NCBI RefSeq assembly: GCF_003003995.1
Contig: NZ_PVWF01000008.1
Span: 1-64,000, forward strand
Source: Pleurocapsa sp. CCALA 161
GTDB lineage: Bacteria; Cyanobacteriota; Cyanobacteriia; Cyanobacteriales; Xenococcaceae
Direction of reading: 5' to 3'
Length of the DNA stretch: 64,000 nucleotides
A model generated the notes under the pieces. That model saw nothing but the letters and a program-made list of their open reading frames with translations. It did not search any database and had not been told where the DNA came from. A program made the position numbers and the translations under genes. Numbering within the stretch: position 1 is the first letter of the stretch; each line of letters opens with the position of its first letter. Positions 1-64,000 of this stretch are shown here, piece after piece.

Positions 1-77
1 CAAGTAACAAGTAACAAGTAACAAGTAACAAGTAACAAGTAACAAGTAACAAGTAACAAGTAACAAGTAACAAGTAA
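1..77. repeat. 11 tandem copies of the heptamer CAAGTAA
   Basis: Eleven perfect head-to-tail copies of CAAGTAA fill the first 77 bases. The array may extend beyond the left edge. On the other strand the unit reads TTACTTG. The same heptamer forms the variable core of the dispersed element seen near 4.3, 38.5 and 60.5 kb. It is a short tandemly repeated repetitive sequence of the kind common in cyanobacterial intergenic DNA, and no coding function is visible. Confidence 0.95.
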
Positions 78-142
78 AATTCACCATCATCATTAATACA
101 AAGTAACCATAGGGAAATTAATTAAAATGACTATACTACCTA

Positions 143-318
143 TTTGCGAAGCTTATACCATATGCGGAGCGGTGTTCTTTAGGACTACCTACTACCTACT
201 ACCTACTACCTACTACCTACTACCCACGAACAGTTAACTAAACTTGTCCTAATCTGCGGCGGCTTTTGAGTGTGAATCTTCACGTTGTACCCTTGTCCTA
301 AAGGATAAGCTTCGCAAA
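143..318. repeat. Inverted-repeat intergenic element with heptamer core
   Basis: A 14-bp arm TTTGCGAAGCTTAT (143-156) is repeated in perfect inverted orientation at 305-318. Between the arms lie TATGCGGAGCGG, TTTAGGACTACC and an ACTACCT array. A related block (TATGCGAAGCGG followed by CCTTTAGGACTACCT) occurs at 57239-57312. The rest of the gene-free stretch 1-372 shows nothing coding. It looks like a dispersed intergenic repeat with foldback ends; function unknown. Confidence 0.6.
184..225. repeat. ACTACCT heptamer array
   Basis: Five perfect ACTACCT copies are followed by one with a single change (ACTACCC). The same unit occurs three times at 57292-57312 after the same TTTAGG flank. This is a second heptamer family, distinct from CAAGTAA. 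Confidence 0.9.
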
Positions 319-372
319 TGGTATACTCAAAACGCGCCGCTAACTTTGTACGGCTATAGTTTTGTGTAGGGA

Positions 373-972
373 CTATTCGCGATCAGACACTTTTTGGTTT
401 CCTCTAGCCTGTTGCAAAATTGCGGGAGGACTAATTAATAGGGTAATTACTGCAACGAGCAAAACCCCTAAAAGAATTACAGCAGTCCAAAGCGGAAAAG
501 TTAAACCTAAGATAGACAGAGAAATTGAACCTACGGCTTCAATTGTGGCAACGATAAAGTTGCCTAGTCCGCCTGTTATTCCTGTAGAAGCTAGTCTAGT
601 GAAACTAGCCAGAATTTTTGTCAGTCCTGCTGTTCCCCCTCCAGCGATCGCTGCCAATGTCCATTGCAACACTGGATCGGTATGTCCCAAGGTAGCAGCA
701 GTTATGACAGTACCAATGCCGACAGCAATAGGGACTTGAACAGTATCAAGTAGATTATCGACAAACGGAATATAATAGGCAGAAACTTCCAAGATGGTCG
801 CAATTCCCAAAGCGATCGCTGCTTCTTTCGTCCCAACCCATTCAAAACCTGGCGCTAGAGGAAAATGCCCAGACAGAGCCGCTAAACTCATTGCCAAAGG
901 TGGCACAAACACCCGAAAACCACAGGCAGCACTAAGGGTAATTCCTAAACACAGGGCGATAATAACTTCCAT
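373..972 (-). CDS. DUF4126 family membrane protein
   Basis: This 199-aa hydrophobic protein has about five predicted membrane helices: near residues 1-25, 50-70, 80-100, 105-130 and 160-185. The glycine- and alanine-rich pattern, with GFRVFVPPLA near the N-terminus and a central AIAGGGTAGLTK segment, fits the DUF4126 family. That family has no established function. The start is the ATG at 972. The gene is transcribed leftwards, and the next gene on the left is outside the window. Placement in the inner or thylakoid membrane is an inference. Confidence 0.75.
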   Translation of the reverse strand: MEVIIALCLGITLSAACGFRVFVPPLAMSLAALSGHFPLAPGFEWVGTKEAAIALGIATILEVSAYYIPFVDNLLDTVQVPIAVGIGTVITAATLGHTDPVLQWTLAAIAGGGTAGLTKILASFTRLASTGITGGLGNFIVATIEAVGSISLSILGLTFPLWTAVILLGVLLVAVITLLISPPAILQQARGNQKVSDRE

Positions 973-1025
973 TTACTCGATCAAATTAAGATTAAATTTA
1001 AGGTTGTTTAATAATTAGAACAGCT

Positions 1026-1391
1026 TTAATCATCGCCTGGCTCAAAATAGAGGCAACCGCTACAAGGGCCTTCGGGATTAACCGCACAGCGCATAATTTC
1101 TGAACGCGCATTAAAACGACAGTTCGCATTACCAATAGTATAGCGATCGCCTATTTGAGTAGTTTCTTCGGGTCGTTGAGATTCTTGAACGTGAAGAGTT
1201 GCCTTGTCAAAGCGATAGCCACCAACACGGTATTGATAGAAATGGTGGCGTTCTAAAATGGCGTAGGTTTTACCCTCAAAATCCATATAGTTACCTGGCT
1301 GAAGACGACGATCAAGATTAAGTCTGCCAATACATTGACGAGCAGGGGTTAGGATAATTTCTGTTGGTAAAAGGTTCTTCTTGCTCGGCAT
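1026..1391 (-). CDS. DUF6464 family protein
   Basis: This is a 121-aa soluble protein resembling the cyanobacterial DUF6464 family. Its C-terminus carries CRFNAR, a later cysteine, and a CSGC pair in GPCSGCLYFEPGDD. Four cysteines could bind a metal or Fe-S cofactor, but that is inferred only from spacing. The gene lies 53 bp upstream of the DUF4126 gene on the same strand, so the two may be co-transcribed. No biochemical role is known to me. Confidence 0.6.
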   Translation of the reverse strand: MPSKKNLLPTEIILTPARQCIGRLNLDRRLQPGNYMDFEGKTYAILERHHFYQYRVGGYRFDKATLHVQESQRPEETTQIGDRYTIGNANCRFNARSEIMRCAVNPEGPCSGCLYFEPGDD

Positions 1392-1546
1392 GAATACTAA
1401 ATTTCAAGTTTAAACTAGGCAAAAACAATAATGTTTAACGAATAATGTTTAACGGTTATTTTAGCTAACTTAGATCACATATCAATATAACGGTCGTTTT
1501 GGGGAATCATAGGCTCAATACTGCTGTGCTATGGATTGGGTGTGTT

Positions 1547-3493
1547 ATGGAGCAATTGATTATTAAAGCCTTAAAAGCTGCCTGTGGCAATAGAAATATC
1601 AAGTTTCAAGTCATTGTTCAAGATGATCAACTTCATATCTACGCCAATCACAGAAAAGACTATCAGCCCAACTACTTAATTTTAAAAGAAAACGTCGGTG
1701 CTGCGATCGCTTCCTTAGCTTTAGAGAGAATTAACAGCTTTTGGTTATATACCCGTTCTTTGGATCAAGTTGAACCAAATTGGCAGGTCTTTGTCGAATT
1801 ATCTACCCAAGGTCAAGAAATTGAAGACACCTATGGAAATACTGGTGATTTAGAGCATTTAGAATCAGAAATTAATCTTGAAGGTATTGGCAACTTTGAC
1901 TTAATGACTAGCGGTACGACAGGAGAGGCAGAATTACTGTTAGATCAAGATGAGTCGCAAAAAACTTTGCTACAAACAGGTGAGTTTGCTCAAACAAATA
2001 GTCACAGTAATGGTGATAGTGGATTGCTACAGGATCAGGGTTTAATTCATGGTCGCTTTTTAAGAGAAACAGATATTCATACTTTTTCTACTTCTGCCTC
2101 ATTGAGCGATACCACTGAAGCTGCTAATTTTTCTGCCCACAATAATTTAGCTCAATACTGCTTTATTAGTAACCCAGAGTTACTCACAGGAAAGAAAGCC
2201 AATCCTAGTAAAACAGTGATGCGGTTAGTTAAATTTTTTCATTATCTATCTACTAGCGATCAACAGCAGCTACCGCCAATTTTAGAGAAATATTTTCGCG
2301 AGGGTTTGGTTGATGAAGGAGCAGAAATTTCCCCTGTTATCCAGAATTGGTTAAAACAAATTAGCGCTCTTGATGATCGAGAACGAAATGCATTTGCTCT
2401 GTGGTTAAGTTGCTACTGCTTTGAGCCGACAGCCACCTTAGCAGAATTTAAAACCATCTCGGCTCAAAATATGCCCCAAATGAATATCAAACAAGCTAAT
2501 CGTGCTACAGAATATAGCTTTGTCTCTGTCAGCAATAGTCTTCCTGCATCACCGACAGTAGAGCGAGTCAAGTTAGCAAAATTTCAGCTTCTAACCAGGT
2601 TGAAACAGTTATTGTTACCTGGAATATGGATATCAGCTACGGTGATTATAACCATGCTGGGAATCATTAATCACAACTCCAATACCAATACATCAGCACA
2701 AATTCCTGCTCTTTGTCGCAATGCAATCGGTTCTCCTGAATACTGCCGTTTAGCAGTTAATTTAGCAGGAGAAAAGGCGATCGCTAAAACGCCCAAGAAT
2801 CTTTTTCCCCTAACGGAGGTAACCGAAAGCGTTGCCAAGTATGGCTGTTCCAGATATGCTAACCTCAAAGCAGGTATTGCTCCCGTCAATACCGATCCAG
2901 AAATCACTCCCGTTATCTCCAGTCGTGGCGAACAAGTTTTTCCTCATATCTATGTAGTCGAAGCCCAGCAAAGAAACGCCAATCAGTTAGGCAAGACCAG
3001 GGTGGGATGTGTCTATACTACAGGAGAAGGACAACGATCCCCTAAGAAAATAGCCGCCGATCTAATTCCTGTCAATTGGCCAACAGAACACTATCAAAAA
3101 CAGACTGCACAGGATCATACTCTTGCCTTTGGTAGCTTAACTAAGCCAATTAATCTAGGCTTATCAACAATCTTTGCCGCCTTGGGAATTGCGATCGCCT
3201 CTCGACTAAATCTTGGTTTAAAAATTAATCATACCCACACTATTTATTTAGTAGCTTTAATTCTGGGGATAGTGCAGCTAGCTAATACTCTTTTGATGCC
3301 TACTAACTTCTTGGGGTTATTGGGAGCGATCGCGTTTCCTATTTTAACAATAGCGATCGCCAGCTTATTAATTAAAGATTTTCAACTGAATTGGAACAGC
3401 TATCCTAGCATTGCTCTAAGTGTATTGGCGATCCTGGCGAGCCAATTTTTACTCTATAGTTTTTGCTTAGGCTTAATTAGCAGTTTAGTTTAA
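1547..3493 (+). CDS. Large protein of unknown function with C-terminal membrane domain
   Basis: I do not recognise the family. An ATG at 1547 gives 648 aa; an upstream in-frame TTG at 1499 would add 16 residues but is less likely. The first ~360 residues are soluble and acidic, and begin MEQLIIKALKAACGNRNIKF. One membrane helix follows near residue 360. Next comes a ~150-residue cysteine-containing segment (LCRNAIGSPEYCRLAVNLAG), perhaps extracytoplasmic. The C-terminus has about four more helices. The overall layout (N-terminal sensor-like part, anchor, loop, multi-pass end) suggests a cyanobacterial membrane protein. The gene stands alone between oppositely oriented genes. Confidence 0.6.
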   Translation: MEQLIIKALKAACGNRNIKFQVIVQDDQLHIYANHRKDYQPNYLILKENVGAAIASLALERINSFWLYTRSLDQVEPNWQVFVELSTQGQEIEDTYGNTGDLEHLESEINLEGIGNFDLMTSGTTGEAELLLDQDESQKTLLQTGEFAQTNSHSNGDSGLLQDQGLIHGRFLRETDIHTFSTSASLSDTTEAANFSAHNNLAQYCFISNPELLTGKKANPSKTVMRLVKFFHYLSTSDQQQLPPILEKYFREGLVDEGAEISPVIQNWLKQISALDDRERNAFALWLSCYCFEPTATLAEFKTISAQNMPQMNIKQANRATEYSFVSVSNSLPASPTVERVKLAKFQLLTRLKQLLLPGIWISATVIITMLGIINHNSNTNTSAQIPALCRNAIGSPEYCRLAVNLAGEKAIAKTPKNLFPLTEVTESVAKYGCSRYANLKAGIAPVNTDPEITPVISSRGEQVFPHIYVVEAQQRNANQLGKTRVGCVYTTGEGQRSPKKIAADLIPVNWPTEHYQKQTAQDHTLAFGSLTKPINLGLSTIFAALGIAIASRLNLGLKINHTHTIYLVALILGIVQLANTLLMPTNFLGLLGAIAFPILTIAIASLLIKDFQLNWNSYPSIALSVLAILASQFLLYSFCLGLISSLV

Positions 3494-3522
3494 AACATGA
3501 AGATCTTCAGCTAAATTTTAAT

Positions 3523-4296
3523 TTATCGCTGAAATCCTCCCTCACTTGCTATTGTTTGACCCGTAATCCATTGGGCATAGTCACTATGCAGAAATTGAAC
3601 TAATTTTGCTGCGTCATCAGGAGTCCCCCAACGTCCTGAAGGAAACATTTTGGTAACTTCATCATAAGCAACTCCGCTAAGATAACTAGTGTCTGTGGGA
3701 CCTGGATTAATACAATTGACTCTAATGTTATAGGTTGCCAAAGCTACTGAAGCTTGGGTACATAATCCTCGAATTGCCTCTTTCGATACAGCATAAGCAA
3801 TTTCATTAATCATCGGACCTAAATATTGTCCACTGGTAAAAAGAGTAATAGCACCTCCTCGCTCTGGCTCAATTTGTTGGGCAAATGCTTGAATCATCAG
3901 CATAGAAGACCTTACATTGACATTAAAATGCTTGTCAATATTTTCTGCCGTACAATCAAAAATAGTAGAGTTTACTGAATAGGCATGATTAAGCACAAGT
4001 CCGTCCAGCTTGCCCAATAATTTCTGAGCATTTTGGATAGCTTTTTTTGGCTCGTTGGGAGCAGATAAATCGCTAGGACTGATTGTTTTTATGTTATATT
4101 CTCTTGCTAAATCAAAACAGAAATCCAGAGAAGCATCTGGATATGATCTATTGGCATCGTATTGCGGATTGCCATGGGTTACGACGTTAGCGCCTGCTTG
4201 CACACATATTTTGGCGATCGCAGCACCGATACCCGATGCTCGACTAACCCCTGTGATCAAGATATTTTTATGCTGGAGGGATAAATTATTGTCCAT
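3523..4296 (-). CDS. SDR family oxidoreductase
   Basis: This 257-aa protein has the classical short-chain dehydrogenase/reductase layout. A cofactor-binding TGVSRASGIGAAIA lies near residue 15. The NNAG position reads NHAYS. The active-site YAVSK tetrad segment lies near residue 168, followed by NIRVNCINPGPTDT. It most resembles FabG-like 3-oxoacyl reductases, but the changed NNAG motif makes the substrate uncertain. The gene converges with the large membrane protein, with only 30 bp between stops, where the self-complementary TGAAGATCTTCA lies. Confidence 0.85.
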   Translation of the reverse strand: MDNNLSLQHKNILITGVSRASGIGAAIAKICVQAGANVVTHGNPQYDANRSYPDASLDFCFDLAREYNIKTISPSDLSAPNEPKKAIQNAQKLLGKLDGLVLNHAYSVNSTIFDCTAENIDKHFNVNVRSSMLMIQAFAQQIEPERGGAITLFTSGQYLGPMINEIAYAVSKEAIRGLCTQASVALATYNIRVNCINPGPTDTSYLSGVAYDEVTKMFPSGRWGTPDDAAKLVQFLHSDYAQWITGQTIASEGGFQR

Positions 4297-4308
4297 TTTT
4301 TAACTAAT

Positions 4309-4388
4309 TTTGATGAAATCAGAATAACTTGTTACTTATTACTTGTTACTCAATTTTTTAAGCAACCTATCTGAAACGGATTTAGTAT
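4309..4388. repeat. Truncated copy of the dispersed foldback element
   Basis: This 80-bp stretch matches the inner and right part of the elements at 38478-38606 and 60444-60590. Shared parts are GATGAAATC at the left, the TTACTTG heptamers, CTCAATTTTTTAAG, and the terminal CGGATTTAGTAT. The other terminal repeat is missing. It lies directly upstream of the SDR start codon. The rest of the 340-bp gap to 4638 holds the terminator at 4501-4533 and its candidate short transcript. Confidence 0.7.
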
Positions 4389-4429
4389 AAGCAACCCGAT
4401 CGGGGTTTGTGATCGAGATCATAGTTTTT

Positions 4430-4533
4430 AATTAGAAAATAGAACATATTAGAGAAGAGATAGAGCTATGCAACAGATACTCTCTGTTACATCTATAAAT
4501 AATCCCTCAGTTTGGTACCTGGGGGATTTTTTT
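4430..4533 (+). ncRNA. Candidate small RNA ending in an orphan terminator
   Basis: No plus-strand gene precedes the strong terminator at 4501-4533; the upstream gene is divergent and starts at 4296. The preceding ~70 bases contain a small hairpin (AACAG, loop, CTGTT, about 4474-4491). This suggests either a short independent RNA or a terminated leader of the DisA_N gene, whose start lies ~100 bp downstream. The sequence lacks the conserved single-stranded motif I associate with Yfr1. The 5' end is a guess. Confidence 0.4.
4501..4533 (+). terminator. Rho-independent terminator
   Basis: A 10-bp stem (AATCCCTCAG paired with CTGGGGGATT, with one G-U pair) encloses the loop TTTGGTAC and runs directly into seven Ts. 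It is the cleanest intrinsic terminator in the window, yet no plus-strand coding gene lies before it. Confidence 0.85.
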
Positions 4534-4637
4534 GGGCAAATAGTCAAAAAATAGTTGTTTAAAACTTTGATATCTAACAAGATAAACTTTATATAAGCCT
4601 CGACTAGCAATCAGAGCGAACCTGTATCTCTAATGAC

Positions 4638-6143
4638 ATGGATAACTCAATGCAAACCAAAATATTTATGTGGCGCTGGCAACATACATTCCAAGCTGCG
4701 GTCAAAAATCTACTCGAAAATATTCTAGAGATTCTAGAGCTACCAATCGCCTCAAATATTTTTGTTATAGGTATTCCCATCGCTACTCAAAAAGTACCCG
4801 AAATCTTATTTCACCAGGAAAACTGTGGCTTTATTGCTGATGACTTTGAGCAGGTATTTTCTCTGGCAAAACAGAACTTTGATAATGATCCTGAACTCTT
4901 CTTTTTTAAGAGTGTCAGCCATCTTAATCAGGCTCATCGAGATTCACTTTATCCCAAAGCTTTACGCTCTGCCGTGCAGTCAATTCTTCAGCAAGCCGAT
5001 CTCCAACGAGAACAGATTTCCTTTTGTAGCTTGCCGATTCAGAAAAACGATCACTGGATTATTACGGTAATTCAGCTTCAACAGCAGGACTTTAATAGTC
5101 AATATTGCCTAAACAAAGTAACCCACGAACTGCATTCGATGCAGGAGTATCGGATTGATCGCTGTTTTTTAGAAGCCTTAATTTATCAGGTATTGAAAGA
5201 AGGTGAGCTGGAATTACAAAGTTTATCCGCAGGGAATACTTTATCTCTGGCTAACTCGGAGAGGGTGATCGAAGATGCTGCTGCTAGTCTGCTGCAATCA
5301 ATAGAAGTGCATATCAACCAATGGCATCAAGTCGATTTATTATCTTTTGCTAATGCGATCGCAGCAGAACGTTATGAAGGTGCTGCGAGTGAGGGAAGAT
5401 TAATTATCTGTCCTAAAGATCATCCTGATATTGCAGCTAAGGTTAAATTGGCTGCGCCGATTAAAATCTACAATTATCGCGGAATTCGTAAGCTCTTGGA
5501 GGTATCTAGTAATAAGCTGGCTTTGCTCTGTGATATTGAAACTGTCTGGGGATTAGGACTGCCTTTGGATACTTATCAACCTAGTCGCGAAAATTTGTTT
5601 GAAATTCGATTTGCTGAACATCAAACCTGGGAATTGGTTCATGCAGAAAATATTATGTTGCGGGTTAAGTATCGACAGGCAAGACTACCTAGAACGCGCT
5701 TTGATCGGCAACTGTTTTGCAACCATGTCGATCAATTGTTTCAAGTCAACTCCACTACAGCAAATTTGTTAGTTAAAGCAGTAGAAGCGGCGATCGAGCA
5801 GCGTCACGGTACGATGTTAGTGATTACTCCAGAAGCAGAATCAGAAACCCATAGATTAGCTGCTCAAAGTACTGTGATTGAACCAGTGATTGTCTCCCAA
5901 AGTATTATTTCTCATCTATCTAATATTGACGGGGCAATTTTGCTTTCGCCAGAAGGAATTATTCATTCTTTTGGTGTGATTTTAGATGGACAAGCTTCCA
6001 AAAACGGTAGTTCGGCTAGGGGTGCTAGGTATAACTCTGCCATTCGCTATATTGATGAAATGAGCCGTAAAGTTAATTGTTTGGCGCTGATTGTGTCGGA
6101 AGATGGTTACGTTGACCTATATTCTACTTTAACCAATCAATAA
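4638..6143 (+). CDS. DisA_N (diadenylate-cyclase-like) domain protein
   Basis: This 501-aa protein has a long N-terminal region (~1-410) without a recognised domain. Its C-terminal ~75 residues resemble the DisA nucleotide-binding (DAC) domain that makes cyclic di-AMP. The conserved DGA motif is present at residues 431-433 in a DGAILLSPEG strand, and the domain ends ALIVSEDGYVDLY. The second catalytic motif, usually RHR in GTRHRAA, reads RYN in GARYNSA (residues 464-466), so cyclase activity is doubtful or altered. It may belong to the bacterial DisA_N group with separate sensor-like N-terminal regions. The start ATG at 4638 follows the orphan terminator by about 100 bp. Confidence 0.7.
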   Translation: MDNSMQTKIFMWRWQHTFQAAVKNLLENILEILELPIASNIFVIGIPIATQKVPEILFHQENCGFIADDFEQVFSLAKQNFDNDPELFFFKSVSHLNQAHRDSLYPKALRSAVQSILQQADLQREQISFCSLPIQKNDHWIITVIQLQQQDFNSQYCLNKVTHELHSMQEYRIDRCFLEALIYQVLKEGELELQSLSAGNTLSLANSERVIEDAAASLLQSIEVHINQWHQVDLLSFANAIAAERYEGAASEGRLIICPKDHPDIAAKVKLAAPIKIYNYRGIRKLLEVSSNKLALLCDIETVWGLGLPLDTYQPSRENLFEIRFAEHQTWELVHAENIMLRVKYRQARLPRTRFDRQLFCNHVDQLFQVNSTTANLLVKAVEAAIEQRHGTMLVITPEAESETHRLAAQSTVIEPVIVSQSIISHLSNIDGAILLSPEGIIHSFGVILDGQASKNGSSARGARYNSAIRYIDEMSRKVNCLALIVSEDGYVDLYSTLTNQ

Positions 6144-6168
6144 TCAAGTCATCGCTAATTTTACTTTG

Positions 6169-7098
6169 CTAACCCAATAATGTTTGTTGATTTAATAGCT
6201 GCTGAAAACTTTCTTTATTGGGTAAAGAAGACTGAGCGCCATTTTTGGTTACGGCTAAAGCTCCTCCTACCGTTGCCCACAGCAGCGCCTCCTCAATTTT
6301 CTTGCCTGATGCCAAACCTGCTGCTAAACAACCATTAAAAGCATCGCCCGCAGCTACTGTATCGACTACAGGTACATCAATTGGTTTAATCCAATAGCTT
6401 TCTAGTTGGTTACTGTACAGTGAGCCTTGGCTTCCCAAAGTAACAATGACATTTTTAGCGCCCATTTGATGTAGAGAAGATGCTGCTTGTCTAGCGGTAG
6501 TAACGCCATCTACAGTAAAACCTACTAGCTGACTGGCTTCAATTTCATTGGGGGTAATGATGTCTACTAGGCTATATAGTTCTTCGGGTAAATTGGAGGT
6601 AACTGGGGCAGGATCTAAGATTAGCAAGCAGTTGTGAGCTTTTGCTTCTCTAGCTGCGGTTAAAACAGTGGCAAGAGGAATACCGAGTTCTAGCAAGACA
6701 ATTTTAGCTTGGGGCAGTAGGTTGTTAAACTGCTTAATTTCTGGCTCTCTCACTAAGTTATTAGCACCACCTGCACAGGCAATAGTATTTGCACCGTAGC
6801 GATCAACAACGATGGACGCAACGCCTGAATAGGTATGAGGATTAATTGTAATGCTGTCTGTGTTGACCCCAGATGATTGCAAACTGTTGATTAAAGTTTG
6901 ACCAAAAATATCATCTCCAACCTGCCCAACTACACTGACAGGAACACCCAACTTGGCGATCGCTACTGCTTGATTTGCTGCCTTTCCTCCAGCAAACGAA
7001 AAAAAGCGATCGCCAATCACCGTTTCTCCCTTTGCTGGCAGATGAGCCACTTCGACTACTAAATCTAGATTTATACTGCCAAAGACAACTACGGTCAT
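6169..7098 (-). CDS. rbsK: Ribokinase
   Basis: This 309-aa PfkB-family sugar kinase phosphorylates ribose to ribose 5-phosphate with ATP. The N-terminal GSINLDLVV strand, the substrate-binding GGKAANQAVA (near residue 37), and the C-terminal anion-hole and catalytic segment DTVAAGDAFNG (near residue 246) are all present. The length is normal for ribokinase. The assignment to ribose rather than another sugar rests on overall similarity. The gene is convergent with the DisA_N gene and sits 68 bp downstream of secG on the same strand. Confidence 0.88.
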   Translation of the reverse strand: MTVVVFGSINLDLVVEVAHLPAKGETVIGDRFFSFAGGKAANQAVAIAKLGVPVSVVGQVGDDIFGQTLINSLQSSGVNTDSITINPHTYSGVASIVVDRYGANTIACAGGANNLVREPEIKQFNNLLPQAKIVLLELGIPLATVLTAAREAKAHNCLLILDPAPVTSNLPEELYSLVDIITPNEIEASQLVGFTVDGVTTARQAASSLHQMGAKNVIVTLGSQGSLYSNQLESYWIKPIDVPVVDTVAAGDAFNGCLAAGLASGKKIEEALLWATVGGALAVTKNGAQSSLPNKESFQQLLNQQTLLG

Positions 7099-7166
7099 TG
7101 TTTATTTTAAAATTAATCGTGACTGTTTACTAATGATTGTTTGCTAGTGATTTTGAGCAGAAAGTT

Positions 7167-7403
7167 TTAACCAATCCAGCCAGCACTCAACACTACAGTT
7201 AAAGTAATAAAACCAATTCCCAAGCCCCAGGTAATCCGATTTAAAGCATTCTCGGCACTTTTGGTACTAGTAAACATCTGTGACTGTCCACCTATACCGC
7301 CTAAACCATCTCCTTTAGGACTGTGTAGCAGAATTAAAACAATTGTAAGTAACCCACAAACTGCCCAGATAATCTGTGTTATTTGATATACGTTCATGAT
7401 CAA
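7167..7403 (-). CDS. secG: Preprotein translocase subunit SecG
   Basis: This 78-aa protein has the two-helix SecG layout: a helix at ~9-26, the conserved cytoplasmic loop HSPKGDGLGGIGG, then a second helix at ~56-76. SecG is the small subunit of the SecYEG channel and stimulates protein export across the cytoplasmic and thylakoid membranes. It follows gpmI on the minus strand, an order seen in several cyanobacteria. Confidence 0.93.
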   Translation of the reverse strand: MIMNVYQITQIIWAVCGLLTIVLILLHSPKGDGLGGIGGQSQMFTSTKSAENALNRITWGLGIGFITLTVVLSAGWIG

Positions 7404-7485
7404 AATTTAATTTGTCTGATTTGAATTTAATGATAACTATTGTATGCTGCCGACAGAGCCATATTCAAACAAAAAAAAGCTACAG

Positions 7486-9084
7486 CTACATTGAGATCTT
7501 GATTGGCGTCCGATTTGGTTTTGCCTCATAGATCGCTGGCTCAATCAAAGACTGCCCAGTCATTTCTTCTGGCTGAGGAATCTGTAATATTTCTAAAATA
7601 GTGGGGGCAACATCTGCCAAGCAACCGTTTTCTCGTAAAGGAACATCTGCGCCATGTCCGATGATTTTTCTGGCTTCTCCCTCGACTAAAATAAAGGGAA
7701 CTGGGTTAGTTGTGTGGGCTGTCCAAGGGTTGCCATCTTCATCTCGCATATACTCGGCGTTACCGTGATCTGCCGTAATCAGTAAAGTTCCACCTGCTTG
7801 ATTAACAGTTTCAATCACTTTACCCAAACAGCGATCTACAGTTTCAATTGCCTTCACGGCCGCCTCAATATTGCCCGTATGCCCCACCATATCTGGATTA
7901 GCGTAATTAACTACAATTAGCGCATAAACTCCTTGTTTAACAGCGTTACAAACTGTATCGGTTACCGCTTGAGCAGACATTTCTGGTGCGCGGTCATAAG
8001 TTGCCACCATTGGGCTTCGAGTCAACTCACGATCTTCCCCTTCAAAGGGCAATTCTAAACCACCATTGAAAAAATAGGTGACATGAGGATATTTTTCCGT
8101 TTCTGCGGTACGAAACTGGCGTAAACCTTGATTAGCAATCACCTCGCCCAAAATGTTAGTGAGATTTTGGGGCGGGAAAACTACCTCTGCGGGTGCATTG
8201 GGATCGTATTGGGTAAAGGTAACGAAATGTAGCGGATCGATTTTGCTACGTGCAAACCCATCAAATTTGTCGTTCACAAAGGCGTAGGTTAGCTGTCTTG
8301 AGCGATCAGGACGGAAGTTAAAGAAAATCACTGCATCACCAGATTCGACTGCTCCAGGGGCGATTCTCGTGGGGATGATAAATTCATCGGTGATATCTGA
8401 ACGATAAGATTTTTCTAAAACTTCAGTAGCCGAACAAGGATAAATATTTTCGTTGCGAGTCATGACGTTATAGGCTAACTGGATTCGATCCCAACGGCGA
8501 TCGCGATCCATCGCGTAATAACGACCACTAATAGTTGCAATCCGACCAACGCCAACTTGCTCAATTGCGTCCTGGATCTTGTTTAAGGCCTGAATCCCTT
8601 CCGTTGTGTAGGTATCTCGCCCATCGGTAACTGCATGAATACAAACATCTTTAACATCATTAGCCTTAGCTAAATTAAGTAAGCCAATTAGGTGCTTGAG
8701 GTGAGAATGAACTCCTCCTTCAGAACAAAGCCCCAATAGGTGCAGCTTGCCTCCTGTAGCCTTAACCTGATTACAAGCATCAATTAATATCTGATTATTC
8801 AGCAAAGAACCATCTTCAACCGCATCTGAAATTCTCACTAACTCTTGAGGAACTACTCTTCCCGCCCCCAAGTTTAAATGTCCAACTTCGGAGTTTCCCA
8901 TCTGACCATCGGGTAATCCTACTGCTTTTCCTGATGTCTTAATCAACGTATGGGGATATGCGTACTGCAAACTAGTAAATACTGGAGTTTTAGCTGTAGC
9001 AATAGCATTTGCTTCTGTTGATTCGCGATGACCCCAACCATCTAAGATAGCTAGTACCACTGGAGATACAGGTGCTTGAACCAT
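7486..9084 (-). CDS. gpmI: 2,3-bisphosphoglycerate-independent phosphoglycerate mutase
   Basis: This 532-aa enzyme interconverts 3- and 2-phosphoglycerate in glycolysis and the exit path from the Calvin cycle. It belongs to the alkaline phosphatase superfamily and uses two Mn ions. The N-terminal metal-binding ILDGWGHRE, the phosphoserine site GQMGNSEVGHLNLGAG, the VTDGRDT segment and the C-terminal TADHGNAEYM metal site are all intact. The length is normal. It lies upstream of secG on the same strand. Confidence 0.96.
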   Translation of the reverse strand: MVQAPVSPVVLAILDGWGHRESTEANAIATAKTPVFTSLQYAYPHTLIKTSGKAVGLPDGQMGNSEVGHLNLGAGRVVPQELVRISDAVEDGSLLNNQILIDACNQVKATGGKLHLLGLCSEGGVHSHLKHLIGLLNLAKANDVKDVCIHAVTDGRDTYTTEGIQALNKIQDAIEQVGVGRIATISGRYYAMDRDRRWDRIQLAYNVMTRNENIYPCSATEVLEKSYRSDITDEFIIPTRIAPGAVESGDAVIFFNFRPDRSRQLTYAFVNDKFDGFARSKIDPLHFVTFTQYDPNAPAEVVFPPQNLTNILGEVIANQGLRQFRTAETEKYPHVTYFFNGGLELPFEGEDRELTRSPMVATYDRAPEMSAQAVTDTVCNAVKQGVYALIVVNYANPDMVGHTGNIEAAVKAIETVDRCLGKVIETVNQAGGTLLITADHGNAEYMRDEDGNPWTAHTTNPVPFILVEGEARKIIGHGADVPLRENGCLADVAPTILEILQIPQPEEMTGQSLIEPAIYEAKPNRTPIKISM

Positions 9085-9246
9085 AATTGTTACCCTATAA
9101 TAATCACTGGCACATTGATAATAACATCGTCAACTGCTTTAGTTCGACTGTATTTATCTTTTACTAATGATTACTGCCAGTTTACTAATCATTAAATCGC
9201 GAAACGGTTAGTTTTCAGCTTTTAGCTAATCAATTAATAAATTAAT

Positions 9247-9753
9247 TTAAATTAATTTACATCTGCTTGAGTCTGAGTTATTGAGCTTTTGCTCTCTTTC
9301 GGCAATAATCTGGTCTATTTGTGGTCTACCCGTGATTTTTAAACGCCAGTCTGCCCAAATTTTATAAACCCAATCGGCGATCGCGCCAATTATTTTTATT
9401 TTGGTTATGGCATAAACCCAACCTAGACCTAACTGTTCATAAACTTGTCTAAAGACTTCGACATTTTTGATGATTGTACCGTCGGGCAAAACTGCATGAA
9501 TTACCCCCATTGCCGTGGCAAAGTCAATTCCTGCATTATCTTGGGGATCGTAATCGAGACTAGAAATATCGACAAATTTAATAATTCCTCTACCTGCATC
9601 TTGTTTAGTGAGAAAGTTTACTTCCCGCACGCACAAGGGGCATTCTCCATCGTACAAAAGCTTGATTTTCCAAGTTGGTTTCACTGATGAGCGATTATCT
9701 TCTAGATAGACTTCGCGACTCGATTCGGCGGAAGTAGCAGCCATAGTTATCAA
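9247..9753 (-). CDS. DCC family thiol-disulfide oxidoreductase (DUF393)
   Basis: This 168-aa protein carries the family signature LLYDGECPLC near residue 32, where DGxCxxC gives a thioredoxin-like pair of cysteines. The conserved GVIHAVLPDG and the later FRQVYEQLGLGWVYAI segments are also present. DCC proteins are predicted thiol oxidoreductases with unknown partners. A second ATG three codons in could be the start. The gene stands alone between gpmI and a 47-aa reading frame. Confidence 0.85.
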   Translation of the reverse strand: MITMAATSAESSREVYLEDNRSSVKPTWKIKLLYDGECPLCVREVNFLTKQDAGRGIIKFVDISSLDYDPQDNAGIDFATAMGVIHAVLPDGTIIKNVEVFRQVYEQLGLGWVYAITKIKIIGAIADWVYKIWADWRLKITGRPQIDQIIAEREQKLNNSDSSRCKLI

Positions 9754-9856
9754 GTTTATTTAGTAGTTAGTTTTTTTGGGCGCTTAATTTCGGCAAACAA
9801 GTGTTTTATTTTGATCCGCTTGAGCTAATAATTTGAGATTAAGCTCAATTATTGCG

Positions 9857-10000
9857 TTAACAAATTGAAGTGATTATGCTGCGATCAAATATATATTCAC
9901 TGTAGTCAGCGATGGTGTCTACTCCTACGTAACCAAAGAAAACCTCTAAGGCAACCCAAACACTAACTTTAAATACTAATTCTTTCCATTTGATCTTCAT
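9857..10000 (-). CDS. Small 47-aa protein of unknown function
   Basis: A short ATG-to-TAA frame begins MKIKWKELVFKVSVWVALEV and ends near DYSEYIFDRSIITSIC. It has a basic N-terminus, one hydrophobic helix (~8-24) and an acidic stretch with GVDTIADYSEY. I believe similar small proteins occur in other cyanobacteria, but this cannot be verified here. It is probably a single-pass membrane or membrane-associated protein. No clear ribosome binding site precedes it. Confidence 0.5.
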   Translation of the reverse strand: MKIKWKELVFKVSVWVALEVFFGYVGVDTIADYSEYIFDRSIITSIC

Positions 10001-10110
10001 CGCGTTCAACAAAAATGAAACACTTGCTAGCTATCTGTTACTAAAATTAACAAAAAGTGTAACGAAATGCAACAACAGAAAAGAAAGACATTAATTTTCT
10101 ATTTTTGAGT

Positions 10111-11142
10111 TTACGTCAATTGCTTGTGGACTGACGCTTTTGAATCAGGTAGATAGCGGTTATAGCCTGCGGGAGCAAAGATCGATTTTGCCCAGTTCCA
10201 CCACCACTGAAAGTAAGAATAAGGATTGTCGTTGGTAAAGTATTCAGGCGCAAGACGTTTGATTTTAGGTAGATGTATCCACGCTACTTGGGGAAAGGTA
10301 TGGTGTTCGTCGTGGTAGCCAGTATTAAATAAGGGAATATTCGTCCAGCTATAGGTGGAGTAGGTTTTGCCTAGATGATAAATATGATGTTCGGCAATAG
10401 ATTGTCCGCGAAAGGTTATTCCCCAGTTGCTTGCCATTAGGGTCAAACTCCAGAAAAGATATAGCGCAGCTTGAGGAGCGATCGCCAAATAGGCAACCCC
10501 GTAGAGTAAAATACTCGTGAAAATTAGGACAAAATTGAATTTTTGGTCAATGGGTGCAGATTTTACTTGACGAGTATCAGCCTTAACCAAACTAGAAATG
10601 ATTAGCTCGCTAACAATTAATCCTCCTGGCAGAAGATGCAAAAGGCTTTCAATCATACGCCAAGAAAGATGATTGTTGGCAAATTCGGCACGATGACGAT
10701 CCCATAGTTCATGGTCGTATTGATAATCATTAAGTTGAAGATGATGGGTTTTACCATGCACTCCAATGTAAGTTAGGGACTCTCCAAACGAAAGAGAACC
10801 ACAAATAATCAACCACAGGGCAAACTGAGAACCAAACTTGGATTTAAAGATCAAATTATGGGCAGCTTCATGCACAAAAACTCCCAAAGAATGCAGGATA
10901 AACTGTCCGACCAAAAAAGCGATCCCGCCGACTGCAAACCAAGGTAAATCTCTAACCAGCCAAGCCATCAGCCATTGGGAGAGAACTAATAAAACAATTG
11001 GTAAGATTGAAAGAGGATAGTTACCAAAATATTCTCTGATTTGAGGATACTGGCGTAAGATATCTTGGCTGCGTTGAATATGCCATTGGCTGTCGATTGA
11101 CATGGAGAATTGGGGGCTTGAGGGTTGGGAGATTTGAGGCAA
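10111..11142 (-). CDS. Membrane fatty acid desaturase, sphingolipid delta-4 desaturase-like
   Basis: This 343-aa integral membrane protein has three histidine boxes for a diiron centre: HEAAH near residue 90, HGKTHH near 129 and NTGYHDEHHTFP near 273. Four or more hydrophobic helices surround them. The last box and the VHEAAHNLIF context resemble the DES1 sphingolipid desaturase/hydroxylase branch more than the cyanobacterial DesA-DesD enzymes. The substrate is therefore uncertain; sphingoid, acyl-lipid or carotenoid-like are all possible. It lies 17 bp downstream of the S1 gene on the same strand. Confidence 0.8.
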   Translation of the reverse strand: MPQISQPSSPQFSMSIDSQWHIQRSQDILRQYPQIREYFGNYPLSILPIVLLVLSQWLMAWLVRDLPWFAVGGIAFLVGQFILHSLGVFVHEAAHNLIFKSKFGSQFALWLIICGSLSFGESLTYIGVHGKTHHLQLNDYQYDHELWDRHRAEFANNHLSWRMIESLLHLLPGGLIVSELIISSLVKADTRQVKSAPIDQKFNFVLIFTSILLYGVAYLAIAPQAALYLFWSLTLMASNWGITFRGQSIAEHHIYHLGKTYSTYSWTNIPLFNTGYHDEHHTFPQVAWIHLPKIKRLAPEYFTNDNPYSYFQWWWNWAKSIFAPAGYNRYLPDSKASVHKQLT

Positions 11143-11159
11143 TCATGATCATTTTCTCC

Positions 11160-12116
11160 CTATTTTTCTACTTCTTCAGGTTGTTCAGAATTTTCCGAGT
11201 TTTCAGGTGCAGAAGGCGCATCAGTATTACGACGCTGTGCTTGTTCCCATCTTGATTCAGCGTCTGCCATCACTTCCTCCAGCTTTTCGATGTTTTCCCC
11301 TGGATAGGATTCTAAAGCTTTAATTGATAACGACATGCGATTTTGATGCTCGTCAATTTGTTTAATCACAACTTTAATCTTTTGTCCGACTTCAAACAGA
11401 TTATTGAGAGATTCAACCCTCGCACCGCTAATTTCCTTAACGTGTAGCAGCCCTGTCGCGCCATCAAGATCGACAAACACACCATAGGGCTTGATATTGA
11501 CAACTTTCCCTGGCATTAACACCCCTTCTTCAATGCTATTCATCGCCACAGCACGCATAGCATCCCGTTGGGATAGTACTAATTTGCGATTTTCTTGGTT
11601 AACTTCTAAAAAAGTAGCGGTCAAAAGCTGTCCAACCAAAGAATCTAGACTGTCGCGCTGCTGTAGATGCGATCGCGGAATAAATGCCTTTAAACCCGCG
11701 ACTTCCCCCATAACTCCGCCTTTATTAACCCCCGTCACTCTTAGCTGAGTAGATTTTCCTGTTTCTGCCATTTCCTTAATATCAGCCCAAGCTCGATCTA
11801 ATGCTAGTTGACGCAGAGAAAGAGTTACCTGTCCATCATCATCTTGTTCGCGAATAATTAGAAACTCTTTAGTTTCACCTATGGGTAAAATTGCAGCTAA
11901 ATTATTGACAAAACCCAAGGCTGCTTCATTGGTGGGGACAAACGCAGGAGATTTTCCGCCAATGTCAATATATGCGCCTTCAGAGGTAAGTTCGACTACC
12001 GTTCCCTGTATTTTCTGACCTCTAGTAAACTCATAATCATATTCCTGAAGCGCATTCTCAAAATCTGCCATCGAGAAAGCTTGAGATGAGTTGGGAACGG
12101 AGGTTGAATCAGACAT
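11160..12116 (-). CDS. rpsA: 30S ribosomal protein S1 (three-domain cyanobacterial form)
   Basis: With the ATG at 12116 the protein is 318 aa and begins MSDSTSVPNSS; an upstream ATG at 12143 would add nine residues. Three S1 RNA-binding domains lie at about 30-100, 115-185 and 200-270. The last is the canonical GKVVNIKPYGVFVDLDGATG...LSIKALE. The acidic C-terminal tail is variable. S1 helps mRNAs bind the 30S subunit. Cyanobacteria usually have more than one S1-like gene, so this may be either copy. Confidence 0.88.
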   Translation of the reverse strand: MSDSTSVPNSSQAFSMADFENALQEYDYEFTRGQKIQGTVVELTSEGAYIDIGGKSPAFVPTNEAALGFVNNLAAILPIGETKEFLIIREQDDDGQVTLSLRQLALDRAWADIKEMAETGKSTQLRVTGVNKGGVMGEVAGLKAFIPRSHLQQRDSLDSLVGQLLTATFLEVNQENRKLVLSQRDAMRAVAMNSIEEGVLMPGKVVNIKPYGVFVDLDGATGLLHVKEISGARVESLNNLFEVGQKIKVVIKQIDEHQNRMSLSIKALESYPGENIEKLEEVMADAESRWEQAQRRNTDAPSAPENSENSEQPEEVEK

Positions 12117-12168
12117 AGTATTGTATAAGGTGAATATTAACACACAAACCGAGTAACTTTGAGGGTAC

Positions 12169-12900
12169 TCACAATTGGCTAAACAAGTCTAGCACTTTTT
12201 TCCAGGCATCTTGAGCCGCATCAGAATTATAACTTTGAGGACGATAATCGCACATAAATCCATGAGTCGCTCCCTCATAACGGAACACCTGATGATCTAC
12301 ATTATGTTGTATTAATGCTTGTTCGATCTGTTCAGTTTGCTCATTAGGAATCAAAGGATCTTCTGTGCCGAAGAAAGTATAAATTCTCCCTGTGATGTTT
12401 TTGGTACGATTAATCGTCGGTTCATTTTCGCCAGGACACCAAGTAGCAATTTGCGCCCCATAAAAAGAGGCGATCGCCGTAACATCTGCTAGGGTAGCTG
12501 CTAAATATGCCACATGACCACCAAAGCAAAAGCCAATAGTGCCAACTCCCGACTGTTTCACCTGGGGCTGACTATAAAGATAAACAATGCAGGCTTGAAT
12601 ATCTGCGAGTAACTCCTTGGCTTGAGTTTTAACTTTATATTCTCTACCCTGTTTAGTCTCCTTTTCCGAGTAACCCACAGCAAATCCTGGTGCTTGACGC
12701 TGATAAATTGCAGGAGCGATCGCTATATAACCCTCACTAGCTAATTTATCCGTAACTTCCTGAATATGCTTATTTACCCCAAAAATCTCTTGAATTACAA
12801 TTACCCCAGGATAAATCCCCGCCGTTTCGGGCATTGCTAAATAAGCATCAAACTCAAAGTCTTGACTATTTACCTTGACCCACTGACTAGATACTTCCAC
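12169..12900 (-). CDS. Dienelactone hydrolase family protein
   Basis: This is a 243-aa alpha/beta hydrolase. The nucleophile elbow reads GFCFGGH, with Cys in place of Ser as in carboxymethylenebutenolidase. Later GTEDPLIP and THGFMCDYR segments supply the Asp and His of the triad. The conserved VIVIQEIFGVN lies near residue 35. The real substrate in cyanobacteria is unknown. Its start codon abuts a heptamer array that separates it from hisB. Confidence 0.88.
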   Translation of the reverse strand: MEVSSQWVKVNSQDFEFDAYLAMPETAGIYPGVIVIQEIFGVNKHIQEVTDKLASEGYIAIAPAIYQRQAPGFAVGYSEKETKQGREYKVKTQAKELLADIQACIVYLYSQPQVKQSGVGTIGFCFGGHVAYLAATLADVTAIASFYGAQIATWCPGENEPTINRTKNITGRIYTFFGTEDPLIPNEQTEQIEQALIQHNVDHQVFRYEGATHGFMCDYRPQSYNSDAAQDAWKKVLDLFSQL

Positions 12901-12969
12901 TGTTTAATTACTAATTACTAATTACTGTTCATTGTTCATTGCTCATTGTTCATTGCTCATTGCTCATTG
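12901..12969. repeat. Heptamer repeat array between hisB and the hydrolase gene
   Basis: Three TAATTAC-type units are followed by about seven TGTTCAT/TGCTCAT units. The array fills the whole gap between the hisB stop and the next start on the minus strand. It belongs to the same TGAGCAA/TGAACAA family as the arrays at 16868, 30569 and 45954. Confidence 0.85.
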
Positions 12970-13644
12970 CTAAAGCACTCCTTTTGAACTAGGAATATTA
13001 CCAGCACGACGGGGATCTATTTCCGTTGCCATACGCATAGCGCGAGCGAAGGCTTTGAAAGTCGCCTCAATGATATGGTGAGAATTAATTCCGTCCATCT
13101 GGCGAATATGCAGAGTCATCTGAGCATGATTGATGATGGCTACAAAAAACTCTCTGACTAGTTGAGTGTCATAATTACCGACTCTTTGGGTGGGAATTTC
13201 CAATCCATAGCTGAGGTGGGGTCTACCCGAAAAATCAAGAGCTACTTGAACTAGAGCCTCATCTAGAGGAGCGATAAAATGACCAAAACGCACAATCCCT
13301 TTGCGATCGCCCAAAGCTTGAGCTAATGCCATCCCTAGAGTAATGCCTACATCCTCATTAGTATGATGATCGTCAATTTCAATATCTCCAGTAGCTTTAA
13401 CATTTAGGTCAAACATACCGTGAGAGGAAATCTGGTGCAGCATATGGTCGAGAAATGGAATACCTGTATCCGCACTACATTGACCAGTGCCATCGATATT
13501 TATTTCTACCTGTACGTCTGTTTCTCCCGTGGTACGACTGACAGAAGCGATTCTGGAATTTATTTGCTTTAAAGCATTATGCTGATTGTTCTTGAGAGTT
13601 TTGCGATTCCCCTCTGGGTACGCTGCGCGATCGCTAATTTGCAT
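12970..13644 (-). CDS. hisB: Imidazoleglycerol-phosphate dehydratase
   Basis: This 224-aa enzyme of histidine biosynthesis converts imidazole glycerol phosphate to imidazole acetol phosphate. It has the metal-binding HHTNEDVGI near residue 92 and [18 protein letters not shown] near 187, and the conserved [16 protein letters not shown]. It is a monofunctional HisB without the phosphatase domain of enteric bacteria. The N-terminus is ~15-25 residues longer than usual, but no other start is available before the conserved part. Confidence 0.95.
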
Positions 13645-13688
13645 AATTCCTCCTGATTAATCTATTAGAGCTAATAGCTAAAAAAAAC

Positions 13689-14465
13689 CTACATTCCCAT
13701 GATCTCATATCCAGAATCAACATAGATTACCTGTCCTGTAATACCACTTGCCAGATCGCTACAGAGAAAGGCTGCGGTGTTGCCAACTTCTGTTTGAGTT
13801 ACGGTACGGCGTAAAGGAGCAGTCTCTTCCACGTGGCGGATCATATCTAAAATGCCTCCTACCGCCGAAGAAGCTAAAGTACGAATTGGGCCAGCAGAAA
13901 TAGCGTTAACGCGAATATTGTCTTGCCCTAATTCAGCAGCTAAATAACGTACACTCATTTCCAAGGCTGATTTAGCTACTCCCATTACATTGTAGTTAGG
14001 GATCACTTTTACTCCTCCCAAATAGGAGAGGGTAACGATACTGCCTCCTTCAGTCATTAAGGGTTTAGCTCTAACCGCAAGGCAGTTAAGAGAAAAACTA
14101 CTAATATCTAAAGCTTTGGCAAAACCTGCTCTAGAAGTTGCCGAGAAATTCCCTGTGAGGTCTTCCCGTTCAGCAAATGCCAGACAGTGAACTAAGATAT
14201 CTAGCTTACCCCACTGTTCTTTAATTGTGGCAAACATTGAATCCAATAGTTCATCATTCTGCACATCGCAAGGAACAACAATACTAGGATTAAGGGGGTC
14301 AACTAACTCTCTCACTTTTTTTTCAAAACGTCCTCGTTCATCAGGAAGATAATTAACGCCAATGTTGGCACCAGCTTTATGTAGCTGCTGGGCAATCCCC
14401 CAGGCGATCGAACGATTATTGGCTATCCCTGTAACGAAAGCATTTTTTCCAGTTAAATCTAGCAC
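13689..14465 (-). CDS. fabI: Enoyl-[acyl-carrier-protein] reductase (NADH)
   Basis: FabI reduces enoyl-ACP in the last step of fatty-acid elongation. It is an atypical SDR with the cofactor motif GIANNRSIAWGIA near residue 12 and the catalytic YNVMGVAKSALE (Tyr-X6-Lys). A GTG at 14465, preceded by TTGGGGAAAG, gives the usual 258 aa beginning LDLTGKNAFVTG. An ATG at 14492 would give 267 aa and is the alternative. It lies 44 bp upstream of hisB on the same strand. Confidence 0.94.
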   Translation of the reverse strand: MLDLTGKNAFVTGIANNRSIAWGIAQQLHKAGANIGVNYLPDERGRFEKKVRELVDPLNPSIVVPCDVQNDELLDSMFATIKEQWGKLDILVHCLAFAEREDLTGNFSATSRAGFAKALDISSFSLNCLAVRAKPLMTEGGSIVTLSYLGGVKVIPNYNVMGVAKSALEMSVRYLAAELGQDNIRVNAISAGPIRTLASSAVGGILDMIRHVEETAPLRRTVTQTEVGNTAAFLCSDLASGITGQVIYVDSGYEIMGM

Positions 14466-14672
14466 GGTCTTTCCCCAAATTTTTAGCTGCAATTATCTAT
14501 CCTACAACTGCCTGGGAAAGTGACATAACCGTATTAAAATTGATTTAGGTCGAAAATATAGAACTAAATTAGACTAAGGAAAGTAAAACAAAGATTGTAT
14601 TGTGAAAAAGTATAACTATTTAAACTAATAGAATACTTAGCACACTTGTAACTAAACTTAGGCTTAGGCCCT

Positions 14673-15350
14673 ATGGAACTACCATTGACACAAAATCAAC
14701 CTCTAGCATCAGTATTTCGCAAACTTGGTCGTGGTTCTTTTCCGCCGATTGTGGAGAGTTTTGATCGGGGCAAAACTATTTTTTTTCCTGGAGATCCAGC
14801 CGAAAGAGTTTACTTTTTGTTAAAAGGAGCTGTTAAGCTGTCTCGCGTTTATGAAGCAGGAGAAGAAATTACGGTAGCTTTGTTGAGAGAGAATACAGTG
14901 TTTGGGGTGCTTTCTCTAATTACTGGTCAAAAAAGCGATCGCTTTTATCATGCTGTGGCTTTTACTCCCGTCGAACTCTTATCAGCACCCATTGAACAGG
15001 TGGAAAAAGCTCTACAAGAAAATCCAGAGTTATCATTGCTAATGCTAAGAGGATTATCCTCCCGCATTTTGCAAACAGAAATGATGATTGAAACCTTGGC
15101 TCATCGAGATATGGGTTCTCGTTTAGTTAGTTTCTTATTAATTTTGTGTCGTGATTTTGGTGCGCCCACCACTGAAGGGATTAAGATCGATCTTAAGTTA
15201 TCCCATCAAGCGATCGCCGAAGCGATTGGCTCTACCAGAGTTACCGTCACCAGATTGTTAGGAGATTTGAGGGAAAAGGGATTAGTCACAATTCACAAAA
15301 AAAAGATTACCGTACACAATCCTGTAGCGCTGAGTCAACAATTTGCTTAA
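14673..15350 (+). CDS. ntcA: Global nitrogen regulator NtcA
   Basis: NtcA is the CRP-family transcription factor that controls nitrogen assimilation in cyanobacteria and senses 2-oxoglutarate. The 225-aa protein has an N-terminal effector domain ([20 protein letters not shown], ~35-55), a long dimer helix and a C-terminal helix-turn-helix ([20 protein letters not shown], ~175-200). The length and sequence are typical. The gene diverges from fabI with a 207-bp gap. A hairpin terminator follows at 15404. Confidence 0.97.
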
Positions 15351-15403
15351 ATAATTGTAGATGAAATAGTTAACGACATTGCTGACGACTAAATCGATCA
15401 TAG

Positions 15404-15425
15404 CAGCTTGTCCAAGCTGATTTTT
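15404..15425 (+). terminator. Rho-independent terminator after ntcA
   Basis: The stem CAGCTT/AAGCTG with loop GTCC is followed by ATTTTT. It lies 54 bp past the ntcA stop and 26 bp before the next start. Confidence 0.7.
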
Positions 15426-15450
15426 GGACTCAATTACCTAAGTACCTTTC

Positions 15451-16869
15451 ATGACCAGCGGCTATATTCTGATTGCAGCAATTTTTCTTCTAGGCGGTAT
15501 TGTTGCAGTATTTGGCGATCGTGTGGGGACTAAAATAGGTAAAGCTAGACTCAGGTTATTTAACCTCCGTCCTCGCCAAACAGCCATGATCATCACCTGG
15601 ATTACAGGGATGTCAATTTCGGCTCTTACTTTAGGCATTCTTTTTGGTTTAAGTGGCTCTTTGAGAAGAGGTATTTTTCAGCTTGACGACATTCTTAAAG
15701 AAAAGAGACAAACCGAGGCGGAATTAGAACAGGCAGAACAGGAACAACAGCAAGTACAGCAGCAGCTATCTAAAGTTAAACAGGAACAAACTCAAGCAGC
15801 AGCCAACCTAAAGGCTACTAATCAAAATTTTGAGCGCTCAAAACAGCAGGTTGAAAAAATTTCCACTCAAGCCAAAAAACTACAACAAGAGTTAGATAGT
15901 TTGTTGACTGAACGTTCAAAACGACAGAAACAGCTAGACCAACTTCAACAGCAAAGTCAGGAATTACAGTCCCAACTTCAGCAACGAGAGCAAAAAATTA
16001 CCCAGCAGGATCGGGTTCTCTCAGAAAGAGAAGTTCAGCTACAAGATTTAGAACAGCAACAACAATTACTGCAAACCCAAGTGCAAGAAAGAGATCGCTC
16101 AATTTCCCAATTAGATAAAGCGATCGCCTCAGCCGAACTTGGTTTAAAACTCAGAACCAAAAGACTCGAACAGCTAGAATCTCAACTCGCTTTCTTATCG
16201 AGAAACGTGGCAGCTTTAGAAGAATCTTATCAAGAATTAAGAGAAAAAAAGATTGCCGTGGTCAAGAGTCAGGTACTATCTTCAGCAGTAGTGAGAATTA
16301 TCGATCCCAACGCTGCAAAATTGGCGATCAACAGTTTATTGAGACAGGCAAACACCAACGCAGTCAAGGCAACTCAGTTTAGTGGTGCAAAATCCGAACA
16401 AGAGATCGTCAAGATCACTAGGTCACAAGTAGAACAGCTTGAATCACAGATCCAAGATGGTCGAGACTATGTGGTGAGAATTATTTCGGCGGGTAATTAT
16501 GTTCAAGGAGAACAAGAAGTTAGGGTGTTTGCTGATGTAGCACTCAATCAACAAATATTTCAAGCGGGGGAGGAAATTGCCACTGTATCGATTGATTCCC
16601 AAAATGTTACTCGCCAAGAAGTAGAGGAAAGATTAAATTGGTTGTTGGCGGTGTCAAAATTTCGCGCTCAACGAGCAGGAACATTGGGTGAGATTGAAAT
16701 AGGCGATAATCAAATAGAAAATCTAATTGATTTTGTTGATCAAATTACTCAAGCTGCCGAACCTGTCAGAGAAATTAGAGCGATAGTTACTGAGAATACC
16801 TATACTGCGGGGCCGTTAAAAATTGATTTTGTGGTGATGCGAAATGGCAAGGTAGTCTATAGCACTTGA
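15451..16869 (+). CDS. DUF3084 coiled-coil membrane protein
   Basis: This 472-aa protein is of the DUF3084 family, found mainly in cyanobacteria. Two membrane helices lie at ~4-22 and ~46-68. A Gln/Glu-rich coiled coil covers ~80-275. A globular C-terminal domain ends with a YTAGPLKIDFVVMRNGKVVYST strand pattern. The function is unknown; the layout suggests a membrane-anchored scaffold. The stop codon TGA is the first element of a heptamer array, and the RuvC/YqgF-like gene follows. Confidence 0.88.
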   Translation: MTSGYILIAAIFLLGGIVAVFGDRVGTKIGKARLRLFNLRPRQTAMIITWITGMSISALTLGILFGLSGSLRRGIFQLDDILKEKRQTEAELEQAEQEQQQVQQQLSKVKQEQTQAAANLKATNQNFERSKQQVEKISTQAKKLQQELDSLLTERSKRQKQLDQLQQQSQELQSQLQQREQKITQQDRVLSEREVQLQDLEQQQQLLQTQVQERDRSISQLDKAIASAELGLKLRTKRLEQLESQLAFLSRNVAALEESYQELREKKIAVVKSQVLSSAVVRIIDPNAAKLAINSLLRQANTNAVKATQFSGAKSEQEIVKITRSQVEQLESQIQDGRDYVVRIISAGNYVQGEQEVRVFADVALNQQIFQAGEEIATVSIDSQNVTRQEVEERLNWLLAVSKFRAQRAGTLGEIEIGDNQIENLIDFVDQITQAAEPVREIRAIVTENTYTAGPLKIDFVVMRNGKVVYST

Positions 16870-16976
16870 GCAATGAACAATGAGCAGTGAACAATGAGCA
16901 ATGAGCAATGAACAATGAGCAGTGAGCAGTGAGCAGTGAACAATGAGCAATGAGCAGTGAACAATGAGCAGTGAAA
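16868..16976. repeat. Heptamer array (TGAGCAA/TGAACAA/TGAGCAG)
   Basis: About fifteen 7-bp units of the form TGA(G/A)CA(A/G) run without interruption from the stop codon of the DUF3084 gene towards the next gene. The order of unit variants is irregular. The units are the same family, in inverse orientation, as the array at 12901-12969. Confidence 0.9.
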
Positions 16977-17005
16977 CAATTAATTTAATTAATCGGTAAC
17001 TAAAT

Positions 17006-17413
17006 TTGTATCAAAATATACTTGGTTTAGATCCTGGTAGAGATAAGTGTGGTGTTGCGGTGGTCGATAGTAAGCAGCAATTGCTTTATCATCAGGTGAT
17101 TGATTCGACCCAAGCGATCGCCAGTATTAAACAGCTAGTGAGACAGTACGCCATTGATTTAATCGTCATGGGAGACGGTACGACTTCTAAAGCGTGGCAG
17201 CAAAAGATTGAATCTAGCTTATTAAAACTGCCAGTAACTATGGTTAACGAAACCAACAGCACCCTAGAAGCACGCGATCGCTACTGGATAATGTACCCTC
17301 CACAGGGACTACAACGCTTGATTCCTCAAGGTCTAAGGACACCTCCTCGTCCTGTAGATGATCTTGTGGCGATTATTTTAATTGAACGATATCTTCAAGC
17401 AGTATCTAATTGA
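17006..17413 (+). CDS. RuvC/YqgF-like ribonuclease H-fold protein
   Basis: This 135-aa protein has an N-terminal LGLDPGRDKCGVAVV strand with the first catalytic Asp of the RNase H/RuvC fold, a central DLIVMGDGT, NETNSTLEARDRY, and a C-terminal PVDDLVAIILIERYL. It resembles the YqgF/RuvX family (pre-16S rRNA processing nuclease or Holliday junction resolvase-like). It could be a cyanobacterial paralogue rather than the main RuvX. A TTG at 17006 is the only possible start, because an in-frame stop lies just upstream. Confidence 0.7.
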   Translation: MYQNILGLDPGRDKCGVAVVDSKQQLLYHQVIDSTQAIASIKQLVRQYAIDLIVMGDGTTSKAWQQKIESSLLKLPVTMVNETNSTLEARDRYWIMYPPQGLQRLIPQGLRTPPRPVDDLVAIILIERYLQAVSN

Positions 17414-17470
17414 ATAGACTACGTTATTAATTGACTGGTTTTTAGCTCTTAGTTTGTTAGTAATCACTAA

Positions 17471-17734
17471 TCACATCTTGGTTCTAACGGTAAAAGTATA
17501 ATCGCCACCCGCTTCTAATTGATGATCGCAACGTTCGAGGAAGCGCTCTAAAGGTTCTTGAATTAAGGCTCTACCGAGAGAAGGCTGCACCGATAAGTGT
17601 CTGTGGCGAAAACGCCATCTAAATTGCCATTCATACTGAGCAGCTTGGACTTCGCCTTCAATTTTGCCCATTGAGATTGATTGTTGGGTAATACGAACAT
17701 GGGCGACTGTTTCTGGTAGATAACTACGATTCAC
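17471..17734 (-). CDS. DUF3146 family protein
   Basis: This 87-aa soluble protein matches the cyanobacterial DUF3146 pattern, with LPETVAHVRITQQS at the N-terminus, a repeated WQFRWRFR strand, LGRALIQEPLERFL, and a C-terminal GGDYTFTVR. Family function is unknown. The gene converges on the RuvC/YqgF-like gene with 57 bp between the stops. Confidence 0.8.
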   Translation of the reverse strand: MNRSYLPETVAHVRITQQSISMGKIEGEVQAAQYEWQFRWRFRHRHLSVQPSLGRALIQEPLERFLERCDHQLEAGGDYTFTVRTKM

Positions 17735-17943
17735 AATTTATGACAGGTAAGTTTATGCAGTAAGTAGATCTGGTTTTATTAAATAATATAGCGACTCTAG
17801 AATTGATGAACCAATCTTATGTGAGAGATGATAATTGGGCTAATTTTTTTCGTTAAACTAAAACCAAAATTCAACAAATGAGACAGACTATAAATTAAGG
17901 GTCAAGAAAAAAGAGTAAGAGATAAGTTACCAAGAGGTATTCT

Positions 17944-19368
17944 GTGTTGTCAAAAGAAACAGGCGATCGCTCAGAGTTAGAAGAGGCACTGATTGGCTTT
18001 GAGGAAATTACCGCCGAGTTAAATTATCGTCAAGCGCAAAATTCTCTGCGCAGTTTAATCAGCAATATTGACCTAACTGCTGAAGAGCAGGAGGGTTTGG
18101 AATCTGAGATTGATCGCTTGGCGCAAATGCTGGATAAATTGGAGCAGTCGGTGGTACAAATTGCCGCTTTTGGTATGGTGGGGCGAGGGAAGTCTTCTTT
18201 GCTCAATGCTTTAGTGGGACAAGATATTTTCCCGACAGGGGCGCTGCATGGTGTTACTCGCACCATCGATCAGGCTAACTGGAAATTAACTCCTGAACAA
18301 ATTGCTGATACTTCAGAAAATCTTCAGCGTCTTACGATTACAGGGCAAGGTGGCGAAATTCAACTACTGGATACTCCAGGGATTGATGAGGTTAACGGAG
18401 AGGCAAGAGAAGCTTTAGCCTGTGATTTGGCTCATAGAGTCGATCTGATTTTGTTTATTGTTTCAGGAGACATTACTCAGGTTGAACATCGCGCTTTATC
18501 TAAACTCAGGGAAGCAGGAAAACCGATGCTGTTGGTGTTTAACAAGATCGACCAATATCCTGAAGCCGATCGCCTGGCAATATATCAGAAGATTAAGGAA
18601 GAAAGAGTCCGAGAATTGATTTCTCCTGATGAAATTATCATGGTTGCTGCTTCTCCAGTTGAAGTCCGAGGAGTTAAAGATAAGACAGGTAAACTTAAGG
18701 TAGAGAGAGTCAGGGGCGCATCTCAGGTAGAAACTCTTAAGCTCAAAATTCTAGAATTATTAGACCGCGAAGGAAAATCTTTAGTAGCACTCAACAGTAT
18801 GTTGTTTGCCGATGAGGTCAATGAACAGCTACTACAGCGTAAGTTAGCAATTCGCGATCGCGCTGCCAATGCTTTAATTAATCAGGGTATGATGCTCAAA
18901 GCGATGACGGTGGCGCTTAATCCTGTCACAGCGATCGATCTGTTTTCTGGGGCAGTCATTGATGTGGGGATTATCCTTTCTCTGTCTCGTCTTTATGGTA
19001 TTAATATGACTCAAGCTGGGGCGGTACAGCTCTTAAAAAATATCGCCCTGAGTATGGGTGGGATTAGCGCTAGCGAATTACTCGCAACTTTAGGTTTAAG
19101 CTCAGTTAAAGGGCTTTTAGGCTTAACTGTTCCTGCTACAGGAGGCTTATCTCTTGCTCCTTATTTATCGGTGGCGATCGCTCAAGGAGGAGTGGCGGGG
19201 GTATCTGCCTACGTCATCGGACAAGTGACCAAAACCTATCTGGCTAACGGTGCATCCTGGGGGGAACAAAGTCCTAAAGTAGTCGTAAAAAAAATTCTCG
19301 ACTCTCTTGACGAAAAATCGATCCTCAACCGCCTCAAATCCGAACTCCGCGCTAAACTAACCAACTAA
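17944..19368 (+). CDS. Dynamin/Era-like GTPase with C-terminal DUF697-like membrane domain
   Basis: This is a 474-aa GTP-binding protein. Its P-loop GMVGRGKSSLLNAL lies near residue 78. A G3 motif DTPGID and a G4 motif NKID follow. The C-terminal ~170 residues are hydrophobic and glycine-rich (AVIDVGIILSLSRLYG, LLGLTVPATGGLSLAPYL), like DUF697-type membrane-associated GTPases. The start is GTG at 17944, directly followed by an in-frame TTG. The role is unknown; membrane remodelling or transport has been suggested for relatives. The stop codon lies in a 15-bp direct repeat. Confidence 0.85.
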   Translation: MLSKETGDRSELEEALIGFEEITAELNYRQAQNSLRSLISNIDLTAEEQEGLESEIDRLAQMLDKLEQSVVQIAAFGMVGRGKSSLLNALVGQDIFPTGALHGVTRTIDQANWKLTPEQIADTSENLQRLTITGQGGEIQLLDTPGIDEVNGEAREALACDLAHRVDLILFIVSGDITQVEHRALSKLREAGKPMLLVFNKIDQYPEADRLAIYQKIKEERVRELISPDEIIMVAASPVEVRGVKDKTGKLKVERVRGASQVETLKLKILELLDREGKSLVALNSMLFADEVNEQLLQRKLAIRDRAANALINQGMMLKAMTVALNPVTAIDLFSGAVIDVGIILSLSRLYGINMTQAGAVQLLKNIALSMGGISASELLATLGLSSVKGLLGLTVPATGGLSLAPYLSVAIAQGGVAGVSAYVIGQVTKTYLANGASWGEQSPKVVVKKILDSLDEKSILNRLKSELRAKLTN

Positions 19369-19386
19369 AAACTAACCAACTAAAAA
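19357..19386. repeat. Two direct copies of a 15-bp unit across a stop codon
   Basis: CTAACCAACTAAAAA occurs twice in tandem. The TAA stop of the GTPase gene lies inside the first copy, so a change in copy number would not alter the protein. Confidence 0.8.
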
Positions 19387-19442
19387 CTAATTCTCTCAAA
19401 ACGATAAAATAATCCTGATATCATCCATGAATTTGAGGCTAT

Positions 19443-20834
19443 ATGGTCACTAGACGAGTTGCAGACATTCTAAAAAATGGTCAACCAGATGAACCCGTAA
19501 CCATTAAAGGTTGGGTACGTACCAAAAGAGAATTAAAAGGCTTTGCTTTCGTCGAAGTTAATGATGGTTCGTCTTTAGCGGGTTTACAGGCGGTTCTTAA
19601 TGGTGATTTACCAGATTATGAAAATATTCTTAAACAACTTGCTACAGGGGCTTCAGTCGAAATTACGGGCAAGCTGGTGGACTCACCAGGGAAAGGACAG
19701 AAAATTGAGCTAAAAGGAGACTCGGTAATCGTTTACGGCACAGCCGATCCTGAGACTTATCCTCTACAAAAAAAACGCCACTCTTTTGAATTTTTACGTA
19801 CTATCAGTCATTTGCGATCGCGTACTAATACTTTAGGGGCAGTATTCCGCGTTAGAAATGCTTGTGCTACGGCAATTCATCAGTTTTTTCAAGAGAAACA
19901 CTTTCTCTGGATTCATAGTCCGATTATTACCGCTAGCGATTGCGAAGGGGCAGGGGAATTATTTACCGTAACTAATTTTGACCTCAATAACCTACCGAAA
20001 AACGATCAAGGGGCAGTAGATTACAGTCAGGACTTTTTTGGTAAACCAGCTTACCTGACAGTTAGTGGACAGCTACAGGCAGAAGTAATGGCGATGGCGT
20101 TTCAAAATGTCTATACTTTTGGTCCTACTTTTCGCGCGGAAAATTCTAATACTTCCCGTCATTTGGCAGAATTTTGGATGGTCGAACCTGAGATGGCTTT
20201 TTGCGATTTGGAAGGGGATCAAAACCTAGCAGAAGAGTTCCTCAAGTATATTTTTAAGTATGTCTTAGAACATTGTGCCGACGACCTAGAATTTTTTAAT
20301 AAATGGGTGGATAAATCCGTCTTGGCAAACGCCGATAATATTATCAATAATCAGTTTGAACGAGTTACATACAATAAAGCGGTGGAGTTATTAGAGCAAG
20401 CGACTCAGAAATTTGAATATCCCGTTGAATGGGGTATCGATCTCCAGTCGGAACATGAGCGTTATCTCGCGGAAAAGCTGTTTAAAAAGCCCGTGATTGT
20501 CACTAATTATCCAAAAGATATCAAAGCGTTTTATATGCGCCTAGATGACGGAGAAAAGACCGTTTCTGCCATGGATGTCCTTGCCCCTGGTATTGGTGAG
20601 ATTATTGGTGGTTCTCAACGGGAAGAACGTCTTGATGTCCTAGAAAGACGCATCCAAGAAATGAATATAGAAGCTGATGATCTCTGGTGGTATCTAGATC
20701 TACGCCGTTATGGCACAGTTCCCCACGCGGGATTTGGTTTGGGCTTTGAAAGATTGGTACAGTTTATGACAGGGATGACTAATATCCGCGACGTAATTCC
20801 TTTCCCCAGAACTCCCTTGAGTGCCGATTTTTAA
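19443..20834 (+). CDS. asnS: Asparaginyl-tRNA synthetase
   Basis: This 463-aa class II aminoacyl-tRNA synthetase charges tRNA-Asn. An N-terminal OB-fold anticodon-binding domain (~17-105, [20 protein letters not shown]) is followed by the catalytic core. Motif 2 reads [20 protein letters not shown] and motif 3 [15 protein letters not shown]. Length and motifs are normal. The ATG at 19443 follows the GTPase gene on the same strand by 74 bp. Confidence 0.97.
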
Positions 20835-20876
20835 GTTATACCTAGTATGGTATTTGTGTAAGGGCAAACTGCGGTT

Positions 20877-20910
20877 CGCTCTTAAAGCTGATTCTAAAGC
20901 CTTGAGAGCG
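20877..20910 (+). terminator. Possible terminator hairpin after asnS
   Basis: CGCTCTTAA and TTGAGAGCG (with an inner GCT/AGC) form a ~12-bp imperfect stem about 40 bp past the asnS stop. The T-run comes ~15 bp later instead of directly after the stem, so termination is uncertain. Nothing else is recognisable in 20911-21058. Confidence 0.35.
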
Positions 20911-21058
20911 ACTTGTTGATTATTTTTTGGTTAAGGCGATCGCCCATATTTTTAACTAAATAAGCCATCTAGCCGAATTTCTGGGAAAATGGTAAAGCGA
21001 TCGCTTTACGCTTGCTTTGGTTAGTTTAAACTACAATATTCAGCAAAATTACTCATCC

Positions 21059-21322
21059 TTATAAAGCGCCAGCATTAGCTAGACCCAAAATCATTCCTGC
21101 ACCCAAAAGATGTCCTAAACTAGTAGTACCTAATAAAGCAGGTAGTCCCATACCACCAAACAAAGCGGGAGAAGGCAGTTGAGGCCCGGCATTTTTATAT
21201 TTAATAGTAAATTTTCCGATAGCGATCGCTGCAATATTGCAGGCAATCATGACAAAAGCCACCTTAGGACTCCAAGATACGGTATGAGGCGTAGTCGCCG
21301 CTAATAGAGTTAGATAAGTCAC
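21059..21322 (-). CDS. psaK: Photosystem I reaction centre subunit PsaK
   Basis: This 87-aa thylakoid protein has two membrane helices (~19-38 and ~60-85) and the conserved PALFGGMGLPALLGTTSLGH. PsaK sits at the edge of the PSI core and binds chlorophyll and carotenoid; it takes part in energy transfer from phycobilisomes. The start is GTG at 21322, preceded by a good AGGAGA site. Many cyanobacteria have two psaK genes, and which one this is cannot be told. Confidence 0.95.
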   Translation of the reverse strand: MTYLTLLAATTPHTVSWSPKVAFVMIACNIAAIAIGKFTIKYKNAGPQLPSPALFGGMGLPALLGTTSLGHLLGAGMILGLANAGAL

Positions 21323-21525
21323 AGTATTTTTCTCCTAAATTTTGATTTTTTTCCTGAACTGATAATAAATTTATTTCTTTAGATAACAGGAAGTATGAAT
21401 CGATGTTGCAATATTTATTAATCTAGTTAAGTTTTATATACAAAAATATCTTTATTTGGATTCGCTTGGTCTGGTTGGTTTATCTTGATGAAGATCCTAT
21501 TTGAGATATACTTTGAGATATACAA

Positions 21526-21880
21526 GGGGCTGTGGCTCAGTTGGATAGAGCAAGTGCCTCCTGAAACATCGGGCATAATGAGGGAAACTTCATTAATGAA
21601 TGTGGTCAAATTCAAGGAAGCCTAAAGTTGTTAACGAGTTTGTTGACGACCAAGGTAATCTTGAGCCAAGCTTTATAGTTCCTGGTAAAGAAGGTGCAGA
21701 GACTGGTTGCAGATATAAAAGCAGGGAAGAGCAATTTTAGGTCTAGTTACTAGAACTGTCTGCAACATAACGGCCACCACCTAAAGGTATTTTGCCCAAG
21801 GTGAAGGGATAGTCCAGAGAGTAGGGAAACCTACACCAATCTGAAGCGCTAGGTCGCCAGTTCAAATCTGGCCAGTCCCG
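21526..21880 (+). tRNA. tRNA-Arg(CCU) interrupted by a group I intron
   Basis: The exons are 21526-21562 and 21844-21880. They fold into a full cloverleaf. The acceptor stem is GGGGCTG with CAGTCCC (one G-U). The D-stem is GCTC/GAGC, the anticodon stem AGTGC/GCGCT and the T-stem GCCAG/CTGGC around TTCAAAT. The anticodon CCT (21560-21562) is the last triplet of the 5' exon, so the intron sits directly after anticodon position 36. The 3' CCA is not encoded. It lies in the gap between psaK and hemJ. Confidence 0.92.
21563..21843 (+). ncRNA. Group I intron (IC3-like), 281 nt, no ORF
   Basis: The intron follows an exonic T and ends in G, as group I introns do. Core blocks resemble the Azoarcus and cyanobacterial tRNA introns: GTCAAATTCAAGGAAGCCTA (P3/P4 side), GGTAATCTTGAGCCAAGC (P5/P6 side), GCAGAGACTGG (P3'/P7), and GAAGGGATAGTCC (P7') followed by a GTAGGGAAACCTAC hairpin (P9). 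GGGA at 21582-21585 can pair with the exon end TCCT as a short P1. The peripheral stem GTTGCAGA/TCTGCAAC encloses about 50 nt. No homing endonuclease frame is present. Self-splicing is expected from the family but is not shown here. Confidence 0.88.
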
Positions 21881-21996
21881 TTATCTCATTTTCCTTGAAA
21901 TTTTATTGCGTAGATGTAATTTAAGAGAGAAGAAAATATACACTTCCCTACATAGGAACAAAAATTTTACAGCGCAATAATTTAATAATTTAATCT

Positions 21997-22590
21997 ATGG
22001 CTTATTACTGGTTTAAAGCATTTCATCTGATTGGAATCGTGGTGTGGTTTGCAGGGTTGTTTTATTTAGTACGGTTATTTGTTTATCATGCAGAAGCAGA
22101 ACAAGAACCCGAACCAGCACGCAGTATCCTCAAGAAGCAGTATGGCATCATGGAGCAGCGCCTTTACAGCATTATTACTACTCCTGGGATGATTTTAACT
22201 GTAGCCATGGCAATTGGCTTGATTTCTACCGAACCAGAAATACTTAAATCAACTTGGCTACATATTAAGTTGGCTTTTGTCATTTTGCTGATTGGCTATC
22301 ATCATTACTGTAAGCGGATTATGAACAAGCTTGCTCTGGGTGAATGTCAGTGGACAGGACAACAGTTTAGAGCCTTGAATGAAGCACCGACAATTTTACT
22401 GGTATTAATTGTGCTTTTAGCTGTGTTTAAAAATAGTTTGCCCCTTGATGCTACAACTTGGCTGGTAGCTGCTTTAGTTATTACCATGGTGGCGAGCATT
22501 CAGCTATATGCTAAAAAACGTCGTAAGGACAAAGAAAAGCAAGCTAAAGTTGAACAAAAGCCCGAATTTGCTTCTTCCGTAGGGGAATAA
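21997..22590 (+). CDS. hemJ: Protoporphyrinogen IX oxidase HemJ
   Basis: This 197-aa membrane protein begins AYYWFKAFHLIGIVVWFAGL, carrying the conserved histidine of the HemJ family. It has four hydrophobic helices (~6-27, 57-77, 83-103, 125-165 region) and a basic C-terminal tail. HemJ oxidises protoporphyrinogen IX in heme and chlorophyll synthesis and is the usual form in cyanobacteria. The ATG at 21997 lies 116 bp after the tRNA. recF follows in the same direction. Confidence 0.9.
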   Translation: MAYYWFKAFHLIGIVVWFAGLFYLVRLFVYHAEAEQEPEPARSILKKQYGIMEQRLYSIITTPGMILTVAMAIGLISTEPEILKSTWLHIKLAFVILLIGYHHYCKRIMNKLALGECQWTGQQFRALNEAPTILLVLIVLLAVFKNSLPLDATTWLVAALVITMVASIQLYAKKRRKDKEKQAKVEQKPEFASSVGE

Positions 22591-22642
22591 TTCTAATAGC
22601 ACAACATTCTGTCCGCCATATTTTTCATCAGCAAGATTATCA

Positions 22643-23791
22643 ATGTATTTAAAGAGCTTGCGTCTGCGATCGTTTCGAAATTATGTCGATCGCCAGATTG
22701 AATTTAAGGCACAGAAGACGATCTTAGTAGGCAATAATGCCCAAGGAAAATCTAATTTATTAGAAGCAGTAGAGTTACTTGCATCTCTCAAGAGTCACCG
22801 TACTAGTCGCGATCGCGAATTAGTTTTAGATTCTGCCACGGTAGGACAGATAGAAGCAAGGGTAGAACGAGCTTATGGCACTAGTGAACTAAAGGTGGTG
22901 TTTCGTAAGCAGGGAAGGCGTACAGTATCGGTAAATCAAGAAAACTTACGTCGTCAGCTAGACTTTTTGGGGGTGCTAAATGCAGTCCAATTTTCTAGTC
23001 TAGATTTAGATTTAGTTCGGGGTGCGCCAGACGCTCGACGTAGCTGGCTAGATGGGTTGTTGATTCAATTAGAGCCAGTCTATGCCAGTATTTTGCAGCA
23101 ATATAATCAGGTGCTGAAACAGCGCAATGCTTTACTTAAAAAGATTCGTCAAGTTAGACAAGAAAACGAGTCTATTGAACTAACGACATTTGAACCACAG
23201 TTGAGATTATGGGATGAACAGCTAGCAGCAGCAGGTTCGAGGGTAGCGCGCCGACGCGCCAGGGTAATCGCAAGACTTGCTCCCATTGCTGAATTTTGGC
23301 ATAAACGTATTAGTGGAGAAACTGAAAATTTAGAGGTTAACTATCTGCCTAACGTTAAGTGGTTAGAAGATGATCCTGTAATCGTGCAGCAGGCATTTTT
23401 AGCCAAGATTAAAGAACGCCGTATGGTGGAACAGTATCAAGGTAAAACAATGGTAGGGACGCACCGCGATGAAATTGAGTTGGCGATTAATCAAACCCCT
23501 GCTCGTTATTATGGTTCCCAAGGACAACAGCGTACTCTAGTATTAGCCTTAAAGCTAGCTGAATTGAAGTTGATTGAGGAGGTGGTGGGAGAACCACCTT
23601 TGCTCTTGTTAGACGATGTCTTGGCTGAACTAGATCCCAATCGTCAGAAACAACTGTTAGAAGTAATCGGCGATCGCTTTCAAACCATTATCACTACTAC
23701 CCATATCGACACTTTTAATCACGACTGGATCAAAAATTCCCAAATTTTGGCAGTAGAAGCAGGCAAGATCAGCGAAGTTTTATTAAATTAA
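22643..23791 (+). CDS. recF: DNA replication/repair protein RecF
   Basis: This 382-aa SMC-like ATPase helps load RecA at gaps. Walker A is GNNAQGKSNLLEA near residue 30. The ABC-type signature region YGSQGQQRTLVLALKLAE precedes Walker B LLLLDDVLAELD. Length is normal. A partial, deleted duplicate of this gene lies at 29861-30066. A perfect 24-bp palindrome follows the stop. Confidence 0.95.
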   Translation: MYLKSLRLRSFRNYVDRQIEFKAQKTILVGNNAQGKSNLLEAVELLASLKSHRTSRDRELVLDSATVGQIEARVERAYGTSELKVVFRKQGRRTVSVNQENLRRQLDFLGVLNAVQFSSLDLDLVRGAPDARRSWLDGLLIQLEPVYASILQQYNQVLKQRNALLKKIRQVRQENESIELTTFEPQLRLWDEQLAAAGSRVARRRARVIARLAPIAEFWHKRISGETENLEVNYLPNVKWLEDDPVIVQQAFLAKIKERRMVEQYQGKTMVGTHRDEIELAINQTPARYYGSQGQQRTLVLALKLAELKLIEEVVGEPPLLLLDDVLAELDPNRQKQLLEVIGDRFQTIITTTHIDTFNHDWIKNSQILAVEAGKISEVLLN

Positions 23792-23807
23792 AATGCAACC
23801 TACTGGG

Positions 23808-23837
23808 AAAATTAGGCGATCGCCTAATTTTACTTTT
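23808..23837 (+). terminator. Palindrome with HIP1 core after recF
   Basis: A perfect 24-bp palindrome (AAAATTAGGCGA and its complement, 23808-23831) has GCGATCGC as its centre and is followed by ACTTTT. It may act as a bidirectional terminator for recF, 16 bp after the stop. The T-run is weak. Confidence 0.5.
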
Positions 23838-23917
23838 AAATCTTTTGATAGAAGCATTAACATAATCTTGATCGCGACAATCTAATTAAATTAAATTATT
23901 AAATAAGGAGAAGGGAC

Positions 23918-25108
23918 ATTACTACCCAACTTTTCTCTAAAGCAGCACCGAATCAGAATTTATCTCGAGAGGCGATCGCGCTTGAGACTAAAAAGATTGC
24001 TGATTTTGCAGCAGCTAATGCCAGTTCTTTGGACAAGCAGGGTGTCTTTCCCGCCCAAGAGTTTCAGCAAATTGCAGCAGCAGGTTTGTTGATAGCCCCT
24101 TTGAGTAGTCGTTTAGGTGGACTAGGGTTAGGTTTTGAAACTGGTCATACTGAAGAGTTATTAATGCTGCTTAAACAGATTGGACGCGCTAACCTAGTGA
24201 TCGGACGTATTTACGAAGGTCATGTTAACGCTCTACAACTGATCCAAACCTTTGGTACGCCAGAGCAAATCGAAGCTTATGCTGACGATGCCAGACAGCA
24301 TAAAATATTTGGGGTGTGGAATGCCGAAGCTCAAGATGGAGTTAATATTATTCCGCAAAGTAATGGTAAGTATCGCTTAGAGGGTAGCAAAACTTTTTGT
24401 ACGGGCTGCGGTTATGTGGAACGTCCTTTTGTTAACGGTAAATTACCCGACGATAGTTGGCAAATGTGCATTGTGCCGATGGATGAAGTTGAAACCATCG
24501 TAGATCCTGACTGGTGGCAACCAGCAGGAATGCGAGCCACAGTGAGTTATAAAGTTGACTTTAGCGGGGTAGAAGTAGAACAAAAATCCTTACTTGCTCA
24601 ACCTGGAGACTATTTTCGGCAACCTTGGTTAAGCGCTGGTGTAATTCGCTTTGCTGCGGTACAGCTTGGCGGTGCAGAAGCTTTATTTAACGCTAGTCGT
24701 CAATATTTACAAAAGTTAGATCGCTGCGGACATCCCCATCAACAAGAACGTTTAGGAAAAATGGCGATCGCGATTGAAAGTGGCAATCTGTGGTTAAAAG
24801 GTGCAGCAGAGTTGGTCGATAATTACGCCCCCGTGTTTGGTGGTTATCCAGATGATCATCAGGAACAAGCTGCAAAGCTAGTAGCTTACGCCAACATGGT
24901 ACGAACGGCGATCGAACAAATTTGTATTGATACGATTCAACTCAGCCAGCGTTCAATTGGTACTTTGGGTTTACTACCACCCGAACCCATGGAACGCATA
25001 ATTAGAGATTTGAGTTTATATTTGCGTCAACCTGCTTTTGATGCTGCTCTTACAGGTGTTGGTAAATACGTTCTTACAGAAATTGATGATGTCAATCAAC
25101 TTTGGTAA
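23918..25108 (+). CDS. Acyl-CoA dehydrogenase family protein (apparent ATT start)
   Basis: This flavoprotein-family enzyme has an acyl-CoA dehydrogenase N-terminal helical domain, a middle beta-domain (GVWNAEAQDG, KTFCTGCGYVERPFV) and a C-terminal helical domain. The first normal start in frame, TTG at 24029, would cut into the conserved N-terminal helices. The frame stays open up to ATT at 23918, which has TAAGGAG seven bases upstream. An in-frame TAA at 23900 closes the frame before it. I infer initiation at ATT (396 aa) or a mutated or misread ATG. It overlaps the PIG-L gene. It probably acts in the uncharacterised acyl/amino-sugar pathway encoded by its neighbours, not in beta-oxidation. 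Confidence 0.75.
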   Translation: MTTQLFSKAAPNQNLSREAIALETKKIADFAAANASSLDKQGVFPAQEFQQIAAAGLLIAPLSSRLGGLGLGFETGHTEELLMLLKQIGRANLVIGRIYEGHVNALQLIQTFGTPEQIEAYADDARQHKIFGVWNAEAQDGVNIIPQSNGKYRLEGSKTFCTGCGYVERPFVNGKLPDDSWQMCIVPMDEVETIVDPDWWQPAGMRATVSYKVDFSGVEVEQKSLLAQPGDYFRQPWLSAGVIRFAAVQLGGAEALFNASRQYLQKLDRCGHPHQQERLGKMAIAIESGNLWLKGAAELVDNYAPVFGGYPDDHQEQAAKLVAYANMVRTAIEQICIDTIQLSQRSIGTLGLLPPEPMERIIRDLSLYLRQPAFDAALTGVGKYVLTEIDDVNQLW

Positions 25109-25841
25109 AGGTAGGGACAATCGCTTTTTTAGTACTCCAAAGTCTTTACCACTTTTAGACATTAAAACTCTGGTTAATCAAAATGCTTCTGTTTTAATTG
25201 TTGCGCCCCATCCAGATGATGAAACCTTGGGCTGCGGAGGCGCGATCGCTTTACTACGCCAGTTAAATCTTCCAGTATCAATAGTAGTGGTGAGTGATGG
25301 CACAAAATCTCATCCTAACTCGCTTGCTTATCCACCTCCAGCACTAAAGAAATTACGAGAACAAGAAAGTTTGGCTGCTTTGGCTATTTTAGGAGTTGCA
25401 CCCGAAGCAGTTACTTTTTTGGGGATGCCCGATGGTGCAGTAAATCTTGCTAGTGCATCGGCAAAAGCGATCGCTTTTTGTCAGCAGTACCTTCAAAACA
25501 CAACACCATCAATAATCTTTTTACCTTGGCGAAAAGATCCACACCCCGATCATCGTGCTAGCTGGCAACTGTTTGCCGTAGCCACCGAGAATTTGACTAA
25601 TCCTCCACGCCTAATTGAATATCCAATTTGGGATTGGGACATTAAACAAAGACAGGATTTTTCTGAATCAGTAACTGCTTGGCGATTGGATATTAGTAGC
25701 GTACTGAAATTAAAGCAACAGGCGATCGCTCAATACCGTTCGCAAATTAGCGATTTAATCAGCGATGATCCCGCCGGTTTCCGCCTTAGCGCCGAAATGC
25801 TGCAAAATTTTACTCAGCCTTGGGAAATCTATCTAGAATAG
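25086..25841 (+). CDS. PIG-L family N-deacetylase
   Basis: This is a zinc-dependent deacetylase of the LmbE/PIG-L family, acting on N-acetyl sugars or similar amides. The metal and catalytic motif APHPDDETLGCGGA lies near residue 37, and HPDHRASW supplies the later His. Tandem ATGs at 25086 and 25089 lie inside the end of the acyl-CoA dehydrogenase gene (20-23 bp overlap), so translational coupling is likely. The protein is ~251 aa. The natural substrate is unknown. The gene is part of the cluster that continues beyond the inserted IsrB element at 27877. Confidence 0.85.
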   Translation: MMSINFGKGRDNRFFSTPKSLPLLDIKTLVNQNASVLIVAPHPDDETLGCGGAIALLRQLNLPVSIVVVSDGTKSHPNSLAYPPPALKKLREQESLAALAILGVAPEAVTFLGMPDGAVNLASASAKAIAFCQQYLQNTTPSIIFLPWRKDPHPDHRASWQLFAVATENLTNPPRLIEYPIWDWDIKQRQDFSESVTAWRLDISSVLKLKQQAIAQYRSQISDLISDDPAGFRLSAEMLQNFTQPWEIYLE

Positions 25842-25987
25842 GACTATTTTTTCTAGATTAGCCCTTATTTTGTCAGTTCAGACCTGTTAATTAAATATAA
25901 AACGGTGATGACAGGTAGTAGGTAGTATTTGGTTTTACTAGAAGGAGTATAAATAGTCTTAATCTCAGTATGAGAAATGGTTAGAGT

Positions 25988-26074
25988 TTAAATTGTATTA
26001 TTGCTAAAAATTTTTAACCCAACAAATCCAACTAACACAACGAAACCTAGCATCCTGCGAAAATAATTAACCCC
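25988..26074 (-). pseudogene. 3' fragment of a small membrane-protein gene split by the IsrB element
   Basis: Read on the minus strand, this encodes 28 codons beginning GVNYFRRMLGFVV and ending in TAA. It continues in frame from the 5' fragment at 27601-27801. Joined, the two give a 95-aa protein with ...WAWLELFQ-GVNYFRRMLG... across the junction. The element lies exactly between the halves. The other bases in 25842-25987 show only a few heptamer-like GTAGTAG/GTAGGTAG bases. Confidence 0.8.
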
Positions 26075-26455
26075 GTCAATAACCCACTCATGACGCTTTG
26101 CGTACATGAGGGGCATGAAACTAATCAGAGTTTCTGAGAATTGCACTACTACATGAGCTATTGCTTTTTACAGACTGCCAGATTCTTCTCTTGTCTGGTC
26201 TATCTCTAAACCTGCTGATTACAGGTGCTTTAAGACAGGACATGATAGCAATAGTGTAGGAAGAGACAAACAACTATTATTAGGGGTTATACCCAATGAC
26301 AAACACCCTCGACAGTCGCTCCACTTGGGCAAAGAAGGCGCGTTTTGGTCGTGGGGGAGGCTGGGGGAACCCCAGCATCTCCAACCACGGCGTTGGGTCA
26401 GAAGATTCTGTCCCCAAAAGCCGCCGCCCCAAGACCGCGCTGTCTCGCAAAATTA
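26055..26455 (+). ncRNA. Candidate omega RNA with 5' guide
   Basis: For IscB and IsrB the guide RNA lies upstream of the ORF, with the guide taken from the DNA just outside the left end. Here the ~20 nt before the element (26055-26074) would be the guide. Downstream are stable foldbacks: 26087-26110, 26117-26134 (GAAACT/AGTTTC), 26356-26382 (GGAGGCTGGGG/CCCCAGCATCTCC) and 26395-26414 (GGGTCAGAA/TTCTGTCCC). The last two lie inside the annotated start of the ORF. Exact ends are not determined. Confidence 0.6.
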
Positions 26456-27534
26456 GAGTACCAGTTTTATCGCCATTAGGCGAGGCGCTAATGCCTACAA
26501 CCAGCGTGAGAGCAAGGAAATGGATTGCTTCAAAAAAAGCCAAACCAGTGTGGAACGACTTAAATATCTTTTGTGTTCAGCTACTTGTAGAACCAAGTGG
26601 TACTGAAACTCAAGAAATAGTGGCTTCAATCGACCCAGGAAAGATGTTTAGTGGTATAGCAGCAGTCAGCAAAAAAGCTGTATTGTTTGCTGCTCATGTA
26701 GTTCTGCCATTCAAGCGGGTTATCGCTAGAAAACAAGCTCAAAAAATACTGCGTCGTGCCAGACGTGGTAGAAGAATAAATCGAAATATTCCTTTTGCTC
26801 AAAGAGCGCATAGACAAAAAAGATTCAATAACCGAAGAAATCATAAATTACCTCCATCAATTCGAGCCAACCGACAGCTAGAGCTAAGAATTATTCAAGA
26901 ACTAACCAAGCTTTTTCCCGTAACGGAAATAGTTTACGAATACGTTAAAGCACGAGGCAATAAAGGATTTAGTCCAGTTATGGTTGGTCAAAAATGGATG
27001 CTAAAACAATTATCTGACATTGCTCCTACCCATACTTTAGAAGGCTGGCAAACCAGTATTTTAAGGAAGCATTTAGGACTGAAAAAGAACAAAAATGACA
27101 AGTCTATCCAGGATGTAACGACTCACGGCAATGACGCAATTGCCCTCGGTGCGAGTAGGTTTGTTCAATATAAAGCGTTCCATACTTCTAATTCTCGCGG
27201 TCACCATTGGGTTGGTTCGATTCAACTAACTGATGCACCATTTAAAGTGATAGCTCGCCCTCAACTATATAGAAGACAGTTGCATTTTGAGAATCCACAA
27301 AAAGGTGGAATCAGAAAGCGTAAAGGTGGAACGGTTGCACCCTTTGGATTTAGAAGTGGTGATTTAGTTCAAGCCACCAAGGGTAAAAATACTGTCAAAG
27401 GATACATCGGAGGGTATTCAGAAAAGAATAAAGTTGTCAGTTTATATGAAGGTGTTACCTGGAAAAGATTAGGTCAATTCTCTGTCTCAAAAGCCAAATT
27501 ACTTAAGAGGTCAACTGGTCTGTGTATAACGTAA
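26296..27534 (+). CDS. isrB: IsrB-like RNA-guided RuvC protein (IscB family without HNH)
   Basis: The conserved protein starts at about residue 50 of this 412-aa frame. It has a PLMP-like motif (EALMP, 63-67), RuvC-I with Asp113 in SIDPGKMFSGIA, an Arg-rich bridge helix (~145-190), RuvC-II with Glu215 in IVYEYVKA, and RuvC-III with His277 and Asp280 in HGNDAIAL. Only ~60 residues separate RuvC-II and -III, so there is no HNH domain. That defines IsrB, an omega-RNA-guided nickase. The C-terminal FRSGDLVQATKGKN part fits the RNA/target-contacting region. The first ~48 codons coincide with hairpin-rich sequence likely to be omega RNA. The true start may be internal and non-ATG near 26440-26458, or ATG 26296 with AGGGG upstream. 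Confidence 0.85.
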   Translation: MTNTLDSRSTWAKKARFGRGGGWGNPSISNHGVGSEDSVPKSRRPKTALSRKIRVPVLSPLGEALMPTTSVRARKWIASKKAKPVWNDLNIFCVQLLVEPSGTETQEIVASIDPGKMFSGIAAVSKKAVLFAAHVVLPFKRVIARKQAQKILRRARRGRRINRNIPFAQRAHRQKRFNNRRNHKLPPSIRANRQLELRIIQELTKLFPVTEIVYEYVKARGNKGFSPVMVGQKWMLKQLSDIAPTHTLEGWQTSILRKHLGLKKNKNDKSIQDVTTHGNDAIALGASRFVQYKAFHTSNSRGHHWVGSIQLTDAPFKVIARPQLYRRQLHFENPQKGGIRKRKGGTVAPFGFRSGDLVQATKGKNTVKGYIGGYSEKNKVVSLYEGVTWKRLGQFSVSKAKLLKRSTGLCIT

Positions 27535-27538
27535 ACCC

Positions 27539-27596
27539 TGTCGGCGATTCCTCCCTCTCTTCGTCTAAAGACAGAAGAGGGGAATCCTCGCCGTTT
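27539..27596 (+). terminator. Right-end hairpin of the IsrB element / terminator
   Basis: CGGCGATTCCTCCCTCT pairs imperfectly with AGAGGGGAATCCTCGCCG around a small loop, followed by TTTTTTG. It starts a few bases after the IsrB stop. It probably serves both as the IS200/IS605-type right-end structure and as a transcription terminator. Confidence 0.75.
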
Positions 27597-27600
27597 TTTG

Positions 27601-27801
27601 TTGAAATAATTCAAGCCATGCCCAAGTAAACAAAGAGCCAAAAGCTATTAAGTCCAACCCTACATTGATCGAGCCACTGGTAAAAATCAGTGTTAGCAAA
27701 CTAGCTACACCCCAGATAATAATAGGTAAATTCGGTGGTTGAGCAATAACAATATTGCCATTGCTGTCACGGAAGATTTTATCGAACAACGTTTTTTCCA
27801 T
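27601..27801 (-). pseudogene. 5' fragment of a small membrane-protein gene split by the IsrB element
   Basis: The gene starts at ATG 27801 (MEKTLFDKIFRDSNGNIVIA) and encodes 67 native residues with two hydrophobic segments (~25-40 and ~45-64), ending WAWLELFQ at the element. The frame then reads 11 residues of element sequence (QKTARIPLFCL) before a stop at 27565. The truncated 78-aa product lacks the GVNYFRR tail found on the far side at 25988-26074. I recall intact homologues as short cyanobacterial membrane proteins of unknown function. Upstream in-frame ATGs at 27834 and 27852 are less likely starts. Confidence 0.78.
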
Positions 27802-27876
27802 AGTCTTTATTTTGTATTTATCATTTAGTTTCATAGGTAAAAAAAAATACACACGAGCCTAAAGAGAGATTTTTTT

Positions 27877-28458
27877 ATGAATAAGCCAAAAAATTCTTTA
27901 CCGCCCAGCTATTTTGAAGATATGTATCGAGCAAATCCCGATCCTTGGGATTTTGAAACCAGCGATTATGAAGCACAAAAATATCAGACAACTATTAATG
28001 CTCTACCCAAACCTTGCTACAGCAATGCCTTAGAAATAGGTGGCTCGATTGGAGTACTTACGGCTTTACTGGCTCAACGCTGCGACTCTTTACTGTCGAT
28101 TGATGTTTCCTCAATAGCTCAACAAAAAGCGATCGCTCGTTGTCAAGATTTGCCCCAGGTACGCTTTAAAGTTGCCCAAGTGCCACAAGATTATCCTGAA
28201 GAAATGTTCGATTTAACTCTGCTATCTGAGGTTGGTTATTACTTAAGTTGGGACGATCTTAAAACCGCTCAACAGTTAATTATCGAACATCTTCATGTCG
28301 GAGGACATCTTTTGCTGGTTCACTGGACGCTATTTGCTAAAGATTATCCACTTACAGGGGATGAAGTTCACGATTCTTTTTTGCAGCTTAGTCAGTTAAA
28401 ACATTTAAAGGGATTGCGTCAGGAGCGATATCGGCTCGATTTGTTCGAGCGTATTTGA
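27877..28458 (+). CDS. NodS-like SAM-dependent methyltransferase
   Basis: This 193-aa class I methyltransferase begins with the family's PPSYFEDMYRANPDPWDFETS region. SAM motif I reads ALEIGGSIGVLTALLA (~50-65), followed by DVSSIAQQKA and FDLTLLSEVGYYLSWDD. It resembles NodS, an N-methyltransferase acting on deacetylated amino sugars. Adjacency to a PIG-L deacetylase therefore makes sense: deacetylate, then methylate an amine. Its last 54 bp overlap the convergent glycosyltransferase gene. The IsrB insertion separates it from the PIG-L gene. Confidence 0.85.
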   Translation: MNKPKNSLPPSYFEDMYRANPDPWDFETSDYEAQKYQTTINALPKPCYSNALEIGGSIGVLTALLAQRCDSLLSIDVSSIAQQKAIARCQDLPQVRFKVAQVPQDYPEEMFDLTLLSEVGYYLSWDDLKTAQQLIIEHLHVGGHLLLVHWTLFAKDYPLTGDEVHDSFLQLSQLKHLKGLRQERYRLDLFERI

Positions 28459-29673
28459 ACTCAAATAATAGCGATTTAAATGACTGTGATTAACTAAAAG
28501 CTGTAAATCGGCGACGGCTTGAGCAAGAGGGGTCTTTTCTGCGTATTGCTCGTAGGGAACGGCATTTTGTTCCTGATCTTGGCTAATTTGCTCGATGGCT
28601 TTGCCAAAGGTAGGCGATCGCCAGATAATTTCTGCTAATACATCTCTCTCCATACCCAACTTTTGAGCCATAAGAATCATTTTAATTGAATTATTTGCTC
28701 TGGTTTGCCACAGATAACGTAGCTGGCGGCGCAGATGAAACCGAGTTTCAATGGTCAAAGCCGATTCAACCCATAAACACTGCTGCTCTTTGCCCATTAT
28801 CTTTAACTCAGATAATCGATCTGCTAACCCCGCTTTTGCCCTACCTATTGCTCTTGCACTAGTAACCACCCGCACTGCTGGACTATGGCGAAAACGAGCA
28901 TCGATGCGCATTAAAGCATTATAAAGAGCTACATCCTCAGAAGAAGGTAAAGGCGGTAAACCGCCAACCCGATCATATATTTGGGCAGTGACGGCAAAAC
29001 TTGCACCATAGTGACAATGGTGTCGGGGAAGCGAGTCAAAACTAGGATCGATTGCAGCTTCTAACTGTGAAGTTAAATAGTCATAGCGGATGCAGCGCAG
29101 AAAAGATAGTCTAGTAGTTTGGTCGAGTTTATTTCTTTCTGTACTGTTGGTAATAATTCGACCGCCTACAGCATCAGCCCCAGCTTCAATTTCTGCCAAA
29201 GTTGCAGCAATCCAAGTAGAAGCAACCCTTGTATCGCCGTCGGTTGAAGCAATTACCCCCCTACCATATCCGAGTAATTGGAATCGTCTATAAGCTTCAT
29301 CCATTAAAAGTTTGCGTACCCAACCAACGTGAGCGCGATCGCTTTGGATCTTTTTGTCTACCAGATGAAGTATTAGATTTGGGTGATTTCGCGCAAACTG
29401 TCTAATTATTTCGACAGAATTATCGGTACAGTTATTAGCTAAAACAATAATTTCATAACAGTTTTTGTTTAATGGTCTACCTGTTAAGTCAACTTGATTT
29501 GTTAACGCCAGTAAAGCCGCTTGAATATTTTCCGCTTCATTACGCACAGGAATAATTACACAAACTTTACAGCTAATCAAAGGTAATCGAGCGACCAACG
29601 GTTTTAAACAAATACTATTATTTGTTCGTTTTATTTTTACCGTAGGTCGATTTACCAAAGTAATTTGCAACAT
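28405..29673 (-). CDS. Glycosyltransferase family 2
   Basis: This 422-aa GT-A enzyme has VCVIIPVRNEAENIQAAL near residue 37, an ASTDGDTRV DxD-type segment near 142 and SSEDVALYNAL near 243. The C-terminal ~130 residues are helical. It belongs functionally with the acyl-CoA dehydrogenase, PIG-L and NodS-like genes, a combination that recurs in bacterial genomes as I recall. It is transcribed towards them, with 54 bp of 3' overlap with the methyltransferase gene. The sugar donor and acceptor are unknown. Confidence 0.85.
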   Translation of the reverse strand: MLQITLVNRPTVKIKRTNNSICLKPLVARLPLISCKVCVIIPVRNEAENIQAALLALTNQVDLTGRPLNKNCYEIIVLANNCTDNSVEIIRQFARNHPNLILHLVDKKIQSDRAHVGWVRKLLMDEAYRRFQLLGYGRGVIASTDGDTRVASTWIAATLAEIEAGADAVGGRIITNSTERNKLDQTTRLSFLRCIRYDYLTSQLEAAIDPSFDSLPRHHCHYGASFAVTAQIYDRVGGLPPLPSSEDVALYNALMRIDARFRHSPAVRVVTSARAIGRAKAGLADRLSELKIMGKEQQCLWVESALTIETRFHLRRQLRYLWQTRANNSIKMILMAQKLGMERDVLAEIIWRSPTFGKAIEQISQDQEQNAVPYEQYAEKTPLAQAVADLQLLVNHSHLNRYYLSSNTLEQIEPISLLTQSL

Positions 29674-29819
29674 TTAATTACATTATTCAGATATATATGT
29701 AGTGAGATACTTATATCTTTGCCAATTTAAATATTGTTTTGCTCATCACAAAGACGGAATTAAAAATTTTTTTTAGCCTCAAAATACTATATAAATAAGT
29801 AGATGTTTTTTTAATTTGT

Positions 29820-29859
29820 TTGATCTCAATTACTCAAATCTTTGAGTAATTAAGATCAA
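29820..29859. repeat. Long hairpin bordering the recF duplicate
   Basis: Two 17-bp arms (TTGATCTCAATTACTCA and TGAGTAATTAAGATCAA) pair with one mismatch around a 6-base loop. The hairpin ends one base before the recF-like fragment begins at 29861. The rest of 29674-29819 is AT-rich with no gene. Confidence 0.8.
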
Positions 29860-29860
29860 C

Positions 29861-30066
29861 TGCTGAAACAGCGCAATGCTTTAACTTAAAAAAATTCGTC
29901 AAGTCAAACAAGAAAACGAGTTTATCGAACTGACGACATTTGAATCGCAGCTAATGTTAGAAGTATTCGGCGATCGCGTTTAAACCATGACTGGATCAAA
30001 AATTCCCAAATTTTGGCAGTAGAAGCAGGCAAGATCAGCGAAGTTTTATTGAATTAAAATGTAACG
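29861..30066 (+). pseudogene. Deleted duplicate fragment of recF
   Basis: 29861-29953 matches recF at 23112-23204 (CTGAAACAGCGCAATGCTTT and the KKIRQV..QENE..ELTTFE region). 29955-30066 matches recF from ~23655 to its stop and beyond (GGATCAAAAATTCCCAAATT through the stop and AAAATG(C/T)AAC). About 450 bp between the two parts and a further ~33 bp near the end are missing. Frameshifts are present, so it is not translated. The copy includes recF 3' flanking bases, so it arose by DNA duplication. Confidence 0.85.
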
Positions 30067-30070
30067 TATA

Positions 30071-30568
30071 ATGAACACAGAAATAGAACGCAAATATTTG
30101 GTTAAGAAGCCAGTTTGGCGATCGCATAAACAATTGCTTGAAAGTCAGTTTCCAGATATCGGTGTAAAATACTCTCAAGGGTATATACCAACTAGCAATG
30201 GTACAACTGTAAGACTTAGAATAGTTGGGAAGCAGGGTTATCTGACGATCAAAAGTACAGCGGTGGGCTATAGTCGCGCTGAATTTGAGTATTTGATTCC
30301 TGTAGGTGACGCTCAAGAGATGCTCAATAATCTTTGTCTTAAACCATTAATTGAAAAGTTTAGATACAAAATCAAGATAGATAATTTGACTTGGGAAGTT
30401 GATGAATTTTTGGGAGAAAATGCTGGCTTGATTATTGCCGAAGTAGAATTAGAAAATGAGCATCAGAAAATTAATCTTCCTTCCTGGATTGACCGAGAAG
30501 TTAAGGATAAAAAATATTTTAATTCTTATCTAGTCAAGCATCCCTACAGTAAGTGGGAAGAAAAATAA
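30071..30568 (+). CDS. CYTH domain protein (triphosphatase-like)
   Basis: This 165-aa protein begins MNTEIERKYLV, the ExExK signature of CYTH tunnel-fold enzymes. Alternating basic and acidic strands follow (TVRLRIVGKQGYLTIK, EFEYLIP, WEVDEFLGENAGLIIAEVELE). Such proteins hydrolyse inorganic triphosphate or related compounds with a divalent metal. It starts 4 bp after the recF remnant, without a clear ribosome binding site, and ends just before a heptamer array. Confidence 0.88.
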   Translation: MNTEIERKYLVKKPVWRSHKQLLESQFPDIGVKYSQGYIPTSNGTTVRLRIVGKQGYLTIKSTAVGYSRAEFEYLIPVGDAQEMLNNLCLKPLIEKFRYKIKIDNLTWEVDEFLGENAGLIIAEVELENEHQKINLPSWIDREVKDKKYFNSYLVKHPYSKWEEK

Positions 30569-30607
30569 TTGCCCATTGCTTATTGCTTATTGTTCACTAC
30601 TCATTGC
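30569..30607. repeat. Degenerate TTGCTCAT/TTGCTTAT heptamer array
   Basis: Roughly five 7-bp units (CATTGCT, TATTGCT, TATTGTT and similar) fill the gap between the CYTH stop and the ATG at 30608. Read in frame they would add 13 spurious residues to the next protein. Confidence 0.7.
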
Positions 30608-31216
30608 ATGACCGAAACTCTAATTATTTTTAGTCGCTATCCTGAGCCTGGCAAGACGAAAACTAGGATGATTCCTGCTTTGGGTGCTTTGGGTGCTGCA
30701 AAATTACAGCGAAAAATGACAGAGCATACTTTAAAAACGGCGATCGCCTTAAAATTATTTCGAAATATAGCGATTGAGGTTCACTTCGCAGGGGGTGATA
30801 TCCAATCCATGAAAGAATGGTTAAAAGAAGACTGTGATTATATTCCTCAAGCTTCAGGGGATCTGGGAGATAAAATGCGATCGGCTTTTGAGCGGGCTTT
30901 TGGATTAGGTAATGAACGAGTCGCGATCATTGGTATTGACTGCCCTGATATTGACCAAGTCATACTCAGCAAAGCATTTGACTCTTTACAAGCCCATGAT
31001 TTAGTTTTGGGTGTAGCAGAAGATGGGGGATATTATTTAATTGGCTTGAATCGTCCTATTTCTCAGCTTTTTCAGAATATTACTTGGGGAACAGAACAGG
31101 TCTTAAACCAAACTAAAAATATTGCTCAACAACTAAAACTAGATGTGCATTACTTACCTACTTTAGCTGATGTTGATCGTCCCGAAGATCTCAAAATTTG
31201 GCAGCAATACACTTAA
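30608..31216 (+). CDS. TIGR04282 family glycosyltransferase (DUF2064)
   Basis: With the ATG at 30608 the protein is 202 aa and begins MTETLIIFSRYPEPGKTKTR, the nucleotide-binding start of this small GT-A family. IIGIDCPDID and VLGVAEDGGYYLIGL follow. Family members were named for an arsenosugar-biosynthesis association, but most have no demonstrated substrate. It forms a short plus-strand unit with the CYTH gene. Confidence 0.82.
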   Translation: MTETLIIFSRYPEPGKTKTRMIPALGALGAAKLQRKMTEHTLKTAIALKLFRNIAIEVHFAGGDIQSMKEWLKEDCDYIPQASGDLGDKMRSAFERAFGLGNERVAIIGIDCPDIDQVILSKAFDSLQAHDLVLGVAEDGGYYLIGLNRPISQLFQNITWGTEQVLNQTKNIAQQLKLDVHYLPTLADVDRPEDLKIWQQYT

Positions 31217-31356
31217 TTTAGTATGGTAAATACAAAATTTTGTTTCCAAATAACAGGCGCATAACAAACTGGTAGTTAAGGGTAACATCATGTCCCCGAA
31301 GCGAAAGGGATAATATTGCAACCATGTTCCCTGATGGTCAAAAAAAGCGATCGCAG

Positions 31357-31677
31357 ATGAAAATTGCCATTATCACATCTTGTTTCCTACCAATTATTGA
31401 TGGCGTAACAGTTAGTGGATTGCAAAGATTAAAAAGATTGAGTAAATGGGGGCATGAAGTTATTTTATTCTGTCCTGATTACAGTGGTTTAAAAGTAGAT
31501 TATCCTAACTGGCGAGATTATACGGGAAATATTTTACCTGGAGTTAAAGTTATTAATTTAGCTAGTGATTCTTTTGTCGGATTAGATTATGAACCCAATG
31601 TTAATAGAAATTCTTATCAAACAGTTTTAAAAAAATTAGCAGAATTTCAACTCTTAGTTAATCCTGAATATAATTAA
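31357..31677 (+). pseudogene. Truncated family 4 glycosyltransferase (N-terminal fragment)
   Basis: The frame from ATG 31357 encodes MKIAIITSCFLPIIDGVTVS, the typical N-terminal Rossmann part of GT4 enzymes such as SqdX-like transferases. It continues ILFCPDYSGLKVDYPNW and stops after ~106 residues. Full-length relatives have ~350-400 aa, so the catalytic C-terminal domain is absent. The sequence after the stop is the convergent end of the next gene. An in-frame ATG at 31324 would add 11 residues. It is likely a dead remnant. Confidence 0.65.
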
Positions 31678-31694
31678 GTGATGCCTATCTAGTC

Positions 31695-32897
31695 TTAGGA
31701 ATTATCAGTTGTGCGCCAACTGAGTTTAAGATTAAACCAAAAATTCCAAAAAGTAACAGTAGCGATCGCGATAATATTGGCAAGATATTCATTCATATTC
31801 AGAAGATTATAAAGAAGATTTAGTACTAAAATATTTAACACCAAACCTGAAAGACAAATCACATTAAACTTCAGAAATCTTCTAAATGTTTTGATTCTGC
31901 CTTTTTGATGCTTAGAAAAATCTCTAAAAGTCCAGCGATCGTTCCAAAAGAAGTTATTAACTATTGCTACTTCTGCTGCCAAAATTGCACTACGTGTTAA
32001 TCCCAAACCGACATATTCCCGTAATAAATAGAGAATAAACATATTCACAAACACACCACTAACACCTGAAATCCCAAAGCGAATAAAACGTCTAATTTGC
32101 CATAAATCTAAGCGCAAACGGATTAAATGCTGAATATATTCTAAATATTGCTGCCACGTAACTTTACTATTTCCCGTTTTTCTCTCTTGAAAGACATAAC
32201 CTACTTCCCCAATCCAGCGAATTCTACTTCTAGCTATAACTTCAATTAAAATCTTGTAGCCTGACGGTTTTAAAGATTGATCAATTAAAACCTCACGGCG
32301 CAGCATAAAATATCCACTCATCGGATCACTGAGACGACCAACCACTTCGGGAAGAATAATCAACCCTAACATTTGCGCACCACGAGAGAGAAAACGACGC
32401 AGAATATTCCACTCACTAACTCCTCCAGAATCGACATTGCGACTAGCAACAGCTAAGTCAGCCCCTTTTTCCATCTTCTGCCACAGTTTTATCAAGATAT
32501 GGGGAGGATGTTGTAAATCAGCATCAATTACCCCTAAGATTTCACCCCTTGCTACTTGCCATCCTCGAATTATCGCTGTAGCCAGTCCTTTTTCGACATC
32601 TCGGCGTATTACTTTTAATTGGGTATATTGGGCAGTTAATTCTAACGCTAATTTCCAGGTTTGATCTGGGCTATTGTCGTCAACAACTATCAGTTCATAT
32701 TCTTTTGGTAGAATCTTATCTAGAAGTTGAACCAAAATTGGAATTAACTGTTGAATATTTTTTCCCTCATTGTAGGTAGGAATAATCAGGGAAAACTTCA
32801 GTGGTTTAAGGTCTAGTTCTCTACTCACTGGTAAGCTGGAAATTTTTAACAAACCAGTAGATTGAGGAATAAGATTTTGATGGGTTGTATTTCGCAT
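31695..32897 (-). CDS. Polyprenol-phosphate sugar synthase (DPM-type GT2) fused to GtrA domain
   Basis: Residues ~30-270 are a GT2 domain like dolichol-phosphate mannose synthase: KFSLIIPTYNEGKNI, VVDDNSPDQTW, GVIDADLQHPP, and the DPM-type RLSDPMSGYFMLRRE. Residues ~270-395 are a GtrA-like four-helix membrane domain (FIRFGISGVSGVFVNMF, ILAAEVAIVNNFFWNDRWTF). Such fusions make and flip polyprenyl-phosphate sugars for glycans or lipids. An inverted repeat AGAGCAA/TTGCTCT at 32899-32924 lies directly before its start and could be a regulatory site. Confidence 0.88.
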   Translation of the reverse strand: MRNTTHQNLIPQSTGLLKISSLPVSRELDLKPLKFSLIIPTYNEGKNIQQLIPILVQLLDKILPKEYELIVVDDNSPDQTWKLALELTAQYTQLKVIRRDVEKGLATAIIRGWQVARGEILGVIDADLQHPPHILIKLWQKMEKGADLAVASRNVDSGGVSEWNILRRFLSRGAQMLGLIILPEVVGRLSDPMSGYFMLRREVLIDQSLKPSGYKILIEVIARSRIRWIGEVGYVFQERKTGNSKVTWQQYLEYIQHLIRLRLDLWQIRRFIRFGISGVSGVFVNMFILYLLREYVGLGLTRSAILAAEVAIVNNFFWNDRWTFRDFSKHQKGRIKTFRRFLKFNVICLSGLVLNILVLNLLYNLLNMNEYLANIIAIATVTFWNFWFNLKLSWRTTDNS

Positions 32898-33417
32898 TAG
32901 AGCAAGTATAATATTTTTTGCTCTATTGAAAAGATACTACTTTCGTTTTCATTTAATTTTAACTTTACACAAATTAATGTTTATTCATGTGGTACTTTAT
33001 CAACTAAAGAAACAATATTTTATCTTTAGATTAAGATAACGTTATCAATTAATAATTAATAATTATTTTACTTGATTGAGTTCTTCTTTAAAATATTTAA
33101 TCTCCAAAAAAAAATCCTCTTGTGAATTAATAATTAGTTTGGTCAACATAATCAAATCTTAATTAAAAATTTAACTTAAATTTACTTTTAACTGAGAATC
33201 TAATTACTTACGCCTTCTATATTTTAGATGTTTCTGGTTACTAGAAAATTATATTTTTAACTTAGGGGATTTTAATGATTTGCAAGATTAGGGTAAGACT
33301 AAAATAATTTCTCAGCAGCATAATAGAATGATTAATACTAATTTTTTTCTGTAGTTGTTTCTTTTTTTGCCCATATTTATAACTAATTTTTGAGCTTAAA
33401 CTAAGAAGAGCAAAACA
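32898..33417. other. 520-bp AT-rich intergenic region
   Basis: No gene is visible in this gap between two divergent genes. It must hold both promoters. Visible features are the AGAGCAA/TTGCTCT inverted repeat at 32899-32924, a TCAATTAATAATTAATAATTA run near 33050, and long A and T tracts. No heptamer array or RNA gene is seen. Confidence 0.6.
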
Positions 33418-34206
33418 ATGCCATTTTTAACGATAAAAGGTGTTTTCAACCCCCAAAGTGGAATTCCAGATGGCGATTCAGTCAGATTTTTGGCAGATGA
33501 TGACTCTTTATTTGACCGTTTAGAAGGACAAATTGAATTTAAGTCGGATGGTGAAGTTCAACTACGCTATGAGGGAATAGATGCGCTAGAAAAAGCAGCT
33601 ATCAAACCTTTCTCCTCTGATGCCACAAAACGTAATCTTAAGCTACTGGGTGGAGAAGAAAATGGACAACCAGGTTATATTCTGTCTAACCAAATTGAGA
33701 AAAATGGTAGACCTGTTTGTTTTGTTTTTACGGGCGATCCAGACGATCCAGACGGGTCAGAGATTATTTTAGAAGCAGAAAAACTACAAAAAAGCGTTAA
33801 TTATCAGCTATTAGCAGAAGGTTTTGTATATCCACTGTTTTACGACACCCTATATCAAGAATTGCGCGATCGCCTGGTTGAAGCCGTGGAAACTGCCAGG
33901 CAAGAAAAGCTAGGAATATGGACAGAGGATGCATCGAATCAAGGATTTACTGTTAAACCACAAGTTAACCTCGCTAAGCTAGAACCAATTTTTCCCAAAC
34001 TATGGCGACGACTAGAAACCTTTTACCGTCGTCCGTCGAATCAGGATAAGACTGTGGAACAATTTTTAGAATCTCTCGCCCAAGGAAGCGATCGCCTCTT
34101 CACCATTCCCGATCAGCGATGGATTAAGTTTTCTACAGCCTTGGAAGCGAAGGGCAACAAGCTCAAGCTGAAATATAAACCAGAAGAGATGATTTTCCGC
34201 AGTTAG
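33418..34206 (+). CDS. SNase-like (thermonuclease fold) protein
   Basis: This 262-aa protein has a PDGDSVRFLADD start and VQLRYEGIDALEKAA, matching the R...E catalytic strand of staphylococcal nuclease-like domains. Later LLAEGFVYPLFYDTLYQELRDRLVEAVETARQEKLGIW corresponds to the domain's C-terminal helices. Residues ~190-262 form an extra region without a recognised domain. There is no signal peptide. Nuclease activity is plausible, but the substrate is unknown. Confidence 0.72.
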   Translation: MPFLTIKGVFNPQSGIPDGDSVRFLADDDSLFDRLEGQIEFKSDGEVQLRYEGIDALEKAAIKPFSSDATKRNLKLLGGEENGQPGYILSNQIEKNGRPVCFVFTGDPDDPDGSEIILEAEKLQKSVNYQLLAEGFVYPLFYDTLYQELRDRLVEAVETARQEKLGIWTEDASNQGFTVKPQVNLAKLEPIFPKLWRRLETFYRRPSNQDKTVEQFLESLAQGSDRLFTIPDQRWIKFSTALEAKGNKLKLKYKPEEMIFRS

Positions 34207-34482
34207 ATAACGAGCCGAATTGGGTCACAATTTAGTCTGTATGAGAGAACAAAAAAGCGATTTAAAGAAATAAAATTGATATCAAAACTAAGTTTTGAAA
34301 ATAGTCTAAATATTCATTTATTTGATTATTTATTAAATCATTGATTACCTACTCTTAATATGAGTATGAAATTCTGGTAAGTAATTAGGAAAAAGTGATT
34401 AAAAGTTTTCTTGAAAGATTACTTATAACGCAATATTTTTACTTAATTAAGTCATTTAATTTCACTCAAGCATACAAAAAAT

Positions 34483-37400
34483 ATGACTGACCAATTAGTT
34501 GGTTTTGCTTCTTTACCAGCAGATACTCTGGCTGAAGGTACACCTGCGGGGGGGAATGACGGTGAAGGTAATCCCATAGATGCTAATGGCAGAACAGGGC
34601 CGTTTGACGGACAACCAGTTCAGGGATTCAGTGGTGTACAGTTTGCTCCAGATAATACAGGGGCATTTTGGTTTTTGTCTGATAATGGCTTTGGTACAAA
34701 AGAAAATAGTACCGATTATTTATTACGGATATATCAAACAAATCCTAATTTTACGGGAGTAGAAAACGGTGACGGCAGTGTAGACGTAGAGAATTTTATT
34801 CAGCTATCCGATCCTGATAATTTAATTCCTTTTGATATTGTTAACGAAGACAGCGAAGAACGTCTATTAACTGGGGGAGATTTTGATCTGGAATCCTTGG
34901 CAATTGATGAAAATGGAGAGCTTTGGGTAGGAGATGAATTTGGCCCTTACCTATTGCACTTTGATACTGAAGGAAAACTACTGGAAGCACCAATTGCAAC
35001 TCCTAATGTTACTAATTTAAATACTCTTAATGGTCAAGACCCAATAGTTATCGGACATCGTGGCGCGAGTGGTTTATTACCAGAACATACATTAGAAGCA
35101 TACAAAGTTGCGATCGCTCAAGGGGCTGATTTTATTGAACCCGATCTAGTATCTACGAAAGATGGGGTTTTAATTGCTCGTCATGAACCAATTTTAGATG
35201 ACACGACTAATGTGGCTGAGGTGTTTGGTGAAGACCGAATGTCTACCAAAATCCTTGATGGAGAAGAGGTTACAGCCTATTTTGCCGAAGATTTTACCTT
35301 ATCAGAAATTAAGCAGCTACGAGCGGTTCAATCTAATGATTTACGTTCTCAAGAATTTGACGGTGCTTTTGAAATTCCTACCTTGGAAGAAATTATTCAG
35401 CTAGTTCAAGAGACTGAAGCCGAAACAGGGGTTAAAGTTGGTATTTATCCAGAAACCAAGCACCCTACCTTTTTCGATCAACAGGGTTTATCTTTAGAAT
35501 CACCTTTAATTGAAACTCTTCAATCAACAGGTTTTACTGACCCTAATCGCATTTTTATTCAATCTTTTGAGTTCCAAAACTTAATTGAACTCCAGGGAAT
35601 GTTAGATGCTGAAGGGTTGGGAGATATTCCTTTAGTTCAGCTTTACGGTGACACCACCAAAGATGCCAATCCTGACGACGTTTTCTCCGTCCCCTATGAC
35701 ATCCGTTACAACCTCGAACAAGGTAACGATTTGGCTGCAATCTACGGTCAAGATTTTGTCAATGCGGTAGAAAACGGTTTATCTGCCAATACTACTTACC
35801 GCGATTTAGATAGTGCAGAATTTCTGCAAATAATTAGTGATAAATATGCAGAAGGTGCTGGCCCTTGGAAAAACAATATTTTACTCCGTGAATCGTTAGA
35901 TCAACCAGTAGATGGAGATGGTGACGGTAATGCCGAAATTACGACCCAATTAACAGGAGAAGTAACCTCTTTTATCGATAATGCTCACGCTGCTGGTTTG
36001 CAGGTTCATCCCTATACCCATCGTAACGAAGAAACTTACTTAACATTAGCAGCAGATGGGACTCCCCAAACCCCAGAGGGAGAGATTGAACAGCTAATTG
36101 AGATCGGGGTGGATGGCTTTTTTACCGACTTTCCTGCAACTGGGGTGGCGGTAGTAAATTCAATTACAGGCGAGTTTGTCCAATCTCCTGAAAATCCCAA
36201 TCTAGGAGATAGTTTACCCAATTTAGAGACATCGCGAGGTTTTGAAGGTATAGCATTTAGTCCTGACCGCAAGACTCTTTATCCTTTATTAGAAGGAAAA
36301 GTAGACGGCGATCCTGAAAATGCTCTAAGAATCTATGAATTTAATGTTGAATCTGCTTCCTACACTGGTTTAGTTGGTTACTATCCCACCACCGATGGTA
36401 ATCCTATTGGCGACTTTACGCCAATTAACGACCATGAGTTTTTAGTTATCGAACGGGATAACAACCAGGGAGAAGAAGCACAATTTAAAAAAATCTTCAA
36501 AATCGATATTACCCAAGTGGATGCCAACGGTTTTGTTGCTAAAGAAGAAGTTGTTGATTTACTAAATATTGATGACCCCGATGACTTAAACGGCGATGGC
36601 AAAACTACTTTTGATTTTCCTTTTCAGACTATTGAAAACGTAGTTGTCATTGATGAAAATACCCTTTTGGTTGCCAACGACAACAACTATCCCTTTTCTC
36701 AAGGAAGAGAAGAAGACATCGATAACAACGAAGCAATCTTAATCAATCTAGACACCCCTTTAAATCTCGATCCTAATCTTGGCGGTACTCCTGTAACACC
36801 AACACCAATTATTAATACTGGCGATACCGAACAACCTGCACAAATGATCGGTTTAAACGGTTATCAAGTAGATCCGATCTTTACTGTCGGCGAAGAAATT
36901 AACGGTTATACACCTCCAGGTATTCTTGATGGTTTAGGTGCATTTGCTTTAGATGACGACACAGTTAGGATACTGGCTAACCACGAATTTAGTTCCGATT
37001 TAGGTTATGGCTATACTCTGGCTAACGGTACAGAATTGACTGGGGCGCGAGTCAGTTTCTTCGATATCAATAAAGAAACCTTACAACTAGAAGATTCTGG
37101 TCTGGCTTACGACAAAATTATTAATCGCGCAGGGGAAGAAGTAGACGAAGCATCCGACCTCGAATTTGAAGGCATAGATCGTATGTGTTCGGCGCAATAC
37201 GTTGCAGCAGAACAATTTGGTGATGGTCGCGGTTTAGAAGATAATTTGTTCTTTACTGGAGAAGAAACTGATGGAGGTACAGAATTTGTTCTCGACCCAG
37301 CGACTAATACTCTTCAGGCAGTTCCCTGGATGGGTCGCGCTGCTTGGGAAAACGTTACTGAACTAGATACTGGTACGACTGATAAAGTTGCTTTTTTGGT

Positions 37401-38409
37401 AGGAGATGACCGCGAAGCTGCACCTTTATTAATGTATGTCGGTGAAAAAGATACTTGTGAAGGAGCAAGTTTACTGGAACGCAATGGTTTAACTGACGGA
37501 AAACTCTACGGTTGGGTTCCTGATGGTGAGCTTGCCGACACTCCCACTTTTACCAATGAAGATGGTGAAGTAGTTGATGATGACAATGCACCAGACCCCG
37601 CAGGTTTTAACGGTACTGGCAATAGTCAAGCTGGTAGTTGGGTAGAACTGGATTATTATCGACCTGATTTAGCAGGTTCGGCGGTGGATACTAACGACGA
37701 CGGCGAGATACAAGACGAGATGGGTTATGACAAATTAGGGTTTGCTACTCAAGCCCAACAAGATGAGTTATCGATCGACGCTGGAGGGTTTCAATTTTCT
37801 CGTCCTGAAGATGTAGCTACAAACCCCGAAGATGGTACGCAAGCAGTTTTGGCTTCTACTGGTCGTGGTGGACGTTTTGCAGGTGATAACTGGGGTACTA
37901 CCTATAAAATTGATACTGAATTTAGCGAATCTGGCGATCCTTTAACTGGACAGATTGATATCCTTTATGATGGCGATGATGCAGGTAATGGTCAGTTTGC
38001 AGGTTCTGACTTTGGTTTACGCAGCCCCGATAACCTAGATTGGGCTGATAATGGCAAGATTTTAATTCAGGAAGACCGTGCTACTTTTTCTGATGAAGAC
38101 TTTGGTGGTACATCTGGAGAAGAAAGTTCTATCTGGGAATTAGATCCAGAATCGGGTAAATTATCTCGCGTAGCGCAGATGGATCGCTCTGCTGTGCCTG
38201 AAGGTCAAACTGATAGTGAACCAGACGATCTGGGTAATTGGGAATCTTCGGGGATTCTTGATGTTTCTCAATTATTTGATGAATCCCCTGGTACACGTTT
38301 TATTCATGGTGTTGAAGCTCATAGTATTGAAGATGGCGTTATTGCCGATGCCGATTTAGTTCAGGGTGGTCAATTGGCTTTCTTGACTACAGAAGCACCT
38401 GGAATTTAA
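34483..38409 (+). CDS. Multidomain phosphoesterase: esterase-like/phytase-type, GDPD and PhoX-like regions
   Basis: This 1308-aa acidic protein has three recognisable parts. Residues ~1-180 and ~560-770 together form an esterase-like phytase-type propeller (GFSGVQFAPDNTGAFWFLSD, SRGFEGIAFSPDRKTLYPLL). A glycerophosphodiester phosphodiesterase domain is inserted at ~187-555 (VIGHRGASGLLPEHTLEAY, EPDLVSTKDG, GVDGFFTDFP). Residues ~785-1308 resemble PhoX/DUF839 phosphatases (LGAFALDDDTVRILANHEF, FSRPEDVATNPEDG). Many Asp/Asn-rich loops suggest Ca binding. No N-terminal signal is visible, so export by a type I system is possible. The likely role is release of phosphate from organic esters outside the cell. 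Confidence 0.8.
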   Translation: MTDQLVGFASLPADTLAEGTPAGGNDGEGNPIDANGRTGPFDGQPVQGFSGVQFAPDNTGAFWFLSDNGFGTKENSTDYLLRIYQTNPNFTGVENGDGSVDVENFIQLSDPDNLIPFDIVNEDSEERLLTGGDFDLESLAIDENGELWVGDEFGPYLLHFDTEGKLLEAPIATPNVTNLNTLNGQDPIVIGHRGASGLLPEHTLEAYKVAIAQGADFIEPDLVSTKDGVLIARHEPILDDTTNVAEVFGEDRMSTKILDGEEVTAYFAEDFTLSEIKQLRAVQSNDLRSQEFDGAFEIPTLEEIIQLVQETEAETGVKVGIYPETKHPTFFDQQGLSLESPLIETLQSTGFTDPNRIFIQSFEFQNLIELQGMLDAEGLGDIPLVQLYGDTTKDANPDDVFSVPYDIRYNLEQGNDLAAIYGQDFVNAVENGLSANTTYRDLDSAEFLQIISDKYAEGAGPWKNNILLRESLDQPVDGDGDGNAEITTQLTGEVTSFIDNAHAAGLQVHPYTHRNEETYLTLAADGTPQTPEGEIEQLIEIGVDGFFTDFPATGVAVVNSITGEFVQSPENPNLGDSLPNLETSRGFEGIAFSPDRKTLYPLLEGKVDGDPENALRIYEFNVESASYTGLVGYYPTTDGNPIGDFTPINDHEFLVIERDNNQGEEAQFKKIFKIDITQVDANGFVAKEEVVDLLNIDDPDDLNGDGKTTFDFPFQTIENVVVIDENTLLVANDNNYPFSQGREEDIDNNEAILINLDTPLNLDPNLGGTPVTPTPIINTGDTEQPAQMIGLNGYQVDPIFTVGEEINGYTPPGILDGLGAFALDDDTVRILANHEFSSDLGYGYTLANGTELTGARVSFFDINKETLQLEDSGLAYDKIINRAGEEVDEASDLEFEGIDRMCSAQYVAAEQFGDGRGLEDNLFFTGEETDGGTEFVLDPATNTLQAVPWMGRAAWENVTELDTGTTDKVAFLVGDDREAAPLLMYVGEKDTCEGASLLERNGLTDGKLYGWVPDGELADTPTFTNEDGEVVDDDNAPDPAGFNGTGNSQAGSWVELDYYRPDLAGSAVDTNDDGEIQDEMGYDKLGFATQAQQDELSIDAGGFQFSRPEDVATNPEDGTQAVLASTGRGGRFAGDNWGTTYKIDTEFSESGDPLTGQIDILYDGDDAGNGQFAGSDFGLRSPDNLDWADNGKILIQEDRATFSDEDFGGTSGEESSIWELDPESGKLSRVAQMDRSAVPEGQTDSEPDDLGNWESSGILDVSQLFDESPGTRFIHGVEAHSIEDGVIADADLVQGGQLAFLTTEAPGI

Positions 38410-38477
38410 GATAATCATGAGGTTTGGATACTTCTCGGTTAAGCCAAAAATATTTTAAAGTAGCGATCGCGATAGTT

Positions 38478-38606
38478 ATACTAAATTCGCTTGGCAAAGG
38501 TAATGTTTAATTTCTGCGTAACAATTTAGCGATGAAATCAGAATAACTAATAATTGCTACTTGTTACTCAATTTTTTAAGTAACCTATATGAAACAAATT
38601 TAGTAT
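38478..38606. repeat. Complete copy of a MITE-like foldback element
   Basis: This 129-bp element has imperfect terminal inverted repeats (ATACTAAATTCGCTTGGCAAAGG at the left; the complement of the right end reads ATACTAAATTTGTTTCATATAGG). The interior holds TAATGTTTAATTTCTGCG, GATGAAATCAGAATAACT, one or two TTACTTG-type heptamers and CTCAATTTTTTAAGTAACC. TTA flanks both sides if the ends are set at TACTAAA/TTTAGTA, a possible 3-bp target duplication. It lies between the phosphoesterase gene and the response regulator gene. Confidence 0.78.
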
Positions 38607-38658
38607 TACATCCCTAATTTTTTCCTCAAAATCAATGTTATTTAATGGTTAATTTGAC

Positions 38659-39354
38659 ATGAGAATTCTCCTCGTTGAAGACGAACCAAACTTAGGTGCT
38701 GCGATCGAGCGCACCTTAAAACATTATAAATACATAGTTGATTGGGTAAAAAATGGTAATGACGCTTGGAGTTATCTAGAAAATAATTGGACGCAATACA
38801 CCCTAGCGATTTTCGATTGGTTAGTGCCTGGTTTGTCAGGAATAGAATTACTTAAAAAGTTGCGTGCTAAAAATAATTCCTTACCAGTCTTAATGCTAAC
38901 TGCCAAAGATCGCATGGAGGACAAGGTGACTGGATTGGATGCGGGGGCAGACGATTATCTAATTAAACCGTTTGGTATGGCAGAGTTATTGGCACGTTTG
39001 CGAGCATTACAGAGGCGATCGCCTCAAATTCAGCCCCAACACCTAGAATTGGGAAATTTGAGCCTAGACTACGGCAGCCAGACTGTTCATCATCTGAGAT
39101 CACAAGGCGAGCGGCAAAAGGTTTTGTTGACCAATAAGGAGTTTCAATTATTAGAGTATTTCATGAAGCGTCCGAACCAAATTGTCACTAGTGAGCAGAT
39201 TCGCAATCAACTTTGGGAAATAAATGCAGAATCTTTTAGCAATGTCGTCGCTGCTCAAGTGCGTTTACTCAGACGTAAGTTAGAAGCAGTCTCTTGCTCC
39301 AATTTAATTGAAACCTTACGCGGTTTGGGATATAGGTTTAACCTAGACCAATGA
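38659..39354 (+). CDS. rppA: OmpR-type response regulator, RppA-like
   Basis: This 231-aa regulator has a receiver domain (MRILLVEDEPNLG, phospho-acceptor Asp in LAIFDWLVPGLSG, Lys in LIKPFGMAELLARLR) and a C-terminal winged helix (LTNKEFQLLEYFMKRPNQIV...LRGLGYRF). The sequence style matches cyanobacterial RppA. In Synechocystis the RppA/RppB (NrsR/NrsS) pair responds to nickel or redox state. Its stop overlaps the kinase start by 4 bp, so they form one operon. The metal-associated DUF305 gene is next on the opposite strand. Confidence 0.8.
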   Translation: MRILLVEDEPNLGAAIERTLKHYKYIVDWVKNGNDAWSYLENNWTQYTLAIFDWLVPGLSGIELLKKLRAKNNSLPVLMLTAKDRMEDKVTGLDAGADDYLIKPFGMAELLARLRALQRRSPQIQPQHLELGNLSLDYGSQTVHHLRSQGERQKVLLTNKEFQLLEYFMKRPNQIVTSEQIRNQLWEINAESFSNVVAAQVRLLRRKLEAVSCSNLIETLRGLGYRFNLDQ

Positions 39355-40700
39355 TGAGACAAAATAAGCTGTTTAATAAAACTCGCATTTCTCTAGCTCT
39401 GTGGTATGCAGGAGTAATGGGCTTAATTTTGAGTCTGCTGGGATCTGGAGTCTATAAAGCTATTTCTCACGCTCATTGGATATCCCTCGACAACGAATTA
39501 GAATCTGTAGCGGGAACTCTGCACGATGGTCTAGAACTAAAATTGAGACAGCCAGGAAAAATCGAGCCAATTATCGGCGAACTGCTACCCAATCTTTGCT
39601 TGATTGGAACTAGCTGTATTTCTGATCGTTTCAATTCTCAACGCCATATTCTTTCTGCTGTTGATCAAGGCAATTACTACGCTCGCTTGTACGATACGTC
39701 AGGACGCTTAATCGCTATTGCTGGAGATTACCCAGAAGGTTTGCCCCAATCATTAAACACAGAACCCTGGCAAACCCTTAACACTAGCAGCAATAATATT
39801 TATCATCAAATTTCTTTCTCGCTGCATACTCAAACCAGAGAAGATTGGGGATATTTCCAAGTTGGACGAAGCCTTCAAGACTTTGAAGATTATCTCGGTA
39901 GAGTAAAACTGATTCTGCTCTTGGGATTACCGACTTCATTAATTTTTGTAGCTATTGCAAGCTGGTGGTTAGCTGGTTTGGCAATGCAGCCAATTTACCG
40001 TTCCTATCAACAAATCGAACAGTTTACAGCAGATGCTGCACACGAACTGAGAACGCCTTTAGCAGCCATGCAAGCAACGGTAGAGTCATCACTGTTAGTC
40101 GATCTAAAGCAACAAGAAGCAAAAAATATTTTAACTACGATCGAGCGAGAAAATAAAAGATTGATTCAACTGGTTGGAGATCTGCTGTGGTTGGCTCGCA
40201 TGGATCGAAAAACTATTCCTTTACGCCGCCAACTTTGTTGTTTAAACGATTTAGTTGATGACTTAGTAGAGGAATTAGAATCATTGGCGATCGCCAATCA
40301 AATAACGCTGACTTCCCAGATAAAGATCAATAAACCTTTAAATGTAAGTGGCGATTGCGACCAACTATATCGCTTAGTTTATAACTTAATTGTCAATGCT
40401 ATTCAATATACGCCTTCAACTGGTCAAGTTATGGTTATTCTGGAGCGCGATGACCGATACGCTTTAATTAAAGTTCAAGATACGGGAATTGGTATTGCCC
40501 CAGAACATCAAAAAAAGATATTTGATCGCTTTTATCGCGTACACAGCGATCGCTCTCGCAGCACTGGTGGTTCAGGATTAGGATTGGCGATCGCCAAGTC
40601 TATAGCGGGATCGCATTCTTCTCAGTTAAGTGTTCGCAGCGAATTGGGTCAAGGCAGTACCTTCATTTTTCAACTTCCTCTAGCGATCGCTTTGAAGTAG
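39351..40700 (+). CDS. rppB: Sensor histidine kinase, RppB-like
   Basis: This 449-aa kinase has a membrane helix at ~15-37, a ~140-residue periplasmic domain with two nearby cysteines (NLCLIGTSCIS), and a second helix at ~180-205. A HisKA domain (FTADAAHELRTPLAAMQAT) and a HATPase domain (NLIVNAIQYTP, DTGIGIAPEHQ, GGSGLGLAIAKSIA) follow. It pairs with the preceding regulator. The cysteine pair in the sensor loop would fit redox or metal sensing, as in the RppB/NrsS family; this is inference. Confidence 0.8.
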   Translation: MMRQNKLFNKTRISLALWYAGVMGLILSLLGSGVYKAISHAHWISLDNELESVAGTLHDGLELKLRQPGKIEPIIGELLPNLCLIGTSCISDRFNSQRHILSAVDQGNYYARLYDTSGRLIAIAGDYPEGLPQSLNTEPWQTLNTSSNNIYHQISFSLHTQTREDWGYFQVGRSLQDFEDYLGRVKLILLLGLPTSLIFVAIASWWLAGLAMQPIYRSYQQIEQFTADAAHELRTPLAAMQATVESSLLVDLKQQEAKNILTTIERENKRLIQLVGDLLWLARMDRKTIPLRRQLCCLNDLVDDLVEELESLAIANQITLTSQIKINKPLNVSGDCDQLYRLVYNLIVNAIQYTPSTGQVMVILERDDRYALIKVQDTGIGIAPEHQKKIFDRFYRVHSDRSRSTGGSGLGLAIAKSIAGSHSSQLSVRSELGQGSTFIFQLPLAIALK

Positions 40701-40924
40701 CACTTAATCTAGAAACTATTAATTTGGTTTTGGGAATTTTTTGAGTTTTTTAGCAGAATCAGCTGAACGAGACAAAGTTGGGGGGTGATAATGATTGTTT
40801 AGAGCAGCCTTTGTGAACGACGATAAAATAACCGCGATTGATTTTAAAGTTTTAGCTGCGATCGCTTAGGCGGAGAATTTTAAGTACATTCAGTCAACTA
40901 TTGGCGGTAAAGCGATCGCGTTTT

Positions 40925-41614
40925 TTACTGGTTATACCAATCTTTACGCCATTGTTTCATCTGGTCGATCTCTTGCTGTTGAGAGGTCAAAATAGCTTGA
41001 GATAGTTTCTTCATCTCAGGACGCTTGGTTTTACTCAAAGCATCTTTTGCCATCACCAATGCACCTTCATGATGAGGAATCATGGCATTGATAAAACGTA
41101 GATCAAAATCAGCGTCAGCACTTCCTAAATCCATGCTCATCATCATACTTTGCTCCATATCTTCAGACATTGCCATCATATGACCCATCTCTGGATGCCA
41201 AGCCATAGGAGTTTGATCGGCATTGGGATACCAATTTGTACGCCACTGTTTCATTTGCGCTATTTCTTGTTTCTGAGCAGCAATAATATCTTGGGCTAGT
41301 TTTTTCATTTCAGGACGCTGTGATTTTTGCAGTACTTCTTGCGCCATATTTACAGCCCCTTGATGGTGCATAACCATGCTGTCGATGAAACGTAAATCGT
41401 AATCCGCATCAGCAGGCCCTATGTCCATCGACATATCGTGCTGCATCATCATGCCACCATCTTGTTTCATGTCTTGCTTGTTACTAGCTTCGGTAGCGTT
41501 AGTATTTGAAGCTGGGGTTTGGTTAGAAATGGCTGGAGAACAGGCAACCGTAAGGGTCGTTGCACCTATAAATGTTAAGGTTAGCAATCTAATTTTAGTC
41601 AGAATTGTGTGCAT
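40925..41614 (-). CDS. DUF305 lipoprotein with two tandem domains
   Basis: From the ATG at 41614 this is a ~229-aa exported protein. It has a hydrophobic signal and a lipobox ending LTVAC. A Met/Asp/His-rich linker follows, then two DUF305 repeats: DYDLRFIDSMVMHHQGAVNMA and DFDLRFINAMIPHHEGALVMA. Each repeat ends in a near-identical QQEI.QMKQWR tail. The His/Met pattern suggests copper or other metal binding. A multicopper-oxidase remnant lies just upstream and the RppAB-like pair just downstream. An ATG at 41629 is an alternative start. Confidence 0.85.
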   Translation of the reverse strand: MHTILTKIRLLTLTFIGATTLTVACSPAISNQTPASNTNATEASNKQDMKQDGGMMMQHDMSMDIGPADADYDLRFIDSMVMHHQGAVNMAQEVLQKSQRPEMKKLAQDIIAAQKQEIAQMKQWRTNWYPNADQTPMAWHPEMGHMMAMSEDMEQSMMMSMDLGSADADFDLRFINAMIPHHEGALVMAKDALSKTKRPEMKKLSQAILTSQQQEIDQMKQWRKDWYNQ

Positions 41615-41697
41615 AGATATCGAAATCAAATTTTATTACTCAATAGTCTAGAATTACATACGAATATGAAATCGAGATGAAATTTGTAGATTTTACG

Positions 41698-41841
41698 TTA
41701 GCCTATAATTTTAACAATTCCCATCATGCCAAGATCTTCATGGTCTAAAATGTGACAGTGGCAAACAGCTTTGCCTGTAAAATCGCGCCAAGGAATGCGA
41801 ATGCGGATAGTTTCAGTTTCATTTTCTGTGACTAAAATTCG
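41698..41841 (-). pseudogene. C-terminal remnant of a multicopper oxidase
   Basis: The minus strand reads ILVTENETETIRIRIPWRDF, then TGKAVCHCHILDHEDLGMMG, then a stop at 41698. This is the copper-binding end of a multicopper oxidase (HCHxxxHxxxxM type 1/3 ligands). A stop and no start codon precede it, and the other ~400 residues are absent. The gene has been lost except for this tail, perhaps when the adjacent REC-GGDEF-EAL gene moved in. Confidence 0.8.
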
Positions 41842-41870
41842 TTTGTAGCAATTGAACGGTTAGGGTAGCT

Positions 41871-44063
41871 TTAAGCTTGATTGCCTAAATATTTGAGCAG
41901 TAGATCGGTGGCTTGTTCTACTGCCAGAGGAACGCTGAAAAAGTAACCCTGCATATAATTACAGTGCAAAGTTTTAAGCAGGTTCTTTAATTGTTCTGAT
42001 TCTACTCCCTCCGCAACGATCTGAAGATTCAAGCCGGCTCCCAAAGTAGTAATTGCGTTGATAATAGCGAAGTTACTTGAGTCAAAACTGAGATCTTGAA
42101 CAAAAGAGCGGTCTATTTTAATTGTGCTAAAAGGAAAGTCTTTCAGATAGCTTAATGATGAATACCCCGTGCCAAAATCATCCATAGAAAGAGAGATACC
42201 CATTTGTTGCAGACTTGATAATATTTGTTTGGCGAGGTTAGTATTTCGCATCGTAGCTGTTTCAGTTATTTCTAGCTCTAGGCAATCAGGACTGAGTTTG
42301 GTTGAGCGCAAGATTTGCCTGATTGTTTGTACAAGGTCATTGTTATAAAATTGACGAGCCGACAAATTGACCGAAACGATGAGGTCAGATAAGCCCATGT
42401 TTTGCCATACTTTTGTTTGGGCGCAAGCAGTTTTTAACACCCAGTCGCCGATCTCGACAATCAGACCGTTTTCTTCGGCGATGGGAATGAATAAATTAGG
42501 GGAAACTATGCCCAGATCTGGGTGCTGCCAACGTAGCAGAGCCTCTACTTTGACAATTTTGTTAGTATAAACTTCTACTATTGGTTGATAGTAAATAGCA
42601 AACTCTTGGTTTTTTAGAGCATAATGTAGGCTATTTTCAAGACTTAGCAGTTCGTGGGCTTGGGAATTCAGTCTAAAGGTGTAATGTTGATAATTGTTGC
42701 GACCTTTTTCTTTTACCCAATAGAGAGCTATATCAGCATTTTTGAGTAGAGTCTCAGCATCTTTGCCATCATCAGGAAAGACAGCGATGCCTAGACTGCT
42801 AGTAATATGTAGATAGTGTTTGTCTAATTTAAATTCAGGCTTGAGAGCTGATAAGATTCTCTTGGCGATCGCTGTTGCATCATCCCGACAGTTGATTTCA
42901 GGCAGCAGCAGAGTAAATTCATCTCCACCCCAACGAGCAATGATGTCTTTTTCTCTAACGCAACTTTTTAATCGTTCCACCACACTTTTTAACAATGAAT
43001 CGCCAATTGCATGACCTAAAGTATCATTAATAGTTTTGAAACGATCTAAATCGATAAACACTACTGCCAGCATTTTATTCTCCTGCTGAGCTTGATTTAA
43101 GGCTTTAGCTAATTCGCGATCAAATAAAGTTCGATTGGGTAAATCAGTTAATGAATCATGAAAAGCCTGGTGTTGAATAATAATTTGGGCTTTTTTGTGT
43201 TCGGTCACATCTCGAAAGCTCAAGACTTGTCCAATTGTTTGCTTTTGAAGTTGCTGGATCTGAGAATAGCACTCCAACACTTTGCCGTTTTTTAGCTCTA
43301 GAGAATTAAATTGAGGGGAATTGTCTTGAGCATATCTTGCTTTGAGACTGTTGGCGTAAGGTTCAGTCAGTTCGGCTAAAATCAAGGTAAGAATTTGATC
43401 GCGATCTAGTTCAGTCTTGCTAGGCAATCCCCAAATATCAATAAATTTCTGATTATAGTTGATTACATGTCCACTTTCATTTAAGACCAAAATGCCATCT
43501 GCCGTAGCTTCTAAGGTAGCTTGCAGCAGAGAAATTGCACCAGCTAATTTTTGATTAACTTCTAATAAAACTTGATTTTGTTCAGCTAATTGTTGCTCTT
43601 GTTGATAGCGACGCAAAGCTTCTTCAACAGTGAGAATCAAATCTGTTTCGTCCCAAGGTTTAGTCACATAACGATATAGAGCAGCAGCATTAACCAAATT
43701 CCCCACTGCATCAGCGTTAGCTTGCCCTGTCAGTAAAATTTTAAGTGTGTCGGGATAGAGAGTATGAAGCTTAATTAGTAACTCATCCCCCATCATCTCA
43801 GGCATAATTTGATCGGAGATGATTAGGGGAATCTGGATTCCTTCTGGCACTAATTCGGCACAAAGAGCGATCGCCTCTGCTCCGCTATCTACCAGTTCAA
43901 TTTCATATCTTTGACCTAGAGAACGTTTAAGCTGTTCTCCCAGACTACTCAAAATTACCGGTTCGTCATCAACGCAGATAATTGCTGCCCGACTATCATC
44001 AACATTAGTATTTAACGAAGCTTTTAATTGCCAAGCAGAATTTTTAATTTGATTATTGCCCAT
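41871..44063 (-). CDS. REC-PAS-GGDEF-EAL response regulator (cyclic di-GMP turnover)
   Basis: This 730-aa protein has four domains. They are an N-terminal receiver (~25-145, Asp in IISDQIMPEMMGDE), a PAS domain (~175-290, ATADGILVLNESGHVI), a GGDEF domain with intact GGDEF (~300-465, ARWGGDEFTLLLPE), and an EAL domain (~480-725, KVEALLRWQHPDLG, DDFGTGYSSLSYLK). Both cyclase and phosphodiesterase signatures look complete. The receiver resembles that of the single-domain regulator at 45996 (LTGQA, KPW motifs). It is divergent from the histidine kinase gene, which may be its partner. Confidence 0.92.
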   Translation of the reverse strand: MGNNQIKNSAWQLKASLNTNVDDSRAAIICVDDEPVILSSLGEQLKRSLGQRYEIELVDSGAEAIALCAELVPEGIQIPLIISDQIMPEMMGDELLIKLHTLYPDTLKILLTGQANADAVGNLVNAAALYRYVTKPWDETDLILTVEEALRRYQQEQQLAEQNQVLLEVNQKLAGAISLLQATLEATADGILVLNESGHVINYNQKFIDIWGLPSKTELDRDQILTLILAELTEPYANSLKARYAQDNSPQFNSLELKNGKVLECYSQIQQLQKQTIGQVLSFRDVTEHKKAQIIIQHQAFHDSLTDLPNRTLFDRELAKALNQAQQENKMLAVVFIDLDRFKTINDTLGHAIGDSLLKSVVERLKSCVREKDIIARWGGDEFTLLLPEINCRDDATAIAKRILSALKPEFKLDKHYLHITSSLGIAVFPDDGKDAETLLKNADIALYWVKEKGRNNYQHYTFRLNSQAHELLSLENSLHYALKNQEFAIYYQPIVEVYTNKIVKVEALLRWQHPDLGIVSPNLFIPIAEENGLIVEIGDWVLKTACAQTKVWQNMGLSDLIVSVNLSARQFYNNDLVQTIRQILRSTKLSPDCLELEITETATMRNTNLAKQILSSLQQMGISLSMDDFGTGYSSLSYLKDFPFSTIKIDRSFVQDLSFDSSNFAIINAITTLGAGLNLQIVAEGVESEQLKNLLKTLHCNYMQGYFFSVPLAVEQATDLLLKYLGNQA

Positions 44064-44290
44064 GTAAATTGTATGCCCGACAATACATTGTTACTATTTG
44101 TGATCGTGATCGCTAATTTCTACTGTATTTATAAGTTCCCGAAATGACGATCAAAATAATCATTTCTTTGATCAGTTTCAAGATGAGCCAAAAGATTGTT
44201 TAAGTAATTTCATCTATCTCTGAGGCTTCGTATTGCCGTTGGCAATTAGCTAAGACAAACTAGATATATTATTTGGCTAGCTGTTTACTT

Positions 44291-45967
44291 ATGAATAATT
44301 ATCAACCACCAATCCCACCACCACCAATACCAGAGAAAGTGGCTATAGAACAAATTAAAGTAGCAGCCACTATTATTGAGAAAATTCGCTGTTCTCAAGA
44401 TATTCAGACTATTTTCACGAGCACAACTCAAGAAATGCGTCGAGTCTTAAAATGCGATCGCTTATTGATCTATCAGTTCAATGATGACTGGAGTGGTCAG
44501 GTTCTGGCAGAATCTGTCGGTGCTGGCTGGAGCTCGTTACTAGTCGAACGAAATAACTATGAAGTTCTGGGTAATGGTCATGTTCAGCAGGATCGCTGTC
44601 TGTTAAGAGATTGGTCAAAAGGTGCGTCGGGAGATATTCTTCAGCAAGATAGTTTTCTGCAATCAACTCAAGGGGGGAAATATGCTCACGGACAAAAGTT
44701 CACCGCAGTAGAGGATATTTACACCAAGGGTTTTCCTGATTGTTATCTTCAAGCTTTAGAACAGTATCAAGCCAAAGCCTATCTGTTAGTTCCAGTTTTT
44801 CAGGAGCAAAAACTTTGGGGTTTATTAGGTGCATATCAAAATCAATCTACTCGCATCTGGTCAGATTCGGAAATCGAATTAATGAGGCAAATTGCGACTC
44901 ATTTAGCCGTAGCTCTGCAACAAGCAGAATACATTAATCAACTAAAGCTGCAAACCCGAAGTTTAGAAATTACGCTCAAAGAGTTAAAGCTAGCTCAACA
45001 GCAGCTAATTCAACAGGAAAAGCTGGCTGCATTGGGGCAATTAGTAGCAGGAGTCGCTCATGAAATTAATACACCACTGGGCGCAATTCAAGCTTCAGCA
45101 GGCAACAATAATAAGGCTTTGATTGCAGCGATCGCTGAATTACCCAAGCTCTCGGAATTTCTCAATTCAGCTGAAAAAGTTCTGTTTTTTAAACTGATTG
45201 AGGAGTCAATGAGCAGCAAGCCCATTTTTTCTTCCAGTGAAAAACGCCCTCTTAAACGGCAGATTAGCGATCGACTTAAGGAATACCAGATCGATAATGC
45301 GCGCAATATTGCCGATCTTTTGATTGATATTGGGGTCATCAAGGAGATTGACAGCTATTTACTTCTTTTGCAGCATGAAAAAGTTAGCTGGATTCTAGAG
45401 CTTGCTTATAATTTAACTCGCCTGTTAAGCAATAATAAAACCATTTTAACCTCAGTAGAAAAAGCGTCTAAAGTTGTCTTTGCCTTGAAAAACTACGCTC
45501 GTTTTGATGCCAGTGAAGAAAAACGGCTAGCTCAGGTGCAAGATGGATTAGAAACCGTTTTGGAGATTTACCACAACCAATTAAAACAAAATATCGAAGT
45601 CATTCGTCATTATCAAGATGTGCCTGAAATTCGCTGCTATCCTGATGAGCTAATTCAAGTCTGGACTAATCTAATTCATAATGGAATTCAAGCCATGAAA
45701 CAAGGGGGAACGCTAACCCTGACAACTGCTTTAGAAAATGAAGGCATTAAAGTAGAAGTGGTTGATTCAGGATCGGGAATTCCTGTGCAAGTCAAAGACA
45801 AAATATTTGAGGCTTTTTTTACTACTAAACCAACAGGAGAGGGAAGTGGTTTGGGTTTACATATTAGTAAAAAAATTGTTGACAAGCATAATGGCACTAT
45901 TACCGTATCCAGCCAGCCAGGAAATACTAGGTTTTCTGTTTGGTTACCTTTGAGCAATGAACAGTGA
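44291..45967 (+). CDS. GAF-domain sensor histidine kinase
   Basis: From ATG 44291 this is a 558-aa soluble kinase; an upstream TTG at 44273 is less likely. A proline-rich start precedes a GAF domain (~30-205, MRRVLKCDRLLIYQFNDDWSGQV). A short coiled coil and the phosphoacceptor AGVAHEINTPLGAIQASAGN follow. About 110 unusual residues separate this H-box from the remaining dimerisation and N-box region (LIHNGIQAMKQGG, SGSGIP, GEGSGLGLHISKKIV). The protein's last residues (SNEQ) are encoded by a heptamer repeat. It forms a pair with the response regulator at 45996. Confidence 0.88.
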   Translation: MNNYQPPIPPPPIPEKVAIEQIKVAATIIEKIRCSQDIQTIFTSTTQEMRRVLKCDRLLIYQFNDDWSGQVLAESVGAGWSSLLVERNNYEVLGNGHVQQDRCLLRDWSKGASGDILQQDSFLQSTQGGKYAHGQKFTAVEDIYTKGFPDCYLQALEQYQAKAYLLVPVFQEQKLWGLLGAYQNQSTRIWSDSEIELMRQIATHLAVALQQAEYINQLKLQTRSLEITLKELKLAQQQLIQQEKLAALGQLVAGVAHEINTPLGAIQASAGNNNKALIAAIAELPKLSEFLNSAEKVLFFKLIEESMSSKPIFSSSEKRPLKRQISDRLKEYQIDNARNIADLLIDIGVIKEIDSYLLLLQHEKVSWILELAYNLTRLLSNNKTILTSVEKASKVVFALKNYARFDASEEKRLAQVQDGLETVLEIYHNQLKQNIEVIRHYQDVPEIRCYPDELIQVWTNLIHNGIQAMKQGGTLTLTTALENEGIKVEVVDSGSGIPVQVKDKIFEAFFTTKPTGEGSGLGLHISKKIVDKHNGTITVSSQPGNTRFSVWLPLSNEQ

Positions 45968-45992
45968 ACAGTGAGCAATGAACAGTGAACAA
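45954..45992. repeat. Heptamer array spanning a stop codon and the next gene's start region
   Basis: About five units (GAGCAAT, GAACAGT, GAACAGT, GAGCAAT, GAACAGT) cover the end of the kinase gene, its TGA stop and the spacer. A possible ATG start of the next gene (45978) is itself a repeat base triplet; the ATG just after the array (45996) is the better start. Confidence 0.85.
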
Positions 45993-45995
45993 ATT

Positions 45996-46385
45996 ATGAG
46001 CGAATCTGCAATTTTGTGTGTTGATGATGAGGTTGTTATTCTCGACAGTCTTAAAGAACAGCTAAAACGTAAATTTGGCGATCGCTTTATTTATGAAGTG
46101 GCCGAAAGTGCCGATGAAGCCTGGGAAGTAATTGAAGAGCTACAGCAAGACGAAATTCAAGTCATCGCGATCGTCTCAGATTGGCTGATGCCTGGCATTA
46201 AAGGAGATGAGTTTTTAATTCAAATTCATCAGCGTTTTCCTCAATTGATTACGGTCATGTTAACTGGGCAAGCAGATGAAGAAGCGATTGAGCGAGCTAA
46301 AAAACAAGCAAATCTCCATGCTTGTCTACACAAACCTTGGACAGAACAAGAATTAACCCAAATTATTACTTCTGCTCTTGATTAA
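45996..46385 (+). CDS. Single-domain response regulator
   Basis: This ~129-aa receiver protein begins MSESAILCVDDEVVILDSLK. The phosphoacceptor Asp is in AIVSDWLMPGIKGDEF, and VMLTGQADEEAIERAKKQ and LHKPWTEQELTQII follow. There is no output domain. It probably receives phosphate from the adjacent GAF kinase and passes it on or acts through protein contact. An upstream ATG at 45978 would add six repeat-encoded residues. Confidence 0.88.
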   Translation: MSESAILCVDDEVVILDSLKEQLKRKFGDRFIYEVAESADEAWEVIEELQQDEIQVIAIVSDWLMPGIKGDEFLIQIHQRFPQLITVMLTGQADEEAIERAKKQANLHACLHKPWTEQELTQIITSALD

Positions 46386-46467
46386 TTAACTAAGTTAATC
46401 ACAACGCGTTTTGTAAAACTTGTGACTTGTGACTTCTAACTTGTGAACCCGCTTGCTCTTAAATCGT

Positions 46468-46734
46468 TTAATCAGCTTGAGGTAGATTAGCAACTTCTTG
46501 ACCTGGTAAGGCTTTAGCTTGAGCAATTAAAGTTGCCGTCTGGGTTAAGGGATCTGAGACTAAAGTATCCTTTCTAAATAAAGCGATCAAACCCTTTTCA
46601 TAATTGGAGGCGATCGCCAAAAATGCCCCTGCTAAAATATAAATTGGCAGTGGTAAAATAAACTGCTTAAGCCACATACTAAGCTCTGCTAGCACAAACA
46701 AAATTGCTACACCAAATAACCAGGCTTTAAACAT
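46468..46734 (-). CDS. Small membrane protein of unknown function
   Basis: This 88-aa protein has two hydrophobic segments (~3-18 and ~26-45) and a polar C-terminal half (NYEKGLIALFRKDTLVSDPL...). I do not recognise the family. The ATG at 46734 is followed by MFKAWLFGVAILFVLAEL. Its neighbours (crtD upstream on the same strand, the signalling genes convergent) do not indicate a role. Confidence 0.55.
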   Translation of the reverse strand: MFKAWLFGVAILFVLAELSMWLKQFILPLPIYILAGAFLAIASNYEKGLIALFRKDTLVSDPLTQTATLIAQAKALPGQEVANLPQAD

Positions 46735-46867
46735 TACTTTTCTTTTGTAGGAATATAATTATCAAATTTTTGACGATTAACTGCCAATTGTCAATTTTTA
46801 CTTTCTGTGTTGACTACTAATTAATTGATCGAGTCGTCCAGATGTTTTCCGACTCTGGTTGCTAAAA

Positions 46868-48376
46868 TTACCCCCCTTCAATTTGTCTGGTTACCGTCAA
46901 AGCAGAATAACTAACTCCTGCTGTCCCCTCTCCTGGGTGGGTAGAGTCTCCCACTAGCCAAAGATGCTCAATAGGAGTGCGGTTAGCAAAGCCAAAAGGA
47001 CCAAAAGTCTTGATCCGCTGTCCTAATCCGCCGACGATACCTTTGTCTCTAGCGGTATATTTAGCGAAGGTTCTGGGAGTTGCTGCTTCAGTGTAAATAA
47101 TATTTTCGGGAGAAAGATTAAAATAAGAATTTAGACGAGCGATCGCCTCATCGGTATATTGTTGTTTAATCTGCTCATAGTCTCTGTCTTGCCACCATAA
47201 ATCTGTATTGGTAAAAGAAGAGGCAATCAAAGTTGCTTGTCCATCGGGTGCGCGTCCATCTCCAGGCTTGCTCACTGAGACAAACAGGGAGTTGTTTTCG
47301 CCAATTACTTCATCTTGGTTATAAAGAAACTGAAGATGGGGCGGACAGTTTTGGGGAATCGCCTCTCGTTTGACTCCCAAATAAATTACAAATGCTCCTG
47401 ATGGTTGGGGCAGCTTTTCCACTCGACGTTGATAGTTTTTGAGGGTGGGATCGTTAGTCAGCCTAACTAAATCCTGTGCCGTAACGTTTGCTACTATTTC
47501 ATCTGCCGATTCTGTCCAGGTTTCCCCTGTTTTGTTCTGTACCGTAACTCCTGTAGCTTTTCTTGACTCGGTATGGATTTGTTTGACATTATGACGCATT
47601 AAAAGTTTACCACCGTATTTCTCTAATCCAGCTACTAGGCGATCGCTCAATGTCTGCATACTGCCTTGCAGATGAAATAGTCCTTGGGGTGTTTGGGAAA
47701 CTGCTAAAGCAGTGGCGGCATAAAGTAAGGCTGTTTCTTCTGTTCCCACCTGGGAATATAGTTTTAACTGTAGATCTAAAAAGGTTTTTAAGCGTTGATT
47801 GTCAGACAAGCCAGATAGCTTTAAGGCATCTGCTACAGTCATCAGGGCAAAAGGCACTGTAATTAAAGTATCTGGTCTAACTGCCGAGACTAACTGCCAT
47901 AAATCCCAGACATTGCGAGGAGGAAGGACAGGATCTCGACCCTGAAAACGCCAGCTTGCCTCAAATAGCCGATTTAATAACTGCCAAAAAGGTTCACTCC
48001 CAGGAAACTGTTTTTGCCTTTCTTGTCGCCATCGATCTGCATTCCGCCAAACGTTAATTGGCTCAGTTTCTCCTGGTAGAAATACCGCACAGGCAGGATC
48101 GCAATAGCTAGCCTCTGGAGGTTCAATTTCCAATTCTGTAAAGATGCGGTGATGAATGCCTCCAGGCTCCAAGCCCGCTACTTGAGTTGCTCCCACATCA
48201 AAGGTAAAACCACGCCGTTTAAAAGTTGAAGCGCATCCCCCAGGCACAATTGCCTGATCGAAAATTGTTACCTGATAACCACGTTTTGCTAATAATGCCC
48301 CTGCTGTTAAACCACCGATCCCAGCCCCAACGACTATGACACGAGATTTTCGTTGAGCTTTTTGAGCGATCGCCAT
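46868..48376 (-). CDS. crtD: Carotenoid C-3',4' desaturase CrtD
   Basis: This 502-aa FAD-dependent phytoene-desaturase-like enzyme has an N-terminal dinucleotide motif VVGAGIGGLTAGALLAKRG and PGGCASTFKRRGFTFDVGAT. The C-terminal FAD segment reads HLWLVGDSTHPGEGTAGVSYS. Overall it matches cyanobacterial CrtD, which desaturates the C-3',4' bond during myxoxanthophyll synthesis. Related CrtH (carotene isomerase) and CrtO are the main alternatives. It stands alone on the minus strand. Confidence 0.82.
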   Translation of the reverse strand: MAIAQKAQRKSRVIVVGAGIGGLTAGALLAKRGYQVTIFDQAIVPGGCASTFKRRGFTFDVGATQVAGLEPGGIHHRIFTELEIEPPEASYCDPACAVFLPGETEPINVWRNADRWRQERQKQFPGSEPFWQLLNRLFEASWRFQGRDPVLPPRNVWDLWQLVSAVRPDTLITVPFALMTVADALKLSGLSDNQRLKTFLDLQLKLYSQVGTEETALLYAATALAVSQTPQGLFHLQGSMQTLSDRLVAGLEKYGGKLLMRHNVKQIHTESRKATGVTVQNKTGETWTESADEIVANVTAQDLVRLTNDPTLKNYQRRVEKLPQPSGAFVIYLGVKREAIPQNCPPHLQFLYNQDEVIGENNSLFVSVSKPGDGRAPDGQATLIASSFTNTDLWWQDRDYEQIKQQYTDEAIARLNSYFNLSPENIIYTEAATPRTFAKYTARDKGIVGGLGQRIKTFGPFGFANRTPIEHLWLVGDSTHPGEGTAGVSYSALTVTRQIEGG

Positions 48377-48500
48377 ACAATAAATTTCATATTTCTTAAC
48401 ACTTAATTATATTTTAGGGACAAAAGTGGTCTATTGCATTGATGGCAATAAAAAAGACGCTCTCGAAAATGTCTCAAATCTTATTGGAGTAAGTTAGTCT

Positions 48501-48893
48501 CTATTGCAACACTCCTGCCAAAATATCTTTAATCCCTTCTCCACCTTGATTTTGAGTAAAAGACAAGATGATGGGAATAAATTTAGTTGCCATGTTAGGA
48601 TTTAAACCGAGTTGACTAAAACCAGTAGCCAAAGCAGCCATATTAGCTAATTGTCCTCCGCCACTGTCTTCACCCATCATGCCAGCCAAGCCACCAATCG
48701 CACCAGCAATACCTTTTCCCCCCGCAGGAGCTTCGCCAATTAAATTACTAATACCAGGAAGAGCATTAGCTACTTGAGCAAAATCACCTTTTCCTAGTTG
48801 TTCTTTTGCCATTTGAAAAATGAGTCCAGCACCACCTTTAGCTTGGCTTTCATCAACTCCTAGACCTTGGGTTAATTGTTGAATTAATTCCAT
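48501..48893 (-). CDS. DUF2780 family protein
   Basis: From the ATG at 48893 this is a 130-aa protein beginning MELIQQLTQGLGVDESQAKG. A helical, Gly/Ala-rich sequence follows (GLIFQMAKEQLG, GGKGIAGAIGGLAGMMG, NPNMATKFIPIILSFTQNQGG), as in DUF2780 proteins. The function is unknown. An upstream in-frame ATG at 48941 would add 16 poorly conserved residues. Confidence 0.78.
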   Translation of the reverse strand: MELIQQLTQGLGVDESQAKGGAGLIFQMAKEQLGKGDFAQVANALPGISNLIGEAPAGGKGIAGAIGGLAGMMGEDSGGGQLANMAALATGFSQLGLNPNMATKFIPIILSFTQNQGGEGIKDILAGVLQ

Positions 48894-49193
48894 ATATTTG
48901 CCTCTTACAACTTTTCTCTCGTAATCATGCCAAAGAATCAAGACATTTTAAAGAAAGAAAAGCTTAAATAAACAGTATTAATTGCGACATTTTTTGCGAT
49001 ATTTTTGATAAATTAACTGAATTGTGTTACAAATTCATAACCACTAGATGAAATTGTAATTAAGTTTGGTGAATTTAAGCTTGCCTTATCAAAAAATTTT
49101 CATCTATTTGGTTACATTAACTCTGTACCTGAAGCAATTAATATATTTGCTTCAGTAAATTATCTCGATTGAAGTTTTTTTTTGGAGAAAAAC

Positions 49194-49376
49194 ATGAAAG
49201 TTAAATATTTAGGAACTTTATTTGCTGCTTTTGTCTTGAGTTTGGGTTTACTCACTTCTTGTGCAACTCCTGAAGGTGGTGAAACTGATGCTGGTGGAGA
49301 AGCACCCACACAAATGGATGATGGCGCAGCTCCAGCAGATCCTAATGCAGCACCACCAGCAGATTCTGGTCAGTAA
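49194..49376 (+). CDS. Small acidic lipoprotein
   Basis: This 60-aa protein has a signal sequence (MKVKYLGTLFAAFVLSLGLL) and a lipobox ending LLTSC. The mature part is ~36 residues, rich in Gly, Ala, Pro, Asp and Glu. GGAG lies seven bases before the ATG. It is predicted to be membrane-anchored on the outside face; the role is unknown. The 250-bp upstream gap is AT-rich without other genes. Confidence 0.75.
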   Translation: MKVKYLGTLFAAFVLSLGLLTSCATPEGGETDAGGEAPTQMDDGAAPADPNAAPPADSGQ

Positions 49377-49490
49377 AAATTAAATTAGCCAAGCATAAAT
49401 ATCTAATCTATTTGGGGGGTAAAAGCAGTATTTTGTTCATCTCCCCATTCTGGTTATGATGTTTTGCCTATAGATATCGTTGATTAATTT

Positions 49491-51182
49491 TTAATTATTG
49501 ATCACTAATTTAGAAGGATAGTCACCCCCTGAATGAATCTTGATGGTAATGATGCAGTGATCAATCTGACGAGATTCATGAGGTAATTTGCCATCGCCTG
49601 AATTGAGAGGATAAGCAGGAAAACAAGCCCCACTAAGACTAAGACGTAAGCTGTTGCCCGCTTTTATACACATACAGGTTGGTTGTAGTGGGATTGTGAT
49701 TAGGTTGGGATTGGAATCTAGAGCCACTACTCGAATATAGCCTTGAGTAAAGTTAAACACTGTACCATCTGGATTTACTGTAGACAAAACGGCACACAGA
49801 TCAAAACTAGGATTTTTCGTAGCACAAAATACTGTCAATGTTACTACACCTGTTAGGTGTAAATCTGATTCTAAAGTGGCTGAGGTGTAAGTGAGCAGAT
49901 CTGCACGACAGTCCAAAAGCGAGCGCTCAAAAGATCCACTCGGATAAATAGCATGTCCGCCTAATGCGGGTACTGGTCGCCAAGGATCGTGAACTAAAAT
50001 ATCTATGTTATGAGCGAACTCGGTTATGATCTGGCTAAGATCGGTTTCGATTAATTCTTGAGGCGAAGGATCGACAACTTCTTCATATTGCCAGAGCATC
50101 CCGCTATCTTCTCTGATGCTAGCTAAACCATCACTGGCTAAATAAAAGATTGTTTGCTTCCTAGGTAAGCTGTCAAACTCTCTCCAGTTATTGCTGCCCA
50201 TTTCAAATAGGCAGATAGTTGATTCTTTTAATAATCCTGTGTCGATATCTTTTAACCAATGATCGAACCAGCGAATTTGAATTTCATCAATGGGGTTTTG
50301 CGCTTCTATACCATAGTCCACCTGTCCTAGTTTGCTTCCCCAGGGAAGATGTCCCCAGGGCCCAACTAACAGATGCTGGGGTTGATGACATTGAGCGACC
50401 ATTGCCTGATAGAGATTCATTGTTCCCCGAAGATAAGGATCAAACCAGCCCCCAATATGAAGCATGGGCAGATCTATCTGGTCTAAAAGATATTTAGGCG
50501 ATCGCTTTTGCCAATATTCAGCACCAGCATCAGCATGATTTAACCACTGATGATAAAAAGAGTCAGGGGCTAGTTCTTGCATTAACTGAGGATTAGCAGC
50601 AATAGAGTCATGCAAGGGCAAGTGACTAGACGCTGCTTTCAGTTTTAAATAGGCTGCTTCATCTTTTTGAAGACGTGCCGTTTCTCCCGCTAGCTGAATT
50701 GCCCAGGCAAGATTAGCCCAGAGACAAAATGCCCCGTTTTCATAAGCCCAATCCCTGTAAAGATCGTAGGCTACCATAGCTGGAGCGATCGCTTTTAAAC
50801 AGTTTGGCTGGTGGGCTGCGGTATATAGCTGAGTCATGCCCTGATAGGAAAAACCATACATCCCGACTTTGCCCGTACTATTGGGTAAGCTTGATACCCA
50901 GTTAATCGTATCCAAGCCATCAGCAACTTCGTGGGTAAACAGATCGAACTTTCCTGCTGATGTTCCCCTTCCCCTCACGTCTTGAATTACGACAATATAT
51001 CCTTGGGCTGCATACCAACGAGGATGAGCATAAACTACCGTTGAAGCGATTTCTCGACCATAAGGCTGACGCATCAGCAGAATCGGCAGCTTTTCTTCTG
51101 TTTCAGGGCGATAAATATCTGCATCCAGCCTCACGCGATCGCGAGTCTGCATTGAAGTCGTTTGTTTAATGATTTTGACCAT
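49491..51182 (-). CDS. CocE/NonD family alpha/beta hydrolase
   Basis: This 563-aa serine hydrolase of the X-Pro dipeptidyl-peptidase/cocaine-esterase type begins with METRD-like QTRDRVRLDADIYRPE and has RQPYGREIA. The nucleophile elbow is YGFSYQGM, with the conserved DVRGRGTSAG before it. IGGWFDPYLRGT and WGHLPWG supply the acid/His region. The last ~200 residues form the jelly-roll X-Pro C-terminal domain (DLHLTGVVTLTVF). The substrate is unknown. No signal peptide is visible. It lies 14 bp downstream of cobM on the same strand. Confidence 0.87.
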   Translation of the reverse strand: MVKIIKQTTSMQTRDRVRLDADIYRPETEEKLPILLMRQPYGREIASTVVYAHPRWYAAQGYIVVIQDVRGRGTSAGKFDLFTHEVADGLDTINWVSSLPNSTGKVGMYGFSYQGMTQLYTAAHQPNCLKAIAPAMVAYDLYRDWAYENGAFCLWANLAWAIQLAGETARLQKDEAAYLKLKAASSHLPLHDSIAANPQLMQELAPDSFYHQWLNHADAGAEYWQKRSPKYLLDQIDLPMLHIGGWFDPYLRGTMNLYQAMVAQCHQPQHLLVGPWGHLPWGSKLGQVDYGIEAQNPIDEIQIRWFDHWLKDIDTGLLKESTICLFEMGSNNWREFDSLPRKQTIFYLASDGLASIREDSGMLWQYEEVVDPSPQELIETDLSQIITEFAHNIDILVHDPWRPVPALGGHAIYPSGSFERSLLDCRADLLTYTSATLESDLHLTGVVTLTVFCATKNPSFDLCAVLSTVNPDGTVFNFTQGYIRVVALDSNPNLITIPLQPTCMCIKAGNSLRLSLSGACFPAYPLNSGDGKLPHESRQIDHCIITIKIHSGGDYPSKLVINN

Positions 51183-51196
51183 TTACTTTGTCTGTT

Positions 51197-52000
51197 TTAC
51201 TTTACCTGTTCAGGTTTTTTCCCTGGTCGAAACAGATGCTGATGCTGGGGATGATAGAGACGGGAACGAGTTGTTACTGCCTTTTGCAGCGCAGGACTAA
51301 TTAAATACAAGGTTGTTCTAATTAAATCTTTTTCTCTGGTCACCGCAGCCATTTTAGACAAAGGAACGACCCAGATTTGCTCGTCTTGCCAACCCACTCG
51401 ATAGCAAACTGCCACAGGAGTATCCGCGGGATAATGTTCTAATAACTGATCCTGTGCTTTTGAACTATGGCGAGCAGCTAGATAAAGACATAAACTAGCT
51501 TTATGCGCAGCCAGAGAGGCTAATTCCTCAGTTTCGGGGACAGCAGATGCTTTACCGCTAACTCTGGTCAGGATAATAGTCTGTACTAGCTCTGGAATAG
51601 TCAACTCTGTGCTGAGTTTGGCAGCCGCAGCTTGAAAAGCACTGATCCCAGGAATCAATTCAAAGGGAATATCCGCTTCAGTAAAAGCCTGCATCTGTTC
51701 GGCGATCGCACTATATAAAGTTAAATCCCCCGAATGTAGACGCACCACAGATTTACCCTGCCTAACTCGTTCAATTGCCAGGGGAATGATTTGTTCTAAG
51801 GTTTTATTGCCCGTTGCCACCAGTTCGGCATCACGGCGAACATCCTCTAAAATCTGCTTGGGGACTAATGAATCAGCATAGAGAATTACATCGGCTTGAG
51901 TCAGTATTTTATATGCCTTGATGGTCAGTAATTCTGGATCTCCTGGCCCAGCACCAATAATGTAGACAGCTGGCTTTAGGGCAGTTTGAGTTAAGTTCAT
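51197..52000 (-). CDS. cobM: Precorrin-4 C11-methyltransferase
   Basis: This tetrapyrrole methylase for cobalamin synthesis transfers a methyl from SAM to C-11 of the corrin precursor. With ATG 52000 it is 267 aa and begins MNLTQTALKPAVYIIGAGPG. The SAM sites PGDPELLTIKA and RLHSGDLTLYSA are intact, as is the PGISAFQAAAAKLSTELTIP segment. An upstream ATG at 52117 would run into the end of lgt and is unlikely. The anaerobic-pathway name is CbiF. Confidence 0.92.
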   Translation of the reverse strand: MNLTQTALKPAVYIIGAGPGDPELLTIKAYKILTQADVILYADSLVPKQILEDVRRDAELVATGNKTLEQIIPLAIERVRQGKSVVRLHSGDLTLYSAIAEQMQAFTEADIPFELIPGISAFQAAAAKLSTELTIPELVQTIILTRVSGKASAVPETEELASLAAHKASLCLYLAARHSSKAQDQLLEHYPADTPVAVCYRVGWQDEQIWVVPLSKMAAVTREKDLIRTTLYLISPALQKAVTTRSRLYHPQHQHLFRPGKKPEQVK

Positions 52001-52034
52001 TAAGTAATAAATATTTGAATTTGGAAGTATTGAA

Positions 52035-52913
52035 TTATGGTCTGTAGTTAGATGATTTTGCGGAATGGGGAAAGACAACATCGGGTAGTGGTCTTCTCCA
52101 CCAGTACAGCCACGCAAGTATTAGTAGACCAAGAGCGATCGCGCACAAGCTGACTAGTTGAGCCATCTTCAAAGGCCCAATCATCAGGCTATCAGTACGC
52201 AACCATTCAATCCAAACCCGACCCAGGCTATAGCCAATTAGATAGACCCCTGCAAGCGTACCAGTTTTGAGTTGATTAGTTCTGCTTAAGCCCCAAAAAA
52301 ACAACCAGAGTAGCAAGGCAAATATGCCTAAATTCCACAAAGATTCATACAGAAAAGTCGGATGAAAAAATTCTTGATCGATTAGCTCTAAAGGTCGGTA
52401 TTGAGGAGCAATATACAATTTCCAAGGCAAATTTGTCGGCTTTCCAAATGCCTCCGAATTAAAAAAATTACCCCAACGACCAATAGCTTGACCCAAAATG
52501 AGCGAGGGTGCTATTAAATCTAATAGCTGCCACACAGAAATTCGCTTCAGACGAGCAAAAATAATGGTGGCGATCGTACCCCCAATAATCGCACCGTGGA
52601 TCGCAATGCCACCTTCCCACACCGCTAACATATGCCACCAAGGGCGCTGAACATACTGCTGCCATTGAAAAATAACATAGTAGAGGCGAGCGCAAGGAAT
52701 AGCGCCAATAACTAACCAAATTGCTAAATCCCCCAACAGGTCTGGATCTACCCGACGAGCCTTAGCTAAATATTGAGCTAAAGTTAACCCCACTAATACT
52801 GCTGTAGCAATCAACAAACCGTACCAACGAAGCACAATTGGCCCAAGCTCAAAAATAATTGGACCAGGAGATTGAAACTGAAACGCAAAAATCATATCGG
52901 TGTGAGTTGGCAA
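52035..52913 (-). CDS. lgt: Prolipoprotein diacylglyceryl transferase
   Basis: This 292-aa membrane enzyme attaches diacylglycerol to the lipobox Cys of prolipoproteins, the first step of lipoprotein maturation. It has about seven helices and the Lgt signature [13 protein letters not shown] near residue 145, with [12 protein letters not shown] and LYESLWNLG. Length is normal. The ATG at 52913 opens a minus-strand unit with cobM 34 bp downstream. Confidence 0.95.
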
Positions 52914-53017
52914 GGTGCAGCTTAAGCTAATATATATTTTCTTTTTGCTATTATCTCAGATTTATTAGTTTAAACATCTTAGGTTTTTATTAAAGTTCTT
53001 TATTTATAAGCCTTACC

Positions 53018-53776
53018 TTACTTCATGGCTTGAGCATCAGATAAATCGGCAATTTCTAACAACCGTAAATAACCTTTGAAAAAATAGGGGATGATGCCAC
53101 AGGTAAGATCTAAAACATTTTTGTCCATTTTGACTGCTAAATCTCTGAGGGTCTGTTTTCCATTTAATAAGCGAGACATATTAGCAACAATCAAGTCTGG
53201 TAACTGCCGTTGTAAATCTTGACTGCGATGGAGCAAAGGAGCATGATGAGGCGAACAAGAAGCTAATCCTTTACTACCCCACTTAGACCATGCTGTCTGG
53301 GATTCAAACAAAATTTGTTCCAAATTGAGTGAGATTAAAGACAGGCTAAAGCCAGCTTTGAGCAAATAATGAGCCGAAGTGGCTTCAACACTATAATTTA
53401 GAACGCTTTTATATTCTGCTTGTAGTAAATCAAACAAAATTTCTTGGCTAAGATTATCAATTAAAGCTTGAATCTGTTTGCGCTGAATTATTTTTCGCTG
53501 AAGCAAGACATTAAGCAAACAGTAAGGTCGCGATCGCATTTGTGGTTGGTGTCTCAGTTCAACTATTTCTGTATTTACTCCAGGACAATAGCGAGTAAAG
53601 TTTCTGCGCCAAGAACGATTGGCATGATAACCTCCTTCTGTCCATAAATACTGTCCTTGGTGAAAAAACATCTCCCACTGCTGTTGATTATCTTGAGCTG
53701 TGATGGTCAAAACTCCAGTAAATTTTTGCCGATGGAGAGAAAGTAGTTTTTCTCCTAGCTTGCTGTTTGCGCTCAT
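53018..53776 (-). CDS. PATAN (PatA N-terminal-like) domain protein without receiver domain
   Basis: This 252-aa protein resembles the N-terminal region of PatA/PixG-type cyanobacterial regulators: LHRQKFTGVLTITAQDNQQQWEMFFHQGQYLW, CLLNVLLQRKIIQ, LFDLLQAEYKS. In that family a receiver domain normally follows, but here the protein ends after the PATAN part. Such proteins act in phototaxis, motility or cell patterning through protein contacts. It is transcribed alone, 104 bp upstream of lgt. Confidence 0.72.
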   Translation of the reverse strand: MSANSKLGEKLLSLHRQKFTGVLTITAQDNQQQWEMFFHQGQYLWTEGGYHANRSWRRNFTRYCPGVNTEIVELRHQPQMRSRPYCLLNVLLQRKIIQRKQIQALIDNLSQEILFDLLQAEYKSVLNYSVEATSAHYLLKAGFSLSLISLNLEQILFESQTAWSKWGSKGLASCSPHHAPLLHRSQDLQRQLPDLIVANMSRLLNGKQTLRDLAVKMDKNVLDLTCGIIPYFFKGYLRLLEIADLSDAQAMK

Positions 53777-53945
53777 TAAATTTAAACCAAAGTTAGCAAA
53801 AAATTGTTTACTGTAAAATTCAACGATTAATTAACCCGTTCTAACACAGCCCATCCTAGAACGCATCAAACCAAACTAATCGCAGACTAGTATGATCGAT
53901 AGACACCTTATATATATCTACTAAAAGACGGTAAGTAACTTAAAA

Positions 53946-54788
53946 TTGGGCAAATTATATTTAGTCGGCACGCCGATTGGCAATTTAGAAGACATTACTC
54001 TTCGGGCGATACGTATTCTTCAATCAGTAGATCTGATTGCTGCTGAGGACACTCGACGTACGGGTAAATTATTACAACACCTAGCAATCTCAACGCCTCA
54101 GATTAGTTATAACGAACACAATCATCACAGCCGTATTCAAGAATTAATTAACCGTTTACAACAGGGAACAAATCTAGCTTTAGTTACTGATGCGGGAATG
54201 CCGAGTATCTCCGATCCTGGAGTCGAATTAGTCCAGGCAGCGATCGCCCATCAGATTACCGTAATTCCCATTCCTGGGCCAACAGCCGTAATTAGTGCCT
54301 TAGCTGCATCGGGTTTACCCACAGACAGGTTTATCTTTGAAGGATTTTTGCCCCTCAAACAAAGCGATCGCCAAGTCAGATTAGAATTATTGCGCAATGA
54401 AACTAAAACCATTGTCCTATATGAAGCTCCCCATCGTATCCTCAAGACTTTAAAAGATTTAGTCGCCGTAGTGGGTGATACGAGAAAAATTGTTTTAGCC
54501 AGAGAATTGACTAAAATACACGAGGAATTTTGGCGAGGAAACATCGGCGAGGCGATCGACCTTTATAGCAATGAGCGTCAACCAAAGGGGGAATATACCC
54601 TAGTTATCAAAGGAGCAGATGAAACTAGCCTAATTACCTCTAAAGCCGAATTAAAACATGAACTACAGCAGTTATTAGCTCAAGGCATGACGCGATCGCA
54701 GGCTAGTCGTCAGTTAGCCAAGCTCACTTCTTTATCAAGACGAGAAATATATCAATTAGAAATAGACAATGACAATCTCGAAAGTTAA
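53946..54788 (+). CDS. rsmI: 16S rRNA (cytidine-1402 2'-O) methyltransferase
   Basis: This 280-aa tetrapyrrole-methylase-fold enzyme modifies C1402 in the decoding centre of 16S rRNA. It begins LYLVGTPIGNLEDITLRAI and has AEDTRRTGKLL, VTDAGMPSISDPG, PGPTAVISALAASGLPTDRF and APHRILKTL. The C-terminal helical tail (MTRSQASRQLAKLTSLSRREIYQLE) is typical. The start is TTG at 53946, because no ATG or GTG precedes the conserved LYLVGTP. It diverges from the PATAN gene. Confidence 0.94.
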   Translation: MGKLYLVGTPIGNLEDITLRAIRILQSVDLIAAEDTRRTGKLLQHLAISTPQISYNEHNHHSRIQELINRLQQGTNLALVTDAGMPSISDPGVELVQAAIAHQITVIPIPGPTAVISALAASGLPTDRFIFEGFLPLKQSDRQVRLELLRNETKTIVLYEAPHRILKTLKDLVAVVGDTRKIVLARELTKIHEEFWRGNIGEAIDLYSNERQPKGEYTLVIKGADETSLITSKAELKHELQQLLAQGMTRSQASRQLAKLTSLSRREIYQLEIDNDNLES

Positions 54789-54935
54789 TCTTTTCTTGTT
54801 CCTACTCTTTTTTCCAACCTCAACATTCAATTCGGCGACTCGTTAGATTCACGTACATCGAAGTCTACAGATGCATTACAAACAAAAAAATCGATGTTAA
54901 TTTGAATAAATCCAAATTTATTTGAATTAATATTC

Positions 54936-55949
54936 GTGAACACTAATAGCTTAAATCCTATTGTAATTAAGGGTTTTTTTGGGTTTTGTCTAGGTCTAAT
55001 CAGTTGTGTCTCTCAACCTGTCAGAGCAGAATCAGTCAAAGAAAATCGGACTCTAGAAGATCGATTTGATCAAGCAACTTCAGCTCAAAGTTTGTTAACT
55101 TCGCCTTCTAGTGAGCAAATCAAGTCGATCATTGCCCAAAGACAATTAGACTTGTCTCAATTTTGCCAAAGTTATCCCCATAACTCAAAATGTCTCGGAG
55201 TAAATCCTGCTCAAGAGCCTAGAAATTTAGAAAATGCCTCTAGGGTAGCTCCTACTCCACAAGCTGAAGTTAACACTGTTCAGAAAAAAAGTGGCTGGGC
55301 AATTGTTCCCGAAATAAGTACTTTGGGAATTGGAGGACATGTAGTCAAAAGAGTCACTCCTAATTTAAATGCGAGATTGGGCATCAATAACTTTGGCAGA
55401 GATATCAATGTCAATGAAACAGAATATGAATATAAAGGAAACTTGAATTTGTTTAATGTTTCTACTCTGGTTGATTATCAACCGTTTAAAAAGGTTGGCT
55501 TAAGACTTAGTGGTGGCTTGGTCTTTGGTAATAATAACATTCAGGGGACGGCAGATGTTTCTGAACGAGTTGCTAATGAACTAGGGACAGTGGAAATTGG
55601 CGGTCAAGACATTGATATTCGGAACTTGAATATTGAAAACTTGGCTTCTATTGATACTGATATTGAGATTAATGAAGGTGTTTCTCCTTATCTAGGTATT
55701 GGAGGTGGTAATGCCGTCAAGCCTGGTAAAGGATTAGGATTTTGGTGGGATTTGGGAGTAGTATTTAGTGGTTCTCCTCATGCCGAAGTGACGAGTAATT
55801 TTTCGACAGATATCCCCACAGAACTTCGAGAGGAAGTGGTGGCAGCAGCCGATGAAGCGCTTAAAGATGAAGAAAAAGACCTTAACGAAGCATTAGACAT
55901 TATGGGTATTTATCCAGTGTTGTCTTTCGGACTTTCCTATCAGTTTTAA
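54936..55949 (+). CDS. Outer-membrane beta-barrel-like protein, first of a tandem pair
   Basis: From GTG 54936 this is 337 aa with a signal peptide (GFFGFCLGLISCVSQPVRAES). A conserved QRQLDLSQFCQSYPHNSKC motif and a Pro-rich linker lead to a C-terminal domain of alternating strands (GWAIVPEISTLGIGGHVVKR, NLNARLGINNFG, LRLSGGLVFGNNN, LGFWWDLGVVFSG). It ends SFGLSYQF with a terminal Phe, typical of barrel proteins. Family and cargo are unknown. The neighbour at 56095 is a close paralogue. Confidence 0.75.
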   Translation: MNTNSLNPIVIKGFFGFCLGLISCVSQPVRAESVKENRTLEDRFDQATSAQSLLTSPSSEQIKSIIAQRQLDLSQFCQSYPHNSKCLGVNPAQEPRNLENASRVAPTPQAEVNTVQKKSGWAIVPEISTLGIGGHVVKRVTPNLNARLGINNFGRDINVNETEYEYKGNLNLFNVSTLVDYQPFKKVGLRLSGGLVFGNNNIQGTADVSERVANELGTVEIGGQDIDIRNLNIENLASIDTDIEINEGVSPYLGIGGGNAVKPGKGLGFWWDLGVVFSGSPHAEVTSNFSTDIPTELREEVVAAADEALKDEEKDLNEALDIMGIYPVLSFGLSYQF

Positions 55950-56094
55950 AGGTTAACTAAATATTAAAGTTGACTGGTTCGTTTTCGTATCTAGCTTTGA
56001 GCTTCTTAGCTTTGAGCTTTTTTATTTAATTTACCAACGCCAAAAAAACAATTAATGGTAATTTAAATAAGACTAAACTTAGAGTAATTATTTT

Positions 56095-57147
56095 GTGAAG
56101 ACTAATAAGGTACACACTTCCGTAATCCAAAGTTCCCTAGGATTCTGTCTAGGTTTGATTAGCTTTGTAGCCCAACCTGCAATAGCAGAGTCAGGAAATG
56201 CGCATCAGACTAAAGCCAATCAAGTTAAGCCAATCACTTCAACTCAACCATCAGTTTCGACTCAAGCCCAAGATTTATTATCACCATCATTTGGGAGTCA
56301 GTTTACTTGGACAACTCAAGCGAGGGAACGATTAGCCCAAAGAGAATTAGATTTGGATCGATTCTGCCAAAATTATCCTTACAATTCTAAATGCTCAGGG
56401 GTGACTCCTGCTACTGAACCTGGAGTAGAGAATAATCCTGTTGAGATTCCTGTACCACAAGTTGAAAGCAGCACTCCCGATTCCAAAAGCGGTTGGGCAA
56501 TTGTTCCCGAAGTGAGTACCTTGGGACTTGGCGGGAGTATAATTCGCAAAATTACTCCTAATTTTAATGCCAGGGTAGGAGTCAATGCTTTTACAACGGG
56601 TATCGATGTTAATGAAACAGAATTTGACTACGAAGGAGACTTAAATTTATTTAATGTTTCTACCCTGATTGATATTCAGCCATTTAGAAGTTCTGGCTTT
56701 AGACTCAGCGCGGGGTTAATTTTAGGCAATAATAATATCGAAGGTACGGCAGATGTTTCTGACCGAGTTGCCGATGAACTAGGGGAAGTTGAACTTAATG
56801 GAGAGAATATTGATATTCGAGATTTAAATATTGACGGGTTAGCCACTATTGATGCCGATATTGATATTAACGACGCTGCTGCTCCCTATGTGGGAATTGG
56901 GGGAGGCAATGCAGTAGGCGCAGGTAAAGGATTAGGATTTTGGTGGAATTTGGGAGTAGTATTTGGTGGTTCTCCTGAAGCTACAGTGACTAGTAATTTT
57001 TCTGCTGAGATACCCGCAGAACTTCGAGAAGAGGTGGAAGCTGCTGCCGATCAAACATTAGAAAATGAGGAAGAAGAGCTTAATGACGAACTAGATCTGC
57101 TAGGTGTTTATCCAGTGGTGTCTTTAGGGTTTTCTTATCAATTTTAA
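56095..57147 (+). CDS. Outer-membrane beta-barrel-like protein, second of a tandem pair
   Basis: This 350-aa paralogue of the preceding protein also starts with GTG (56095). It has the same signal (SLGFCLGLISFVAQPAIAES), the RELDLDRFCQNYPYNSKC motif, GWAIVPEVSTLGLGGSIIRK, NFNARVGVNAF, LGFWWNLGVVFGGSPEATVTS and a SLGFSYQF end. The barrel halves are far more similar than the linker regions, so the barrel is under stronger constraint. It is probably a product of local duplication. Transport or surface roles are only inference. Confidence 0.75.
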   Translation: MKTNKVHTSVIQSSLGFCLGLISFVAQPAIAESGNAHQTKANQVKPITSTQPSVSTQAQDLLSPSFGSQFTWTTQARERLAQRELDLDRFCQNYPYNSKCSGVTPATEPGVENNPVEIPVPQVESSTPDSKSGWAIVPEVSTLGLGGSIIRKITPNFNARVGVNAFTTGIDVNETEFDYEGDLNLFNVSTLIDIQPFRSSGFRLSAGLILGNNNIEGTADVSDRVADELGEVELNGENIDIRDLNIDGLATIDADIDINDAAAPYVGIGGGNAVGAGKGLGFWWNLGVVFGGSPEATVTSNFSAEIPAELREEVEAAADQTLENEEEELNDELDLLGVYPVVSLGFSYQF

Positions 57148-57238
57148 AAACTAATTAAAAACTAATGCTTTGTCAATTAATTAATGATGGGTGAGCAAGT
57201 TTGGAGTAATGAGCAATAAGTTTTTTCCCTACTACCTA

Positions 57239-57312
57239 TATGCGAAGCGGGACGCGCCCCCAGGCGCTAATCCTTTAGGGTATCCTTTAGGACTACCTAC
57301 TACCTACTACCT
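57239..57312. repeat. Dispersed repeat related to 143-318, with ACTACCT heptamers
   Basis: TATGCGAAGCGG, CCTTTAGGACTACCT and three perfect ACTACCT units match parts of the element at 143-318 in the same orientation. Near 57262 an extra copy of a CCTTTAGG-type motif is present. It sits between the outer-membrane-like gene and bciB. Confidence 0.7.
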
Positions 57313-57408
57313 ATTACGGCAAGTTCCATTACGAAACTTTGCAACAGTTGTACTACCAATAGCTATTGTTTTAATCTGACAGTTATTGCCTAATGAATTT
57401 CTTGCTAT

Positions 57409-58599
57409 ATGACTGTTTCTGCTCACAAAAAAGCCAAAGCCTTAAAACCTGGTAGTCGCCGTCCTGCCAAGGAACTCTGTAGCGAGTGCGGGCTTTGTGA
57501 TACCTACTATGTGCATTATGTTAAAGATGCCTGTGCTTTTCTCAATCAACAGATTGCTGAATTAGAAATATTGGCACATGGGCGTAGTCGAAACTTAGAT
57601 AATCAAGATGATCTGTATTTTGGGGTTAGCCAAGAAATGATGGCGGCTCGCAAACAACAGCCGATTGAGGGAGCGCAATGGACGGGAATCGTCAGTGCGA
57701 TCGCCTGTCAGATGTTAGAACAGGGCTTGGTAGAAGGGGTTGTCTGTGTACAAAACACCGCCGAAGATCGTTTTCAACCTTTCCCTGTCATTGCCAGAAC
57801 CCCCGCCGAGGTTTTGGCTGCTAAGGTCAATAAGCCCACGCTTTCGCCTAATCTTAATGTCCTAGAGCAGATTGAGCAATCAGGTCTGAAGCGCCTTTTA
57901 GTAATTGGTGTTGGCTGTCAAATTCAGGCTCTGCGAGCAGTGGAGCAAGAACTAGGCTTAGAAAAACTTTATATTTTGGGTACACCCTGTGTGGATAATG
58001 TTAGTCGCCAGGGTCTGCAAAAATTCCTCGATACTACTAGTAGATCTCCTGAAACAGTTGTACATTATGAGTTTATGCAGGATTTTCGCATTCACTTTAA
58101 GCATGAAGATGGTTCAATCGAAAAAGTGCCGTTCTTTGGTTTAAAAACCAATCAGCTTAAAGATGTCTTTGCCCCTTCTTGTATGAGTTGCTTTGATTAC
58201 GTTAATTCTCTGGCTGATTTAGTGGTGGGCTATATGGGTGCGCCTTTTGGGTGGCAGTGGATTGTGGTGCGTAACCAGACAGGCAAAGAAATGTTAGATC
58301 TAGTTAGAGATCAGCTAGACACTCAACCAGTAATGTCAAAAGGCGATCGCCATCAGGCTGTACAGCAAAGTATTCCTGCCTACGACAAGGGGGTAACCTT
58401 GCCCATGTGGGCTGCTAAATTGATGGGAGTAGTAATTGAACAAATTGGACCCAAAGGACTAGAATATGCGCGTTTTTCCATTGATTCTCACTTTACCCGT
58501 AACTATCTCCATTTAAAACGCAACTATCCCCAGAAATTAGAGCAGCATGTCCCCGAATATGCGAAAAAAATTGTTGCTCAGTATAAGTTACCAGAGTAA
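57409..58599 (+). CDS. bciB: Ferredoxin-dependent divinyl chlorophyllide a 8-vinyl reductase
   Basis: This 396-aa protein is of the F420-hydrogenase beta-subunit-like family, the BciB type known from Synechocystis slr1923. It reduces the 8-vinyl group during chlorophyll synthesis with reduced ferredoxin. The N-terminal CSECGLCDTYYVHYVKDAC cluster and FAPSCMSCFDYVN provide Fe-S ligands. IGVGCQIQALRAV and ILGTPCVDN follow. A related possibility is 7-hydroxymethyl chlorophyll a reductase, which is not expected in a cyanobacterium without chlorophyll b. Confidence 0.88.
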   Translation: MTVSAHKKAKALKPGSRRPAKELCSECGLCDTYYVHYVKDACAFLNQQIAELEILAHGRSRNLDNQDDLYFGVSQEMMAARKQQPIEGAQWTGIVSAIACQMLEQGLVEGVVCVQNTAEDRFQPFPVIARTPAEVLAAKVNKPTLSPNLNVLEQIEQSGLKRLLVIGVGCQIQALRAVEQELGLEKLYILGTPCVDNVSRQGLQKFLDTTSRSPETVVHYEFMQDFRIHFKHEDGSIEKVPFFGLKTNQLKDVFAPSCMSCFDYVNSLADLVVGYMGAPFGWQWIVVRNQTGKEMLDLVRDQLDTQPVMSKGDRHQAVQQSIPAYDKGVTLPMWAAKLMGVVIEQIGPKGLEYARFSIDSHFTRNYLHLKRNYPQKLEQHVPEYAKKIVAQYKLPE

Positions 58600-58731
58600 C
58601 TATAGTCATTCCAATTAATTAAGGTGTGTTTTGAGAAATCGGCAAAACGATGAGGAATGAATGATGAGTGATAAAAAGTAGTACCAATTAACTTGTGTTT
58701 CTGATTTTGATTGAATATAGCAAAGGCAAAC

Positions 58732-58774
58732 AGCGATCTTCAGGAAAAATGAATTAAGTAAAGATCGCTAATTT
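58732..58774 (+). terminator. Possible terminator/inverted repeat downstream of bciB
   Basis: AGCGATCTT (58732-58740) and AAGATCGCT (58761-58769) form a 9-bp stem with a 20-base loop, followed by AATTTTC. The long loop and weak T-run make it a doubtful terminator. It lies ~130 bp past bciB and before the glycan locus. Confidence 0.35.
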
Positions 58775-58834
58775 TCTTGTCATGAGACGAATTAAGGAAT
58801 ACACTCCATACGAGACAGCTATAGCAGTTCATAT

Positions 58835-59641
58835 ATGGTGAAATCTTTTTTAAATAAGCAACAAAATAACAATTTACTCTGGTATCGAGAGCTACTGTTG
58901 GTATTGATTAGGCGCAGTCTCAAACGAAGATATCGCGGTTCTTTTTTGGGTATTTACTGGTCTTTACTCAATCCTTTAGCAATGACGGGGCTATATGCCG
59001 CAATCTTTGGCCCTGAGTTTGCTGAATACTACGACAACTCTAATCTAAATTATATTTTGGCTGCATTTACTGGTTTGGTGGTAATCAATTTTTTTTCCGC
59101 CTCAACGGCGATGGCTTTGAGTAGCGTTGTGGAAAATGGGGCGATGGTGAACAAAATTCGGCTTCCTTTAGCTGTATTTCCCCTAGCAGCTATTGGGGCA
59201 AATGTATTTCAGCTACTGTTAGGTACTTTACCTTTATTAATTATTGTTACCCTAGCTATATCTCATAGCCTGATTAACACGATCGCTTTATTCTTGCCCC
59301 TGACAGCCTTGATTTTAGTTTGCACGGGGGTTGGTTTGTTGATGAGCGGACTATATGTATTTTTTCGCGATTTACCTTATTTTTATGAATTGCTGATCTT
59401 TGTTCTCTTTATGAGTTCGCCAATTTTTTATCCTCCTGATATTGTCCCAGTTACAGTCAGACAATTTTTAATTTTTAATCCGATCCTGCCAATTATTGAA
59501 AGTATTCGTCAGATTGCCTTATCGGGAAACCTACCCGATTTAACTTTAATTACTCATAGTCTGGCTAGTGGTTTAGTTTTAATAACTCTTGGACTAATGG
59601 CATTTTCTCGTTGGCGTTCTCAGTTTATGGATTTGTTGTAG
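58835..59641 (+). CDS. ABC-2 type permease for surface polysaccharide export
   Basis: This 268-aa protein has about six membrane helices and the family start LVLIRRSLKRRYRGSFLGIYWSLLNPLAMTGLY, as in Wzm/TagG/RfbA permeases. The C-terminal LRDLPYFYELLIFV-like region (FFRDLPYFYELL) and FLIFNPILPIIESIRQIAL match too. It forms a transporter with the ATPase gene 6 bp downstream. The pair exports a lipid-linked glycan across the inner membrane. The first gene of the locus, it starts at ATG 58835. Confidence 0.9.
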   Translation: MVKSFLNKQQNNNLLWYRELLLVLIRRSLKRRYRGSFLGIYWSLLNPLAMTGLYAAIFGPEFAEYYDNSNLNYILAAFTGLVVINFFSASTAMALSSVVENGAMVNKIRLPLAVFPLAAIGANVFQLLLGTLPLLIIVTLAISHSLINTIALFLPLTALILVCTGVGLLMSGLYVFFRDLPYFYELLIFVLFMSSPIFYPPDIVPVTVRQFLIFNPILPIIESIRQIALSGNLPDLTLITHSLASGLVLITLGLMAFSRWRSQFMDLL

Positions 59642-59647
59642 ATAGAT

Positions 59648-60427
59648 ATGATACAAGAATCAATCAGATTGGATGGGGTTTCCCTCTGGCGCAGAACTCA
59701 AGAAGAGTTTTCCTATGATTTAAAGAAAACGATCTTCTCCTTATTTAACGGTCAATATCGTCAGCCTGCCAAAAAAATGGTGATTGACAACATTGATTTA
59801 ACAATTAATTGTGGTGAGAAAGTCGGGATTATTGGCGCGAATGGTTCGGGTAAATCTACTATGCTCAAGCTAATCTCAGGTATTTTACAGCCTACCACGG
59901 GAACAGTGCGGGTCAAGGGTGCAGTTGCTCCGCTGATTGAACTAGGGGCAGGATTTGACACAGAATTAACGGTAATCGACAATATTATTCTTTATGGAGT
60001 TATGCTGGGCTATTCTCAGTTAGAAATGAGGTCAAGAGTCAAGGATATTTTAGAATTTGCCGAATTGGAAACCTATGCTTCAATTCCTGTCAAGGGTCTA
60101 TCTTCAGGTATGACAGCTCGTTTAGGATTTGCGATCGCTACTGATGTTACTCCCAATATCTTGATCCTCGATGAAGTACTGTCGGTGGGGGATATTAGCT
60201 TTAAAAACAAGTGTAGCCAAAGAATGAAAGATTTTTGGCAAGATGATGTCACAATTTTACTGGTTTCTCATTCAATGGACATGATTTGTGAGAACTGTCA
60301 CAAGGTTATTTGGATGGAACAGGGACGAGTCAAAATGATTGGTCAGACTTCAGATGTGATTGAGCAGTATCTTGAATGTGTTGACCCTACAGGCATTACT
60401 TCATCTTTGCCTCAAGTTAATCAATAA
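59648..60427 (+). CDS. ABC transporter ATPase for polysaccharide export (Wzt/TagH type)
   Basis: This 259-aa ATPase has Walker A GANGSGKSTMLKLISG near residue 65, signature GLSSGMTARLGFAIA, Walker B ILILDEVLSVGD and the H-loop SHSMDMI. PLIELGAGFDTELT is typical of the Wzt/TagH/RfbB group. It ends soon after the ATPase domain, so it lacks the C-terminal glycan-recognition domain of long Wzt proteins. It is coupled with the permease gene. Confidence 0.92.
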   Translation: MIQESIRLDGVSLWRRTQEEFSYDLKKTIFSLFNGQYRQPAKKMVIDNIDLTINCGEKVGIIGANGSGKSTMLKLISGILQPTTGTVRVKGAVAPLIELGAGFDTELTVIDNIILYGVMLGYSQLEMRSRVKDILEFAELETYASIPVKGLSSGMTARLGFAIATDVTPNILILDEVLSVGDISFKNKCSQRMKDFWQDDVTILLVSHSMDMICENCHKVIWMEQGRVKMIGQTSDVIEQYLECVDPTGITSSLPQVNQ

Positions 60428-60443
60428 ATTTTCAAGCTAGTAC

Positions 60444-60590
60444 TGATACTAAATCCGTTTGATATAGGTTACTTGAAAAATTGAGTAATGAGTAACGAGT
60501 AACGAGTAACAAGTATTAGTTATTTAGATTTCATCACCAAATTTTTGCGCAGAAATTAAACATTACCTTTGCTAAGTGAATTCAGTATCA
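60444..60590. repeat. Complete copy of the MITE-like foldback element, inverted
   Basis: This ~147-bp element is in opposite orientation to the copy at 38478. Ends read TGATACTAAATCCGTTTGATAT and, on the other strand, TGATACTGAATTCACTTAGC. It contains four TTACTC/TTACTTG-type heptamers against fewer in the 38-kb copy. It lies between the ATPase and glycosyltransferase genes, splitting the glycan locus. Confidence 0.78.
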
Positions 60591-60650
60591 CGAGTTATCT
60601 GAAATACAAAAAAGAATGATCAAGATAAACTATCTCCTAGTCTGCCAGCC

Positions 60651-62492
60651 ATGCCATTTGTAGCAAACATTTTAGAATATGCTCGTAAGTTGAAGCGCTA
60701 TATTCCTTATAAACCTCAATTAAAAAAGGCAATCCGCAAAACTAGCTCGAAATTATCTTATTATTTTGCCCTGATTACTAATGAACCGAATATAAGTAAT
60801 GACATCCAATATCAACGATGGCTCAGAAAATATTATCCTCGTCCTCAAGATTTTGACACCATTAAAACCCAGATCTGCGCATTAGCTTACCAACCTTTAA
60901 TCAGCATTATTGTTCCAGTCTATAATCCCGAACAAAAATTCTTGGAGCAGGCGATCGCTTCTGTGTTAGAGCAAATTTATCCTCATTGGGAACTTTGTTT
61001 AGTGGATGATTGCTCAAGTAAACCCTATGTCAAAACTATTCTAGCAGCCTATTGCCAACAAGATCGGCGAATTAAAGTAGTTTACCATCAGCAAAATCAG
61101 CATATTTGTCGAGCTTCCAATTCTGCTTTAGAAATTGCCACAGGAGAATATATTGTCCTGTTAGATCACGATGACCGACTAGCGCCCCATGCTTTGAGTG
61201 AAATAGTTAAACTATTAAACCAACATCCTCAAGCAGATTTTATTTACTCAGATGAAGATAAAATTGATGGGCAAAACATCCACCAGACTCCCTTTTTTAA
61301 ACCAGATTGGTGTCCTGATTCCCTCTTGTCGCGCATGTATACATGCCATCTGGGGGTTTATCGACGCTCCTTAGTCGAGCAAGTAGGTAACTTTCGGGTT
61401 GGCTTTGAAGGCAGTCAGGATTATGACTTAGTACTACGACTAACTGAGAAAACTAACCACATATTTCATCTAGCTCAAATACTATATCATTGGCGCATTC
61501 ATCCTCAGTCTACGGCAGCAGATGCAAATGCGAAGCCCTATGCTGCTCTTGCTGCTCAAAAGGCTATTCAGGAGGCAATTACTCGCCGTCAAGAACCAGG
61601 TAAGGTAGTAATTAACCCTAATTTTGCTGGGGTATATACCGTTCGCTATCACATTCCTGACTGCAAACTAGTCAGCATTATCATTCCGACCAAAGATCTC
61701 GCCGATATTTTAGATAACTGCCTCAAATCTATCTTTTCACAAACAATCTATCCTAACTACGAAGTAATCGTGATTGATAATGGCAGTGTGGAGATGAAAA
61801 CCGCTCAATGTTTGAAATATTGGCAGCAAGAAGAACCTACACGTTTTCGTTCCTACTATTACGATGCACCGTTCAATTATTCCCAGATCAATAATTATGC
61901 TGTGAAGCAAGCTCAAGGAGATTATTTGTTATTTTTGAATAATGATACGGAGATCCTTACTCCAGACTGGATTAAAGCGATGGTGGAACAGAGTCAAAGA
62001 CAATCTATTGGCGCAGTGGGTAGTCTGTTGCTATATCCCGATCTTACCGTTCAACATGCGGGAGTAATTTTAGGCATTGGTGGTGTAGCAGGACACAGCC
62101 ATAAAGATTTTCCTGCTTCGGGATCGGGTTATATATCTCAATTGGTTTCAACTAATAATTATTCCGCAGTTACTGCTGCTTGTCTAATGTGCCGTCGAGA
62201 AGTATTTGAGTTAGTAGGGGGTTTTGAAACTGAATTGGCGATCGCTTTTAATGATATTGATTTTTGTCTCAAGCTGATTAGTCACGGTTATCGTAATGTT
62301 TACCTTCCCCACGTAGTTTTATATCACTATGAGTCTAAAAGCCGAGGTTATGAAGATACTCCAGTCAAAAAAGCCCGTTTTGCCCAGGAAATTAATTATA
62401 TGCAGCAAAAATGGTCGCAAATCTGCGCTCGCGATCCCTGTTATAATCCCAATTTAAGTAAAAGCAATGGCGACTATCAACTCAAGATCTAA
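60651..62492 (+). CDS. Two-domain family 2 glycosyltransferase
   Basis: This 613-aa cytoplasmic protein has two GT-A domains. The first is at ~85-310 (LISIIVPVYNPEQKFLEQAI, VLLDHDDRLAPHAL, FIYSDEDKID). The second is at ~340-590 (KLVSIIIPTKDLADILDNCL, LFLNNDTEILTPDWIKAM, FNDIDFCLKLISHGYRN). Enzymes like this extend O-antigen-like chains. It follows the ABC exporter and precedes a methyltransferase in one direction. Two catalytic domains suggest two successive sugar additions. Confidence 0.88.
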   Translation: MPFVANILEYARKLKRYIPYKPQLKKAIRKTSSKLSYYFALITNEPNISNDIQYQRWLRKYYPRPQDFDTIKTQICALAYQPLISIIVPVYNPEQKFLEQAIASVLEQIYPHWELCLVDDCSSKPYVKTILAAYCQQDRRIKVVYHQQNQHICRASNSALEIATGEYIVLLDHDDRLAPHALSEIVKLLNQHPQADFIYSDEDKIDGQNIHQTPFFKPDWCPDSLLSRMYTCHLGVYRRSLVEQVGNFRVGFEGSQDYDLVLRLTEKTNHIFHLAQILYHWRIHPQSTAADANAKPYAALAAQKAIQEAITRRQEPGKVVINPNFAGVYTVRYHIPDCKLVSIIIPTKDLADILDNCLKSIFSQTIYPNYEVIVIDNGSVEMKTAQCLKYWQQEEPTRFRSYYYDAPFNYSQINNYAVKQAQGDYLLFLNNDTEILTPDWIKAMVEQSQRQSIGAVGSLLLYPDLTVQHAGVILGIGGVAGHSHKDFPASGSGYISQLVSTNNYSAVTAACLMCRREVFELVGGFETELAIAFNDIDFCLKLISHGYRNVYLPHVVLYHYESKSRGYEDTPVKKARFAQEINYMQQKWSQICARDPCYNPNLSKSNGDYQLKI

Positions 62493-62540
62493 TTGTACTT
62501 AGTCAAGTATGTCAGTATAAACTATATAAATTGTGCAAAT

Positions 62541-63614
62541 ATGGATACGATTGGGCATAAAAGCTATCCTGAGCTAGAAGAATCTTTATTAGATGAAAAT
62601 AGTAGTTTAACCAAAATGCTAGGCTTAATTGGCAATGATAAACAGGTAGTAGATTTTGGTTGTGCGACTGGTTATTTTGCTCATCTGTTGAGTCAAAAAC
62701 AATGTCTGGTGACAGGTGTTGAAATTAATTCAGAGGCAGCTTCGGCTGCAAAGCAGTATTGTCAAGAAGTAATCGTTGCCGACTTAGATTTTGTTTCTGT
62801 TCAGGAAATATTAGGCGATCGCCAATTTGATGTAGCTATTTTTGGTGATGTTTTAGAGCATCTGCGCGATCCTTGGCAAGTACTGCGAGATACCCGACAA
62901 ATTTTAAAAAAAGATGGATATATAGTGGCTTCGATCCCGAATATCGCCCATGGAGCAATTCGGCTGTCTCTGTTACAAGGAAAGTTTGAATACACAGAAT
63001 TAGGCATCTTAGATAATACTCACCTAAGATTTTTTACTAGAAAAACTGTTCAAGATTTAGTAGAAAATTCTGGATATTTATTAAAAAATCTTGAAAGAAC
63101 AAAATTACCGTTGCTAGCTAATAATAATTTAGTTCCTCACATTAATCTCAATGATTTTGATCGCGAGATGATTGAAAAAATGCAGCAAGATGAAGATATT
63201 GATACTCTGCAATTTGTAATTAGAGCCGTTCCTAGTTCTGTCGAAGAAAGATTAGTGGATTGTCAAAATCGCTATGGTCAACTGCTCCAAGAGTCAAAAA
63301 TCAGTCAATCGGAGCTTGAGCAGAGTCAGAAGACAACCCAGCAGTTACAATCGGAGCTTGAACAGAGTCAGAAGACAACCCAGCAATTACAATCGGAGCT
63401 TGAACAGAGTCAGAAGACAACCCAGCAATTACAATCGGAGCTTGAGCAGAGTCAAAATAATATTCAGCAGTTAAAATCTGAGCTTGAGCAGAATCTTGAA
63501 CAGGGCAAGCAAGCGATCGCTACTATCCAGTGGATGAAAACTAGTAAATTCTGGCAGCTTCGCAGTAAGTGGCTCAAGTTCAAGCTTTTTTTTCAACCTG
63601 AATCGTTAGAGTAA
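62541..63614 (+). CDS. SAM-dependent methyltransferase with C-terminal coiled-coil repeats
   Basis: From ATG 62541 it is 357 aa; an upstream in-frame TTG at 62493 is less likely. Residues ~25-180 are a class I methyltransferase (VVDFGCATGYFAHLLSQ, FGDVLEHLRDPWQVL, NIAHGAIRLSLL). Residues ~245-330 are a coiled coil made of four 14-residue repeats (SELEQSQKTTQQLQ), then a basic Trp-rich tail. Relatives in O-antigen loci measure or cap chains with methyl groups, with coiled coils acting as rulers (WbdD-like). That role is inferred here. Confidence 0.85.
   Translation: MDTIGHKSYPELEESLLDENSSLTKMLGLIGNDKQVVDFGCATGYFAHLLSQKQCLVTGVEINSEAASAAKQYCQEVIVADLDFVSVQEILGDRQFDVAIFGDVLEHLRDPWQVLRDTRQILKKDGYIVASIPNIAHGAIRLSLLQGKFEYTELGILDNTHLRFFTRKTVQDLVENSGYLLKNLERTKLPLLANNNLVPHINLNDFDREMIEKMQQDEDIDTLQFVIRAVPSSVEERLVDCQNRYGQLLQESKISQSELEQSQKTTQQLQSELEQSQKTTQQLQSELEQSQKTTQQLQSELEQSQNNIQQLKSELEQNLEQGKQAIATIQWMKTSKFWQLRSKWLKFKLFFQPESLE
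63309..63491 (+). repeat. 42-bp in-frame tandem repeat, four copies plus a partial one
   Basis: The first three units (63309, 63351, 63393) are nearly identical at the DNA level. The fourth (63435-63476) has diverged (QSQNNIQQLK), and a partial unit follows. Each encodes 14 residues, i.e. two heptads of a coiled coil. Confidence 0.92.
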
Positions 63615-63631
63615 CCCAGTAATACGGAGAT

Positions 63632-64000
63632 ATGATAATTAACAAACAATCGATCAATACAGTTCGTCTGTTCGTGACATCTTTAGGAAATCATTTCATG
63701 ATTGAGATTGCCGAGATCTTCCATGAAGGATTCAAAAGTAATGGTGTTGAGTCTCAGATTAAGATCGATCAGCGCCCCTCTACTGATCCAGAACCAGGGC
63801 TAATTCAGATAGTCATTGCACCTCATGAGTTTTTTAATCTATTTCTTGACTCTAGGCTGAAACCTGGAGAAAAAATCAAAGACTTTTTAAAGGCTGTATA
63901 TATGCTCAGTGCAGAACAGCCCCTTACCCACTGGTTCGAAATGGCTTGCAAGCGAGCGTCTTCTTCTCAAGGCGTGTTAGATATTACAGAACATACTGCC
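63632..64000 (+). CDS. Partial gene, unknown; probably part of the glycan locus
   Basis: An open frame starts at ATG 63632 with GGAG four bases before it and runs 123 codons to the window edge. It begins MIINKQSINTVRLFVTSLGN. IEIAEIFHEGFKSNGVESQIKI and IVIAPHEFFNLFL follow. The Rossmann-like pattern and the position after a methyltransferase suggest a glycosyltransferase-like protein, but no signature is complete in the visible part. Confidence 0.6.
   Translation, partial: MIINKQSINTVRLFVTSLGNHFMIEIAEIFHEGFKSNGVESQIKIDQRPSTDPEPGLIQIVIAPHEFFNLFLDSRLKPGEKIKDFLKAVYMLSAEQPLTHWFEMACKRASSSQGVLDITEHTA

What the first reader, a model, noticed from the sequence alone, without database searches (positions are those of the whole stretch)
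26055..27604. IsrB element with reconstructable empty site, guide and TTGA adjacent motif
The element interrupts a gene whose two halves are both present, so its ends are fixed within a few bases: AACCCC at 26074 on the left, TTGAAATAAT at 27601 on the right. In the IscB/IsrB model the guide is copied from the left flank (26055-26074) and the target-adjacent motif is the right flank of the empty site. That flank begins TTGA, which matches the NTGA motif I recall for the characterised Desulfovirgula IsrB. The guide would thus recognise the empty allele, which supports a homing or maintenance role for the nickase.
Basis: partly seen in the sequence, partly recalled or inferred. Interest (0 to 1): 0.9.

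Follow-up and report, generated by a model that had tools for sequence, protein, structure and literature searches.

The report
Cyanobacterial IsrB element with confirmed empty site
A 1.5-kb mobile element in a Xenococcaceae-type cyanobacterium carries an RNA-guided DNA-nicking enzyme (IsrB) and its guide RNA, and relatives that still carry the uninterrupted gene show, to the base, that the guide matches the empty site next to the enzyme's expected TTGA motif; it is a well-supported new member of a known kind, while its relatives show an unexpected habit of sitting exactly on start codons.

Summary
Observation confirmed. The element is window 26075-27600 (1526 bp) and interrupts a small conserved gene on the other strand. 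Seventeen intact homologues align through the junction without gain or loss of a base (AAC[C/G/A]CC^TTGAAA in most); one congener has the exact 20-nt guide plus TTGA. The protein is an IsrB: best match DtIsrB by sequence (E 7.5e-43) and fold, catalytic residues intact, no HNH, purifying selection. The upstream RNA shows strong covariation and both IsrB pseudoknots. Of 132 copies with a placed right end, 128 have NTGA and 4 ATGG; the window lies in a clade of 30, all TTGA. All four ATGG copies carry R/K instead of Q at the residue reading the fourth TAM base, as DtIsrB mutagenesis predicts. Guide and TAM are thus well supported. Homing or retention is inferred only: no transposase lies beside any of 143 copies examined, and the window's protein has a 46-residue repeat insertion before its first domain. 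It is a new member of a known kind; cyanobacterial IsrBs have been assayed. Unexpected: ATGA-type relatives sit on start codons (54 of 72 non-disrupting insertions, against 28% of comparable sites).

The parts
26055..26074 (+). guide segment (20 nt of host sequence, left flank)
   Evidence: adjoins the first base of the covarying scaffold; exact target followed by TTGA in L078; length of 20 nt taken from DtIsrB (PMC9581776)
26075..26298 (+). omega RNA scaffold up to the isrB start codon; S1 = 26075-26080 with 26140-26146; adaptor pseudoknot 26122-26128 with 26215-26221; nexus pseudoknot 26187-26191 with 26262-26266
   Evidence: covariation in 11 copies
26296..27534 (+). isrB ORF, 412 aa; PLMP from about aa 53, RuvC D113, E215, H277, D280, TAM readers R391 and Q394
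26311..26448 (+). GC-rich dispersed repeat inserted in frame between the start codon and the PLMP domain
   Evidence: absent from close copies; related sequence at G000 C46:42855-42938; modelled as disordered
27543..27592 (+). right-end hairpin of the element
   Evidence: inverted repeat read in the sequence; a hairpin at the same place in other copies
26075..27600 (+). whole element, 1526 bp
   Evidence: empty sites in relatives
27601..27604 (+). TTGA, first bases of the right flank, the predicted TAM of the empty site
   Evidence: present in empty sites; TTGA in all 30 members of the clade
27601..27801 (-). 5' part of the interrupted gene (conserved small protein, no Pfam or NCBIfam match)
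25988..26074 (-). 3' part of the interrupted gene

Best explanation
This is a non-autonomous IS200/IS605-like element that encodes an IsrB nickase and its omega RNA. Shown by comparison: exact ends, an intact and conserved enzyme core, a covarying omega RNA that begins at the first base of the element, and an NTGA right flank (here TTGA). Inferred: transcription across the left junction gives an RNA whose 5' 20 nt are host sequence; IsrB with this RNA recognises left flank + TTGA, which exists only where the element is absent, and nicks the non-target strand there; after excision, or in sister chromosomes or incoming DNA lacking the element, repair from a copy with the element restores or spreads it. 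The occupied site has GTCA at the TAM position and is spared. Movement itself would need a Y1 transposase acting in trans.
For: Exact empty sites, one with a full guide match plus TTGA. DtIsrB is the best solved relative by sequence and fold; catalytic and TAM-reading residues conserved; dN/dS about 0.1 or less. Omega RNA: 25 of 42 pairs with both-side changes, 97.6% of cells paired against 29-40% for slid controls, both pseudoknots covary. NTGA in 128 of 132 placed right flanks; TTGA in all 30 members of the window's clade. R/K at the Q326 position in 4 of 4 ATGG copies, Q in 126 of 127 scorable NTGA copies. No other NTGA target within 2 mismatches in the own genome. CwIsrB and DsIsrB of cyanobacteria are active in vitro (PMC9581776). 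TnpB of the same transposon family drives insertion sequences through multicopy plasmids (PMC11870625).
Against: No expression or activity data for this copy. The 46-residue insertion ahead of the PLMP domain may impair it. No transposase encoded in or beside 143 copies. Most relatives' homologous sites have a mismatch three bases from the TAM. A nick is a weaker stimulus for repair than the double-strand cut of TnpB or IscB. The second copy in the genome has lost its right end.
Confidence: 0.75

Rival explanations
1. The family is active, but this copy is a disabled passenger: the repeat inserted into the start of isrB blocks the contact of the PLMP domain with the omega RNA, leaving an inert relic with tidy ends.
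For: 46-residue in-frame insertion of a dispersed repeat, absent from close copies, predicted disordered; no in-frame ATG, GTG or TTG between it and the PLMP motif, read from the sequence.
Against: Frame kept over the whole ORF; all active-site residues present; low dN/dS, although a recent loss would not show; L034 also carries extra residues there.
Confidence: 0.3
2. IsrB takes part in choosing the insertion site during transposition rather than in retention, which would explain why the insertion motif equals the TAM.
For: Insertion motif and TAM-reading residue covary; the motif follows the protein tree; no transposase beside the copies.
Against: A guide copied from the present flank cannot direct a move to an unrelated site, and left flanks of independent copies are unrelated. 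In IS200/IS605 elements the target motif is set by the element's own end sequences (general knowledge), which explains the link as well.
Confidence: 0.1
3. The RNP acts as a regulator that binds the junction or the promoter region and controls the element or the neighbouring gene, with nicking incidental.
For: Many relatives sit directly in front of a start codon.
Against: RuvC catalytic residues are invariant; the occupied site lacks the TAM, so binding there is not expected; the window's copy is inside a gene and antisense to it.
Confidence: 0.07

Closest known systems
DtIsrB-omega RNA of Desulfovirgula thermocuniculi (PDB 8dmb, PMC9581776)
   Same: PLMP, split RuvC, no HNH, TAM-interacting domain with the same R and Q; omega RNA with adaptor and nexus pseudoknots; TTGA/NTGA TAM
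   Different: about a third identical in sequence; the window's protein has a 46-residue insertion ahead of PLMP; its activity is untested
CwIsrB (Crocosphaera watsonii) and DsIsrB (Dolichospermum sp.), assayed in PMC9581776
   Same: cyanobacterial IsrBs; C. watsonii WH 8501 copies are 53-54% identical; same SL2-SL5 and SL4-3' strand pseudoknot arrangement as described for them; NTG TAM fits NTGA
   Different: C. watsonii copies belong with ATGA-flanked relatives, the window to the TTGA clade; which WH 8501 copy is CwIsrB was not checked
HEARO / IscB elements (RF02033; OgeuIscB, PDB 7utn)
   Same: guide from the left flank, TAM on the right flank, PLMP and RuvC core
   Different: IscB has an HNH domain and cuts both strands; the Rfam HEARO model does not match this RNA
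TnpB of IS200/IS605
   Same: transposon-borne RNA-guided nuclease aimed at the empty site
   Different: unrelated architecture (Cas12-like), guide taken from the other end, double-strand cut

Membership tests
IsrB (OMEGA nickase) | N-terminal PLMP domain, split RuvC with catalytic D, E, H, D | tested here: met
   PF14239; D113, E215, H277, D280 present and invariant where aligned
IsrB (OMEGA nickase) | no HNH domain, about 350-aa core | tested here: met
   about 63 residues between RuvC-II and RuvC-III; aa 53-409 align end to end with DtIsrB; fold match TMt 0.81
IsrB (OMEGA nickase) | upstream omega RNA with S1, SL2-SL5 adaptor pseudoknot and SL4-3' nexus pseudoknot | tested here: met
   against the description in PMC9581776
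IsrB (OMEGA nickase) | guide from the left flank, NTGA TAM on the right flank of the empty site | tested here: met
   by comparison only:
IsrB (OMEGA nickase) | RNA-guided nicking of the non-target strand | not testable with these tools
   needs biochemistry
IscB | HNH domain between RuvC-II and RuvC-III | tested here: not met
   no HNH match in Pfam; NF040563 guided_IscB scores 84.1 bits against a cut-off of 175
HEARO RNA (RF02033) | match to the Rfam covariance model | tested here: not met
   no match in the window, also at E up to 10
IS200/IS605 element | no target duplication, no long terminal inverted repeats, subterminal hairpins | tested here: met
   junction without duplication; hairpins at both ends, read in the sequence
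IS200/IS605 element | Y1 TnpA transposase encoded in the element or shown to act on it | tested here: inconclusive
   none beside 143 copies; four full-length Y1 TnpA genes elsewhere in the genome, with no shared ends found

The most novel reading that the evidence does not exclude
IsrB elements of the ATGA clades are start-codon-seeking: their insertion motif and TAM is the start codon plus A of housekeeping genes (metH, dapB, sufB, cphA and others), the gene stays readable from the element end, which in many copies carries a ribosome-binding-site-like motif, and IsrB is aimed at an allele whose TAM cannot easily be lost without harming the gene. The window's TTGA clade would be a side branch without this habit.
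Probability: 0.4. Interest if true: 0.78.

Novelty: new member of a known kind. Interest (0 to 1): 0.5.

Why it matters
The role of a nickase-type OMEGA system in the cell is open. This locus gives an exact natural guide, TAM, empty allele and a comparatively supported guide RNA, so the retention or homing idea can be tested directly. The natural Q-to-R/K change that goes with NTGA-to-NTGG flanks matches what mutagenesis of DtIsrB showed and ties the insertion motif to the TAM. The start-codon habit of related copies, if it holds up, would be a new way for such an element to be tolerated and kept.

Tried and rejected
Rfam HEARO model: no match to this RNA; among 20 related loci it only hit a separate element on the other strand of L066. 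Alignment A1 contained a second sequence that I had partly typed by hand; it was discarded and nothing rests on it. Shared ends between the element and the genome's own Y1 transposase loci: none found; a first transposase scan read the wrong strand and was repeated. Further targets or solo omega RNAs in the own genome: none convincing. Start-codon targeting for the window's own TTGA clade: 2 of 18 non-disrupting insertions, not enriched. Empty-site check of L187 against a congener: no alignable upstream sequence. Literature on the start-codon habit: nothing found in the papers held, but Altae-Tran 2021 and the original HEARO paper are not held; from memory, HEARO elements were reported next to ATGA or GTGA, so part of this may be known.

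Full report
OBSERVATION. The element at 26075-27600 splits a small conserved minus-strand gene. A search with the rejoined 86-aa protein found homologues in 22 of 60 genomes, and in the window's own genome only the two halves. Seventeen homologous loci align by DNA through the junction with no base gained or lost there; 12 read TTGA, 2 CTGA and 3 TTCA at the TAM position. In L078 (same genus) the 20-nt guide is exact and followed by TTGA. Seven other loci mismatch only at position -3 of the guide; additional mismatches lie mainly at every third position, as expected inside a gene. An independent copy, L046 in front of metH, has an equally exact empty site in a congener.

PROTEIN. The 412-aa ORF matches RRXRR (PF14239). 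Among solved structures DtIsrB is best by sequence (E 7.5e-43, aa 53-409) and by fold (E 6.5e-30). There is no HNH domain. D113, E215, H277 and D280 are invariant wherever aligned in 143 copies, and the TAM-reading R and Q of DtIsrB are present (KRLGQ, aa 390-394). Leaving out the N-terminus, dN is 0.12-0.18 and dS 1.4 or more against close relatives. Between the start codon and the PLMP domain lies a 138-bp in-frame repeat (26311-26448), absent from close copies and related to sequence elsewhere in the genome. No in-frame ATG, GTG or TTG follows it before the PLMP motif, so activity of this copy is uncertain.

RNA. From GTCAA at 26075 to the isrB start codon, eleven close copies share one structure: 36 of 61 predicted pairs have a change on both sides. 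With the two pseudoknots written in, 97.6% of cells pair and 25 of 42 pairs have both-side changes; slid controls pair 29-40%. The window's adaptor pseudoknot is TAATCAG-CTGATTA where most copies have CCCAG-CTGGG. The nexus pseudoknot varies as UCUCU-AGAGA, UCCCU-AGGGA and UUUCU-AGAAA. This is the arrangement described for DtIsrB, CwIsrB and DsIsrB (PMC9581776). In alignment A2 the SL2 loop of the window is shifted by a few columns, so its adaptor pairs are read.

FLANKS AND TAM. The protein occurs in 33 of 60 relatives and, at a stringent cut-off, in 88 of 293 genomes of the order. Homology between independent copies ends at NTGA; where that method failed, right ends were placed by eye at the NTGA after the terminal hairpin, which leans towards NTGA. 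Of 132 placed right ends, 96 are ATGA, 31 TTGA, 1 GTGA and 4 ATGG (L055 and L128, mis-set by the script, were corrected by inspection to ATGA and TTGA). The window lies in a clade of 30, all TTGA, with support 100. In all four ATGG copies the residue at the DtIsrB Q326 position is R or K; in 126 of 127 scorable NTGA copies it is Q (the exception, L037, has E). On the tree ATGG needs at least two changes, and one ATGG/R copy (L056) has an ATGA/Q sister (L059). In DtIsrB, Q326R gave activity on TTGG and ATGG (PMC9581776). L063 and L120 also have R, but their right ends could not be placed.

FUNCTION. In the own genome the guide has one exact copy, its own flank, followed by GTCA. The next hit has two mismatches and no NTGA. 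So the RNP would have a target only where the element is missing. That fits retention after excision, or spread among sister copies as shown for TnpB on multicopy plasmids (PMC11870625), but nothing here demonstrates it for IsrB. Polyploidy of many cyanobacteria, which would favour spread, is general knowledge and was not tested. No Y1 transposase like the four of this genome lies within the 143 IsrB loci (flanks mostly 1.5-2 kb), so movement in trans is assumed.

START CODONS. In ATGA-type copies the ATG is often the start of a downstream reading frame. Of 85 with both ends placed, 54 have at least 60 codons downstream and an in-frame stop close upstream in the reconstructed site, against 6% of ATGA sites nearby. 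Leaving out sites inside reading frames, it is 54 of 72 against 28% (p 1e-13). A Shine-Dalgarno-like motif lies in the last 16 nt of the element in 37 of 95 ATGA copies, most clearly in the clades that end AAGGAGTTTTTG before ATGA. Genes were named by eye from their N-termini (metH, dapB, argG, gshB, trx, cphA, sat, sufB). Copies are related, some insertions are shared by descent and frames were not annotated, so the p-value is only indicative. Target choice and selective survival cannot be told apart here. The window's TTGA clade does not share the habit (2 of 18).

VERDICT. An unusually well-documented IsrB element of a known kind.

Noticed in passing
L042, L046, L058, L122, L123, L135, L137, L153, L162, L166, L168 and others (right element ends): Relatives of the window's IsrB element sit exactly in front of an ATGA that is the start codon of a downstream gene, many with a Shine-Dalgarno-like motif at the element's right end: 54 of 72 non-disrupting ATGA insertions against 28% of comparable sites.
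   Followed up: partly
L052, L053, L056, L057: Copies with an ATGG right flank carry R or K where NTGA copies carry the TAM-reading Q: a natural counterpart of the DtIsrB Q326R mutant.
   Followed up: partly
window 21529-21879: A group I intron (RF00028, 76.9 bits, 21550-21836) lies inside what reads as a tRNA gene, apparently tRNA-Arg with a CCT anticodon; ARAGORN reports no tRNA here because of the intron.
   Followed up: partly
window 26311-26448; G000 C46:42855-42938: A GC-rich dispersed repeat is inserted in frame in the 5' end of isrB, with related pieces elsewhere in the genome and in relatives.
   Followed up: partly
L003 (G000 C46:10500-15500): The second IsrB copy of this genome (82% identical) has lost the right end of the element and has long insertions in its omega RNA.
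   Followed up: no
L066:3345-3559: A true HEARO RNA (RF02033, 94.7 bits) lies on the opposite strand just downstream of an IsrB element.
   Followed up: no
window 26075-26298 against L033-L040 and L072: The window and L072 share an omega RNA type that differs strongly in sequence from the other close copies although the proteins are about 80% identical; the pairing is kept by compensatory changes.
   Followed up: partly
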